This document shows positions 1-64,000 of a DNA stretch of 64,000 nt, piece by piece; the stretch's first letter is position 1, and each line of letters starts with the position of its first letter. Made by a program: the position numbers and the translations under genes. The stretch is from Allomyces arbusculus (Eukaryota; Blastocladiomycota; Blastocladiomycetes; Blastocladiales; Blastocladiaceae). The notes below the pieces were generated by a model. That model was not told where the DNA came from. It saw only the letters and a list, made by a program, of their open reading frames with translations, and ran no database searches. The stretch lies in contig JADHYV010000002.1 of NCBI GenBank assembly GCA_027604705.1, positions 496,001 through 560,000 on the forward strand, given 5' to 3'.

Positions 1-370
1 TCGCAGGAGCACTGGCCCGTCGCTTCCAGGCAGATAGCACTTGCGACCGAGCTGCACGACGGTGGCCGACTGGCCTCGACCAGCCCGCCCATCGCGGTAG
101 CATCATCGCGGCGCTTTGACTGCAGGAAGTAGTATCTCATTTGGTTGCGACAGACTGGACGGCAGGGGACGGCAGGGGACGGCAGGACCTGCCCGGAAAT
201 GAGAGGAAAATGCGGCGCTGACCAAGCGAACACATCATGCAGCCTATCATCAGATCATTTGACTGCAAAAAATAAGCTCGATGTGCATGACAGGTTGTCA
301 GTTTTCGAGCTGGTTGCGGCGCCGCCCTTGACCTTCTCCCTCTCACCCCCATCTCATTGGTTGCTTCACA
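1..370. other. Left edge, upstream of eL18
   Basis: No gene can be supported here. The stretch contains a thrice-repeated ggcaggggac-type motif near 160-185 and a pyrimidine-rich block near 320-360 just before the proposed eL18 start codon, as expected for a ribosomal-protein promoter and leader. Open frames here lack codon-like composition. Confidence 0.5.
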
Positions 371-1597
371 ATGGTATGGGCCACCAGCCGCCCACTGCCC
401 GCCAGCACCACCAGCACTGCCAGTACTGCGACCGTCGCCATGACCACCACCCACGACCTTTGCCGCCAAACGGCCCAGCAATCCCGAAATCGTTGCCGCA
501 CGCCCCTCGCCCGCTGAAGCGACCGCCGTCGCTCGCGGATTTGGCACGAACTGTCGCCAAAGTCGTTGCCTCGACGCCGTGGTCACGCCCGTCCATCCGT
601 CACGAAACAAACGACCGTCACTCGAAATCGTGACGAAACGCTGCCTCCGCGTTTACATTGCTTCGCTGCACTTGGTGAACCTCGTTTCTGCGGAGATTTC
701 GGCGATGTGTGGCTCGGACGACTCGCGGTTCGAGTTCTGGGCGTGCATGCGTCGATTGCGCGCCCGAAACGATGCTAGCCGAGGGGTTGCACTCGCTGGC
801 GCAAACTGAGCGGGTGGTGATTTGGGGGTCATGGCGACGTCTTGCTTGTTGAGGGTGGTCTGCGTGGTGACTGCGTTAGCCGAACAACCGTCTTGCGGAA
901 ATTACGGTGCCTAACCGTTGATTTGCGTCGTTGCGCGCTGTCCCGTTTGTGCTGTGCAGGGTATCGACATTCAGCGCCACCACGTCAAGAAGACGCAGCG
1001 CAAGGAGGCTGCCTCGGGCAACCCCTACCTGCTGCTGCTCGTCAAGGTGCGTTTTCCTTGAAACTGCTGCTGTCGTGCGGATCGACTGAAGCCACAGAAC
1101 TGACTTGGCAAATTGGGCACGAAATATAGCTGTACAAGTTCCTTGCCCGCCGCACGGACTCTGCCTTCAACAAGACGATCCTGGCGCGTCTGGTCAAGTC
1201 GAAGATCTACAAGCCGCCGGTGTCGCTGTCGAAGATCGCCCTGAACATGAAGGGCAAGGAGGACAAGATTGCCGTCATTGTTGCCCCCGTCACGGACGAC
1301 GTGCGCCTTACGGCGTTCCCCAAGCTGACGGTCGCTGCCCTGAAGTTCACGGCGTCGGCGCGCGCTCGTATCGTCAAGAACGGCGGCGAGGCCATCACGA
1401 TCGACCAGCTGGCGCTGCGCGCGCCGACGGGCTCGAACACGGTCCTCCTCCGCGGCTCGCGCATGCGCGAGGCCGTCAAGCACTTCGGCAAGGCCCCGGG
1501 CACCTCCAAGTCGTCGGCCAAGCCCTACGTGCGCTCCAAGGGCCGCAAGTTCGAGCGCGCTCGTGGCCGTCGCGCGTCGCGTGGCTACAAGAACTAA
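371..1597 (+). CDS. RPL18: 60S ribosomal protein eL18 (L18)
   Basis: Structural protein of the cytosolic large ribosomal subunit. Proposed exons are 371-373, 960-1046 and 1130-1597, giving about 185 residues, the usual length. Exon 2 encodes [11 protein letters not shown] and ends [10 protein letters not shown]. Exon 3 continues [15 protein letters not shown], the hallmark eL18 stretch, and ends in an arginine-rich tail ([11 protein letters not shown]). The second intron (1047-1129, GTGCG...TAG) is certain. The first is inferred: family members start M-G-I-D-I, exon 2 begins with the GGT glycine codon after a TGCAG acceptor, and the best upstream ATG followed directly by a donor is ATG|GTATGG at 371. 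That makes the first coding exon a bare start codon and the intron 586 bp, long for this genome. An alternative first exon cannot be excluded. Confidence 0.93.
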
Positions 1598-3394
1598 GTG
1601 TCTTGCAGCGATGGGGGGCGTGTCGGAGGGTGGGCTTGCGCTGGATATATTTCGGGCCTGCTTCCGGTTCTTTTCTCAAAATCGTTTCAGTTCCAAAACG
1701 TCGTCACGGTCAGTGCCCGCGCTTGTTGATTGTCACCTTGCCAAGTCCATTTGCATACATACGGTTGCAGTCAGGTTGCTGTCAGGTCACAAAGGCTGTA
1801 AGCCCGAGACAACTCATCCCATGCAACTGGTACAAATCGATTGTGAGGAGTATGTGGATGGATGTGGGGTAGACGTGTAGATGCGCAATTCGCACTCCTT
1901 GGGCCGCTTGCGAGTCACGGAACCGGGTCTGCTCAGCTCATTTCAAGACCGTGTTGCGCAAAAGATGGTTTGTGCTCCGTTGCCTCACACCACTCAAATG
2001 CGCTTCCGGCCCAGCGTCGCATATCAACAGAAGGAAGGAGCAACAACGTCGACGACCCAATACACTGGAACCACTCCCCCCCACCTCCCAGCCGCATTGA
2101 TGCGACCCCATTGCTTAATTTGACAAGAAGTGCTTTCTCAATCGTTCTTGACCATACACGTCCCATGTCCATTGCTTCTCGAGTATATCATGCGACGAGT
2201 TTGCTGTTGACCTGCCGTCGTTGATAATTACGCGCTGCGTGACAATCGACGGTGCGGTTTTCCGTGCTTGGCGGAGGTTCTTGGCCGGGGCCCGCGCGTG
2301 ACCAAGGCGGATGGGCTGGGACGAGCCATGGGGAATCGGCGAGTCGGGGTCTCTGTTGTTGATTAATGGCACCGATTTGAGGATGAGGCGGGTTTGTTGG
2401 AAGAGATGGGATGTCTATGAAATGGCATGCAGGGATGGCGAGCGTCGCTTGGGGGCTGGACCGCAGATCAGTTGCTGGTTACCAAAGAATCAGCAGCTCG
2501 CGGTCGGAAAATGCCGATGCACTGGTCAAAAGCGTCCTTGAGCTCGCACGAGGTCTACATCATGAAAAAACTGCGCTGACTATCCTGGTGATGCTCATGT
2601 TTGGCCATTCTCATGGCCGCGCTCAAAACGCCATCCTGTTTTCGCGATTTGTAGTGGTGCGTGTCTTCCTTTTGCGTGGACTTGAACAAGCTGGCACGGT
2701 GTCCTGATGTTGACGACCAAGAAACTAAGCGCAAAGGAATCAAATAATACAGACACCGGCGCGCGGCCCCCCTCACGATTTAGGAGGAGGCGCCTGGTAT
2801 CCCGAAAGGAATAGGGGCGCGCGTTGGAGAGATGAAGACGGGATGAGACGAAATTAGGCATGGGCCAAGAACAACAGTGAGGTGGGGAGTGGCCGAAACG
2901 AAACGGGATGTGCTGGAAAAAACGAAGTAAACGAGCGAGCCGACCGAAAAGGAAAGAAAGTAGCAGTGGTGGACGGGAGTGGGGGGGGACGGCGCGTACA
3001 AACACAAGTTGGCCCGCACCGAACCCGGATCGGCCGCGTGCATTGGAACGGGTGGAGAAAAAAGGAATCTGGTCAACGATCAAACGACCACGGAAAAAAC
3101 GTGCGGAACAACGAGACAGATAGACAAATTCAATGACATTGCATGAGCGTGCGTCTCCGGTGGACGCCACGAAGAGAGAAAGGACAAAGAAACAAACGCA
3201 GGTCGCCGTACGCGGACCGGCGGCAGGTACCACAAATGTTGAATCGTGGTCATGTAAAGACACGGACATCGGCGCGATTTCCGGTTGGCAATGGTGCAAG
3301 GGTTTGGGTGGATGAAAACGAGGGCTCGACCGCCCCACACGCACACGCGCGCGCGGTCGGTCAATGTCGGCGCGAAACACGCCGAGGTATCCGC
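1598..3394. other. Intergenic, between convergent eL18 and PUF genes
   Basis: About 1.8 kb holding the 3' regions of eL18 (+) and the PUF gene (-). Composition is less GC-rich than the flanking exons and several stretches are A-rich on the plus strand (2880-3130). Open frames of 70-120 codons exist in several phases, but none has a recognisable domain or coherent splice structure. Nothing further is supported. Confidence 0.5.
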
Positions 3395-6276
3395 TCAGAT
3401 CATTTGCGGGGGCCAGTTGAGCTTGGCCATGATGCGCTTGCCATAGGGCGTGTTGCGGATCAGCGGCACGAGCGGGGCCAGACACTCGATGAGCGTCGCC
3501 TTCTGGTGCGGATCGGCATAGTCGATCGACGTCTGAACGACATAATTGGCATACGCGTCGCGCAAGAGCCGGTCGAGCGTGTCGCGCGACGCATAGAGCT
3601 CGGCAATCAGCGGGCGGCGCACGTCGCGCGCGACATGTGCGACGCGCAGGCACTTTTCGACTACGTTGCTGGCAAATTTCTGCATGGCGAGCGCGGGCAC
3701 GTGGCCGCGCAACCGCATCGCCACGGCCTCGATCAAGTGCGGGTCGCCCATGTCGAGCACGTACTGCACGACGTAGTTGCCAAACGGATCCTTGACGAGG
3801 TGTAGGCAATGCGTCGTGATCTCCTGCGCGAGCCGGCGCCGTGGTTCGGGCGCCGCGTAATCGAGGCACCGCTGCAACACGCAGCACCCGTGCCGGTGCG
3901 TAGCCACTTCAACACAGTGCCGCGTCACGGCATCAAAGATGAACTGCGCGTCCGACGGCGTCAGCTTGACGAGGCACTTCTGCACGACATGGTTGCCGTT
4001 CAAGTCTTTGACGAGCGCGACCGTGTGCCGCGACAGCGCCTGCACGAGCCGCGCAATCTGGCCGGGCGTGTGCACGTGGTCGACGAGTTTCTGGACAGCG
4101 CGCGTTCCGTGCATGTTGAGCGCGATCCCGACGAGATCGTGTGCGACATTGTCGAGAATCGCCATCTTCTGGTTCTCCGAGAGGTAGTCGAGCAGCTTCT
4201 GGCACAGATAGTTGCCAAACGGATCCATCATGAGCTCGCCAAACTGCGGGAGCAGTTCCTCGAGCAGCCGCGTACCCGCTGCGGCCCCACCCTCTTCGAG
4301 CTTGCGCTGCATGAACCGGCACCCGTGCTGGTCCTTGGCAAGCACCAAAAACTGGCCAATGCAGTCCTCGAGCGCCATCCCAGCAAACCGGCCCTCCGAC
4401 TCGGCGAGGTTTGAGGGCGAGTGCATACCGCCAACACCGCCGCCGTGATGGCCGCGGTGATGCGCCGACCCCGTCGAGCTCAGCGACATGGACGAGAGCG
4501 ACGGCGACATGCCGAGCGAGCTCGACCCGCCCATGTACCACGGCTGGTGCGAGTTGCTGCCGCGACGCCCACCCATTCCGCCCCCGTACCCGCGCGGACC
4601 GCCGGCGCCCGTGTTGCCCGAGTGACCTGCCGACGACGGCGGTGCCATCATGGGCAAGATCCCGACGGGCCCGAGCTGCGGGTGGTGCAGGATCGCATTG
4701 TACATGATCCCCGAGTTGCCGGGCATGCCCGTGCCAGGCGCAAACATAGACTGCGCGTGCTGCTGCGACGACTGCGTCGAGTAGTTGTCAAGATGCGCGG
4801 GCGCGGCACCAGCGAGGCCCTCGGCCGAGTAGAGGCCGTACCCTGTGTCCATCTGCGGCATCGTGCCAGCGAGCTGGTGCATCGACATGCTTCCTGTCGC
4901 GCCACTAGCACCGTTATTGGCCATGGCGTCGGCAGCCAGCCGCTGGAAGAGCGTCGCGCTACTGTTGTTGTTCCCGTGGTGCCCGTACCCACCGGAATGG
5001 CGCGGATTCCCACCATAGTTCTGCTGCTGGTGCCAAGCAGCGCCGCCAGTCCCGCGCGTCGCAGCCGAATCGACAATGTGCAGATAATGGCACCGGTCGC
5101 CCCACGCGCAGTGACCCTCCTGGAAATACTTGCACACGCGCGGCGTCGGCCCGCCATGCGACGACGACGTGACAGGGGTCGCGGGTGCACACAAGTCGGG
5201 CGCCTGGTCGTGGCTGCGGTGCATCGGGCGCATATCGTGCGCGGCCATCGGGTCGAGCTGCCCGTGCGTCAAGCTCGATCCAGACACGAGCCGAGCGCGG
5301 TCGCCCATACTGGGCGGGACCGTCGGGCCCGAGAAGGACCGCTTGGGCCATGTCGCGTAAAGCCCGCTCGCCGACCGACCGTACGCGCTGCCGTCGTAGC
5401 TGGTACCCGTGTTGCCCGCGCCGTTGTCTGTGGTCAGGTCCGAGTAGGTCGGCTTGGGCGTCCACGCGGCAGCGGTGCCCGTGAACGCGTCATTCTGCAG
5501 CGGCGCCGACGACGTCGGGACCGACGCAGTGCCCCAGTCGGCACCGGCCGACGTGTCGTACGCGCCGTTGTTGCCACTCGACGACATGAGCATCGTGTCG
5601 GCCGAGCCAGTCTGGTACCGCGCGGTCGCACTGGCCGCACCGCCATTGTTGAGTGACGCGAACGAGTCGCTGGCGCCGCTTGGCGACAAGCGCGCGGGCA
5701 AGTCTCCCTGGAAGGGCCCACCCCATTGGTCGAGCGTGGTCCCGGGCGTCGACTGCGCCGACGTGGACGTGCGCGCCCACGTGTCGTGCTCGCCGGCGCG
5801 GTGGTGCAGCGTCATGGACGCGTTGAAGGCCGCTGCCAAGTCTAGTGAGAAGGAGGAGACCGCGTGAGATCATGGTGCCTCAATTCAAGTTGGAGGGCAA
5901 CGGGCAACGCAAAGTATGTGTACCGTCAGGACCACTCGCCGCGCTCGCCGTGGTAACCGCACGCGTCGATCCGGGCACCGCGTCATACTGGCGCGTCTCA
6001 TGCTGTTCGGGCTGCGTCGTGGCCGGCGGCGAAATCGGGCCCGTCGTCGACGACTGCTGTTGATCTGTCGGCGGCGAACCAGCCGCGCGCAGACTCCCGC
6101 GGCTGCTGAGCGGGTTGTCGGCGTGCGAGTCAGTGGACAAGCTCGGCATGCTCCCGCTGCGGCCCGACGCGAGCAGCGAGGTCCCCTGCGGCGGCGCGAT
6201 AAACGAATCCGAGGCCGCCGCGAGCGAGACCGATGACGACGACGAGGCCGAAATGGTGCGCGGCTGGTGCTGCTGC

Positions 6277-6308
<32 letters not shown>

Positions 6309-6312
6309 GTAC

Positions 6313-6344
<32 letters not shown>

Positions 6345-6600
6345 TTGGTACTGGTGCTGCTGGTTCTGCGCGCCGGCGAGCGAGTAGGCAAACGGGTCCT
6401 GCGGGTCATAGGCCGACGCGTGCGGCGACGGCTGTGGGTGCGTTGCGTGGGAGGGCGTGATCGATGGGCAGATGGACGTTCCCATGGGTCAGATCACAGC
6501 GTAACAAGCGACACGGCCACCGTCCCCAATTTCGCGGCACCCCGACAGTGCGAACTCGACGTGCATTACAAGAACCAACCCATCACATACCACGTGGAAG

Positions 6601-6634
<34 letters not shown>

Positions 6635-6839
6635 CGTGCTGCTGCTGCTGGCCGGGCGACCCGCGACGCTCGAGCGACAGACCGGGCGGCGGCGGCGGCG
6701 GATACTCGGCCGAGGGCGACTTGGCCGGGAACTGCGTGTTGGCGTCGATCCACGGCGCCGAGGTCGGTGGGTAGGCGCCGGCGCCCAACGCGTGCTGGTC
6801 GGGCGTGAGGAGGTTGGTCACGGAGCCCGCCCGCAGCAT
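3395..6839 (-). CDS. PUF-family RNA-binding protein with a CCCH zinc finger
   Basis: Predicted post-transcriptional regulator that binds mRNA 3' UTRs. Exons on the minus strand are 6839-6591, 6431-5924 and 5841-3395, giving 1,067 residues; phases agree at both junctions (donors GTATGT and GTACAC). The N-terminal half is disordered and carries two polyglutamine tracts, one in each of the first two exons. A single CCCH finger lies near residues 489-508 (VCKYFQEGHCAWGDRCHYLH, spacing C-x7-C-x5-C-x3-H). Residues about 735-1060 form a full Pumilio domain of eight repeats with RNA-contact cores such as DQHGCRFMQ, DPFGNYLCQ, NMHGTRAVQ, DLNGNHVVQ, HRHGCCVLQ, DPFGNYVVQ, FASNVVEK and DAYANYVVQ. The family assignment is certain. 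The CCCH-PUF combination is uncommon; I did not match it to a named yeast PUF. The start is the first methionine of the coherent frame (MLRAGSVTNLL). Confidence 0.93.
6267..6362 (-). repeat. CAG/CAA tract encoding polyglutamine
   Basis: Triplet-repeat run in exon 2 of the PUF gene, about 30 glutamine codons interrupted by Y, H and N. CAA interruptions are frequent, so the tract is an imperfect CAG/CAA mix rather than a pure repeat. Confidence 0.9.
6600..6651 (-). repeat. Second CAG tract encoding polyglutamine
   Basis: Nearly pure CAG run just before the donor of the first PUF intron, split by a single HG insertion. It is purer than the exon 2 tract and so more likely to vary in length between strains. 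Confidence 0.9.
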
Positions 6840-7697
6840 GGTGGTGCGAATGACGTTGATTGAGGTGCGGGCGGCGAGAGACGCGTCGTTGGTCGGAAGG
6901 CTTGCTTGTGGAGCACGCCCAAGTGAGCGGCCAGGACGAGGAGCGCGGGAGGGAGGGAGAGAACGGATCGCGGGGCACGCGCGCTGGCAGATCAAGCGCT
7001 CGAGGAAGAGTGGGAGGATGGGTTGGATGTCGAGGGGCGACGCTCTGTCAAGAAGGGCGGCGGGCGACCAGGTGCGACGCGACCCTCTGCCAACAATTCG
7101 GTGCCGCCCGAACGCGCGCGGCACAACGGTGTCTCGTTTGTGTTGTGTTCGTGGCCTGCCAGACTGGCGCGCTTGACAGGCCCAGCGGAGAGTGAGAGTG
7201 GGAACACAGCGCACGGGAGACGCAGATTGGTCACTCGTCATGCACACTTTTTGCTTTCGCACGCGGCCGTCGTCGTCGCCCACGACCACAGCCTTCGCCC
7301 GGCGCTCGCCCTCATTCATCCCACAAGAGAACGCCCTCACCGTCGCCATATTTGTGGCAGCACGGGAACGATCAACGAACAGTCGGTGGGATCTCAAGGG
7401 CCCTCTCATTGTCACCCACGCCGGCGAATACCACTGGCACCGACCGACCTCCTCTCACGCTCTTCCGGCCAGACGCTCGCGCTGCAGCAAGTTGTCCGGC
7501 TCGCCATGCTGGGAATGCGGCGCACAACGACGTCCGGCACAAGGCGACAGGACAAGCGTCTCCTCGCGTGTCCGCATGTCGGTGAAGAACAGCAACGTGT
7601 CCTGTGACTGCGCCTGACTGCGACGCGCCGGCACCCTCACCACCATCGCGACCGCGACGCGAAACCACGAACCACGAGGACGACGCTACCACCAACC
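6840..7697. other. Divergent promoter interval between PUF (-) and RIO1 (+)
   Basis: Start codons face away from each other across 858 bp, so both promoters and 5' leaders must lie here. No convincing TATA element or CDS was seen. A 5'-leader intron for either gene is possible but not demonstrated. Confidence 0.5.
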
Positions 7698-9848
7698 ATG
7701 CCCAAGAACAACAAGTCGCGCGCCGCTCCGGCTGCTGCGGCCGCTGTCCCTGCCGCGGTCGTTGTACCGACGACCCCAGCTGCACCCGCACCTGTCGCTG
7801 GCCCTGTCGACGGCCAGTTTGACGATGCCAGCGAAGACGAGGTCGATCACGTCCCCGAGCCTCGTAGCGACATAATCGCGCATAACGAGACGAGTTCGCC
7901 AGATGCCGATGCCGAACACGACCTCCATGACGCTGCGTTGGCCGAAGATTACGCCTACACGCACGACGACTACGCCGACGACGACCAGCCCTATGCCGAC
8001 GACGACGCCGTCTTCGACTCGGCCGACCGCTACGCCAACGCCTACGCGGCCTCGGGCGACTATGGCGTGGCCGGCGCCGGCGGTGTCGACACGCGCCACG
8101 TTCTGCACAAGTTGACCGACAAGTCGGACCGCGCGACCGCCGAGCAAGTGCTCGATCCGCGCACGCGCATGATCCTGTTCAAGATCGTCAACCAAGGGCT
8201 GCTCGCCGAAATTCACGGGTGTGTGTCGACGGGGAAAGAAGCCAACGTCTACCACGCCGTCACCGCGTCGGGTCAGCACCGCGCCATCAAGGTCTACAAG
8301 ACATCGATTCTCGTCTTCAAAGACCGTGACCGGTACGTCTCGGGCGAACACCGGTTCCGTCACGGGTATGCGCGGCACAACCCGCGCAAGATGGTCAAGG
8401 TCTGGGCCGAAAAGGAAATGCGCAACTTGAAGCGCCTGCGTGCCGCTGGGATCCCGTCGCCCGAACCGCTCCTGCTTAAGTTGCACGTGCTCGTCATGGA
8501 TTTCATTGGCGACACTGACGGCCGTGCGGCGCCGAGGTTAAAAGACGCCAACTTGGACGCGAAACGCGCCAAGCGCGCCTACCACTCGCTGCTGCGCATG
8601 ATGTGGGTGCTCTTCCATGAGTGCCGGCTCGTGCATGCCGACTTGTCCGAGTACAATATCCTCTACCACCAGAAACAGTGCTATATCATTGACGTTTCGC
8701 AGTCCGTCGAGCACGAACACCCGCACGCGCTCGAGTTTTTGCGCAAGGATTGCGCCAACGTCACCGAGTTTTTCCGGAAAAAGGGCGTCGCGGTTCTCTC
8801 GCTGCGCGAACTGTTTGATTTTGTCACGAATGCCGCGCTCAAGCCTGCCGCACCGGCGGCGACCACTGCGGCTTCCGCGACGCCCATACCTCCCGCGACC
8901 GCGTCGGCCAACGTTGGCACTGGCGCGGCCGACGCCATGGTCGCGGCCGCCGAGAACCTCGATACCATGGACGTGGCCGCGCCCACGGCGCTCACGTCGC
9001 TCAAGTGTCCGTCCACCGTCGACGAGCATCTCGCGGCGCTGCTCGATGCGGCCGAGGCGCGCGGGAAGGAGTCGCGCAACGCGGCCAAGCGCGCACAGAA
9101 TGCCGATATGAACGCGCTGCAAGTGGAAGAGGAGGTGTTCAAGCACGCCTACGTACCGCGCACGCTCGACGAGGTGGTCGATATGGAGCGAGACATGTAC
9201 GACGTGATTAACCAAGGACGCGCGCATGAGCTGGTCTACAAGGATTTGTTGGCGTTGCCGGGGGTGGGCAAGACCGAGGCGGCCGTGGAGGAGAAGAAGG
9301 GGGGTAAGAAGGAGAAGAAGGCGGCTCCTTCAGCAGTGGATAAGAAGAAGGGCAAGAAGGGCGGCAAGAAATCGGGCAAGAGTGCTGAGCCGGTGGCCCC
9401 CGAGTCGGACCTCGACGACTACGAGCTCGTCGAGCCGCCCACGTTGGTCCCGGAACCGGCACTCCCCCCGCTGCAGGCGACCGCGGCACCTGCTGCGATG
9501 CAGTCGGCCGCGACCCTCGATTTGCTCCTTGCCCCGCTAGCGCTCAACGACGCGACCGTGCCCGTTGGCGACGAGGTGGAATTGGTTCTGAGTGACCTCG
9601 AGGACTCGGACTCGGACGAGGAGAGCGATGGCGATGATGCGTCGGACGATGACGCGTCCGATGACGAGGACGGCGCCGACGACCGCCCAGCCAAGGCGCC
9701 GCGCGGGAAGAAGCACATGGACAAGGAGGAGAAGAAGGCGCTCAAGCAGCAGACCAAGGAGGCGAAGCGCGAGAAGCGCAAGACCAAGATCCCCAAGGCC
9801 GTCAAGAAGCGCAAGGAGAAGCTCAACAAGGAAAAGTCGAAGAAGTAG
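7698..9848 (+). CDS. RIO1: RIO1 atypical protein kinase/ATPase
   Basis: Late 40S ribosomal subunit maturation factor of the RIO family, acting in the cytoplasm on pre-40S particles. Intronless, 716 residues. After an acidic, alanine-rich N-terminus come the RIO1 signature [20 protein letters not shown], the nucleotide-binding loop STGKEANVY (residues 177-185), the catalytic loop HADLSEYN with Asp315, the metal-binding IIDVSQ with Asp332 (the RIO equivalent of DFG), and [15 protein letters not shown], nearly identical to animal and yeast RIO1. The C-terminal 200 residues are lysine- and aspartate-rich, as in other RIO1 proteins where this tail affects localisation. The protein is longer than yeast Rio1 (484) because of low-complexity extensions. 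CMS1, another small-subunit factor, follows on the same strand. Confidence 0.97.
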
Positions 9849-10218
9849 GGCGAATCCTCTTGGGTTGCTGGTGGGCGCGGCTCGTCATTTTGTGTGAATA
9901 CATTTTGCATTTCTCGGCGGACATGGTTCACGTCGTTGGATCACATCTGGTTTGGGCTCGCAGAACGCGACGTTGCCGCCGGTTGTTACATTCTATCCCC
10001 AGACTGGGGTGGGGTGTGGATAGAACCCCTGCCTTTGGTTGCAAGCACGATGAATCTCACGGTGGCAACGAAATCCCCAGGTCTCGCGCAACGCGTCATG
10101 TGCGCTCGGGTGATAATGTCAACTGCTCTGATCAGGGTCGGTTCCTCCCATTTCCACTCGGCCGTTGGACACGACGTTTTTTGAGCTCGATTCAGCCAGA
10201 GCAATCGCACGCAAAACA
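9849..10218. other. Intergenic between RIO1 and CMS1
   Basis: 370 bp holding the 3' end of RIO1 and the promoter of CMS1. No additional gene or recognisable element was seen. Confidence 0.5.
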
Positions 10219-11975
10219 ATGGCGCGCAAACCCAAGAACCGGAACAAGAAGCCCGCGGCTGCAGCCGCGGTTGCAGCCGCGGCCACCCCGACAGCGTCAC
10301 CTCCATCACCGGCTGCCACCAACGCCCCGCTCGAGTCCATCGCACCCAGTGTGCCCATCGAGGACAATGACGCCGACATGGAGGTTGACACCAAGTCGCA
10401 CGCGAATTATGCCGATGAGGATGATTTCGGGTTTGACGCGGACGGCGACGTGGCGCTTGACGGGGTCGCCGCCGCTGATCTCGAAGTGAGCGACGACGAC
10501 ATGGACTTGGCACCGACGAGCGGCACAGCCGCAGGTGGCGTGCTCGCTGCAGCACTGGACGAGGAGGTCGCGGCGGAGCAGTCGGACGATGGCGAGGAGC
10601 AGGAAGGGTCCAAGAAGCGCAAGCGCACGCAAAATGCCAAGGATAAGAGCAAGGAGAAGAAGCGGCGCAAATTTGCGGAGTCGCTCGACCGTGCGACGCT
10701 CAAGGATCGCTCGCCGTTTGCGCAGGCCGAGCACTTGGCCAAGCACTTGCTGGATTACACGATCAATGATCGTAAAATGACGACGATTGAGGTGCAGGAC
10801 AAGCTGTTGCCTGGTAAGTTACTCACGGTGGGGGTGATCGTTCGTGATCGACGATGAATTTGCGCTCACGATTGTGGCTAGAATCACGCTTCTTGGACCT
10901 GTCCAATTTTGGCGAGGTCAACGACGCGCGGTATCCCGAGCTCGTGCGGAGGGGTATGGTCTTGAGCAGTTCTTGCGAGCTATTTGAACTCTGGGCAATC
11001 ACTGACGAATTCCCTTTTTCGCTTGTAGCTGTCCCGACGCTTGACGACTACTTTGTGCAGCCTGGCGAGCGGCGGCCAAAAGCGTCCAAGATGAACCTGC
11101 GCAAGCGCGGCCCGCTCCTGCTCATCATTTGCACATCCGGGATCCGGTGCATGGACGTGATCCGCGCATTGCGGCCGCTGACCGATGGCGGCGCCGACGA
11201 TCACTACGACTCGAGCTCGTTCCGCGGCGGGCGCAGCGGCCGTGGCGGCCGTGGCGGATCACGCGGTGGACGCGGTGGTCGTGGTGGTCGCGGCGGCAGC
11301 TTTGGCGGCCGTGACGACCGCGCATTTGACGAGCGCGCGCCGAAATCGAGCAACACGCACGTCAAGATTGCCAAGCTGTTTGCCAAACACATGAAGGTCG
11401 ACGAGCAGGTCGAGTTTTTGGCCAATCATCCGGCGCACTTGGCCGTGGGCACGCCGAACCGGATTGCTAAGCTCTTGGATCTGGGCGCGCTCAAGACGCG
11501 CAACTTGCACGCGGTCGTGCTCGATGCAACATTCCGCGACGGCAAGCAGCGCACGCTGTTTACGGCCAACGAGTCGCGCGCCGAGTTTTTCCAGCTGTAC
11601 CTCGACCATCTTGCCAAGGTGTGCCGCGAGCGAAGTGCTGATGACGAGGCCCAGGGCGACGAGGACAAGATGGACGTGGACGCCGCGCTGCCGACCGCGA
11701 TGGAGAGGAATGACGACGACGACAACGACGACGAGGGCGACGACGCAGTGAAGGAGGACATGACTGCTGAGGATGCCGACTCGGAGTCGTCTGACAACGA
11801 GTCTGATGCCGACGAGGCCGGCGAAGAGGGCAAGGGTGCCGACAGTGAAAAGTCGTCGCGGCGCAAGGGCAAGGGCGGCGAGAAGCGGCGTGGTAAGAAG
11901 AAGAAGCCAGTGCTGCGGATTCCAGACCCGCCAGCGGCGCCTGAGCTGCCGGCCCCGCCAATGTGTATTTTTTGA
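10219..11975 (+). CDS. CMS1: CMS1 family ribosome-biogenesis protein
   Basis: Homologue of the Cms1 small-subunit-processome-associated protein, with a degenerate DEAD-helicase-like core. Exons are 10219-10813, 10882-10953 and 11029-11975, giving 537 residues; donors are GTAAGT and GTATGG and phases fit. The family core is visible: FAESLDRATLKDRSPFAQAE, LSNFGEVNDARYPELV, PTLDDYFVQP, GPLLLIICTSGIRCMDVIR (the Walker-like strand and SGxR motif) and HLAVGTPNRIAKLLDLGAL, which mimics helicase motif GTPGR. An RGG/GGR stretch (about 15 glycine-arginine units) interrupts the core between RALRPL and HVKIAKLFAKHMKV, and the C-terminus is acidic then basic. The RGG insertion is unusual and may add RNA affinity. 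Orientation and proximity to RIO1 agree with a shared role in ribosome assembly. Confidence 0.88.
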
Positions 11976-13387
11976 TGGACCAACGCGTGGTTCAGTCGAG
12001 TGTAATTTTAAATATATATTGGGATAAGCAACCCTAAAATGATGGGGTCTGTGAATGCACACTAAATCAGAACCACGTGAACAAAAGGGACTGCCTAATG
12101 GGGGTGGGTGGGTAGATAAGAATATTGGCAGGAAACTTGGCGAACAGGGGAGAGAAAGCAAGAGGAGGGTGAAATAAATCAACCAAGCAAACCAACGCAT
12201 TGGGACATGCAACCATGCACCATGCCAATGCACTCGTGCTGTCAAGTAAAAAATTTCTTCGCGCAACCCAAACAGTGCTCGTCCAAACATGGGGGCGCCT
12301 GCACAAAGAATAGCTGAAGGGCTGTTGGCAGAGCATCCCCCCAAGACAGAGCACAACAGTTGGGAACAGGGAGAGTCAACAACAACAGCACACACGTGCC
12401 CAGTAATGGCGTGCGAGAGCAGTAGCACTGCAAAAATCAATAAACATCTATGACAGAATGTGAACAAGTTCATGATCAGTTGCATGTACTCGATGCTGGC
12501 GCCCAAGTCACAGGTCACACAATTCACAAGCAGTACAATACAGCAACAAATGTACAAAAAACGAGAACGAGATGACACCATGGTTGTGCATGTGCCATTT
12601 GCAGTGCACTATCAACGCCATGATGATAATGCAGAGGTCAGTTTCATGTGTGCCTCGATATTCACACTCAATCCAACCGTTAATTTACATGGAAAAGAAC
12701 ATGAGAGAGTGTTGAGAAACGTACGTGAGCACCACATCATGGCGTTTTGGAGAACCTGGTCCACACGCATGCGCACTATGCGCGAGAGCAGGTTCTTGAA
12801 CGCAATCATCATGACGCCGGCCTGAGCGAGCATGGTAGTGGTGGTGGTGGTGTGGTCATGATCAAGCCAGAGGGTTGGCTAGACGCCTTGTTGACTTTGC
12901 AAACTGGTGCAGTCGGTGAAGTGACACGATTGTGCAGGAGAGCAGTCAGGTCGGGGACGCTCCTACAGTGGCTGCGTCATCCCTTCGTCTTTATCGGGGC
13001 GTTCACCATCGTGGCGCGCAGCATCGTCCGTCAGGTCCATTCCCTGTCAGGTCAGCACGCCGGTGCTGTTGCTGTCCTGGCGTGTGAGACGAGTCTGGAA
13101 CTGTCTCCCACGAGCAGCGTGATCCGCGCCCCGCGCGTTCCAGAGCGCTGCCAGTGCTCCAGCTCCGCGCTCGATTTGTTCGGGCACCGCGGCGTGCAGC
13201 AGCCCGTCCGCATCTAGTCTCCAGGTCGAACGGTCGCTAACTTGCCGCACTCTCGCGCCTGAGGGCACACCGACGCGAACCTGCTCGGTCGCGCCTACCA
13301 TTGATTGTGCTCCCCCATGATCCGAGTTCTCGCCGCTCTGACGACGGCCGACTGCCTCCCAAACGTGGCCGCACCCTCGACCGCGCC
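11976..13387. other. Intergenic before CNG-like channel A
   Basis: 1.4 kb, clearly lower in GC than the genes around it, especially 12000-12850. Short open frames occur on both strands, but none has a domain, codon bias or matched splice sites. It probably contains the CMS1 3' end and the channel promoter. No repeat or mobile element recognised. Confidence 0.5.
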
Positions 13388-16300
13388 ATGAACATTCTTC
13401 TGCAAGTACCCGGTACCGCTGGAGTCGCAAGGCCCGCTGCCTCGTCGTCGCCGCCACCGCCCGTTGCCATGGCCAGCACGCTGTCGGCACCCGCGGCCGC
13501 ACCACCACCACCACCGCCACCACCATCAATCCCAGTCACGCAAATCACGCCAGTCACTCCCATCACGCCAGTCACGCCAGTCACGCCCTTGGCAACGCCC
13601 GTCATCCAGCTCATGTCCAATACGAACGACGACCTCGACGACCCGGCCGCACAGATCCTCTATGCTGCTCACCTGCACGCGAACGTTTCGCGCCCTCGCG
13701 CCGCCTTCAACGCGCTCGTCGCCATTGGCGAATTCCTCGTCGACTGGCTCGACCACTACGTCGTGCTACTACCCGGCTCGTGGATCACAAGAATCTGGAC
13801 TTGGGCTGTGCTCGTCGCTGCTCTCACACAGGCCATCGTCATGCCGTTTCGCATCGCCTTCGGAATCACTACTGCACAGCTGCTGCAATCGTCGACGGCA
13901 TTGCAGGATACAAGCGAGGAGTCGCTCGCCGTCGAACACACGATTGCATCGACCGTGCTCGTCGCCGACATTTTCCTCGGGTTCCGAAAGGCCTTTTACA
14001 ACAGACGTGGCCTAGTCGAGACCGGCTCCTGGAATATGGCCATCCGCCAAGCGCGCCAGTCGCTCTTCTGGGATCTTGCCGGCAACATCCCCTGGGAGAA
14101 CTTTCTCGCGCCCGACGCGCCGTTTGCCGCGCAGGCGCTGCTGCCGCTGACGCGCTGTATCGTACTCTTTAAGTTTCTGCAATGGGTCCACGCGGGCGAA
14201 GGCCGGCTCACGGGAACGCTGTGGGTGCAAGCGACCAAACTCGTCGTGATGCTCGGGCTGATCTCGCATTATGGCGCCTGTGTGTGGTGGGTCGCCGGAT
14301 TGCCGCTTGCACCCTCAGAGCGGACATGGAGCGTTACCGGCGGCACGCATAGCGCCATCGACTTTACAAATTTGCTCACCGACGATGTGCCGTCACAGAC
14401 GCGGTACTCGAATTCCATGTATTGGGCGCTTCTCGGTACGGATGTGCGGGAATTCCTAGATCCCTTGTTTTTTGAAATGGCTTGGCGCTATCGTCTCTTG
14501 GACGCGGTTTGATTGCTTCCCTGACACGACGGTGCCGACCCCCTAGTTTTCACGGCACCGGGCCATGCCGACCTCGTTGCGCCGACATTGCGCGAGAAAA
14601 TGGTCGGCCTCGGCCTCTTCTTCATTGGCCACCTGGCCATTGGCTACACTGTCGCGAGCGTCACGTCGATGCTCGCCAACAGTGGCTTGCAGCGCGTGCA
14701 ATTCGTGACCAAAGTCGCGAGCATCACGCAGTTTTTGCGCACGAGCAAGTTTGACAAGGCAACGCAGAGCCGCGTGCTCGCGTTTTACGAGTTTTTGTGG
14801 CAGCGCAACGGCGGCATCAACACGCAAGACCTGTTTGCCGACTTGCCGACAGCGTTCCAGACTGAACTCGCCGTGTGGATGAACGGGCCGCTGCTCTCGT
14901 CAGTGCCGATTTTCCATGATACCGAGGAAGGATTCATGCGCATGCTGGTTTGTTGTGGCGGTCTCGGGCGAGGTGGGGGTGTTGGGTTGCGATTCTAATG
15001 GCCACGACGGTTTTCTGTAGAGCCTGGCCCTCCGACCCGTCATGTTCCTGCCCAACGAGTTCGTAGTCCGACGTGGCGATCTGGTGCGCTGCGTCACGCT
15101 CGGGATCCGCTCTCGCCTCCGCTCATCGTTCCCACGTTCTATCAGGGATCGGAAATGTACATGGTGCATTCCGGCATCCTCGAGGTTGTCAGCGACGACG
15201 GCACGCAAGTCTTTGATCGCATTTGCGACGGCGGCTTCTTTGGCGAGATCTCGCTGTACGCGAATTTCTCAACTCTCCGCTGTGGGCTCTCTTGCGGCTT
15301 GCTCATCACCCACCACTGCGTAGCTTTTTTGCACGTCCCCGCACGGCCAACGTGCGCACCGTCACGTTTGTCGATCTCTACGTCTTGACCAAGAGTGGGC
15401 TCGACGACGTCTTGCAGTTCTACCCAAGCATCAAGCAGAAAATCATGGCCACGGCACAGCAGCGGCTACAGGACCTCGAAAAGCGATTGCGCGCCCGCAC
15501 TGACTCGCTCAAGACCGGGAACCCGGACGTCCTTACGGCCGTCGTCCCGCCCGCCGTACCCGTCCCACTCGCGTCGGCGCCCATGACCAGCGCACCCGCA
15601 AGCCCTACGATCCCGATTATTTGCGAGCAAGATGACGAACGACTGCCACCGTCACCGTTCCCCCCACGGGCTATCACCATGAACAGCCCCACGCCGTTTC
15701 CCGGCACGCCCATCGGCGTGTCGACCTACCCAAACGCGTCCACGACGACAACGAGTTCCGGCAGCACCACGTCGTCGTCGGGCTTGCCATCCACGGCCAA
15801 ACCGACCTTGCCGCACCTAGGCCCTCACTCGTCGATGCATCTTGCCCCGAACAGCCGCTTCACGACCGCCGGCCGCGGCGGCGGTAGCAACATTTCCCTG
15901 GCCGCACGCAGCCAGCAGGCGCTGCTCTCCCTCGCGCGCGCGCTCGGCAGCCACGACACGATGCATTCTGCGTCGAGCATGTTGGCGGGCGGCTCGCGGC
16001 GCGGATCGGCGGCGCTTGAACGCGCCGCGCGCAACCAGGCCGTTCTCATGCAGAGGCCACGGCAGGCGTCAATTGCGTCGCGCGAAATCATGCCGGGCAC
16101 GAGTTTGGCCGCGTCGCGTCGCGCGTCGATTCTGTCGGTGCAGGGAAGGCCGGACACGGTGGCGAGGTCGCAGAACTCGTTTGTGTCGACGAACGACTTT
16201 ACGACGCCCGAGGGCGCGGGGAGCGCAATGGGGGTTGGAGTCGCGCCAACGTTGATGCCGGCGGCGGTCGGAGTGGCTGCGGCGGCGGTGGGCATGGGCA

Positions 16301-17799
16301 GCGTAACGACCGTGCCGAGTACAGTCGAGCCGGAGAGTAGTGGCAGCGGCGGTGACGAGCGGACGAGCCGGTTCTTCGATTCGAATGGGTCCGGGCCGGG
16401 CCGGGGGCCTGTGGGCAACCCGCTGGCGACGTTGTTGGACCTCGAGCCGGTCATGGACGCGCCGCATGAAGACGAGTCGGCCGCCTCGCCGTTGTTCGCG
16501 TCGGTCATGTCGCTTGATGCGCGCGGCGGCGGCAGCTCGGCCAGGCAGCCGCGCACGTGTTCAACCAGCGACGTGCCGTCGCCCGTCTTGGACCGCACGC
16601 CGAGTAATACGGTGCTCACAGGTCGACCGCTGCACGCCAAACAAATTTCCGGCGCTATTACCGAGGAGGGATCAAGAGATCCAATCAATGCCCGACTCAA
16701 GAGTCTGTCGGCGAGTTTGCAAGCCATGGGCGGGTCGTTGACCGCGCTCGGCGAAGTGGTCCTACCGGACTCGCTGTGCGGCGTGCACTACACGCAGATT
16801 GCGACGGCGACGGTACCCGCGGACAGCAGTGTGTCGCCCGACGCGGCACCGACCACGTCGACGACCATCTACACGCACCAAGACAATGCCGACCCGGTCT
16901 CCACGACGCCCCGATCGTCGCGCCAGGTTTCGCGCGAGTCGTCGATGCGCCGACTCCCGACGTCGGTGTCGGTCATGTCGACGCACTCGCAGCGACCACT
17001 CGGCGGCGGGAGTCTCGGGTTACCGCGCACGCTCGAACGAACCAGGCTGCCGTCGGCCATCTTCCGCAACATCATGTCGGGCGGGCTCACGAACGCCATG
17101 AGCCTGCACGGATCGAGCAGCGGCGAGAACGGGTCCGTCGGACAAGGGTCCTTGTCGCGACAACGCACGGCCACGCAGAACGCGCATTCGGGCGCGGTCA
17201 CGACCGACGTGGAATTGCTCCTCGCGGGACTGGCCGAACCACCGCCGCCGCCGGCCCCGTCCGTGTCGCAAGTGCGCGCCCAGCGTGGGCGCGGTATGAG
17301 CGGGATCCGCGGCGCGTTCACGCCCGTCTCGGGCCCACTGCCGCGGCTCGTGAACCAGGACTCGTCGGGTGCCGTCTTGCCCGGATTCGACGCGTTGGTC
17401 TCGGGCCCGTTACCGCGCGGTGTACCAAGTAACAGCGACGAGCGCGTTGGTGCCGTGCTCGCGAACATCCAAGAGGGCACAGCAGCGGCGCGAACACCGT
17501 CGGGAGGCTTTCCGCGGCCACGCGGAGCCAGTGCTCCTGGCGCGTCGAGTACGTTGCCCGTGACACCAGCGCCGCCGCGGAAAGGGTCGAGCCCATTACA
17601 TCGCGCAATTGTACCGGCGGACGCAGGCTCGACGCGGTCGCAGTTGGAACTGGAGTTGGGCAAAGAGTCGGAGTCCCACGAGGGCAGCACCAGGACGCCG
17701 ACGGCGTCGTTGAAGACGGCCACGCCAGGTGCGATGTTGCCGAATCGGGGTGGCGGGGGGCAGAAGGGAGACGACTTTGCGCGACTGTGGGAACTGTAG
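13388..17799 (+). CDS. CNG/HCN-like channel A with non-standard pore filter
   Basis: Six-helix cation-channel relative with a C-terminal cyclic-nucleotide-binding domain (cNBD). Proposed exons are 13388-14435, 14547-14947, 15021-15083, 15146-15261 and 15324-17799, giving about 1,367 residues. Helices read in order: S1 near WTWAVLVAALTQAIVMPFRI, S2 near TIASTVLVADIFLGFRKAF, a shortened S3-S4 with few basic residues, S5 near LVVMLGLISHYGACVWWV, pore helix SNSMYWALLGVF, then TAPGHADLVAP where TxGYGD would normally stand, and S6 near LGLFFIGHLAIGYTVAS. The cNBD reads FLPNEFVVRRGDLGSEMYM, FDRICDGGFFGEISLY and RPRTANVRTVTFVDLYVL, with the phosphate-binding cassette FGE and R-T present. About 800 disordered Ser/Thr/Pro residues follow. 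The last intron has no GT donor (see findings). Function as a channel is inferred, and ion selectivity cannot be predicted. Confidence 0.85.
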
Positions 17800-18675
17800 C
17801 ACGATAAATTGTATGGGTACTCTGGAGCAGCCAGTTATGGTTGTTGTGTGGTGATAAGAGACGAGGTTTGACGTGGACCGAAGAACAGGTTTTGATCATG
17901 GCTGCAGAAGCGAGAAACCTAACCTAATCGCCTCACGTGTGGTTGGTCAACTTTGGCTGGGCAGTGTCCATGAGCACAGGTTCTCTCCTTCTCGTTCACA
18001 TCCGCTTTTCGGGTACGGCCCCTCAGCCGCACGGCTAGATGGACCGCCCGCAATCGCGCCGCACATCACACCCCCCGACACCCCCACGGCGATCTCGACC
18101 AGAATGACCACCAAATCGACCAACGACGACCCCAGCGGCCTCGCGCTCGCTCGCGGAACGAAGCGCTGCCCGATTACCACCATTTGACGACCACCCGCAC
18201 GCTGAACGCACACCGCTCGAGGGTGGACACGCCCATCCATCCGTCTCGACGCACCCGCTGTACCGCCGATTTTGCTCGGAAAGCAGCACGCACGAACACC
18301 ATGACGCCGTTTCCCCTTGGGGAAACTATCGTCATGCTGCTTTCCGTGCTTGAGAGTGCTCGAAACGCTGTTTGAGATCGGTGCCGAATCGACGGTCGTG
18401 GACGAATCTCGCTGCGCTGACTCGGGAAATGGCGATTTGAGCGTCTTCTGGTCTGCTGTTGCTGCAATCCGAACGGCATTGCGATCGTCCAAGTGGTCAT
18501 TCTGGTCTTATCGCGCGGCGGACGACTGATCGTCCAAAAGTGCGGGGTCACAGCGCGATTGCGGACGGTTCCACCACGTCGTCATTCTGCTGGGAAACAA
18601 GACGTTGTTTTTCTGACCACAACTGCGTTGGTGTTGGCTGCTTTGCCCAAATTTGCAGTGGTTCAACGACTCGAA
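17800..18675. other. Intergenic between channel A and eL6
   Basis: 876 bp. A TTTGCAG acceptor-like site sits at 18653-18659, about 17 bases before the eL6 ATG, and suggests an intron in the eL6 5' leader. Nothing else is supported. Confidence 0.45.
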
Positions 18676-19203
18676 ATGGCCCCGAAGTACTACGCTGCCC
18701 AGGAGGCCCCGAAGCCCAAGGTCTCGCGCAAGGCCAAGGCCGCGACCCCGGCGCTGCGCTCGACGATTACGCCTGGCACCGTCCTGATCCTGCTCGCCGG
18801 CCGTTTCCGCGGCAAGCGCGTTGTCTTCCTCAAGCAGCTCGCCTCGGGCCTGCTCCTCGTCACGGGCCCCTACAAGGTCAACGGTATCCCGCTGCGCCGC
18901 GTCAACGCTGCCTACGTGATCGCGACGTCGACCTCGGTTGACATCTCGGCCGTCGACGTGGCCAAGTTCGACGACGCTTACTTCAAGAAGGCGTCGGTCC
19001 CGAAGATCCCCAAGACCGAGGCGGCCTTCTTCGAGGACAAGACCGCGGCGCTCTCGAAGCTGCCCGAGTCGCGTGTGGCTGACCAGAAGACGGTTGACGC
19101 TGCTGTTGTTGCCGCGGTCGCCAAGGTGCCGCAGCTCGCCAAGTACCTCAAGGGCACGTTCACGCTGACCAACGGCCAGTTCCCGCACCTGCTCAAGTTC
19201 TAA
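18676..19203 (+). CDS. RPL6: 60S ribosomal protein eL6 (L6)
   Basis: Cytosolic large-subunit ribosomal protein, one coding exon, 175 residues, matching fungal eL6 length (yeast 176). Family landmarks are TPGTVLILLAGRFRGKRVVF, LKQLASGLLLVTGPYKVNG and PLRRVNAAYVIATST, with a C-terminal FTLTNGQFPHLLKF close to the usual ending. Codon use is strongly biased to C/G-ending codons, as in eL18, consistent with high expression. The start is the only methionine that gives the family N-terminus (MAPKYYAAQEAPKPKVSRK). Confidence 0.97.
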   Translation: MAPKYYAAQEAPKPKVSRKAKAATPALRSTITPGTVLILLAGRFRGKRVVFLKQLASGLLLVTGPYKVNGIPLRRVNAAYVIATSTSVDISAVDVAKFDDAYFKKASVPKIPKTEAAFFEDKTAALSKLPESRVADQKTVDAAVVAAVAKVPQLAKYLKGTFTLTNGQFPHLLKF

Positions 19204-19656
19204 GTGGCGTGAAGGCGCGTCGCGGTGTGGAACGAGACAGAGGCTGGTTTGGTAAATACAAAATGGTCTAAGCGCGCAACTTCGCGGTCCGTTTCGTTTT
19301 TGAGGACATCCATCGGCGTCGTCGTCTTGTCTGGCACGTTCGTCAATCGAGAGATGGCCCGATGCGAAATATAAACCGTTGCCCTTCTGTCCTCACCTCG
19401 GTCCACCTCGGTCAACCTCGGCTCCCGTCTGCTCTCGTCCGTTTGTTACCGCTCTCGCTTGCCAAGTCTTTCGAAAGCCGACACGATGAACAACAAATAT
19501 CCGCCCGCCACCGACTTCAACGCGGCAGGTGACGGCGTGTGACTCGCACAACAGCGAGCGGCAGCGATCACTGTTGCAAACCAGCTCTCAGCTTGCTTTG
19601 CGCTTTCGAAGATTCAACCGACTGCACGAACCACCACCTGCAGCAGCAATAGCAAA
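19204..19656. other. Intergenic between eL6 and the SET gene
   Basis: 453 bp containing a repeated cctcggtca-type motif at about 19395-19425 (ctcggtccacctcggtcaacctcgg). No gene is supported. Confidence 0.45.
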
Positions 19657-21165
19657 ATGGACCCGCAGGGCGTTAGCATCAAGTGGATCAGCGATGCCAA
19701 GGAGCGCGGCGTGCTCGCCGACTGCGACTTTGCAGAGGGTGATGTGATTTTCGAGGAACAGCCCATGGTGTGCGACCAGTACCTCTACAACAAGGATTTT
19801 TTCCCGACCTGCGAATACTGCCTCGCCTGCCTCGAGTCGCCCGCCGATATGGTCAAGCGGCTCGCCGGGCTGCCGGAACCGCCGCGCCTGTGGGGTGCCG
19901 AGGCCGTGCCAGTGCTCAAGAGAGTGCCGTGCGAGCGTACGCCGGCGTCTGCCGTCCCGCGATCACGCTCGCGATTAGATTCCTGATGGTGTCGCTCGCT
20001 CTAGACATGTGCGGCGAGCTCTACTGCTCGACGTCGTGCCGCGACAAGGCCTGGGCCCAGTACCACTCGCTCCTCTGCCTCGGCCCGCACCCGCGCGACG
20101 ACCACCCGCTGCTCGAGATCCGGCAAGAGTGGAAGTGCGTTGTCCGGGTTCATGCGATGATGCCCGTCCACTGGTTCGCTGATCGATCCATGATTCGCGC
20201 ACAGGAGCTTCCATTTCCCGCCCGAGTCGGCGACGATTGGTCTGCTCGTTAAGATGCTCGCCATGATTGCCGTAACGCGCGACGAAACGCTCTTTGACCA
20301 CTTCAAGGCCGACTACCGTAACGAAACGCTGCACATTGTCGCCAAGTTCATGGACGAGCAGTTTTCCGACCGCTTGACTACATTCCTGCGCCTGTTCCGC
20401 GACCTGTTTGCGCCGCACGGACTGCACGTCTCGCAGGAGTTGTTTGACAAGTTGCTCACGGTCGTGTCGCTGAACGGTCAAGGGAGTACGTATCCTTCTT
20501 TTCCGATTGACAAGCCATGATATTCACCGCTTTGCTTCCGCGTAGTTGGCACGTCGTCGTTTGAGGCTTACGAGCGCATCCTGCGCAACCTGTCTGCAGC
20601 TGCAGAGGAGAAACCCGGGTTGCCCGAGGCCCTGGCCGTGACTGAGGCGCTCGACCAAGTGGATGCGCTGCGCGAGGCCATCGAGGAGCACTCGGACGAT
20701 TTCACGCATGCCGAAGGCACTGGCCTCTACCGCGCGCACGCCATGATCAACCACGCGTGCGTGCCGAATGCCGAGATTCAGTTTGTGCGCAACAATGCGA
20801 CGCTGCGCGTGGTCGCTACGCGCGATATCGCGAAGGGCGCCGAAGTGACCATCTCGTACATGCATTTTGACGGGTGCGATAGCGATGGCGAGGAGGACGA
20901 TGAGGAGGAAGATAGCGACCGCGAGCACAACCACCATGGCCACGACCATGACCATGATCACGACGAGCATTTGGTGGACGTGGACCGCCGCCGTGAAATG
21001 CTGCGCGAGTACTACTTGTTTGAGTGCACGTGCGATCAGTGCCTCGCGGATTCGAGCGCACGCAAGGCTGCGCCGGCAGCGCGGCAGTCCAGCTCCCATG
21101 CGGCAGCAGGATCGTCGAGTTCGTCGACGGTTGCGGGCAGCTCGTCTTCAACAGCTCGTCGTTGA
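19657..21165 (+). CDS. SET5: SET/MYND lysine methyltransferase (SET5/SMYD-like)
   Basis: Predicted S-adenosylmethionine-dependent protein-lysine methyltransferase. Exons are 19657-19936, 20005-20134, 20205-20485 and 20546-21165, giving 436 residues; all phases agree. The N-terminal half-SET strand (KWISDAKERGVLADCDFAEG) is followed by a MYND-type zinc module assembled across the first intron (CEYCLACLE, then MCGELYCSTSCRDKAW and HSLLC), an alpha-helical spacer, and the catalytic SET half: NHACVPNAEI (the NHSCxPN AdoMet motif), ATRDIAKGAEVTISYM, and the post-SET cysteines FECTCDQCL. Between the GAEVTISY strand and the post-SET lies an unusual insert of about 40 residues, first acidic then HHGHDHDHDHDEH. 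The closest yeast relative by architecture is Set5 (histone H4 methylation). The symbol is by similarity, and target specificity is unknown. Confidence 0.85.
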
Positions 21166-21616
21166 TTGGCTATGTCTTTTGGAGTCTTGAATCGCCATTT
21201 TGTCACAGTGCCTTGTTTCGCGACTGCTGCTCCCCATTTCAAGCAAAGCAAGAGAAGAGATGGAAAGCGGCACGCATATGTGCACGTATTTACGAGAGGA
21301 GGAACCTACAACGAAGCTCTTCTGTTTGTCGCTGTGCCCAAGTCTATGGAATTCGGGTACAAAATCAAACGTACGGAGACGTAAACATCCCTGAGAGAAA
21401 TCGTTTCCAGATATGCTCAGGAGCTTTAATGCAAAACTGCGTTGTTGGTTTTGATTGGGTAGGAGCTGTTGGCTGCTAGCGGCTTGCAACAAGAAATGAA
21501 GTGAGACAGATTGACAGTGCCAACTGCATATCGATGCTTCAGCGAGGTACACCACTTCCACGACTCGGTGCTGTCAGATTTGTCAGATTCTGACGGATAC
21601 AAGGTCGCGACTGCAG
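21166..21616. other. Intergenic before the LRR-like gene
   Basis: 450 bp, lower in GC. A first coding exon of the next gene is expected in or before this stretch. The candidate ATGCTTCAGCGAG|GTACAC near 21532 does not give a phase that fits the downstream exon, so it is not annotated. Confidence 0.4.
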
Positions 21617-22713
21617 GTCTGCCGCAAAATCTATCAGCTCGACCCTCCCGCATTGAATGAGAACGTGGCCATTCTGGCGTCGGTGGCCGCGCAGATTTCC
21701 ACCTCGGTCACGGCACTTGAATTGAAATTGCATTCTGGCTTCTCTGACGCTTTCCTGGCGGCGCTCACAGACTACATCCAGTCTTCTCTCGTGGGCATCC
21801 CGTCGTTTACAGGTGCATGCATGCAGCCCGACGCTCCTCGCGCGCATGGTGGCCGTCCTGCCGCGCACGGGCAAGCACGAGCTTGCTGTCGAATTTGACG
21901 TGAAGGACAAGGACGACCTGCTGGAGTGTTCAACGTCGCTCGCACAGGCATGGCCCATGTCGGTCCGTGCAATCCGTTTCACGCTCCTAAACTCGATCCA
22001 GTCTCCAGTACCAATTTCGAAACAAGATGTCGCGCCCGCAATTGTTGCCCGCCTCTCGCTTGCGACGCGCTTGCTGGGTGTCCGATTTGCAAACTTGCCG
22101 CTGTGTCCCCACATTCCAGGAGTACCTGTTGGCACTGGAGCTCACGCATCTGTCGCTGCATGCTTTGGGCAAGGACCTGGACGGATGTCTCGAGGCGCTC
22201 ATGCTGCGGTTGCCATCGTCGCTAAAGGACCTGTCGCTTCGGTTGTGGGCACTTGGCGGCACATCGACGGCCGCGGTCTTTGGGTCGCGCTTGCCGGCAC
22301 AACTTGCAGCGCTGTCACTGTGCGGTTGCGATCTGACCGACCAGGATCTTGCGCAGTTTGTGTTCCCTGCGTCAATGCGGTACCTCAATCTCGAAGAAAA
22401 CCGCCTGTGCAACATTTTGGTTGCGATGCTGCCTGCCTGGTTGCATGTGCTGATGCTCAAGTGCAACTTGCAATTGTCGGATGGCACGGTCTTGTGGGTC
22501 ACGGTGCTGCCCACCACGTTGCGCACAATCAATATCGCCGGCACGCCGCTTGGTGACAAGTTTGTGGCCGAGCTGCTGCAGTGGACGCCCACTCCACGCG
22601 CAACGGCGGCGCCAAGGAGTATCTTTGTGAACAATGCGGCATTATCGTGCAAAGGGAAGGAAGAGCGCGCGGCCAAGTTTACAGTCCTTGATGCACGTGT
22701 ACCGTTTCAATGA
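21617..22713 (+). CDS. Leucine-rich-repeat-like protein, 5' end unresolved
   Basis: Irregular leucine-rich repeats typical of the large fungal LRR/F-box-like families. Three reading-frame blocks can be joined at 21617-21790, 21813-22079 and 22120-22713, with phase-0 junctions at CTC|GTGGGC...ACAG (22 bp) and GGT|GTCCGA...CCAG (40 bp). The last block shows recurring Lxx-L-x-L patterns (LALELTHLSLHALG, LPSSLKDLSLRLWAL, LPAQLAALSLCGCDLTD, MRYLNLEENRL, LPTTLRTINIAGTPLGD) and ends at TGA 22711-22713. No in-frame methionine starts the first block, so an upstream exon is missing. The gaps are far shorter than other introns here, so the gene may instead carry frameshifts (a decaying copy or sequence errors). 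Function unknown; no F-box was identified in what can be read. Confidence 0.55.
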
Positions 22714-23189
22714 TGCGGTTGTTTTTTGTCTCATTGATGCTGTCCTATCGCGAGATGTCGGTCGGCCGCGTCCTGCATATGAATAAATCATTTCGTTCCT
22801 TGCGTTTGGTCAGCACGCTTGTATTACATACGTCGGACAGATCTGCCCTCAAAAGGTGTAATCAGCGACAATCAGAGATTTAACTCGAGACCTCATGCAG
22901 CATTCGCTGACTGATCGATTACAGTGCTCTGGCTTTTCTCCCGCGGTCGGTCGGCCAAAACGATACATGCGCGCCAACTCAGTGTTTGTCAGGAGCACAA
23001 GTATAAATACCGAGCCCCGCGCCCAAGTTTGCAATGATCGCATTTCTACTGCGCGGGTTCGTGGTCGAAGGAGAGTTCAACAAACCGGCAACATTTTCAC
23101 CCTCACCGAATGCATCCACTCCAGCTCAAAGCAACCAGCATACTACCAAAACCATATCCCCTTTACCTTCTCTACCTACCACACTACCC
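22714..23189. other. Convergent 3' regions, LRR-like (+) and dsRBD gene (-)
   Basis: 476 bp between two converging stop codons. Contains a canonical AATAAA. Otherwise no gene or repeat was seen. Confidence 0.5.
22782..22787 (+). terminator. Canonical AATAAA polyadenylation signal
   Basis: AATAAA lies 68 bases after the stop of the LRR-like gene, the expected place for a cleavage/polyadenylation signal of that transcript. Position and sequence only; no cleavage site can be read. Confidence 0.5.
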
Positions 23190-25863
23190 TCAATCCAAAA
23201 TAATGTTCAACCCCTCCATCGCCTGTCGCGCGACCTGGTTCTTGGCGTCTTGCTTGCGCCGGTACTGCACTGGCACCGAGAACCGGTGCCCAAATATTGA
23301 CAGCGTCGCGCCGTACTGGACGGGCCCCGTCGGACCCGCGGGCGTGCCGTCGGTCGTGAACGTGTACTTGGCAGTACCTGGCGGCAGCTTGGCCTTTTGC
23401 AGGTACTCGACCAGTTTGCTGATGTAGTTGCCGCCGGCAATGTCGGCATGGTGAAATTGGATCAGTGGGGCGAAGTCGGTGCGGTCGGCGAGTGGTAGCG
23501 GCAGGGTGGGTTCAGAGTTGATGTGCGCGGGGGTCGCAAGGGATACGAGGACGGGAGGTGGTGGTGGAGGTGCGGTGGTGTGGAACGTGGCGGGTCCAGT
23601 CGCGTGCGTCGCGACCGGGTGTGTAGTACGGGGAACGGATGGGCCTGTTGTTGCGTGATACGCGACGCGAGCCGGTGTTTGATATGGCACGGCAGGACCC
23701 GTAACATGGGACGGGACGTGATGTGTTGGTGGTGCTGGCGGTGTCGGGTGCGGCACGACAGCACGCCAGTCCCATCCCGAGGAGGCGCCTGGTCCCGCAG
23801 AGTCCGGGCCGGAAAGTGGGGGCGCCACCGACGCGGCGCGAGACTGGGCCATGGTCATCGCGTCGACGGTTGGAACGGCTGGTGGGGCAGGTGCATCAGT
23901 CACCCGCAACCATGCCGCGCGCGGCGGTGGGCCCGTTTGGTGCGTCGCGACCAGACCTGCACCCGGAATCCGTGCCCAGCTTGACCCGCTGCCGTCGTGT
24001 GGCGCGCCTACCACACGTCCCCACGAGCTGCTCGTGTGGCCCGATCCGCGCCACGTGGCGCCAGTCACCAGCCCGGTCCTATGCACGGCAGCGTCGTTGG
24101 CGGTTGTGCCCGTTGGCGACGAACTGGCTTTCGTGGTCTCTAGTCCGGCTGTGGCCTCACGTGCAAACTTGGGGCTCGACGGGTGCGGTGAGGTCACTTT
24201 CGCCGCGTTCCATGCCGGGTAGTCTCTTGCGTCGCGGATCGGCGTCGGCGGCTCGAGCGCGGCAGCATGAGGACTGCTGCCCGCGGACCACCCGTAGCCC
24301 CCACCCAAACTGCCGGTCGCGTGAGTCGCGACCGCACCAGGACCGTCGATACTGATTGGTGGCGGACGCATCCGTGTCTCGGTGCCGCACGTCGCGCCAT
24401 CAGTTGGACTAGATAGCGGCCTGTGCACCACGCTCGGCAACGGCCCAACGCCGACATTAGCGTCAATCACGCCGAGTTGGACCAGCGCTGCCCTCGCCGC
24501 CGACTCGCGCGCCGCGTCGCGGTCGCGGTGCGCATTTCCGTACATGATCGACCCACGCACGTGCACGCGGTACGTGAAGTCACCCGTGTCTGGGTCCTCG
24601 CGGCACTCAAAATCAGGCGGCGGATCCGGGTCGGCGACGATTTGAAAGAGAAGCTGCGCGTATGTGGCGTGTGTGCCGGCGGGTGGAGAAGGTGGAGGCA
24701 CACGGAGGCACGTGCATGTTGCACAATGCCGGCGAATCGGACGGAATGGGAGCGGACTATGGGGATGCGACGTGTGAGGAAATTGCAGAGAAGTCGAAGG
24801 ACATGAACAACCAGCACGCACATGTGCTCACCCGGCTTGGTCAACGACGGCAGCATCTCACCGTGTGCGAGCGCCTGGACAACAGTTTGGTACCGGTCAT
24901 GGTCGACGAGGTAGAGTATCCCGCGTTGCGCGTGGACGCGCGGCAGCTCGCCAAATGTGGTCGCGTACGGAACGAGCACGTGCTCGCGGACCAGGTGCGT
25001 GATCAGGAGCTGCAGTCGGGCCCGGCTGGCCAGATCGGCTGCGGAGCCGAGCAGCTGCACGGCTGCGTACCGCGACATCAATGGCTGGGCCTCGGAAACG
25101 ACATCAAGCTCTGGTAATACGTCAATGAACAACTGCTGTAGGGCATGACGGTCGAGTGGACTGAGCGTGTGCGTTAGGTACGCAACGAGGTTGGCCGAAT
25201 GAGCCGACGGGTGCGTGTCGACGCGGCGGCAAGCGTGCACGGCGGGGAGATGGTCGTGCAAGGCTGGTGGCGGCTCGATGAGGACGAGAGTCACGGCCGG
25301 ATCGAGCGTCGCGTTGAGCGTGTGGACGAGCTGGGTGGCCGTCTGAATGAAACGGGATGGCGGTCAGTCGCGGGAGTTAATGCCCAAGTTGGTAACAGAA
25401 CGTTGGTTCTTACCTGGACTAGAGCGCCCTGGAAGAGCAAGAGCCGTTTTGACGAGCAGAGGACATGACGATGCACCCACTCCTCGTCCAAGTCGCGCCA
25501 GTCGACCAATGGCGCAGATGCGACCGCACTGCCGTCTTCCTGACCGTGATCTATGGCCCACGCCATCATGGCATGTCGTGGACCGCTTGTGCATGGCCCG
25601 CCGTGCTGCAAGAGTACAAAAACCAGCACATTCTTGACGAAATAGTGGCGCGCTCGCGTCAGTAGCAATTCGGTCGCTGTTCATGCTTGATTTCGGGTGG
25701 ATACCTCGGGAATAATGCCGCTCTGGAACGAGGCGAGCGCCCCGGCCGCGTCGGGCGGTGTGTCGGCGTGGTGCGTGAGCAAGACGACGGCGCGCAACGA
25801 GCGATGGCGTGCGACAGGCGATGGGGGGTTGTCGGGTCGTGCTAGCGTCATCGTAGAAGCCAT
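23190..25863 (-). CDS. Protein with two double-stranded-RNA-binding-like domains
   Basis: Exons on the minus strand are 25863-25705, 25632-25414, 25342-24822 and 24756-23190, giving 821 residues; phases agree and the first intron has a CTACTGAC branch-like site. The N-terminal 300 residues (SLRAVVLLTHHAD, NVLVFVLLQHGG, MMAWAIDHGQEDG, VTLVLIEPPPALHD, a leucine-rich helical segment) form an alpha/beta-looking region I do not recognise. A dsRBD-like segment follows at ATYAQLLFQIVADPDPPPDF with FTYRVHVRG and ESAARAALVQLG. About 330 residues of Pro/Thr/Ser-rich sequence separate it from a second at the very C-terminus: NYISKLVEYLQKAKLPPGTA, YGATLSIFGHRFSVPVQY and KQDAKNQVARQAMEGLNI. No RNase III or deaminase motifs are visible. 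It may act in RNA binding, editing or silencing; that is inference. Confidence 0.75.
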
Positions 25864-26235
25864 TGTGCTGCGCGCGCGTTGCGGCCAGTGCTGATGGCGC
25901 GCACTGTTGAATACCTGCTTCCGCGTCGCGATTTGAATGATGCCGATCGTGATCGATCTCGACGCTCAGTCGATGGGCCTGAGCCTCGGCCATCGCACGC
26001 GTCGCCGCCACATGATCGGAACGCCTGGTGCAGTCACAGCACGGACACGCCGCCGCCGTTTCTCGGACAGTCAGGCAGAAGCAGGAAAAGCACGAATAAA
26101 TATCTTGGGACGCACAACACGGCCCCAAACCCAGGAAAACTTCCAGCCAAAAACCGGGCCAACAAGCGTCCACGGCGACATGCAACGCGAATCCAAAAAT
26201 TGGGGGGAAGTTGAAGGCGACAGAAACCTGCTCAC
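25864..26235. other. Intergenic between dsRBD and SANT-like genes
   Basis: 372 bp containing the promoter of the dsRBD gene and the 3' end of the SANT-like gene, both transcribed leftwards. Nothing else recognised. Confidence 0.5.
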
Positions 26236-27735
26236 TCAATACCGCCCGTCCGTGTTGCCCAGCAGCGCCTCGAGCCCGCCAGGCCCACCATGGTGTGCAT
26301 GCGGATGAATGTGGTTGTGGTTCCCCGTCGTTCCATTTCCCGCCCCTCCGCTGGCCGAACTCGTGCCCGCCGCGCGGAACGGCCAATCGCGGTCTGCGCC
26401 CACAGCCTCCCCACCCTGCCGCATCCGCTCCAGCACACGCCGCCGCTTGGCGCGAAAGTACTCTTGTTGGTCTGCGTCCAGGTCGGCCAAGGGGCGCGCA
26501 AACAGATCCAGCTCGTACCGCTCGCGCTGCATCGCCACATTGTCCATGAGCGCTTGGGCACACGCCTGCACCATCGCGTCGGCCACCATCATGTGCGCAC
26601 ACGGTGCGACCGGTGGAGCCGCAGCGTACATGGGCGGCATGCCCGCGGGGTAAAAATAGTCGGCGCGCGGGAGCATGTGCGGCTCGGCGGCGGCGGCGGC
26701 AGCAGCGGCGGCGGTCATGCGGAGGGAAGGGGTGGCCGCGCCGCTGGCAGTTGCGGGCGTCGCTGTTGCCGAAGCGGCGGCAGCAGCAGCAGCGGCGGCA
26801 GCAGCGGCGGCGGCAGCGGCAGATGCAGACGATGCGCTCTGCCGCGCGGCCGAGCGCGACGACGACGTGACTGGTGGCGGTGGGGGTGGCGGTGACGCCG
26901 ACATGGAAACGGTCGGCGACCCAGTGACCATGGCTGGCGGCGGTGGCGGCACCGGGTGCACAACCACTGGTACGTGCGTCGTCGTCGTCGTCGGCGTGGC
27001 CACTGCCGGTGCCGACGTGCGCGCAGGTGGTGCCGCAACACGCACCGGGGCCGTTGCAAATAGCGAGGACGGCGTGATGTGTCCCGTCTGTTGCGGTGTC
27101 GCAATCGGTGCGGGCGGTGCAACGGCGGGGATCGGCGTCACGACCGGCACTGGTGCCGGCACCAACGCGCTGGTACTGCTCCCACCGCCACTCGTCAGGG
27201 CCACCACGCTCGTCGTCGCCGGCTGCGGCCACCCGGCCGGGATCTGCGGCGCGAACCGCGGCAAATGGCGCACGGCATTATACGCGCCGAGCGATCGGAA
27301 CCCCTTGCGCGAGTCCTGCGCGTAGAGCCCGAGCGCGCGCTGTTCGACCTCGTGGTGCGGCGTGCCTGGCACGGCCTGCGCGTAGGCTTGCGTCAGCACG
27401 CGACCAAACTTGACCAACGACTTGTAGAGCTTGTCGGCCCACCGTGACTGCAGCGCCGACTGCGTGCGCTCGTGCTGCAGGTCGGCATTCCGGTGCGCGA
27501 GCCATTTGGCGTAGATGCGGCCCCACACCTCGAGCGACGGCGAAATCGTGATCTCGCGGCCCGATTCTTGTAAAGCTGCGAGCCAGCTGCGCGCGAGCAG
27601 CTCGTCCTCGGCAGGTTGCCAGTTCGGGCCACGCGCGCCGCGCTCGGGCGCCGCGTTGGGAGTAGTGCTCGTCGTGGACGCGGCAGGGACAGCGGGCTGC
27701 GCGGGCGGCGGGACCACGCCCGACGACGACGCCAT
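26236..27735 (-). CDS. SANT/trihelix-like DNA-binding protein, low-complexity rich
   Basis: Single coding exon, 499 residues from ATG at 27735. Residues about 35-170 read as a Myb/SANT-like trihelix: PNWQPAEDELLARSWLAALQ (first helix with the spaced tryptophans), SLEVWGRIYAKWLAHRN, ERTQSALQSRWADKLYKSLV and KGFRSLGAYNAVRHLPRF. This resembles the domain in plant NAM-associated proteins and in the Myb-like partner protein of PIF/Harbinger DNA transposons. A long Pro/Ala/Thr linker with a polyalanine run follows, then a helical end (VADAMVQACAQALMDNVAMQ, ADQQEYFRAKRRRVLERMRQ) that may mediate oligomerisation. No transposase catalytic domain lies nearby, so I read it as a host transcription-factor-like gene, possibly domesticated. 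Target and role unknown. Confidence 0.65.
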   Translation of the reverse strand: MASSSGVVPPPAQPAVPAASTTSTTPNAAPERGARGPNWQPAEDELLARSWLAALQESGREITISPSLEVWGRIYAKWLAHRNADLQHERTQSALQSRWADKLYKSLVKFGRVLTQAYAQAVPGTPHHEVEQRALGLYAQDSRKGFRSLGAYNAVRHLPRFAPQIPAGWPQPATTSVVALTSGGGSSTSALVPAPVPVVTPIPAVAPPAPIATPQQTGHITPSSLFATAPVRVAAPPARTSAPAVATPTTTTTHVPVVVHPVPPPPPAMVTGSPTVSMSASPPPPPPPVTSSSRSAARQSASSASAAAAAAAAAAAAAAAASATATPATASGAATPSLRMTAAAAAAAAAEPHMLPRADYFYPAGMPPMYAAAPPVAPCAHMMVADAMVQACAQALMDNVAMQRERYELDLFARPLADLDADQQEYFRAKRRRVLERMRQGGEAVGADRDWPFRAAGTSSASGGAGNGTTGNHNHIHPHAHHGGPGGLEALLGNTDGRY

Positions 27736-28070
27736 GGTGGTGACTTGAGCTGCTGCTGGGATGAACTTGAACTGACTTGACTTGACGCGAGGCCAAAGAC
27801 GGATCTGCACCGCTTCGTGGGGGCCAAAAACGAGGAGAGGCAGGTGCCGAGGCGACGGCGGCTGGAGGCGTCTTTGGTGGTTTTGGGCATTTGACTTGCA
27901 ACTTTCTCGCCTTTCTCACACGCTGACTTGAGTCAACCGAACTGCATCTCACCAATCCCGGCATGAACGACGCCAACGTCGGTTGTCGACTCGCTTCAAC
28001 TAGTTGATTGTCAGCATGACCGGCTGGAATGCGTCTGCGATTGTATTTGACCCACAACAGCCGGAAGAAC
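27736..28070. other. Intergenic upstream of the SANT-like gene
   Basis: 335 bp between the stop of the FHA/AT-hook gene and the start of the SANT-like gene, both on the minus strand. No element recognised. Confidence 0.5.
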
Positions 28071-31000
28071 TCACCCCACCCGCGCCCGCTTCGACGCTGG
28101 CCCCCACGTCGCACCGCCATCAACCTCGCTCTCATCTCCCTCCACACTCGACGACGCGTCTGACCCGACCACCTTGTCCGGATCAATCCGCGCATCCTGG
28201 TCAAACAGCTTCCGGCGCACCGGCACGCGCGCACTCCGCCGCACCCCCGCCGCTGGTGGTGGCGGCTGCGGCGACCGTGCGCGCTTCGACGCCGGCGTCG
28301 GCCGCCGCACGCCTTGCTGCTCTGGCTTGGGCGTGTGCGGGAGCGCTTCCTTGTCGTCTCCACTGGCCGTCACGTCCGGATCGGGTCCCGGCGCGGAAGC
28401 CGCCGCAGCGGCGCCCCAGCTGACCGACTCGATGATCGGCGCGGTCACCTGCTTGCGCGGGCGTCCGGGACCGCGCTTGATGGGCGACGAGAACGGGACG
28501 TCGAGACTGGGCGCGGAGAGCGCCGCGGGCTTGGGCGAAGCGACAGCCGTCTTGCGGGGGCGACCAGGACCGCGTCGGATGGGCGACGACGCGATGTCCG
28601 CGTTGAGTGTCGGATTCTTACGCGGGCGACCGGGACCGCGTCGTATCGGTGACGACGCCACATCCACGTCGAGCGCCGCGTTCTTGCGCGGACGGCCCGG
28701 GCCACGCTTGATGGGAGCAGCCGGTTTCGGGGCTAGCGCGAGCGGCGAGCTAGCGGGCAACGGGTGTTTTCGCGGCCTGCCAGGACCGCGCTTAACCGGG
28801 GTCGACGGTGGTGCGTCGGCGACCGCGGCGGCGGTGCTACCGCTCGGCCTAGCAGCGGCTTCCGGGAGCGGGTGCTTGCGTGGGCGGCCGGGCCGTCGCT
28901 TGTCCGCACTTGGTGCTGGTGCTGCTGGTGCCGGTGTCGGTGCTGCGGTGGGCGACACGGCCAGCAATGCCGCTGACGCAGGGCCCAAGACGGGTAGGGT
29001 CGTGTTTGCCGTCGGTGTCACGTCGCTGTCCGTTGCCGAGTCAACGTGCGCAGCGCAGTCGGGCGTGGCCACGACCTTGCGCGGCCGGCCCGGCCCACGT
29101 CGCGTTGGGGTACTGGGAGCGATTGCCGGCGAAGCTGCAGGCGTCTTGCGCGGCCGCCCAGGTCCGCGCTTGGCGGGTGGTGTCGCGGGTGCGTCAGCAG
29201 CGGTACCGGCAGACGCTGCGGCAGCGGCGGGGAGGGCGCGTTTCCGCGGACTGCGGCGCGGGAGCCAGTCGCTTGCAGTCGGGGTCACGAGCGGGACCTC
29301 GACGCGCACCGTCACGACGGCGCGCGGTGGGTGCGCGAGCGGCAGCGCCGACAAGGTCGGCGTGGGTTCGGTCGGTTCGTGCGCGGGCTCGGCCACTGGG
29401 GAATCATTGGCCGCAGTTTCGTGCATGGGTAAGGATGCCGCCTTGGTCGCCGTAGCCGGTTCCCGCGGCGGCGTCGGCGGCGAACTCTGCTCGACGGGCG
29501 CCGCCACGGGCGGCGTTGAGGAGACAACGCGTGCCAGGAACGACGCTGGTACATGCTCCGCGACGGGTCCCGGTGTCGCCGGCGGCGCACACGGCGAACT
29601 GCCGCTCAGCAGTGGGCTCGGCAAGCGCGACGGGGAGGATGCACTTGCCGGTGGGGCGAGGGTGGATGCTGCTGTAGCGTCGAACTCTGGCGCAAGGTCG
29701 GATGCTGGCAGTGGATCGGATGGCCGGATGGGATCGGATGGCCGGATGGGATCGGCTGGCCGCGTCGACGCAACTGGTGCGCTGGCTTGAGTATGAAGTC
29801 TTGGTAATGCCGGCGGCCGGAGCGTGAGCGGCGGTGCACGTGCGGGCATACGCCGTTCGCGCGATGGGGCCAGCGGCGAGCTCGACCGCTGCAGAGCCGT
29901 GTCGAGGATGCGGAACGCGCGGACCGGCGCGGATGGGGCCATCGGTGCGGGGACGTCGACGTCCATGAGGTCGAGAGCAGGCGATGGGTGGTCGGTGGTC
30001 GACAGCGCGGGCGAATCGATATCGTGTGTCGGCGCAGCCGTGCCGGTTTCCATGGCGTCGTCCTCAATCGTGTTAGTCTCCGAATCGGCCGTGTGGTCGC
30101 CGTCAGAATCAACTGCCACCGAATCGTCATGCGGCGGCTCATCAGCACTGGCGCAGGCCTCGTCCTCCATCCCATCCGATGACTTGCCCATCTCGATGTC
30201 CGCATCTGCATCGCTGTCAGGCGATGCGGCCGTTGCACCACTCTCATCACCGTCAGCATCAGGCGTTACGGACGACGCGTCAGCCTTGCCCCCTTCGGCA
30301 GCGAGCTCCGGCAACACGACCGGGTCCGACTCGTCGACCGCATCATCCTCCACCTCGTCGAGTTCCGCAGCCGACACCGTGGCCGTCTTAGCCGCAGCTG
30401 TTCTTGGCGTAAAATCTTCCACGTTCAAGTTCGGCGGTGGCCGCGGCCGTTTCCAAAACTGGTCGACGGGAGCAGGCGACGCCGGCCGCACCGCCGGCAC
30501 GGGCTTGCCCACCGTCCCGAGCACCGCAGCACGCGTCGTCGTCGCTGTCGCCGCCACCGCCGATCCCGGCGGCACCACACTCGCGACCGCCGCCGCCGCA
30601 GCAGCCCGCCACATGGCGTTCCCGGCGGGCGACCGGAACTTGGCCGGCGAGACCAGCCGGATCCGCTGCATGCGTTTCTTCAAGATCGATCGCGGTGTTT
30701 CCGCTCCACCACTCTTTCCGGGCGTTGATAGTAGCCGCGGCGTGCTCGGTCCAGCGGGCGGTGGTGGGACGGCAACCGGTTCCCCGCGGACGAGCGGCGA
30801 TGACGGCGGTTCCTCGGCGTCGAAGATCTCGGGTCGGAGTGCGGGACCGAACCGGACCGATTTGGGCGTTGAGGGGACGGGTGTGGCACGTGCGGGGGTT
30901 GCTGGGGGTGGTGGTGGGAGGACGGTGGTGGATGGAACGGGCGATTCGATGGGCGCGCGGGTTGGGGCGGTGGAAAGTGGGAGTGGGGAGGTGCCGATCA

Positions 31001-31900
31001 GCGGGGACGACGGGCGCACTTGCTCAAGTCGAAATTGCCGCGAGTGGGTGGTGCTGGAGGGGTCGCCGATCGTGATGATGTCGTTGTGCCGCACAGGGTG
31101 CGTGCTGCCGCGCGCGACAGCATGCGAGGAGGTCGTGGGTGCAGTTGCGGAATTACTGACGGCCGGTGACGCAGGGAGGGAGGAAGTTGCGATGGTGACG
31201 CGCGTGTCGCTCAGGTTCTCGAGCGTCATCTGGTCGTCACTATCCTTGGTTAGAGAAACGTGCGCCGACCAAGCGAGACGTGGTTGGAGGAAGTTGCGCA
31301 CCGCACCAGTCGCGGGCAAGAACCGGATCCGGCACTGTTGCGGCGCGACAAAAGGCAGCTGCACGCGCACGTCCTGGTCGGGCGCACTATTCACAACGAA
31401 AGACAGCAATGGCAAATGAATTCAAGTTCTCTATTGGCTGTCAAACCGGAAGAGTTCCACGCCAAGTACCTCCCGACCGTGGCCACAGCCCTGTCCGCAG
31501 GGAGCGGAAGGATGCGCTCCGGCCCACGCGACCCGGCAGCTGGCAGGAGGACGAGCCGCGCCGGTGCAATCGCGGTGGACGACGCGTCCGGGATCCCGCG
31601 TCGTCGTAATGGCGCAGCAAACTGCGGCGAGATTGAATACGAGTCGCGTTGGCCGGTGTTGCGGCCAGGTGAAAAGGGCTTGGAGTTACCGGGTCGCCCT
31701 GATCTTGGTCGGCTCGTATCGGAACTTGAGCGAAACGGGTCGGCATCGTCGCTGGAGGATGGAATGGCACTATCCGACGCCATGGTGCTCAAACCGGTGT
31801 CACCGTCGCCATCAAGTTCATTATCAATGTAGCCGGCCTCAGGACTGTCGTCGAGGACAACGACGGCCCGGGTCGGAGTGCGTGGGCAGGTTGGCAGCAT
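28071..31900 (-). CDS. FHA-domain protein with eight AT-hooks
   Basis: Predicted chromatin protein combining phosphothreonine recognition with minor-groove DNA binding. Exons are 31900-31470 and 31386-28071, giving 1,248 residues; the intron (GTACTT...ATAG, 83 bp) falls inside the FHA fold and its phase-2 junction restores it. The FHA region (about residues 115-250) reads PLPADRAVATVG then SAPDQDVRVQLPFVAPQQCR, MTLENLSDTRVTI, and HPVRHNDIITIGD with RQFRLE. A long disordered Ser/Pro/acidic middle follows. Between about residues 880 and 1125 are eight copies of the AT-hook core GRPRK, in RGPGRPRK or RRPGRPRK form, the last seven in fairly regular spacing. The C-terminus (RRSARVPVRRKLFD) is basic. 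The FHA resembles that of Ki-67-type and forkhead-associated nuclear proteins, but I cannot name an orthologue. The start methionine (MLPTCPRTPTRAV) is the likeliest; longer forms are possible. Confidence 0.82.
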
Positions 31901-32222
31901 CGTTGGCGGAACAGGCCCCGGCGCCTGGCCAGAACTCGCAAAAGAAGGCCTCCAAAGTCGGATGCAGCAAGTCAGTCGCCGTCGTCGCCGTCGTAGCGGC
32001 AGGAATTTGTACTGCAATGGCGCGGTCGTCTTGGGCGGCCGCAAAGAAGTGGAGAGGTGGAGTCGAAGGCCTGCCATACCTATCGGTGGCAGGTGACCCC
32101 ACACTGCAACGCTCGCCTGTTGTCGGTCGGCCACCACCACGACGGCGAGCGAACCGGCTGCCCACGAGCACGAGCACATTCGACCTCGCCCGCCCGAAAG
32201 CCCCGCACTCGATCAAGTCACC
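31901..32222. promoter_or_regulatory. Divergent promoter interval, FHA (-) and ATP15 (+)
   Basis: 322 bp between opposing start codons. Must hold both promoters; no specific element recognised. Confidence 0.4.
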
Positions 32223-32774
32223 ATGTCGCACTGGCGCGCCGCTGGCCTCACGTACGTGCGCTCCATCGCGCACCAAGCGCGGTGACCAACTACCCCTTGA
32301 CACGAGCGAGCGAGTGAGGGAGCGCGCCACCAGTTCACCATGCTGCACGCGAGAAATGCTGGACGGGCGCGAACAGCACACTGTTGCCGAGTAGAGCGAA
32401 TTTCGATGCGCACTTGGGGTCCTGCTGCTCGCTCACTGGCGGTGATCGACTGGGTTGACTGGTTGCCAGTCTCAATGAACCACAGTCGTTCACGGACTGA
32501 CCGACCCCCGACTTCGTCTCTGCCCCCAACAGGTACCTGCAGTACGTCAACATCGCTGCGCGCGCGACGCGTCAGGCGCTCAAGGCCGACCTCAAGGTCG
32601 CTGCGCTGCGCCGCGAGGAGCAGATGCTCAAGGTCGCCAAGTGGGCCCAGGGCAAGCAGGGCGAGCTGGTACCTTTTTTTTTGCGACTCTCGATATGCGT
32701 GAGCGCACTGGACATTGACGGCTTCTTTGCCCGACACTTTGTAGAAGGAGGTTGTCCCGACGACCTCGGCCTAA
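32223..32774 (+). CDS. ATP15: Mitochondrial F1Fo-ATP synthase subunit epsilon
   Basis: Small central-stalk subunit of the mitochondrial ATP synthase. Exons are 32223-32251, 32533-32668 and 32745-32774, giving 64 residues (yeast Atp15 is 62). Exon 1 ends MSHWRAAGLT, exon 2 continues YLQYVNIAARATRQALKADL and VAALRREEQMLKVAKWAQG, and exon 3 adds KEVVPTTSA and a stop. The MS.WRAAGL.Y...NIAAR pattern is the family signature, and all three phases agree (donors GTACGT and GTACCT). The first intron is 281 bp, longer than usual here. The gene is easily missed because no single exon exceeds 46 codons. Like other epsilon subunits it has no obvious cleavable presequence. Confidence 0.92.
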
Positions 32775-33208
32775 ACCGGAAAAACGAACGTCGAATCCGC
32801 TTTGCCTGTGTCGTGCCGACCTGCGTCTTGTTCCATCAATACGATTTAGTTCCCCACCGTGTCCACCTGCTGCTATTGCTTCGTCGCCAGATTTGCGCGC
32901 TTGACCAGCGGCTCTGTCAATGAGCCGCGAAGCACAACCGTCCTTTCTGATGCTTGGGATCCCGTCAACAGCAGGAGCACGACCAAGGAGCTGCCCGAAA
33001 CGCAAATGAAAGAGCAAGCGAGGAGCTGAGAAAAAACAAACGAAGGAAGGCAGGGTGTATTGAAAAGCAGCATCTTGGCACGCAACCAAATCCCCCAAAA
33101 ACCAACAAAACGAGAAGCGCACGCGAAAAGCAAACGGTTCTCAACGGTCACCCATTCCCGAATCAAAACAATAATAGAGAGTGGAACAATTGGCCCAAAA
33201 CCCAAGGA
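32775..33208. other. Convergent 3' regions, ATP15 (+) and choline kinase (-)
   Basis: 434 bp between two converging stop codons; A-rich on the plus strand from 32950 to 33200. No gene supported. Confidence 0.5.
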
Positions 33209-34948
33209 TCACCGCTTCGTCGTCTTCGTCATCTCAAAGCCGACGTACACGGTCGGCAACCCCTCGACGGTCGGCGTGACCGTTGTCTCCCGCACGACCG
33301 CGCTCACCTTTTCCTGCACCGCTGAGCTCTCCACCGCGGGGGACGCGCCGCGCAACTCGGCCGCGACCTGCACGCCCAAGACGTCCGCGAGCACCGTCTC
33401 CGTATCGCGCACAAACCACTCGAGCCGCGCAACGCCGTACTCCCAGTAATCAAAATCGATTTCGCGGCGGCCGATCATATCGGCTTCGCGCACGACCCCC
33501 CAGAGCCCCCACATGCAATGGCTCAACAGCGTGCCGAGCCGCGCTTCCGCATCGAGGTGCGCAACCACCGCGTCGAGCGACGGTTTCGGGCCGCCGTTAA
33601 TGGTCGTGGTCGCGGTAAAGTACCCGTCGTCATCGTCCTTGGGCGGCGGCGGCGGCGGCGTTGCCGCCGCGGTCCGCGGCCAGTGGCCGCTCGACCGTCC
33701 CGCATACGCTTTCGCGTACGCCTCCAAGAACAGGTGCCGCTGCCGTTCCGACGGCGCAGCACGCGGGTCCAGCACGTGCGGCTCGTCCCCGTGGTAGTCG
33801 GCCATCCACTCGCAGAAATGATTGCCGAAATCGAACGCGCGGTAATTGAACGACGAGTACTCGTAGTCGACAAGAATGATTTCGCCGTTCACGTGGTGCC
33901 GCAAGACGTTGCCGTACTGCAGGTCGTTGTGCGCAAAGACTGTCGCCGCCTTCAAGTGCGAATCGAGCGCGACGCGGATCTTGGCCAGCAGGGAACGCAG
34001 CGTCGGAACGTGCACGGCGCGCTGCGCACGCGCGGTCCGGTCCGGGTAGGTTTCGAGAATCGGGCCGAGCGCAGGGTCGGCCATGGACAGGTACTTGTCG
34101 AGCGTGGCCCAGATTTCCGGGTCGGCATTCCGCCGGTCGGCGAGACCAGGGGAGTGCGGGAAGGATTCGGCGACCGAGTGCAAAGTTGCGAGTTTGGCCG
34201 CAATGAGCGCCGACGTAGGCGGGTCGCGCAAGTCGTGCTTGGTGAGCGTTGCCGCGTCGAGGAATTCCTCGAACCGGCCATTGGCAAAGGTTGCAAGCAA
34301 GCGCGGGCCGTAGCCCGTCTCGGAAAGTTTGCGCAGCCAGTAGATTTCACGTTCGCGCTCGATGTAGTGCTCCATGCCGACGCCGTAGACGCGCAGCAGC
34401 AGCCGACGGGGCACGCACGAGTCGGCCGACCGCGGTAGCGGGAAGTTGGAGGTGGTCGGGACAGCGTTGGACGTCGAGCAGGTCAGCGGCGGGACGGGCG
34501 ACTTGGCCTTCGATTTGGGGTTGGATGGCGAGGACTTGATTGCAGCGGGCGGCAATGCAGCCGCACCCAAGTCAAGATCAAGGTCGTCGAGCGCGCCGTC
34601 GCCGTTCGAGGTCTCGCCGTCATGCACGGCACGCGGGGGCCCGTGCACGGCGTAGATGCAGTTGGTCATGGCGCCCGAAATGCGGACCAACCGGACATCG
34701 CGCGGGTTGGTCACTTGGTCCCACTGCTCCCAGTGCGGCAGGCGCGCGTGGATCAGGCGCAGGACTTGGGCACGCAGTGTCGCCTGGTCGGCCGTCACGT
34801 CGAGCACGTCGCTGCCCGGTTTGGGCGACTTGGGCAGGCGTGACTTGAGCAACTTCTTTTCGCGGTCGGCGCGGTCGAGGTCGGCCTGGTCGGTGCGGTG
34901 GTGCGCGGCCGTGGCCGAGGCCGGCGGCGTGGGCGGCGTCGGCGTCAT
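33209..34948 (-). CDS. CKI1: Choline/ethanolamine kinase
   Basis: Phosphorylates choline and/or ethanolamine with ATP, the first step of the CDP-choline (Kennedy) route to phosphatidylcholine/ethanolamine. Single exon, 579 residues. Motifs: substrate-fold strand VRLVRISGAMTNCIYAV, RRLLLRVYG with IEREREIYWLRKLSETGYG, Brenner's motif HNDLQYGNVL (catalytic Asp342), and the choline-kinase motif ILVDYEYSSFNYRAFDFGNH followed by EW (metal-binding Asp361). An insertion of about 60 low-complexity residues follows the first strands, and a polyproline/acidic insert sits at about residues 420-435. The C-terminal helices (LLSHCMWGLWGVVREADM, FDYWEYGVARLEWFV) are typical. Choline versus ethanolamine preference cannot be decided from sequence alone; the symbol is by family. 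Confidence 0.93.
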   Translation of the reverse strand: MTPTPPTPPASATAAHHRTDQADLDRADREKKLLKSRLPKSPKPGSDVLDVTADQATLRAQVLRLIHARLPHWEQWDQVTNPRDVRLVRISGAMTNCIYAVHGPPRAVHDGETSNGDGALDDLDLDLGAAALPPAAIKSSPSNPKSKAKSPVPPLTCSTSNAVPTTSNFPLPRSADSCVPRRLLLRVYGVGMEHYIEREREIYWLRKLSETGYGPRLLATFANGRFEEFLDAATLTKHDLRDPPTSALIAAKLATLHSVAESFPHSPGLADRRNADPEIWATLDKYLSMADPALGPILETYPDRTARAQRAVHVPTLRSLLAKIRVALDSHLKAATVFAHNDLQYGNVLRHHVNGEIILVDYEYSSFNYRAFDFGNHFCEWMADYHGDEPHVLDPRAAPSERQRHLFLEAYAKAYAGRSSGHWPRTAAATPPPPPPKDDDDGYFTATTTINGGPKPSLDAVVAHLDAEARLGTLLSHCMWGLWGVVREADMIGRREIDFDYWEYGVARLEWFVRDTETVLADVLGVQVAAELRGASPAVESSAVQEKVSAVVRETTVTPTVEGLPTVYVGFEMTKTTKR

Positions 34949-35486
34949 GGCGGCGGCTGTAGCGAGCGCAAGCGAGGGCGAGCGAGAGCGAGTTGGTGCG
35001 GGGGTGCAGGTGCTGCAGACACGGTGGGCGAGGGACGCGTTCCTGGCTGCAGGAGAGAACGAAGGGGCAGGCAGGACGGGTCGCCGTGAAAAATTGAAGG
35101 AAGAGTCCGCCGGGCGAACGGGGCCCTTCGAGGCGTGCGATGCCTCGCGCCGTGCGGTGGACGCCTAGTTGGCGCCAGCACGTGCAGCTGAGGGCTCGCC
35201 CGATCGAAGCGTCGTACGCCTGCACATGCGACCAGCGGCCGACCGCTCTCGCTGTGGCCTTCCATGCAGCCGGCCTGCTGCGCGCTCGCCCTCGCCCCCC
35301 ATCTCGACGACGACGACGATTGCTGCGACCTCCACGGCGCTCCCCACCGGCGCCGACCTGCTGCAACCGCCCGCATTCAGCTTCCGCCTGCCCCCCCGCC
35401 CGCAATTCCGACCTGCTGCACTTGCCGCCGCCCGCCCATCTGCCGCCACCGCCACCCCTCCCTGCCACGACCGGCTCCGACTCCCG
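34949..35486. promoter_or_regulatory. Divergent promoter interval, choline kinase (-) and coiled-coil gene (+)
   Basis: 538 bp between opposing start codons. An open frame on the plus strand runs into the coiled-coil first exon from 35169, so that gene could start up to about 105 codons earlier, but composition before 35487 is less protein-like. Confidence 0.4.
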
Positions 35487-38400
35487 ATGCTCGGCCGCAA
35501 CGCCGCCGCCGCACGCAAGCCGGCGCGGCCCACGGCGCCCGCGCACCGCCCGAGCTCAGCGTCGTCGTCGGCCGCTGGCACGCGGCGCCCGCCAAGTGCC
35601 AATGCCAACAATACCAAGCCAACGCGCGCGTCGCCCGTCCCGCCGCCCGTCCCGCCCCCACCGCCGCTCCCGCCGGTGTCGGTCAACAATAACGACGATG
35701 ACGACAATGCCATGGACACGGATCACGTTCCCGCGAATGCCAACGACGAGCTCGACAGCGGCAACACGTCGTTCATGCTCGGCGACGGCGAAGACGACAG
35801 CATCATGGTCGTCGACGACACGCTCGCGTCGGCGCTCGACCACGACGACGATCACGACGGTACGCGACCCCTGCACCTTCCCCACCTGGATGTCTGTTGG
35901 TTGACGGAACGTGCGCTGCGCCCGCCCAACCGGCAGACCCGTTCCCGCTCGACCACGCGCACCTCTCCCCGTCGCCAAGCGGCCGCATGATTGCTGACGA
36001 CCTCGCGTCCCGCCGGTCGCACTCGTCTCTCTCAGACCACGGCGGTAACGGGTCGCAGGCCGGCTCCAGTGGGAATCCCAACGGCGCGGCCAATGGCGCG
36101 GCACGCCACCCGGCCGAGCGCAAGGCGCCCGGTGAAGGCGTTCGGTGGAAGCGTGAGGTATGTGCTTGTGAAGAGCGGTGTAGCCCTCACGGAGTGATCA
36201 CGCCCCCTGACCTGACCGCAACCCTGACGTAGGTCGACAAGATGTCGCAGCAGCTGCACATTACCCAAAAAGTGTTTCAAAAGGAACTCGAGCAGGACAA
36301 GGTGCGCATCACGCAGCTCGACGCCAACACCAAAGCGCTCAAGCGCACCATCTCGTCGCTGCGGTCGCAGATCCAGCTCAAGGACAACCAAGTCCTGCAG
36401 CTCACGGGCCAAGTCGACGCCTACCAGCAGCAGGCCGACAAGTTTGAGCGCCGGTGTGCAATGCTCGAGGCCAAATCGCGGTCCGCCGCCGCGTTACACG
36501 TCAAGGCCAAAGATGCCGAACGCACGCGCGCCGAAGTCGATCGGCTCAAGGCCGACTTGCAGGCGAAAGAGGCCGAACTCGCGACGATACACCAGGCACA
36601 CGACGCGCGCGTGGCCGAGATCGCTGCGCAGATGGCGGCCATCACGCAGGAACGCGACCATTTCGCGCGCGATAACCAGGCGCTCGAGGCCAAGTGTCGC
36701 GACGTGAAACACCATGCCGAGCAACTCATGGCCGCGCACGCGGCGCTCAAGGACCAGGCGGCGCGCGACCAGGCGCAACTCGCACAGGAGACCATGCGCG
36801 CGCGCGCCGAGACCGACGCGTTGCGTGTTCAGATCGAAGCGGCGGCGGGCGAAGTCGCCGAACGCGAGCGCGCGCTCGCGCACGTGCAGGCCGAACTCGA
36901 TTCGGTGAAGCGCGACGCGGAAAAGGCGCACGCCGACGCACAGGCCGCGCTCGATCGTGCGCGGACGACCCTCGCGCAGGCGAAGGACGAGGTGCAGCGC
37001 GCGCAGCGCGACGCGCAGGCGCGGGTCGAGTTGCTGGAGCGGCAGCTTGCGCAAGTGACGGCCGAACTGACGCAGCTGCGGGAAGAGCATGCGGCTGACC
37101 AGAAACGCGCCTCCGAGGAACTCGCCAATGTGCAGCACCGCGGGCAGGCGCAGCTCGACCAGCTCGCGGCGGACGTGGCAGCAGCGCGCAAGGACGCCGA
37201 GACTGCACGCAATGATGCGCGACAGGCTGTTGACCAGGCGCGTGCGGACGCGCAGGCCAAGGTCGACCGACTCCGTGCGCAATTTGCCGACGAGCGCGCG
37301 CGTCTCGAGCGCGACGCGCAGCGTGCGATTGATGCGGCGCAGCACACGACACACGATGAATTGGCCGCCGCACATGCACGGGAGCTCGAGGCTATGCGCG
37401 CGGAGCTTGCGGCGACGCACGCGGTCGAACTCGCGAGCGCGCAGGCCGAGATTGATCGGCGCGAAGCACAGGCCGCGACGGACCGCGCCCGGATCGAGCG
37501 CGAGGCGCAGAACGCGATTGCAGCGGCCAAGCAGGCTGCGCGCGAGGAGCAGAGCAAGGCCGACCGGATGCGCGCGCAGATGGCGGCCGAACGCACGCGG
37601 ATGGAACAGGAGGCGCAGAGGGCGATTGAGGCCGCGCAGCAGGCCGCGCGCGATGAGCAGGTCAAGGTCGAGCGCCTGCGTGCGCAGTTTACGGACGAGC
37701 GCGCTCGGCTCGAACGTGAGGCGCAAAGGGCGATTGACGCGGCCAAGCAAACGACGCACGAGGAATTGGCGGCGGCGCACGCGAGGGAACTCGAGTCGGT
37801 GCGTGCCGACGCCGAGTCGCGTGTTTCGGCCGCGCAGCATGCCCTGGTCGCGGTACAGGCCGAGCACGCGGCACTCTCCGAAGCTTGGGAGGTTGAACGT
37901 ACCTCGCTTGCCGGCGACCGCAACGCATGGCGCGAGCGTGCCGATCGCGCAGCGGCCGAGCGCGACCAGTTTGCAAACGAGGCCCGCGCCGAAATCGACC
38001 GGCTCACGACTGCGCTCAACTCTGAGCGTGATGCCCGCACCAAGGACACGGCCACGCACGACCAGCTCACCGCCGAGTCCCGTGCCGAAATCGACCGGCT
38101 GTCTGCCGCACTCGCCGCCGAGCGCGACGCTCGTGCCCAGGATACGTCCGACCGCGACCAGCAAATCGCTGATGCTCGTGCTGAGATCAACCGTCTTTCG
38201 TCCGCTCTCACCACCGAGCGCGACGCGCGTTTGCAAGTTGCTTCCGAGCGCGACCATTTCGTCACGGAAGCGCGCGCCGAAATCGACCGGCTCGCCAAGA
38301 CCCTTGCGCAGGACAAGGCCAACGCCGAGCAGCTCGCCGACCAGCTCGCCGAGGCCGCGCACGCGCACGAGCAAGCGGTGCAAATGCTGCGTGAGGAACT

Positions 38401-41400
38401 CGACCGTGAGCGTGAGCGGTTCGAGACCGAGTGGACTCGCCGCGAGGACCAGGTCGCGCACGAGTATGCGACGCGCGAGGAAGAAGCCAGGATGGAGCAC
38501 GAGACGGCCATCGAGCAGATGCGCGACGAGCACGCGGCCGAAATGGAGCTCGCGCAGCGGCAGTTCAAGGTGCAGCTGGCCAATGAGCTTGCGACCTACG
38601 AGGAGGAGTGGGCTGGCACGCACCAGACGGCTATTGAGCAGCTGCGCGCCGAGCATGCGGCACAGGTCGATGCGATGCGGCAGCAGTTTGACGCACAACT
38701 CGCGCAGGTGCACGCCGAGGCCGCTGAGCGGCAGGCCGCGTGGGAGCGCGAGCATCATGCGGATGTGGCGGCTGCGCGGCAAGAGTGGCAGCAGAAGTGG
38801 GATGCCGAAGTTGAGCGGATCACGGCGCAGCATCAGGCTGAACTCGCCGCGCACGACGCGCAGTTGCAGGCGCAGCTCGACGCCGTCCAGCAGCAGGCGC
38901 GCAAGGTCCAGGCCGAGTGGAGCCACGATCACGACCAGCTGCAGGCGGCACTCGAGGCGGCTCAGTCGACGTGCGCGCGTCTGGAAGCGTCGGTCGCGGT
39001 CTTGCAGAACGAGCTCGGCGACGTGTCGGCGGCGCGCGCTGCACTCGAGACCGACTTTGCTGACAACCAGGCGTCGCTCGATGCCCGCGTCGCCGACTTG
39101 GAAGCCGCGCACGCCCAGATTGCCGCGCTGCAGGCGCACATTGCCGAGCGCGACGCCCAGCTGTCCGCTGCATCAGCTCAGATCGAGGTGCTCCAGGCAC
39201 AGGTCGCCGACCGCGACCAGACCATCCGTGCCATTGAGGCCCAAGTGCACGCATTGCGCGAAGATATGGGCCGGTCGGCCAGCGAACACGTTGCGCATCT
39301 CGAGGCAATGCGTGCCGAGCACGCGGCGGTTGTGTCGGAGCGCGATGCACTCGCTCAGGAGGTCCAGGACGCGACCAACGCGCACGGTAGTGTCTTGCAA
39401 GAGCTCGAGGTCATGCGGTCAGAGCACGCGTCGATCGTGTCGGAGCGCGATGCGCTCGCCCAGCAAGTCGAGGACACGGCCCGTGCGCACAGCAACGTTG
39501 CCCAGGAGCTCGAGGCCGTTCGGTCCGAGCACGCGGCGGTCACGCGCGAGCGCGAGATGCTTACGCAACAGGTCCAGGACGCGGCGAACGCGCACGGGAC
39601 CGTGGCGCAAGAACTCGAGGCGATTCGGTCCGAGCACGCCGCTATCGTGCACGAGCGCGACACTCTGGCGCAGCAAGTGCAAGATGCGACCAGTGCGCAC
39701 AGCAATATCGCGCAAGAGCTCGGGTCGGTCCAGCAGACGCTCGCACAACTGCGCGCCGAGTACGACGCGGCGGCCAGCCGCGTGCAGAACATGTCCGAGC
39801 ATATTCAGACCGTCGAGGCCCAGCTGCAATCGGCGCGCGACCAGCAGGTGAAAACCGAGTCGACGGCCGAGCAGTTGCATCACGAGTTGCAGGAGGTAAA
39901 TGGCCGTGCTGCCGAGTTGGAAGAGGCGCGGGATCGGCTGCTGGGGCTCGTCGAGCAGATGCAGGAGGAACACAACGAGTCGGCGCGGGATTACGACGGC
40001 AAGGTTGCCACGCTCGAGAGCACTGTTGCGGACCTCAAAGCGTCGCTCGCTGGTCGGGTCGCGCAAGTCGCGGATCTGGAGCAGCAAGTGCACGAGCTGC
40101 AGTCGCAAGGGCGCGCCCTTCAGGACGAGTACCAGCGCATCGTCGCTAACCGCGACCAACTCCAGCAACAAGTGGCCGCTCTCGACGTGCAGCTTCGCCA
40201 AGGGACCGAGCGGGAGCAATCGACCGTTTCTGCGTTGCGCACGCAGCTGTCCAACCTCGAGGCTGAGGCGACGCGGCACGTCGAGCGTCTCCAACAGCAG
40301 CTGGCTGCTGCGCAACAAGAGACTGCCGACACGCGGCAACGTCTGGACCAGGCGCAGGCCGAGTTGGAGGCCGTTTCGGCCAACCTCAAGGCCACCCATG
40401 GGTCCTTGTCAGCCGAAGCGAGGTCACTGCGTGACGCCCTAAGCCACTACCGCATGCTTCTCCGCGAAGTTTTCGCCAAGCTCGATGCTGAGCGCGATGC
40501 CCGCGAGAAAGTCGAGTGGGAGCTCAAGCACAAGGACGCGCTTCGCGTCGCGGACGACGACCCAGCCGTGCGCGACTACGAGCGGTATCTCAAGCAACTG
40601 GGTGAGTACGAGCTGCGTGTAGCCCTCGAGCTCGCCGTCAGTGCATCGCAAATGCTGCCGCTGGTAGCGGAGCAAGTCGTGGACGAGCGCAACTCGGCAG
40701 CCGATGAGCGCATGTTTGTTGTATTGCTCGACACGCTGCTCGTGGGCGAGTCGACGGACCGTGCCGGCGCCGAGGCGCACTTAATGAGGTTGGTCCACAG
40801 GAGTTTGCGCGATTCCACGCCCGTGGCGGAGCACTTTGTCGTCGTGGCCCCGGACTCGGGCGCTGTCACGTTCGCAACACAATGTCTCGACTGGATCCAA
40901 GGCGTGCTCGCCGACTACGAGGCGACCATGGCCAACATGGCCGCGTCGCTCGCGCGGTCCGTGAGCCCCGAGCTCGCCGACCAGCTGGCCTCGCAGAACC
41001 ACGCGCTGCGGACGCACGTTGACGAGCTCGAGGTGATGCTGACGCAGACACGCAACGCCTACACGACGCTCGAGCGCGTTCATGGTGACATGCAGTCACG
41101 GCTCGCCGAGTACCAGACGATCGTCGAGGAAAAGGCGGCGCTCGAGCGCGACCTGGCGTCGGTCGAGCAACTCAATGCCGATCTGCTCGGGCACCAGAAC
41201 CCGAATCAAAAGATCCGGCACGTGGCGCGCATGCGCGAGGAACTGCACAAGTTCAAGGACATGTCGATGCAGCTCGCGCGCGCGCGCGATCAGGCGCTCG
41301 CACGGGTCACGGAACTCGAGGCCGAACTCGACTTGTACCGCGCGCAGGTCGCGCCACGGCACTCGGGTGCGTCAGGTAGTAGTTTCACGGCGGCACGTGG

Positions 41401-41629
41401 CGCCGCGTTCCCACAGCAAGCACCCACATTGGCCATGGCGACCCCCGCACCGGCTGCGTTGGCGTCGTCATCGACGACGGGCAAGGGGCCACGGTTTTTG
41501 CGCAATTTGTGGTCGGGCGCGGGGACGGGCAACTCGAATGCCGCGGCCAATGGCGCCAACGCGAGGACACCGTTGATGGCCGGGCAGGATGAGAATATGC
41601 TCATGGACGAAAGCGGCAGCGCGGCATGA
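35487..41629 (+). CDS. Giant coiled-coil protein with HMMR/KIF15-type C-terminal motif
   Basis: Exons 35487-35859, 35937-36157 and 36233-41629 give 1,996 residues; phases fit (donors GTACGC and GTATGT). The first 200 residues are disordered and acidic/proline-rich. From about residue 199 (VDKMSQQLHITQKVFQKELE) to about 1900 the chain is almost unbroken coiled coil, alanine/glutamate/arginine-rich, with internal tandem repeats of 32 and 35 residues. A globular-looking break (RMFVVLLDTLLVGESTD, APDSGAVTFATQCLDWIQGV) lies near residues 1690-1760. At about 1849 is LLGHQNPNQKIRHV followed by MREELHKF, a close match to the LLGHQN-KQKI-HV-KLK-EN motif at the C-terminus of HMMR (RHAMM) and kinesin KIF15. 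No kinesin motor is present. By family knowledge such proteins bind the spindle and microtubule organising centres; that role here is inference. No membrane segment or signal peptide. Confidence 0.85.
37961..38344 (+). repeat. Four tandem 96-bp coding repeats
   Basis: Four 32-residue units, each with the core RAEIDRL or RAEINRL and SERDAR or similar, start at 37961, 38057, 38153 and 38249. They lie in the coiled-coil gene and keep reading frame. Divergence between units suggests old duplication. Confidence 0.85.
39308..39727 (+). repeat. Four tandem 105-bp coding repeats
   Basis: Four 35-residue units (five heptads each) begin at 39308, 39413, 39518 and 39623 with RAEHAAV or RSEHA.. and continue ERDALAQ.VQDA..AH. 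Unit length is exactly 105 bp throughout, so the heptad register is preserved. Confidence 0.9.
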
Positions 41630-43184
41630 AGCGGTTGATGAGCCGAGTGTGTATTTATTTTGCCGCCATCTTTCTTGCTTTGTTATCATGTTCTTGCATT
41701 CTCTTGGATCATCAATTCTCGCGACGGTGCTCAAGTCACAACAGATATACTAGCGTGTAGTTTTGTTGCACCCCACGGTTGAGCAGTCTCAGTCCATGGT
41801 GTTTAGTGTTGAGTGGACGGGCCATGAGCTCCAAGCGCGTCCCGCGAGCGCATGCCAGGTACCGAGAATGGATGCGTCGGGCCCAGAAACGTGTGAAGCT
41901 GACAAACGTCAGCACTCGATACATGCGACACGCCTTTGCCTCCGACCTTCTGATAAAAGAAGGCATTTCGATAGATCAGTTCTACCAGGTCAACCATTCG
42001 TGGCGCGTCATGCTCAACACGTCTCGTTCGAGCGTGGCTCGCCATCGTTCCCTCTGCAGACGATATACGTCACCGTCTGGAGCTGTCCCTAGTCGATGCC
42101 GGTACGATACCACTATCCTTTGGCTGGAGATAGACAAAAAGCGCAGAGAGAACACTGCTCGTTATCAAACAAGGGGGACACCCTGCGTTGTGAGTAAGAC
42201 GCATGGCACGCACAGGCTCGGGGCCGCGAGCGCCAAGAACAACACGGCGAGGCGTCCAGCCTGGTTGTGTAGCGCCCGCCCGCTGCACTGCTCGTCGAGT
42301 TGGCGCTCAAGGGTGGTGCGGAAGAGGAGCAGCTCATTAACATGGTCGATGACGACGCTGTGCATGCATTCGAGTCGTGGGGACGGCATTGTACAGATAG
42401 CGTTCGAGTCCGTGTTTTTCGTTGAGTGGGTCATCTTGTCAGGCCTGGATTGCCGTGTGTTGGCGTGAACTGTGTCGGAACCGGGCTGGTGACTCACACC
42501 TTGCAGCGCATTCATGTTACGCAGATACAGTACAAGACTGCTGAGGTCATATTGGGTCACTTTGGCGATCCGCAGCGCAGTGTCGGAGCGTGAGCCCCAG
42601 GGTAATCAATATCAATCTCCTGACCTCAGGAGGTTGATATTTGTTACTTTGGGTTGGCGGGGTGTTGAGCAAAAGCAACCAGCAAGGGCCAAGAGCAGCG
42701 TAGGGTCAAGAGTGGCGGGTGCGGATCGGCAACGTCTACGCTTGATATTCAAGTTGACTTTTGTAGTCATGAGATGAGGAGTGAGAAGGACGCATTTCCT
42801 GGAGCTTGTACTGTCACCCAGAAGCGGCTCGTCACGATGTGGAGCGTAACGCCGCCACTTGATCGCAGTCGCTGGCCGGACGAGCCGCGATTTCCATATT
42901 GAACGCAGAGTCCCATTGTACGCACTACTTGTTCTTCATGTTGAAGAAACGGTGTTCGCTGGACGATGGGCGCATGCTCTGTGCACATTTGTGTTGCTGG
43001 CGGTTTCAGCGACTTGAATGGCGCTGATGAATTCCGCTGGCATTCACAGCAAAGCAGCGCATTGTTAACGCGATGCCAGGAAATGGGTGAAGCCTCTAGT
43101 TCATGGAATCATGGCTCTTCACTAGCTATTCTCCTGGCATCGGTTCTCCATCCGTCCTTAAAAAACCCTTCCTATATGTATGGG
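41630..43184. other. Convergent intergenic region, coiled-coil gene (+) and channel B (-)
   Basis: 1.55 kb, lower GC, between two converging stop codons. Holds an inverted repeat at 42608-42641. A 229-codon open frame on the plus strand starts at 41779 (with MSSKRVPRAHARYREWM inside), but no family could be assigned and its 3' half looks random. Nothing else is supported. Confidence 0.5.
42608..42641. repeat. Near-perfect inverted repeat (hairpin)
   Basis: Arms of 16 bases (left arm begins aatatcaatctcctga) are separated by a two-base CC loop. Fifteen positions are Watson-Crick and one is a G-T wobble. The stem is AT-rich at the base with a CTCCTGA/TCAGGAG core, and lies in the intergenic space between two converging genes. 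Confidence 0.85.
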
Positions 43185-46100
43185 CTATGTCCTATCCCCC
43201 TCCGCCAGTCCTTCCCCCTCGGATAGTCCATCCGAGTCCGACGCCATTGACAGACTCGGCCCGCCGAGCGGCGACCGAGCGCGCCCCCCGCTCCCGGCAC
43301 TCCCCGTCGTCCCGCTCCCACCACTCGCCGATAACCGCTGGTGCGCCTTGGCCGCCGTCTCACCTCCCTCACCCAGACTCCCGCCCCCTGCCGGGGCCGA
43401 CCTCGCTGCCGTTTCCGCACCTCCTCCACCCTCTCGCATCTCAGCCGCCGCACCCCCCATCATCGCAGGCGCCGCGGTTGCCGGCGCAGCGGGCGCAAGC
43501 GGCCCGACCGTCGCGCCAGACTCGTTCAACCCGGCCTTGGACGACCGCGCGATCCCCGCCAACTTGCTCCCGAGCGCCGAGAACAAGTGCGGTGCCGCCT
43601 GGCCCACGACCGTGCTCGTCGTGCGCCGGCCGAGTCGGCCGGGTAGCGCCGTCGCACTGAAGCCGGCATCCGGAACGGCTGCTGCGGCCGCTGCCGCTGC
43701 CGCTGCCGCGGCCTCCTCTTCCTTGCGCTTGGCGTCGCGTTCTTCGCGCTCGGCGACGGCCTTGCGGAAGACGGCGACCATGGCGGGCGAAGCGGAAAGA
43801 ATGTCGTCAAAGTCGGCTTTTTTGAGGACGCACTGTGGGTGGGTCGTGAGGAATTAGCTTTCTTTGGGACGGGGGGGGGGGGGGGGGGCGAGGGCGGGAG
43901 GCGAACATTACAAATAACGTGGGGTTTTTGTAGTTAACGGCGCGGGGGCAGCGCCCACACAGTCAGACAAAAAAACAAGGGAANNNNNNNNNNGTGGGTG
44001 TGGGTGTTTGGGGGTCGCGGCCGCCGGCGGCCGCGCCCCCCCCCCCCCCCGCCGCCCCCCCCCCCCCCCCCCCCCCCCCCCGCGGGCGAAGGGGAGGCGA
44101 GCGTACCAGTTCCGTGTCGGTGTTGGTCTTGACGGTCGCGGTGCGTCGGCACTCTCTGTCGGACGAAACACGAGGGTCAGCCCCGAAAATGTCGAGTGGA
44201 GAGCGTTTGCCCAGTGAACGTACTGGAACAGTGCGACCTCGCCAAAGTAGGCCGACACGCCGAGCTTGGTCAAAACCTTGGTCTCGTCCTTGTTAAGCAC
44301 ATCGACGCCGCCGCGGCGAATGAAATACATTTCGGACCCTGGTGCGAGAGAATTCACCGCGTCAGTTCGTCTCGTCTTTCCCGTGCGTGCCGTCGGTCAA
44401 GATGGTTGCGTACCAGCGTCGCCTGCTTTGCATGCCTATCGATGGAATAACATGAGTGAGGTCCTTGGTCACAGACGGACAGGGGTAAGGGATGCGTACG
44501 TAAAAACCCTTGGGCGCCGTGATCAGCGAAATGCGCTCACAGAGCGCCACCTTGAACAGGTCGTCGGTTTCGCGGAATAATGGGACCTGGACCGCGACAC
44601 GAGGAAGGTGGTGAGTGGCCGTGGTGCAACGATGATCACGTCCGGCGCGCGGTGCTGGCCGTAGAACAGTTCGGTGGTACCTCGCAAATGAGCCTACGGC
44701 CGAGTCAAGCGTCGGTGAGCAGGTTGCACAAACCCGAGAGCTAGGCGCAAAAAGGAAAAGGAAAAAGTGCCGTACGCGTAGTAGAGGTGCACGCACACCT
44801 CGAGTCGCAAACTCTTGGGCAATGCCTCGCCGAGCAGCAGCTCTGTGTTGACGCCGCGCTTGTGCACCCACTCGAATTCCTCCTGCTGCAGGACTTTGCG
44901 CTGCAGGGGCGGCGGGAAGTGTTTGTTGATCATGTACTGCGCGAGGAACTGCCGCTGGATTTTGCGGTGCTTTTCTGTGAATCGGTGGGATAGCGGTCAA
45001 TATTGGAATACCGCGGATTATGATGCGCAAAGTGGCGCAACAACGTACCGGCCTTGTCGACGGTCGCCTGCGTGTCAAACGAACGCACGATTTGCGAGAG
45101 ATTGCCCACAATGCTGCCATAAAGACACGCCGCGAACAGAGCTTCCTACCAAGAGAAGAGGGCGATCATCGACGCGGGCCGTCAGTGCGAGTCTCGACGA
45201 GTGCCAAACGCCGTGGAAGAACCGCACCATGCACTGGTATAGCATCTCGTCGGGCACGACCGTGTGCCGATGAATGAAGAACAGCGCGCGCTGGCTGATA
45301 AAACTGTGGCGACACAAAGAAGGCGACGTCAGCCTTTGGACGGCTCACGCGAGTGACGGAGATGTGTAAATAGGCAACGCACAAGGTGACCAAATATCGC
45401 CACCATACGTCAGGCAACGACCCCTGCTCGTCGAGATCGAGGCTATTCACCGTGATCCAGCGGCCAGGGTCGCTGGTGCGCGTCTCCATAAACCAGAACC
45501 CGCACGTGTCGATGTGACTGATATAGACCGACAGGAGCAGATTCTTGATGAGCCGTGAAATGGGCGAGCTGACCATCGGGAAATTGGCCTGCAGCACCCA
45601 TCGCACGGTGCCCGTTGTGCCAACGAGCCGGAGAAGTCGCAGCAACGAGAACCAAAACAGGAGCGCAGGGACGTCGCTATTGAGCGCGCTCCAATCAGCG
45701 GTTCGGTCGCGAATCCATCAAGGAGAAAGTGACAAATAGTACCCTGGGCGATACAAAAACCGTGCCTGGTACTCGCTGCCCAAGTGGGGGTCCGGCGTGC
45801 CCATGTAGACGTGACCGTCCGGGTGGACAAAGTACGGGTTCGTGCACTCCATGTCGTCGAGCGACCCGTCGGCCAGCGCAATGCAGATCGGAATGTAGTC
45901 AAACGGAATGGCACCGATCACGTCGAGCCATCCACTTCGATGAAAGAAGTAGTGTTCACGCTTGCTTTTCGGGTCGAACAGCAGCTGGCCATACTGGTCA
46001 ATGTAGGGCCGCACCACGTTGAAGGCGATGCGCACGATGCACAGGGAATCGAGGAAAAAGAAGCTGTAGATGAAGTCGCGGCCATAGTCGCAGCAAAAGG

Positions 46101-47827
46101 CGAATGTGAACGGCACGACAATCAGGTAGTCTACAAGTGGCCAACATCAAAGTTCAGTCAGTTCTAATTTTTCAACATCTGGTCAACAGAGCCACTAACG
46201 TACACATGTCTATGGTCCATGAAATGCGATCGAATATTCTCCACCACGTCGCGTCGGGTCTCTCCAAGAGAGTCGCAACAGCGCCACGATAACAGACCAG
46301 GAACGGAAACCTCGGTTCGGTGCCCAGCGATTCGGGCCCCTCGGCAGAATCCAGAGACGAAACCACTTCGCCTGGATCGGGAATTCGTCGTCTGCCCAAC
46401 GTGGCGGCCTTGGCACTCGGCGCAGGCACGCTCACGGCCGACTTGGACAAACTGTGAACGCCATCACCGCCTCCACCGCCATCCCCGTCTTCCTCCTCAT
46501 CATTCTCGTCCGAATCCTCGCCTGTCGGCGACACGGGACGATCAATACTGACCGACTCACCCGCCGATGGCATGTGCAAGCTCGGCGCATCCGGCACACC
46601 AGCGATTCGCCCGGCCTCGAGATCGGCCGACGCCGACGACTCCATAGTCCCGCTCCGCCCCACCGTGCGCTGCCGCGCGAGCGACCGCGCGATCGTGATG
46701 TGGCGAATCGCCGACGTGACGTTACCCGGCAACAGGAGCTGTGCGGGCATCGGCACGGTGAGCCCCGCCGCCGCCGCCGCCGCCGACAGGTGCTGGTCGA
46801 CGGTGGCGGATTTCGGTATGGTCGGTCTCGGCGAGGACGATGGCGACATCACGTCAGGCGGGTTACGTGGTGCCGTGCGCATCGTGTCCTGCGGCGAGCC
46901 ACCGCCAGGGCGACGCGCCATGGTGGGCACGGGCGACGGTGCCGCCGGCCCGCGCAGTTTCGTCGATGATGGCGACGCATTGGGCGAATCGGGTCTCGTA
47001 GTCGTCAATCCAGCCGGCCCCGGCGCGGAGAGAGACGCTCTGCGGAGCCGTGGAGTCGGCAGGGACCCGTCCGCCGATGCTGTGAAGCGTCGGGGAGACA
47101 TATCGAGCGGAGACTGCGCCTTAGACGGGGTGGATCGCGGTGCGGTCGAGTCGCGCGGAGCCAGAGGCATGGTCGTGTACTCGCTCGCCGTGCCGCAGCT
47201 GTCGAGCGTTTTGGTCGAGTGCGCCGTCGGATGGCGCAACGCGGAATCGCTGCTGTCGGAGAGCGATTTGGAGTTGGTGGTGGGCAGGCTCGAGACCGAG
47301 CTGGAGACGATCTGCGGCACGTCGGCGACAGGCACCGCTCCGCGGGTAGGAGCATGCGCGTGCGCTGCCGGCTCGCGCGGTGCGCTGGTCGTTGGTCCGA
47401 CCGCCGGCGAGGACCGCGTCATGGTATGCGGCAACGTCAGGGACACGGTCGACGCAGACTCAATGGTCAGCGCCGGCAAGACGTTGCTGCGCTGCATCGT
47501 TGATGCGATGGTCGACGCGGTCTCGCGGTCGAAAATGAGCTCAACGGCACTGCCGCCGCGACTGCTCGGGATGCGCATGATTTGCGGGATCGCAAACGGC
47601 GAGCTCGCAGTGCCGCTGCCGCTGCTGCCGAGCTGGCCTGCTGCCGTACTCGCCGAGTCGGCGTCGCTGAAGCTGTCGTCATCGCTCGACGAGTCGGTGA
47701 CAATGTCGGGCACACTCGGGTGCAGCGTCGTCGGTGCGGCGTGGCGGGCGTGGCGGGAGTCGCGGGAGTCGCGGGAGTCGCGGGAGTCGCGGGTGTCGCG
47801 GGTGTCGCGGGCATCGCGGTCCTGCAT
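43185..47827 (-). CDS. CNG/HCN-like channel B, twelve exons, degenerate pore
   Basis: Minus-strand exons: 47827-46204, 46130-45743, 45676-45383, 45303-45210, 45145-45049, 44974-44776, 44693-44681, 44586-44500, 44435-44414, 44338-44224, 44155-44107, 43832-43185. They give 1,209 residues with every phase consistent; the third exon could start at 45688. About 530 disordered residues precede S1 (MYYLIVVPFTFAFCC). Then S2 (FFFLDSLCIVRIAFNVV), S3 (GWLDVIGAIPFDYIPI), S4 (ALLFWFSLLRLLRLVG), S5 (LIKNLLLSVYISHIDTCGF), a pore region RYLVTFFISQRALFFIHRHT that lacks GYG or GET, and S6 ending LYGSIVGNLSQIV. A C-linker (EKHRKIQRQFLAQYMINKHF) leads to a cNBD with GFY-ACKAGDAGSEMYFIRRGG, YFGEVALFQ and RRTATVKT. 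Two exons are only 13 and 22 bases. The last intron holds an assembly gap. Upstream N-terminal exons beyond 47827 are possible. Confidence 0.85.
43871..43888 (+). repeat. Poly-G run in the last channel B intron
   Basis: Eighteen consecutive G on the plus strand, near an assembly gap and a longer poly-C block. Could be genuine G-tract DNA or local assembly error. Confidence 0.8.
43984..43993. other. Assembly gap (10 N)
   Basis: Ten undetermined bases in the last intron of channel B, surrounded by homopolymer G and C runs that probably stopped sequencing or assembly. Real gap size is unknown; the exons on both sides join in phase, so no coding sequence need be missing. Confidence 0.99.
44036..44081 (+). 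repeat. Poly-C block in the last channel B intron
   Basis: Runs of 15 and 27 C separated by GCCG. On the transcribed (minus) strand these are G-tracts with quadruplex potential. Confidence 0.85.
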
Positions 47828-48571
47828 GACCGATCCAACGTCATGTCAGGCGCCAACCCGGCTGCGAAAACGGCGAAGAGCGAGGGTCGGTACCAGACTC
47901 GGCGTGCGCGACGAGGCGCTCGTCGAAGACGACCGACTGGCCGAGGGGTCGGGGTGGTCGGCGGCCGCGTGCGCATGGCGGTGGAGGGCGGCGTGCGGTG
48001 CGGGCGTGCGACTTGGCCGCGAGGAAGCCGGCGGCGGTGGTGGTGCGTGGGGCATCGTGCCGTGCGGCGCGATCGGGGGATCACGGCGGGGCAGGCGGTC
48101 GGTCGGTGCGGGCGCGCGCGTGCCGCCGTGGGGACGGGCCTGCCAGGCGGGCGGGGCAGGCGGGCGGCGCTGGCGTGCGGGGCGCGGAGCGTGCCGGACT
48201 CGCCGCGCGTCTCCAAGTCGAACGCCGTGCTTCGTCGGCTCGGACGGGGCCGCGTTCGCGGCGGGACGAGCGGAGCGCAGTCGGGGCAGCGGCGCAGAGT
48301 GCGCGCGGTCGCGCCGCCACCGGCCCGCCAATTTGGCCGACCCGGCCGCGCGACTTGCGCTGGGAGACATGCGGAGGCACGGCCGGGTCGCGCTTGCTTG
48401 GCGCGTGAACCCAACGTGACCGACCGCGTCGGCGCTCTCCGTCGTCATCATGATCGGCGCTCTGCCGCGCCCCATCAATCAGGCAGCGCTGCAGGCTGCG
48501 ACGGGATTCCAGCGGGAGCGGAGAATGCGCGTGCATCTGTCTCAGTCTGCATGGGCCAAGTCATGGCGAGC

Positions 48572-48715
48572 GGTTGCACTCTTGCAAGACAACCCACCAT
48601 GCTTGAGGGGCTATGGCCAGTCGAGAAATAGGGGGAAAAAGATCAAGAGATCGACCCAGACCAATCCAGCGGAACCAAGTCAATGAAAAGGTTGCATTCC
48701 GGCAAGACAACCCAC
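48572..48715. repeat. Pair of 26-bp direct repeats
   Basis: ggttgca plus five variable bases plus gcaagacaacccac occurs at 48572-48597 and 48690-48715, same orientation, 118 bp apart. Non-coding context. Confidence 0.7.
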
Positions 48716-49136
48716 GAGGCGCCATCATCAACCAAGAGCTGGGAGGATGAGCAATTACGAGCAAGGCATGGAATGCCAGGCAAAGAGAACGAGCGAATGA
48801 ATGAATAAACAGTGCAAACAAAGAGAAATGGCAGCAAGGAGAGGAAGAAGCAAGCGAGAGCGTTGTTGAGGAGAGAAGCAGGGACTCTCTGCGTGGAGCA
48901 GCAGCAGTGAGGAGGACGAGGACGGTCCAGACGGGGTGGGATTCTATTTCAACCACGAGCAGCGCGGGCACGGGGTATGTTGGCAATCAACGAAACGGTT
49001 GTCGAGCACGGGTTTGCTGAGGAGGAGCACGCTTTGCAGCAACGGTCAAGTATCAGTCTGATATAGATGATATATCATGTTTGTCAAGGCTAAGGGACCT
49101 CAACCCGGAAGCCGCTGATGCAACAATGTCCACCCA

Positions 49137-49172
49137 AGCATCAGCGAGCATCAGCGAGCATCAGCGAGCATC
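49137..49172. repeat. 10-bp tandem repeat, about 3.5 units
   Basis: agcatcagcg repeated head to tail in the low-GC 3' flank of the DPP-like gene. Probably a simple minisatellite. Confidence 0.8.
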
Positions 49173-49291
49173 CGCACCGCAACCCCCACCCCCACACACA
49201 TACACTCGGATCACAGAACCGCCCTTTCAAAAAAAAGAACACGACCGCCCATGTTTGTATTGTTCCCACCCTTCTCCACTCCCTTCCGCAA

Positions 49292-52200
49292 TCACAGGAC
49301 CGCCACCACGCCGCGCTTGACCATCTCCACCTCATACTCATCCTGGCCAAACACGATATGCCCGATATACCGATCCATGAGCGCATACAACTCGCGATAC
49401 GCGTTCCCGAAATTCATCGAGTGGTCGGAATCCGGGAAAATCTGCAGTCGGTACGCGTGCGCGCCGGCCGTCTGCAACTTGCGCACGAGCGCCATGGCCT
49501 GCTGCACGTGCACGTTGTCGTCACCCGACCCGTGCACGAGCAGGAACCGCGTGCGCTTGAACCCGAGCATCTGGTTCACCGCACTCGACTTGTAACCCTG
49601 CGGATTCGCCGTGGGCGTGCTCATGTACCGTTCCGTATAGACCGAGTCGTAAAACCGCCAGTCGGTCACGGGCGCGACGGCAATCGCGTACTGGAAGACG
49701 CCCTCGACGTTGCGCTCCACGACCTTGGACGCCATGTACCCGCCATAACTCCACCCCCAGATCCCAATGCGTTTCGCGTCGACCCACGGCTGCGCCGCGA
49801 GCCACTTGGCCGCATTCACTTGATCGGCCGCCTCAAGGTCGCCGAGTCGGCGGTAGACGGCGTTGCGGAACCGCAGGCCGCGGAACCCGGTCCCCCGACC
49901 GTCCACGACGACACACACCATCGACCGATTACTCGCGAGGTACGTGTGCAAGTCGACGTCCCACTTTTGCTGCACGAGCTGCGAGTTTGGGCCGCCGTAG
50001 ACGCGCATGAACACCGGGTACTGCTTCTTGGGGTCGAATCCGGGCGGCGTGTAAACCACGGCGTTCACGTCCACGGTCGCGCCATTCGGCGCCGCCGGGT
50101 CGAGGGGAACCGGGATGCGCGTGTACTGCACGCCCGGCAACGCGTACTGCGCGGCCGTCGCATTCAATTTGTGGTTATCCTGTAGAACCACCGAAAACGC
50201 GCCGTCGCCGGGCTTCTTGATCGCCTGCCACGGAATCCCGGGCCCCTCGTAGGCGACCCAGTAGAACTGCGCAAACGTCGAGAATTGCGCCTGGTAGTAC
50301 CCGCGCGGCAGCCGCGCGTCGACGAGCGGCGGGTCGGCGGTCGCGATCTTGACGGCGGTGCCCGACAGAATCTCGTCGGTCAGTTCAACGTACGCGAGCG
50401 CGCGCTGCGTCGACTCGTGCTGCGTCGTGACCAAGTAGACGCGGCGGTTCACCGGGTCGACCCCCTTGATCGCGACGACTTGCCAGTCGCCCTTGGTCAG
50501 CATCACCGGGTCGCGCGTCTTGGCCGTCGCAAAGTACCCGACGTGCGTGAACCCGTCCACATTGACCAGGTCGACGTACCCCGCGGTCTGCGGCCGAGGT
50601 GGGACGGGCGCGTCCGTCTCGGCGCCGTCATCATCCTCGTTATCGGGAGCGCTGAGCACGACGGGTGTCCACTGGTGGTTCAGTTCGAGCCACCCGTCGG
50701 GGGACCCAATCTCGCGCACGACGACGGCCGACACTTTGGATGGGGACAGGTTCACGGCCACAACGCGCTGCTGATTCTGGATCCGGTTGAGCACTTTCAC
50801 GAGCAGCGTCGGCCCAACCCACAATACCGACCCGTAAATCACGTCCGTGCCCAGCGCCTGCGTGACCGCCGGCGGCAAGGGCACCGCGGCCACGGGTGTC
50901 GCCTTGGCCGGCACAATCCCCCGCGCCAGGGAATACACGTGCAGCGAAGTCGTCGGGTTCGTGTACCCCGGCTTCGGGTACCGCAATGCGACTTGCGACG
51001 GGTAGGGCGCATCTTTACGTTCTTTCGCGTCAAAGTAGTACGGGAACGAGTAGAGCGGCACGTCCTTGTCGTCAAACCGCAGCCAGGAAATCGAGTTCCC
51101 GTCTGGCGCCCAGTAAAACGCGACGTTGGTCGCGAGCACTTCCTCTTCGTAGACCCAGTCGGGCACGCCGTTCTGAACCGTCGCCGACCCGTCGAACGTG
51201 ATGCGCATCTCCTTCCAGTCGACGACCAGGTAGAGGTCATTGTCGCGCACAAACGCGAGGTTGTGGCCCTTGGGTGCCCACCGAGCGACACGCACCGATG
51301 CGGCACGGCCGGATTCGGTCATCGGGAACGTGCGCTGTGCGTCGACGTCGTAGATGACGTACTCGGCCGTCGACGAGTGCCGCCACAGCTTTTCTTTCCG
51401 GGTCGGGAACAGGACAAACTTGCGGTCGGGCGAGACCGAGTAGTCGTCGTTGGGTAAATAGAGCGGCATCTTACCGTCGGGCGTGCGCAACTTGTCGCCC
51501 GGCACAAGAATGCGCTCTTCGTTGGTTTCAATGTGCTGCACGATCAAGTTGCCCGTGGCCCCGTCGAGACGCACAAAGTCGCCGTCGCGGCCGCCCTTGA
51601 GCCAGGCGACGGTCGATTTCTGAGCGTGCAGCTTGCCGGTGAAAATGTCGTCAATCGTCACGGATTTGCGGCCGTCGATCGGATTGGCGGGCGGTGGGGG
51701 CAGTGGGGGGCGCTTGCTGGGCGGGGCGGCGGCTCCTGGTGGAAGAAAGCAAGGGGGTCAGTTCACGTTGGATCGACAAGAGGGAAGGAGCAGAGCACAA
51801 GGACCGACCTTGCGTCGTGTAGGACCAGGCGCTCACGGTGAGCACGAGGCAGAGAATGGCCACGGCGAGCAGGCCGAGGTTGCGCTTCCAGTGGCGCTTG
51901 GCGGCGGCCCAGTATGAGTAGGACGAAGCGATCTGGTTGAAGGGATCACCATAAGCGAAAGAACCTGAGCAACACGTCGAATCGAAACCAACAACGTACC
52001 TTGGGCGGCGTCTCATCCCCACCGTGACCGTAACTGCGCAAAAAGTCGGTGCGCTCATCGACGCCGTCCTCGTGGTCGTCGCTCGAGTACAAGTTCACGA
52101 CCTGGCCCGGCATGGGGGATGACGTCGACACGGCCGCGAACGGCGACACCAGGGGCTGCGCGGCAAACAGTGTCGTGGTTGACTGCGTGGGCGACCGTGG

Positions 52201-52575
52201 CGGCGAGATGGATGTGGCCGTGGGCATGCCGAGCGGTTGGATCACGGGCGACCGGTGCCGCGCCGCGTTGGCGTCGTTGATGGGTGCCGGGCTCGGGCCG
52301 CGCAGGAACGCTGGCTGCGGCGAGACGGCGCGCATCGCCGGGGACGCTGGCTGCTGCTGCGCGAGCGGGGACGACATGGCCGGGTTGTGCGGAGCGGGCG
52401 GCAGCGGCGGTGGCACGAAGCCCAGGTCGACGACCGACGTCTGGAAGGATTTCGGGGTGCGGCCGCGGAAGACGTCGACGCGCGAGGGCGGGTTGCCCAG
52501 CGGCGGGGACCCGGGCGCGCTCGACGAAGACGGCGCGGCGTAGTGCGGCGGAGGCGGAGGAGGTTGCTGCTGCAT
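49292..52575 (-). CDS. Dipeptidyl-peptidase IV family type II membrane serine peptidase
   Basis: Removes N-terminal X-Pro/X-Ala dipeptides (family S9B; yeast relatives Ste13 and Dap2 act in the Golgi and vacuole). Exons 52575-52000, 51932-51809 and 51735-49292 give 1,047 residues; donors GTACGT and GTCGGT, phases fit. A 200-residue Pro/Ser-rich cytosolic tail precedes one transmembrane helix (NLGLLAVAILCLVLTVSAW, near residue 215), then a propeller with the N-terminus-docking DWVYEEEV double glutamate, and the hydrolase domain with GWSYGG (Ser896), GSGDDNVH (Asp972) and DSDHSM (His1005). All catalytic residues are present, so an active enzyme is expected. The cytosolic tail is longer than in yeast enzymes. 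Which compartment it serves cannot be decided. Confidence 0.95.
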
Positions 52576-53194
52576 GGTTGGGGATCAGGCACGGCACGGC
52601 ACGCGGCGACCAGCGCGGCGCGTCAGCGATGGATGAGGAGCAGCGGGGTCGCGGCAAGGGCAGGGGCGGTACTTGCGCGTGATCGTGCAGTCGTGGTCTA
52701 TCGAGTGCAGCAAGTCGCGGTGCCAGTGCGGGCGCGTGGAGCCCTCGGCAGGGGAGGGCGAGCGAGAGCAGAGAACAGGTTGACGAAGACGGCGACGGCG
52801 CGTGCTGGCCAGCACACGGGCCGACGGCGTGCGCGTTGCCCTTGCAGCACGACGCCAAGCAGCGCAGCACAGGCGTGGTGCGAGACACTGCTTGAAGCGT
52901 GACTTGCGCGTGCAGACTCCCAACGTCTCGCTCCTCCGCTCCTCCGCTTCGCCACGTCGTGCCGCGATCTCCGGCCTGTCGTCTGCAGCCGCGCGCTCGC
53001 TACCCCCACTCTCGCGTCCCTTGCTTTGCTGCTGCTCGCCGTTGCCGTGGATGCCCCGGTCCGCGCCGTGCCTGCGCCTGCCATCCCTCGCCGCTTGGCT
53101 GCTCGACCCCGTCCCCCGCGCGCAACACCTTTCAGCAACGTTGCAACAACGGCCTTTCACGCCAAGCACCATCAGCCCTGTCTGCCGCTCCATC
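52576..53194. promoter_or_regulatory. Divergent promoter interval, DPP (-) and DUF5522-like gene (+)
   Basis: 619 bp between opposing starts. The plus-strand frame of the next gene stays open back to about 52800, so a longer N-terminus, for instance a targeting sequence, cannot be excluded. No element recognised. Confidence 0.4.
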
Positions 53195-53676
53195 ATGACG
53201 TCCGCACCCAAATCTGCCCCTTCCTCGTCTCCCGCGACCACCAAGCCAGCAGCCGACGAGCCAGTTTGGGTCCAAATTCACGCCGATGCCTGCAAGGTAG
53301 GTCAACCTCGTCCTTGACCAATGGCGGCCCTTTCACACGGTGGACAGCATCGCTGACATCATTTCCGACGCTCTGATCCAATTTTCAGCGCGGCGAAGAG
53401 ACCTACACCGACCCGGCCACGGGCTACTCGGTCTTCACGGCCGTCAGCCACAAGAAGCGCGGCTACTGCTGCGGGAACCAGTGTCGGCATTGCCCGTATG
53501 AGTACCGCAACGTTGGCAAGCCCGACTTGCTGGCTCAGGACAAGAAGGCCGCACAGGCAAGAAAGCGAGCCGAAAGGGCGGCCGCGGCCGAAGCTGCTGC
53601 CGCAACGAGTTCTGACGCGTCGGCCACGAGTTCTGCGCCAGCAGCAGGAGCCGATGCCAAGTCGTTGCAGTGGTAG
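53195..53676 (+). CDS. Small cysteine-rich DUF5522-like protein
   Basis: Exons 53195-53296 and 53389-53676 give 129 residues; donor GTAGGT, acceptor TTTTCAG, phase 0. The core VWVQIHADAC, then RGEETYTDPATGYSVFTAVS and HKKRGYCCGNQCRHCPYEY, matches the conserved small family (DUF5522, related to human C1orf53) found in bacteria and eukaryotes, in which the CCG..CRHCPY cysteines probably bind metal. The C-terminus is alanine/lysine-rich. Function unknown. If the upstream open frame is used, an N-terminal extension might target it to mitochondria. Identification rests on the motif, not on a search. Confidence 0.75.
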
Positions 53677-53871
53677 CAATTCTCGTTGCGAATGGATGGA
53701 TTGGGTGTGTCAATGTCATGTCTGTCGTGGGCTCTAGAACGGTGATTGTATCATGACCTGCCATCAATTGTCCTCGCTTCAGAGCGAGGTAGTGCACCAG
53801 GAGTCCACGCTTGACTCGAAAGAGCACTACCTACCAACATGTATATATTGCAGAGTCGTTGCTCAACCGCT

Positions 53872-56513
53872 TCACACGCCCGCGCCTTCCCCCGCCAGTC
53901 CCGTGCGCAAATGCTGGTTCACCAATTCGCGGCCGTCCCAAATCACCAGCTTACGGTCCTCGGCGACTGACACCAAATTACCGCCCAAATTCCATGCCAG
54001 GCCTGCGATTGGCGACCTACACCACGGTGCGGATTGAGTCAGCCGTGACCGCCCGTTCTCCACTGCGTCGCGTCAACGTACGAGTGCTGCTTGACGACCG
54101 ACAGCAGGACCTGTCGGTCGAGGTCCCACACTAAGATCGACCCGTCGCTCAACCCGATTGCAAGCACTGTGTTGTCGAGACTCATAGCCATCTTGGTGAA
54201 ATTGGAACTCGATTTTTGGATCGAATGGCTAGCGGGCAAGGCCGTGTCCGTCAGTTTGCTTGAACATCAAATCCAGGGATCCAGAATGCGCCGCACGTCA
54301 GCGAGTAATCCACGAGCTTCGACGCGACGCGAATGACCCGAGCCACATTGTCCTTGGAATACGTGATGATCGTATGCGGTTCTACATTGGCCAAAAAATG
54401 AGGAAACAAAGCGCTTGTCGAGTTTGGTGCGATCGGGCGCGTACCCGGTCCAGGGATCACGGCGGTCAAGGGCGAATTCGAAAAGCACGAGTCGATGGTC
54501 CACAGCATCTCGCGTTTACTGATCGACCATCCCTGCACGGCGCCGCTAAACTGCGCCGTCACGAGCACGTCCCTAGAATATGGCCACGGAAGTGTCAGCG
54601 GCAGAGCAAGTGACAGAGGGCAGCGGCAGCAAACACACTCTTGCAGCAACGTTGCGGACATGACGGCAGAACCCGTCTTGAGAACCGCAGTGGCTGTCAA
54701 TCAAACATGTCAGCATGGGACATTTCATCTCCACCCAAACTCGGTTTCTATGCGATCGTACGCTTTGGCTTGGATCGGTCCCAGAACCGCACCGTGCCAT
54801 CCGAGCTTGCCGAACACTACGCGCACCAGCACCGCAACCGAAATGAGACCAACGGCACTTCGCACCGACCAGGAACAGCAACACAACGCGTACCAGCTCG
54901 TTCAACGACGACCGGTGCTGAAACGTAAACTGCAGCGCGTTGATGCGCATCGAGTGCCCGCGCAGCTTGATCTAGCGTCGGCAAATGGAAGTGAGCCATT
55001 CATTCTTTCCAAGGTGCCGTCCCCTCCGCGCGCGCGGACCTTAATCTTCTTGCTCGCGAGTTTCCAGATATACACGACGTGGCCCTCAGTCATCGACGCG
55101 ACCGCGACCGCCAAATAATTATCGTCGCCCGAGAACGCGAGCGCGTAGACGCCCGGCTTGACGACGCGTGGTGGCGCTGCCGTCAAGCTCGAGCTCGTCG
55201 AGGACGTGGACGTGGACGAGCCCGTGTGCAGTTGGGTCGCCATCGTCGACGAGACGCCAGGGTCCACGTACGAGTGGCGGCGGCCAAAGGGCATGGGGGT
55301 CCGCGCGGCCGAAAGGACTAGGTGGAGAAGATGGGCGATTTGCGTCAGTTGTCGAATTCGGGGGCACTTGGGAGGGGACGAGGGCAAGTACGTGGCGACG
55401 CTGGCTGCACCATTTCCGGCCCGTTCTGCGACGCCGATATCGATGCGGATGCGGAGGCCGAAGTCGATGCGGAGACCGTCGTTGATAGCGACAGCGACAC
55501 CTCCGACGTGCCGGCCACGGTCGAATCGTCCGTTGCTGTACTCTCCTCCTCGCTCATCGCGTCGCCGACTCTAAGAGCCGGGACCGCGAGGGGCGTCCGC
55601 TGCGCAACCAGCAGTGGCGATCGTGCCGGCGGCACCGACGCGAGCCGACGTGGCGCGTCGGCCGTTGGCGAAAAGGAGCCCGTCGACCGCGCGAGCCGGT
55701 CGTCATTGACGCTCCGCGGCGGTGGGGACTCGGACCATGGCGGCGGTTCGGTGAGGCTTCTCGACCCGGAGGTCGGTGGGGGCCGGGCAAATTCAATCGA
55801 TTGCACGGGCACCGTTGAGCGGTTCAAGAGTGGCGCCTTGGTCGCGGACAGGAACGCCGTGAACGAGGCGCGGCGGGCCGAGGATGCGCGTCGTGATGGC
55901 GACGCGCATGATTCGTCGGGCAGGACGGCCTTGTCGCAGGCGAGCGTCGCGAGTGGGGTGCCGTCGCTAAAGTCCCAGAGCGTGATGGTCGCGTCGGCGG
56001 ACCCTGTAGCGAGGACGGCGCCGGTTTGGCAAATGGCGAGGCTCAGGTGCGGCGCCGCGTCAGGCCGCTCGACGACTTGCACGGGTTTGTCGGGGATCAG
56101 GGCTTGTGCGATCACGTACTCGATGCCGCTACCAAAATGGGTCGATACGCTTCGTGGTCAACAGGCGGTAGTCGAATGACATAACGAGCTCAGGCGTACC
56201 CGATCACGCGCAAGCACGGCGGTCGTGTGTCGTTGAGCCCGGCGGCAATCGAGCGCAGATACTCTGAGCTCGGCTCGCTATGAGAGCATCGGGTTAGCGT
56301 ACGCTCTTTCCACCGACTGTCGTCCAAAGTGCGACTGCAATCGACATGCCTCACAATGATGCGCACACCCGGCTCGAGCGTGTTGCCGCTCCCGTTTGCG
56401 CTGCTGACGTTACTCGTCGCATTCGATCGGACGACGGCCGTGGATTGCGTGCGGCGCGCGCCAAGCCTGGTGCTCTTGGACCCCGGGAACAGGCGCTGGA
56501 TCAGGCTCGCCAT
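53872..56513 (-). CDS. WD40-repeat protein with a long inserted loop
   Basis: About ten short exons on the minus strand. Blades visible in order: LSLAICQTGAVLATGSADAT with ITLWDF; an inserted Ser/Thr-rich loop of about 190 residues; GVYALAFSGDDNYLAVAV with VVYIWKL; IKLRGHSMRINALQF; SASSDGTVRFWDRSKP; TAQFSGAVQGWSISKREMLW; HTIITYSKDNVARVI; MAMSLDNTVLAIGLSDGSI with LVWDLD; IAGLAWNLGGNLVSVAEDRK with LVIWDG. Most junctions (donors GTACGC, GTACTT, GTACGA, GTACGT) agree in phase. Two do not resolve cleanly, around 56290-56350 and 54590-54640, so the exact protein is uncertain. The N-terminus starts MASLIQRLFPGSKS at 56513. This looks like one seven- or eight-bladed propeller. I cannot assign it to a named WD40 family or complex. 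Confidence 0.75.
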
Positions 56514-57080
56514 GGCGGCGTCGTGGTGCGGCGGCGCACGCACGCGATCAGCGCACGGAGGTTACGAGCTCGCCGGTGCGGAGCGGGCTTGTGCGGCCGC
56601 GCGCGTTGAGCGGTGTAGTAAGGTGCAGGTGCCTTACAGGACGATGGCACGGCCAAGGACGATGCGTTGCGGGCGGTGCTCGTGCTGCCGCGCAGAGCGG
56701 CCTGCAGGGACCACGGGTTGCAGGAGGCTGGCTGCCAGGCAATCGGCGGGCTTGGCTGGGCCGGCGGCTTTCCTGCGCGCGAATGTCGACCGGTTAATGG
56801 ACGGCAAGCGGCTGTGGTTCGGGGCGCGCTGGCCGGTGGTTCGTTCTGCGCGATCCCGTGGGCCAAAATAAGCGGCCTTCTCGGTCACGTTTGGCGTACG
56901 AGTCTTTGATCGCACTGACCGCCAAGTAGCGACCAGCCGCGTCTCTTCTTCTCCCCATCACCGGCATCGCTCGTCTGCGATGCCCCGGTATGAAAAGCAG
57001 CGTTCCCACTGCAACAGTCCGTCTTGGGCGCGGCAAATAAACGTGTATGTACAATATCCCCACCTCCTCGCGCGTGCCGC
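56514..57080. other. Intergenic between methyltransferase and WD40 gene
   Basis: 567 bp holding the WD40 promoter and the methyltransferase 3' end, both leftward. Overlapping open frames on both strands look like composition artefacts of high GC. No gene supported. Confidence 0.5.
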
Positions 57081-57887
57081 TCACGTCAGAGCCGGGTTCG
57101 AGTCCAGCCCGGCCGCCGTGTACCGGAACGCCATGAGCACGGGCCCCGCGGGCGTGGCCGCGTCGGGCGTCCATGCCGGTACCGAGTACCCAACCGTGAC
57201 GAGCACACGGCCCGCTTGGTCTCGGAGCCAGGCGCGTAGTCGCGGCTCGAGTTTGGCCAAGCACGCGGGCAATAGGTAGAGCACCATGTGCGTGGCCGGC
57301 GCAAGGTCAGTGCGGTACATGTCCTCACACCGCAGCTCGACGTGCGCAAACTCGGTCGGAGTCAAGACGGCGCGCAGGTGCGCGGCGCACGCGTCGTGGA
57401 CGGCGCGGTCGAGCTCGACGCCAATGGCGCGGCGTGATGGCGCGGGTGCGGGTGCTAGATGCGGTGGGGATGGTGGAGGTGATCTTGTCCACAGTGATGA
57501 GACCCACGCGCGCCACCACGGACGTGTTGCATGCGGCCCGTGCTCGCGATCAGTCGTCACATCGGCGCTCGGCTGCAGTCGGCGGTACCGCAGCGCCTCG
57601 ACCAGAACGCGGCCGTCGCCGCACCCGAGGTCCATCACGACCGCGTCGGTGGGGGGGTCGAGCAGCGCGACGGCAGCGCGCACGGCATCGTGGCTGCATG
57701 GCACAAACGGCGCTTCGATCTCGCCCTCTTCATGCGTGTCGTCGACGACCATGGCGGGCGCGATGCCGGCGACGCGTGCGCGGAGGAGAGCTGTGGCCGG
57801 GTTTTCGTCTGGTGGAGGGGCAAGGCTGGGAGCTGGATCGGCGGGAGCGGGCGGGATCGCGGCAGGGAGCCCGGTGCTGGTCGTCAT
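57081..57887 (-). CDS. Class I SAM-dependent methyltransferase (FAM173-like layout)
   Basis: Read as one exon of 268 residues from ATG 57887. The layout APFVPCSHDAVRAAVALL, motif I VVMDLGCGDGRVLVEALR, acidic motif II AIGVELD, FAHVELRCEDMY and MVLYLLPACLAKLEPRLRAW matches the small FAM173/ATPSCKMT-type lysine methyltransferases, whose animal member modifies ATP synthase subunit c. Between motifs I and II about 40 residues (VTTDREHGPHATR..., proline-rich) look non-family and begin at a GTGACG donor-like site; an unresolved intron is possible, though no acceptor in the right phase was found. The C-terminal part GRVLVTVGYSVPAW fits the last strands. Substrate unknown; the family label is inference. 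Confidence 0.72.
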   Translation of the reverse strand: MTTSTGLPAAIPPAPADPAPSLAPPPDENPATALLRARVAGIAPAMVVDDTHEEGEIEAPFVPCSHDAVRAAVALLDPPTDAVVMDLGCGDGRVLVEALRYRRLQPSADVTTDREHGPHATRPWWRAWVSSLWTRSPPPSPPHLAPAPAPSRRAIGVELDRAVHDACAAHLRAVLTPTEFAHVELRCEDMYRTDLAPATHMVLYLLPACLAKLEPRLRAWLRDQAGRVLVTVGYSVPAWTPDAATPAGPVLMAFRYTAAGLDSNPALT

Positions 57888-58501
57888 GGCAACGGCAGCA
57901 TGTCGATGGTGGGCGGCGGCGGTGGCGGCAGCAGCAGGCAGGGCGATGCCGATGCAAATGGTCGCGTGCAGGGAACCGTTGGAGCGCGTCGTCCAGCTCG
58001 GCAGGTGGGGAGGGGGAGAGCCACGTTGCTGGCCGCGGCTGGCCGCTTGCGCCGAATGCGTGGCACGCCGCACCGCAACCGCGACCGCTCTTCTCTCGTT
58101 CATCGTTCTCTCTCCCGCATCGACAACCTCTCTATCCACGGCGTTGCTGCTGCCTTGCTCCAGGTTCGCGACGACGACGAAGCCAGCACTGCCAGCAACG
58201 AGGCCGGCGCGGACGACCTTCGCGTGCGTTGACCAGCTCGACCCAAGCTGCAAGCGCGCACTTTGCCTGCACGCGGCGCGCCACCCTTTCGTCGAGCTCG
58301 CGCCGCGCCCCAGCGCCGCCCCACAACGACGACGACGACGACCACGTCGACACCTCGCTGCCGCTCAAGCCGCTGCGGCCGCCGCGCCGCTTGCCAAGTT
58401 AGTCGCGCTCCCGCCGTCTTCTTGGCGACGCGACGCCCACGCGCTCGTTCTCTCCCTGCCGATAGCCGCGCCGTCCGCCCCTGCTGCTGGCCTCCTCCAC
58501 C
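57888..58501. promoter_or_regulatory. Divergent promoter interval, methyltransferase (-) and ZC2HC1 gene (+)
   Basis: 614 bp between opposing start codons. GC-rich, pyrimidine-rich towards the ZC2HC1 start. No specific element recognised. Confidence 0.4.
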
Positions 58502-59765
58502 ATGAGCACCGGGCTCGCGTCGTTTGGCACGCCCGCGACCGCCGCCAAGGTCAACGCGAATATCGTGACGTGTTACCTGTGGTACGCTGACGCGCAGTTC
58601 AACGGGACCGTGCTGTATCGCGTCGCTCACGTACACGGATCCGATCCCAATCGTATAAAGCGGCCGTGACTTCACGATCCACAGCCTGCCCATCCACGAA
58701 CCCAAATGCCTCGAGCGATGGACGCTCGAAGAATCCAAGAAACCCCCGTCGCAACGGCGCCCACCACCGCAACGGCCCGTCGTCCCGGGCATGCGCTTGG
58801 CCCCGCACCCGTCGTCGTCGCGCGAGTCCTCGCCCACGCGCACCCCGTCGGGCAAACCGCGCAAGTCCCTGTCGGGAAGCGACCTGCCGCAAGTCGTGGT
58901 CTCCTTCCCGACCGACCCGGCGCTGCTTCTGCAGTATAATGCGAAAGTGCGCGAAAACTACCTCGAGCACGTCCGGCTCGAATGCGAGTGGTGTGGCCGC
59001 AAATTCGCCGACGAGGAACGGCTCGCCGTGCACAACCGCAGCTGCACGCAGGAGAATCCGGCCAAGCGCCGCGGGTCGGCCACGTTGACGGGCGCGGTCC
59101 CGCCGAGTGGTCGGCTCTCCCCGTCGCAATCCGGCGGGTGCCTGAGTCCAGCGATGGCCGCGCTAAGTACGCCGCTGCGCAAGTCGCAGTCGGCGATGCA
59201 CTTGTCGTCGCCGCCGTCGAGTTCCGGGACGCCGGGGCCGCCCCAGGCGGGCGCGGGCACGGTCAAGCCGCGGCGCAGTTTTATGCTGTTTGGGAGGAAG
59301 AGCCAGTCGGCCGCCGCGGACGAGGCGCCGGCCAAGCTGGAAAAGGAGAAGGAGAAGGAGAAGGAAAAGGAGAAGGAGACCGAGCACCTCGCGATCCCAG
59401 CACGCACCGTCTCAGCACGCCCGCGCCGCTCGAGTGCCGCGCCCGCATTGTCCGTGACGACCGCGAGCCCCTCGTCGTCTTCTGCATCCAATGCGCTCCC
59501 GGTCCCGCCGAAATCGCCACGCACTAGTGTCTCGTCGCGCCGATCGAGTCCGCTGGCCGTGACCACGTCCGCGTCGCATCGGCGCGCGTCGTCGTCGTCG
59601 GCCGTGTCGACGAGCAGCAGCAGTGCCACTGGCGGACCCGTGGTCTCGGTGTCGGCGACCGTGAACGCCGGTTCAGCGGGTGGGAAGGCGCGGTTCTGCG
59701 TGCAGTGCGGGAAAAAGTACGCCGACGCTGACCGGTTCTGCGCGCATTGTGGTAATCGCCGGTGA
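58502..59765 (+). CDS. ZC2HC1-type zinc-finger protein with C-terminal zinc ribbon
   Basis: Exons 58502-58581 and 58661-59765 give 394 residues; the donor GTACGC and phase 2 rebuild the first finger exactly. Finger 1 is CYLCGRDFTIHSLPIHEPKC and ends ERW, the ZC2HC1/ZNF474 signature. Finger 2 is CEWCGRKFADEERLAVHNRS with a final C. Both fit C-x2-C-x(n)-H-x(3-4)-C. A Ser/Pro-rich middle with a KEKEKEKEKEKE run (59340-59380) follows, and the protein ends in a double-CxxC ribbon, FCVQCGKKYADADRFCAHCG. Proteins with this finger occur mainly in ciliated and flagellated eukaryotes, which supports a zoosporic host. An axonemal or basal-body role is inference. Confidence 0.88.
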
Positions 59766-60462
59766 CTCGGCGCGGCGGCAGGTATTGACGAGCACTACCA
59801 CCACCAGTACCACCACCACCATCACCACGCGTCGCACCGCGGCTATGCGCCGTTGCCGACTTCGAGTACCGGTGCGGCCGACCAGCACGGGCCGCATCCC
59901 GCTGCCAGTGCGGGGCCCGCATGGCTCGTCTGGGCGCGCATGTGGTGGATGGGCGGGTGGGGGATGGTCTTGGCCGTGCTGGTCGCGAGGTACCTGGCCG
60001 CCGTGGTCGCTACGTGCCCGTGCGTCGCGTGAAGCGCGCGAGGGGGGGGGGGGGGGGTTCCGGGCACGGATGGGAGAGGAGATTGGGGACGCGGTTTGAA
60101 GCGTCCGTGTGAATTCGTCGTCGTGTGCATTTGTGACAGTTTTGGATTGTTGTTGCTGTTCCCGTTTGCTGTTGTCGTTCACGTTGTTGTCGTTGTTGTG
60201 ATCCCCCTATCGTCATTGCCATCAAACGTCTCGTTTTGCCACCCCTCTCTCTGCCGTCGTTACCATTTGCTCGCATCGAATCGTTGTTGTGAACGATAAA
60301 GCGTGTTTCCACTTCTATTTTTTCAGAACATGTTCCCGTTGGTGGGGCCAGGGCGCCGGACCGGCAAATGCGTGTTCAGCAGCAAAAATGAGATCATAGA
60401 CAAGTCGCGACAAAATTTGGGGAGTGAAGCAAGGAAAGGAGCACGCAACATGCTCCAAAGAT
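59766..60462. other. Convergent intergenic region with poly-G
   Basis: 697 bp between two converging stops. Contains CAC/ACC trinucleotide-like runs near 59795-59830, a run of sixteen G at 60042-60057 and a GTTGTTGTC-type repeat near 60145-60200. No gene supported. Confidence 0.5.
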
Positions 60463-60987
60463 TCAGGACGAGGGAATCACAGGCGCAATGCCGATATGCG
60501 TGCGCAGTAGAGTACTTGCCACGGCATTGCCGGCGAGCACGACCGAGTGGGTCGCGGCCACGACCATTCTGGTCAGTGGGCGCGCAAAGAACTCGAGCGG
60601 ATAACGCAGGCCGAGGTAGAGCAGCGCAAACAAAATGGCGAGGAGCGGGGCCTCGATAATGGCGCGGATGTAGTAGAACCAGCTGTCGGTGTCTATCATT
60701 TCAACATGAATTTAGCAGAAGTTCGCGGCTAAGTCGCATATCGCGGTCGGCCTCCATGCACCTTGGTTGTTCCAGTAGGCGAATGTGAACATGAAGGCGG
60801 CGGCCGACCGAAGCGAGGCGACGCGGTTGAGCTCGAGGCCGTTGGAGGTCGCAAAGAGCAGCGGGCCGAGCGCGCGCATGATGCCGTTCACGACGAGCCT
60901 CGCAAACCAGCGCACGAGCCAGGGCTGGTCGGGCCGCGCCAACTCGGCGCCGCGGGGTGACACGTCTGGGGCGTCGTGCTCACCCAT
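60463..60987 (-). CDS. Small membrane protein, unrecognised
   Basis: Exons 60987-60762 and 60692-60463 give 151 residues; donor GTGCAT, acceptor GATAG, phase 1, with a TGCTAAAT branch-like site. The N-terminal 30 residues are polar. Hydrophobic or amphipathic segments follow near WFARLVVNGIMRALGPLLFA, AAAFMFTFAYWNN, the strongly hydrophobic IIEAPLLAILFALLYLGL, and MVVAATHSVVLAGNAVAS. No signal peptide, catalytic motif or known family is apparent. The clean splice junction and codon use support a real gene. ATG 60987 is the likeliest start; an in-frame methionine further upstream would add a low-complexity arginine-rich stretch. Confidence 0.6.
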
Positions 60988-61296
60988 GGCGGGGTCGTGG
61001 GCGTCGGGGCGCGTGCAGTGCGGGGAGTTGGAGGGCGCAGTGTGGTGAGATCGGGGCGTGGTCGCCGTCGTCGACTTCGACGTCGTCGAGGTGGAGGATC
61101 GACGAGGACGACGACGCGCAATGGTCAGTGTCACGTGGGGAGAGCGTGGCCTCAAGTTGCAAACCTTGTCACGCCCAAACCGACATCAGTCGCTTCAAAC
61201 CCACCACCATCAGGCGCCAGCTCGCCCGACCGACCTGCTGCCGCGTCTGTTGCCCGCTCTCTCGTTCCCGCCCGCACCGAGAAACACCCTGCAATC
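60988..61296. promoter_or_regulatory. Divergent promoter interval, membrane protein (-) and COX12 (+)
   Basis: 309 bp between opposing start codons. No specific element recognised. Confidence 0.4.
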
Positions 61297-62218
61297 ATGT
61301 CGGACTTCAAGGTGTATGTACCACGCCGACTCGCCTGCCCGCCCGCCCGCCCCGCCGCCGCGAAGGCCGGCCACCGCCAACGACGCCGCCGCTCGATGGC
61401 CGCGCCGTGAATGGCACACGGCACCCGGCAGCATCAACTTGAATCCGTCTCGAGAATGGAGTCACTGACGCGCTGGATTGCTCTGGTCATGGATATTTAG
61501 TGAGACCGTCGGCTTCGGTATGACCACGAGCTTGGACTTGCACCGTTGCAGCCGCGGTTGTGTCCAGGTTTCCTGACGTGACGGCCCCTCCTCCGTGGCC
61601 ATGATTCTGCAGACGCCCGCTTCCCCAACACCAACCAGACCAAGCACTGGTGCGCGCGATTTTGTTTTGCCGGGCTCGTGGGCGACCGCTTGGTTGCTGA
61701 CTTTGACTGACTGGGATCTTTTCCTTTCCATTGTAGCTGGTATGTCGTGACGCTTTGGCCCTCTTCGCTGCCGTATCCTGGCGATTATCGTCGTCGTTTC
61801 TCGTGCTGATTCTGACTCGCTCGCTCCCTCACTCGATCGCGTGCCGTCGACTTCTTTTGCAACTCAGGCAAAACTACGTCGACTACTTCAAGGTGCGTTG
61901 CGCTCGCGCGCGACGGGTGTTGATGTTCGCCGGTGGCAACGAATCGGCGACTCACGCACGCTGTTTTGTTCTCGCGATGTAGTGCGTCGAGGCCAAGGGT
62001 GAGGACTTTGCGCCGTGCAAGCAGTTCCAGAAGGCCTACAAGAGCCTGTGCCCGCCCATGTGGGTGCGTGTCGATTGCTGTTCTTCGTCCCGCGACGCGA
62101 CGACGCAAAAAGTAGACTTACAAGCGAGCGCCGCTTCTAATAGACCGAGAAGTGGGATGAGCAGCGCGAGGCCGATGCGTCGCCGCACTTTGGCCGCCCC
62201 GCCGCGTCGCACCACTAA
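61297..62218 (+). CDS. COX12: Cytochrome c oxidase subunit VIb (Cox12/COX6B)
   Basis: Intermembrane-space subunit of respiratory complex IV. Exons: 61297-61311, 61552-61567 (inferred 16-base exon), 61613-61649, 61868-61892, 61983-62063 and 62144-62218, giving 82 residues (yeast Cox12 is 83). The sequence reads MSDFK, a short variable stretch, DARFPNTNQTKHCW, QNYVDYFK, CVEAKGEDFAPCKQFQKAYK, SLCPPMW, TEKWDEQREADASPHFGR. The twin cysteine motif CX9C (CWQNYVDYFKC) and CX10C (CKQFQKAYKSLC) is intact, as needed for Mia40-dependent folding. All phases agree. Only the 16-base second exon is uncertain; it was chosen because it supplies the phase needed for the DARFP codon. No exon exceeds 27 codons, so the gene is easy to miss. 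Confidence 0.92.
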
Positions 62219-62868
62219 GCGGTGTCGACCAGTGGGCACGTCGCGTTCGTCGGGTCTTGATGCGCTGTCCGTGTTTCCCTCGCGCGTGCGCGACGGGCCG
62301 GCTTTGCACGAGGCCCCCATGCGACCGCCGTGTTCCGTTTGCGGTTGGTCGGGACCGCCCGGCCGCCGCGCTCAGCTCCGTCATGCCGTACCTGAATCTG
62401 CATTTTTTATTCTCCACCGCGCGCAAAGCAATACATTTGAGCCCACCGTAGTATGGGGTCTTAGCAACGGGCGACGGTGTTTTTTTTCGGAGAGGCAGGG
62501 CACAATGAGCGGCAGGACAGGCGTGGCAGCCAGGTCAGGTGACCCCACAGGTGGGAGCCGCAGGCCGCTTTTCGCAGGCGCGTCTGCGTTTTCTTTCGGG
62601 TTGAGCTTGACCACGTCGCCGTGCTGTCAGCCGGCCGCACACCACCAACCGTCACCACGACCACGACGGCGCTGACGAAGTCGTTCCGGTCGCACGACGC
62701 TCGCGCGATATCCCGCCCCTCCCCGGCCGCCGTCACTTGCTGCACTCGACTGCCCGCGCTCGCCCGCACCCGTTCTGCGCGTCGCGCACAAGCTCGCGGC
62801 TTCCGGCGCGCGTCGCCCTTGCTGCACGGCTGGTCGCGACGCTCCCGCGCAAGGCCTGACCCGGCCCC
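62219..62868. other. Intergenic between COX12 and the right-edge gene
   Basis: 650 bp. COX12 3' flank and probably the promoter and first exon of the next gene; the start codon of that gene was not identified. No repeat or RNA gene recognised. Confidence 0.4.
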
Positions 62869-64000
62869 GGCCGCCGTTCCCGCCGCACCCCGCACACGTT
62901 TCCACCGTGGCGCTCCCACTTCCGCCGCCGCTGCACGCACCCCCGCCGCCGCCCTCGGGCCACGTCCCACCTGCCGCGCTGCACCTCCCCAACACCATTT
63001 TGCCGCCGCACCCGCTCGCCCCCTCGGCCGTGCCGCTGGCCCTCCTGGCCCGGCTGCTGCCGCTGGCCCTGCGCGCTGACGACGCCACGCTTAACGCGCC
63101 GCCGCCGCCGCCGCCCGGGTTCCTGCCGCCTGGCGCCGTGCAACACGCGCCCATTGAGCCGGCCTCGCCCGCGCACGCGCGCGAGTCGGTGCTGGACCTT
63201 GCCGACCGCGCCCAGCTGCACGCGCCGCTCGCGCTCGACACGCTCGGCGTTCTCCTGCGCCTCTTGCTTGCCGGTGCCCCGCAAGCACAAGTCGACCCGG
63301 CCGCCGCGCTTGTCGCGGGCGTCGTTCGACGCGCCGTTGCCGTTGCTGCACACGACGCGTGGTGGTCGGCGCTCGCGCACGCGCTTCCGCGCGTCTTGGC
63401 TGCCGCTAACGCTGCGCCGGATCACGCGATCCCCGCTGCAGTTGCGGGTGAGGGTGCCCCGCCCGCCGCCGCGTTTGTGCAAGCGTTGCTGGCGCTGCCC
63501 GTTCTTGCTGAGCACGAGCGGTTTGTGCTGGCCCTTCTGGTTGCTGAAGCCGCTGGACCTGCTGACGCGCCGTACCCGCGCGCGCTCGGTACGTTTCTTG
63601 TTTGCTTGGTGACCGTTGTGCCATGCTCCCTGGCTCACAGTCTCTCCTTGCACGTCACCAGCCATCGACCACGCCGCCCAGCGCGTCACTGCGTACACGG
63701 CCTTTCGCGCGTCGCTCCCGTCCTCGGCAACCGCGCTGCTCGACGCGCACGTTGCCCGGCTCGTCGCTGCCGCGGCCGATCCGCGTCTCGCCCCGGCAGC
63801 AGCCGCGCCGTCGCTGAGCCCGTCCTCGACCACACCTGCTGGCATGGCGTCGTCCGGCTCGCCCCATGGGGGCGCCGGGTACGATTTTTTTTTTTTGCTC
63901 AGAACCACCGTGTCTCAGATCACCTTGCTGACCCTTCTGTTTCACCCTCGTTCCCAGCGCCGAGGACCACGATGTCGTCGCCGACTTCTTGCGCAAGGCT
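62869..64000 (+). CDS. Unidentified alanine-rich helical protein, cut by the right edge
   Basis: Three coherent exon blocks: about 62869-63591, 63662-63881 and 63958-64000, joined at CTCG|GTACG...CAG and CCGG|GTACGA...CAG, with phases 1 and 2 agreeing. The reading starts with a proline-rich stretch (LPLPPPLHAPPPPPSG), then amphipathic helices (LALLARLLPLALRAD, DTLGVLLRLLLAG, FVQALLALPVLAEHERFVLA, LLDAHVARLVAAAADPRL) like an alpha-helical repeat (HEAT/ARM-type) scaffold, and continues past the window (EDHDVVADFLRKA). No ATG was located for the first block, so a 5' exon lies upstream. I do not recognise the family; a large helical scaffold subunit of a complex is a guess. Confidence 0.55.

Follow-up and report, generated by a model that had tools for sequence, protein, structure and literature searches.

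Introduction

Few parts of the channels that carry a cyclic nucleotide-binding domain (CNBD channels) tolerate change as little as the selectivity filter. Besides HCNL1, we know of no CNBD-channel gene retained despite a dead central pore, and none further was found in the literature covered, with subscription papers mostly outside that coverage. HCNL1, the HCN-like proton channel of zebrafish sperm, is reported to have filter changes that leave the central pore non-functional, with protons flowing through the voltage sensor (PMC10651576). The vertebrate CNBD-channel subunits CNGA4, CNGB1 and CNGB3 are described as forming no functional homomers, and CNGB1 and CNGB3 direct a lysine or arginine at the filter entrance (PMC10761061). 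In zoosporic fungi, BeCNG1 of Blastocladiella emersonii, for which the authors report a GYGD filter (PMC4046227), acts downstream of light-driven cGMP (PMC4046227, PMC9616733). In its available text, PMC3410928 finds neither CNG nor HCN homologues among the fungal genomes examined, lists the accessions of five Kv homologues from Allomyces macrogynus, and contains no description of the gene presented here.

This gene, channel B, lies in a 64,000-nucleotide stretch of Allomyces arbusculus DNA (the window; GC content 63.6%, where PMC8371127 gives A. macrogynus 61.6% and Catenaria anguillulae 56%). It appears to encode a CNBD-channel homologue whose sensor half is conserved and whose pore lacks any known filter.

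Results

Channel B is modelled as a twelve-exon gene with two microexons

Channel B is encoded on the minus strand (47827..43185), where a model built manually on splice signals and on homology to other proteins joins 12 exons into a 1200-aa reading frame without internal stop. All 11 introns are of the GT..AG form (64-94 nt, the last one 274 nt), which is no independent evidence because the sites were chosen as GT..AG. The frame used outscores the other two by codon usage in 11 of the 12 exons, the exception being exon 9 (22 nt); in exons 1, 3 and 12 it wins with scores near zero.

Exon 1 (46204..47827, minus strand, as are all features of this gene) is a long open frame with a low-complexity N-terminus by eye. 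It ends at the start of S1 (...IFDRISWTIDM) on the donor GTACGT, and about 500 residues of the protein lie before S1. Exon 2 (45755..46130), in the frame that scores best by codon usage, encodes S1-S3 (YYLIVVPFTFAFC..., HRSGWLDVIGAIPFDYI; segments named by eye) and closes on the donor GTATCG, with an alternative GTACTA possible a few bases beyond it. Exon 3 (45383..45676) supplies S4, S5 and the start of the pore helix (DVWWRYLVT followed by TT), and the stretch from S5 to S6 aligns with GORK. S4 (45598..45648) reads SLLRLLRLVGTTGTVRW, an R-R-G-G-R series at every third residue in which the third and fourth positions are glycine and the charge is reduced; voltage gating is doubtful, since few S4 charges remain. 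Intron 3 (45304..45382; 79 nt, GTGCGT...CACAG) separates this exon from exon 4, the pore exon (45228..45303), which reads (T)FISQRALFFIHRHTVVPDEMLYQCM.

SthK, a bacterial cyclic-nucleotide-gated K+ channel, served as reference for the remaining exons. Exon 5 (45049..45145) carries S6 (EALFAACLYGSIVGNLSQIV) and the start of the C-linker, which continues through exon 6 (44776..44974); near the join of these two exons channel B is about six residues longer than SthK. The CNBD starts in exon 8 (44500..44586), proceeds through exon 10 (44224..44338; YFGEVALF, also covered by Pfam) and exon 11 (44107..44155; ECRRTATVKT, aligned with PRTATV of SthK), and ends in exon 12 (43185..43832) together with the C-terminal tail and the stop. 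Two microexons of the C-linker/CNBD part, exon 7 (44681..44693; 13 nt, within HLYYALICEVPLF) and exon 9 (44414..44435; 22 nt, ACKAGDA, with a codon score that does not favour its frame), each restore the frame and the SthK alignment; without the pair the frame is lost and the CNBD left incomplete.

The last intron (44106..43833) contains a run of 10 N at 43984-43993, beside long G runs; it is the sole N run in the window and probably an assembly gap. The genomic neighborhood includes an 821-aa reading frame on the minus strand (49292-51757) that combines a DPP IV N-terminal domain with an S9 peptidase domain, and a 1798-aa open frame on the plus strand (36233-41629), convergent with channel B, Ala/Gln/Glu-rich and coiled-coil-like by eye.

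The sensor half is conserved and the membrane half has diverged

The best solved relative of channel B is SthK (PDB 7rsh and others; phmmer E 4.6e-31, the best among the 60 listed of 171 distinct PDB sequences matched). A single alignment runs from the pore via S6 and the C-linker into the CNBD, covering residues 256-507 of the 511-residue channel B core. The two proteins have in common the RYL..F start of the pore helix, the YG..(V/I)GN signature of S6, the C-linker, and a CNBD with FGE and RTATV. Pfam recognizes the CNBD (PF00027; E 3.1e-16) at 59.6 bits, above the cut-off of 27.5, and the phosphate-binding cassette contains both FGE and the arginine (YFGEVALFQECRRTATV aligned with FFGEMALILRAPRTATV of SthK). 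Judged from its sequence, the cyclic nucleotide-binding domain looks intact. Together, the SthK and Pfam matches uphold the assignment of channel B as a CNG/CNBD-type homologue, which the initial annotation had made.

The membrane half is far more remote. Pfam Ion_trans was not reported in the channel B core at E values up to 0.01, and no catalytic or docking domain was found in the scanned core. The S4-S6 stretch matched 21 plant or bacterial CNBD channel sequences at E 0.0009-0.04; the S1-S5 stretch retrieved no convincing channel from PDB (the best channel match, at E 0.46, stood among unrelated enzymes), and a search with the S4-S5 stretch returned zero matches. By these comparisons, the sensor half of channel B is conserved and its membrane half strongly diverged. 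Because Ion_trans is not reported and neither S1-S5 nor S4-S5 has a convincing channel match, we infer its assembly into a tetramer rather than read it from domain matches.

The pore exon contains no known filter

Exon 4 (FISQRALFFIHRHTVVPDEMLYQCM) contains no glycine and no known filter motif, and joins directly to S6 (EALFAACLYGSIVGNLSQIV). From RYLVT to the start of S6 there are zero glycines, bulky or charged residues occupying the filter instead, and the filter types of conducting channels (GYG/GFG, GE, GQ) are absent. The absence of a known filter from the encoded pore, which had been proposed from a first reading of the DNA, is firm. Channel B also departs from plant CNGCs: none of the filter triplets given for that family in the available text of PMC7830781 contains a basic or aromatic residue, unlike HRH and FFI of channel B.

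The exon is coding in the printed frame by codon usage. Its mean log-likelihood per codon is +0.16 in the frame used versus -0.50 and -0.78 in the other two, with a GC3 of 0.84, and intron 3 translated onward in the exon-3 frame scores -0.12, which is only mildly non-coding. A FIGT string occurs in another frame of the filter stretch and hints at a frameshift inside the filter. Such a frameshift is disfavoured, because each half of exon 4 prefers the frame used (+0.15 and +0.15). No local repeat or inverted segment was found around the pore.

The segment from pore helix to S6 falls short by 2-3 residues. Counting starts at the Y of RY and ends at the residue that aligns with the E of PDE: channel B has 24 residues, TAX-4 26, and SthK and channel A, a second channel gene of the window, 27. 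The initial annotation had placed the segment in register with CNG pores; the RY start and the PDE end are indeed kept, and the register between them is only approximate. Because of this shortening, the identity of the pore-lining residues depends on where the gap is placed. The phmmer alignment with SthK sets FIHRHT against TIGYGD, with HRHT (45261..45272) opposite GYGD and a 3-residue gap directly after. MAFFT and a three-sequence HMM similarly put H-R opposite G-Y, with the gap immediately after, whereas phmmer against GORK opens the gap within the pore helix, which would bring FFIH to the GYGD position. The filter glycine is missing in either register. The further proposal that arginine and histidine line the pore agrees with the SthK, MAFFT and HMM alignments but not with that to GORK; by sequence alignment, it is likely rather than certain.

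No alternative splice chain restores a filter

Splice chains of up to three introns that reach S6 in frame and without a stop were enumerated across the pore. When GT..AG introns had to be 45 nt or longer, 4163 chains yielded 941 distinct open peptides; with a minimum of 30 nt, 8846 chains yielded 1592; and with GC donors allowed, 32413 chains yielded 7001. No peptide in any of the three sets contains a known filter motif, plant filter triplets included. Peptides that keep PDEMLYQCMEALF almost invariably retain FFIHRHTVVPDE as well (16/16 at the 45-nt threshold, 26/26 at the 30-nt threshold, and 24/25 with GC donors). An additional exon between 45382 and 45304, named at the outset as a possible source of a standard filter, did not appear (0/7001 open peptides with a filter). 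Since no enumerated chain restores one, the argument from a hidden exon or alternative splice fails for GT/GC..AG splicing in this DNA.

Channel A retains a K+-type pore frame

Channel A lies about 25 kb from channel B, with its pore at approximately 14400-14700 on the plus strand, where the tested stretch permits two open one-intron joins. The join that gives a pore of ordinary length (intron 14436..14546) yields RYSNSMYWALLVFTAPGHADLVAPTLREKM, which is as long as the SthK pore and in which GHAD replaces GYGD. As read from the window (14401-14690, plus strand), the spliced pore is YWALLVFTAPGHADLVAPTLREKM. In sequence, this pore is diverged yet keeps a K+-type frame, and the best PDB matches of channel A are TAX-4 and related channels. 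Channels A and B match convincingly over the C-linker only (97 residues, 30%); on such evidence they are no close paralogues, since the likeness is confined to that segment. The initial annotation had taken the two diverged pores to suggest a lineage-specific class. Both pores are diverged, but the common class finds no support in the ordinary-length GHAD pore of channel A or in a match limited to the C-linker.

Control pores keep their glycines

SthK with its filter left out served as a control query, for which 68 prokaryotic loci were fetched and their 570 ORFs screened with a pore HMM built from three conducting channels, a model that favours canonical pores. GYG, followed by D or E, is present in 32/32 alignable pores; the other 36 loci had no pore reported, and many of them matched in the CNBD part only. 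Loss of both filter glycines is not ordinary drift, given that every alignable control pore keeps GYG. Searches for relatives of channel B returned 9 stretches fitting the pattern and 0 relatives among genome contigs, none among viral contigs, and none among viral contigs with an S6 DNA pattern. These results say little on conservation, because neither collection covers eukaryote genomes.

Discussion

Tentatively, and as the likeliest account of the sequence, we propose that channel B, a six-transmembrane CNBD-channel homologue, passes no ions via its own filter and probably acts as a modulator of a conducting CNBD channel, in the manner of CNGB subunits. It would bind cyclic nucleotide through the kept CNBD, and a homomer would conduct no cations through its own pore. 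Channel B may then join or compete with a conducting CNBD channel in mixed tetramers, adding a positive charge or a plug to the mixed pore, plus a further nucleotide sensor. A candidate partner is a BeCNG1-like GYGD channel; BeCNG1 is likewise described as a CNBD channel of a zoosporic fungus, and it differs in the GYGD that channel B has lost. This modulatory role is supported because the CNBD, S6 and the likeness to SthK are kept while no splice chain gives a filter, and the open 12-exon model, including microexons that the CNBD requires, is unlike a decaying pseudogene. The GYG found in every alignable control pore speaks for the same account, and HCNL1, reported with a dead filter as well, is its foremost precedent. 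The resemblance to CNGB1 and CNGB3 as reported, namely a positive side chain pointing to the filter entrance and no functional homomer, is one that channel B is predicted to share. Several points count against the same role: CNGB1 and CNGB3 are described as keeping TIGG (PMC10761061), whereas channel B has no filter glycine; channel A resembles channel B in the C-linker only; the membrane half yields neither Ion_trans nor a convincing S1-S5 match; and the control leans towards canonical pores.

A different use of the same parts is somewhat unlikely: channel B could assemble with itself into a non-conducting cyclic-nucleotide receptor, in which the S6 bundle, moved by CNBD and C-linker, would signal to other partners by way of the long N- and C-terminal tails, with neither a channel partner nor ion flux. 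Conservation of the sensor and coupling parts but not of the filter would suit such a receptor, as would the roughly 500 residues upstream of S1; however, the scanned core has no catalytic or docking domain, and no precedent was found in the literature as available. It is unlikely, too, that exon 4 differs from the real gene, whether through a minor error in the sequence or because the allele of this strain is decaying, so that what was left of a filter has gone. The short pore segment, a pore helix that, like the filter, is unlike its relatives, the FIGT string in another frame and the N run in the last intron all count in favour. Codon bias nevertheless points to the printed frame in either half of the exon, a single frameshift would fail to rejoin PDEMLYQCM and S6, there are no local repeats, and the remainder of the gene is open. 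An unusual splice, by sites other than GT/GC..AG or by more than three introns, is scarcely credible as the source of a normal filter. The microexons of 13 and 22 nt show that the model already contains very small exons, but intron 3 has just 79 nt, and a filter motif occurs in 0/7001 distinct open peptides with GC donors included.

Conduction that needs no cation filter is improbable as a general explanation; it would comprise protons, anions or a metal-gated flux passing a His-Arg-His ring, or else an omega current carried by the voltage-sensor domain, under the control of cyclic nucleotide. The SthK register places titratable residues at the filter, MAFFT and the HMM also place H-R there, and S4 reads R-R-G-G-R, while the GORK register brings FFIH to the filter and few S4 charges are left. 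HCNL1, which passes protons via its voltage-sensor domain with the pore dead (PMC10651576), is the obvious comparison. It is likewise a CNBD-channel homologue with an altered filter, the lack of conduction being a prediction in the case of channel B. The likeness does not extend to S4 and the CNBD. The key S4 residue of HCNL1, at position 3, is a methionine (PMC10651576), where channel B has glycine at positions 3 and 4, and the key arginine is missing from the non-functional CNBD of HCNL1 (PMC10651576) but present in that of channel B; channel B has neither the S4 third-position methionine nor the CNBD without arginine. More improbable still is the narrower proposal of a cyclic-nucleotide-controlled ion route without a cation filter, be it a proton, anion or metal-dependent flux past a His-Arg-His ring at the pore axis, or a leak of protons or cations through a voltage-sensor domain in which glycines replace the third and fourth S4 charges. 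If true, channel B would form a mirror-image counterpart to HCNL1, its filter dead and its nucleotide sensor alive.

Retention of sensor, C-linker and S6 without a filter raises the question whether the sensor half of a CNBD channel works where no ions pass through its own subunit, or alternatively has a job only inside mixed tetramers, as the modulatory role that we favour would have it. If channel B is conserved in relatives, it would to our knowledge follow HCNL1 as the second CNBD-channel gene retained despite a dead central pore and, unlike HCNL1, one with its nucleotide sensor still in place.
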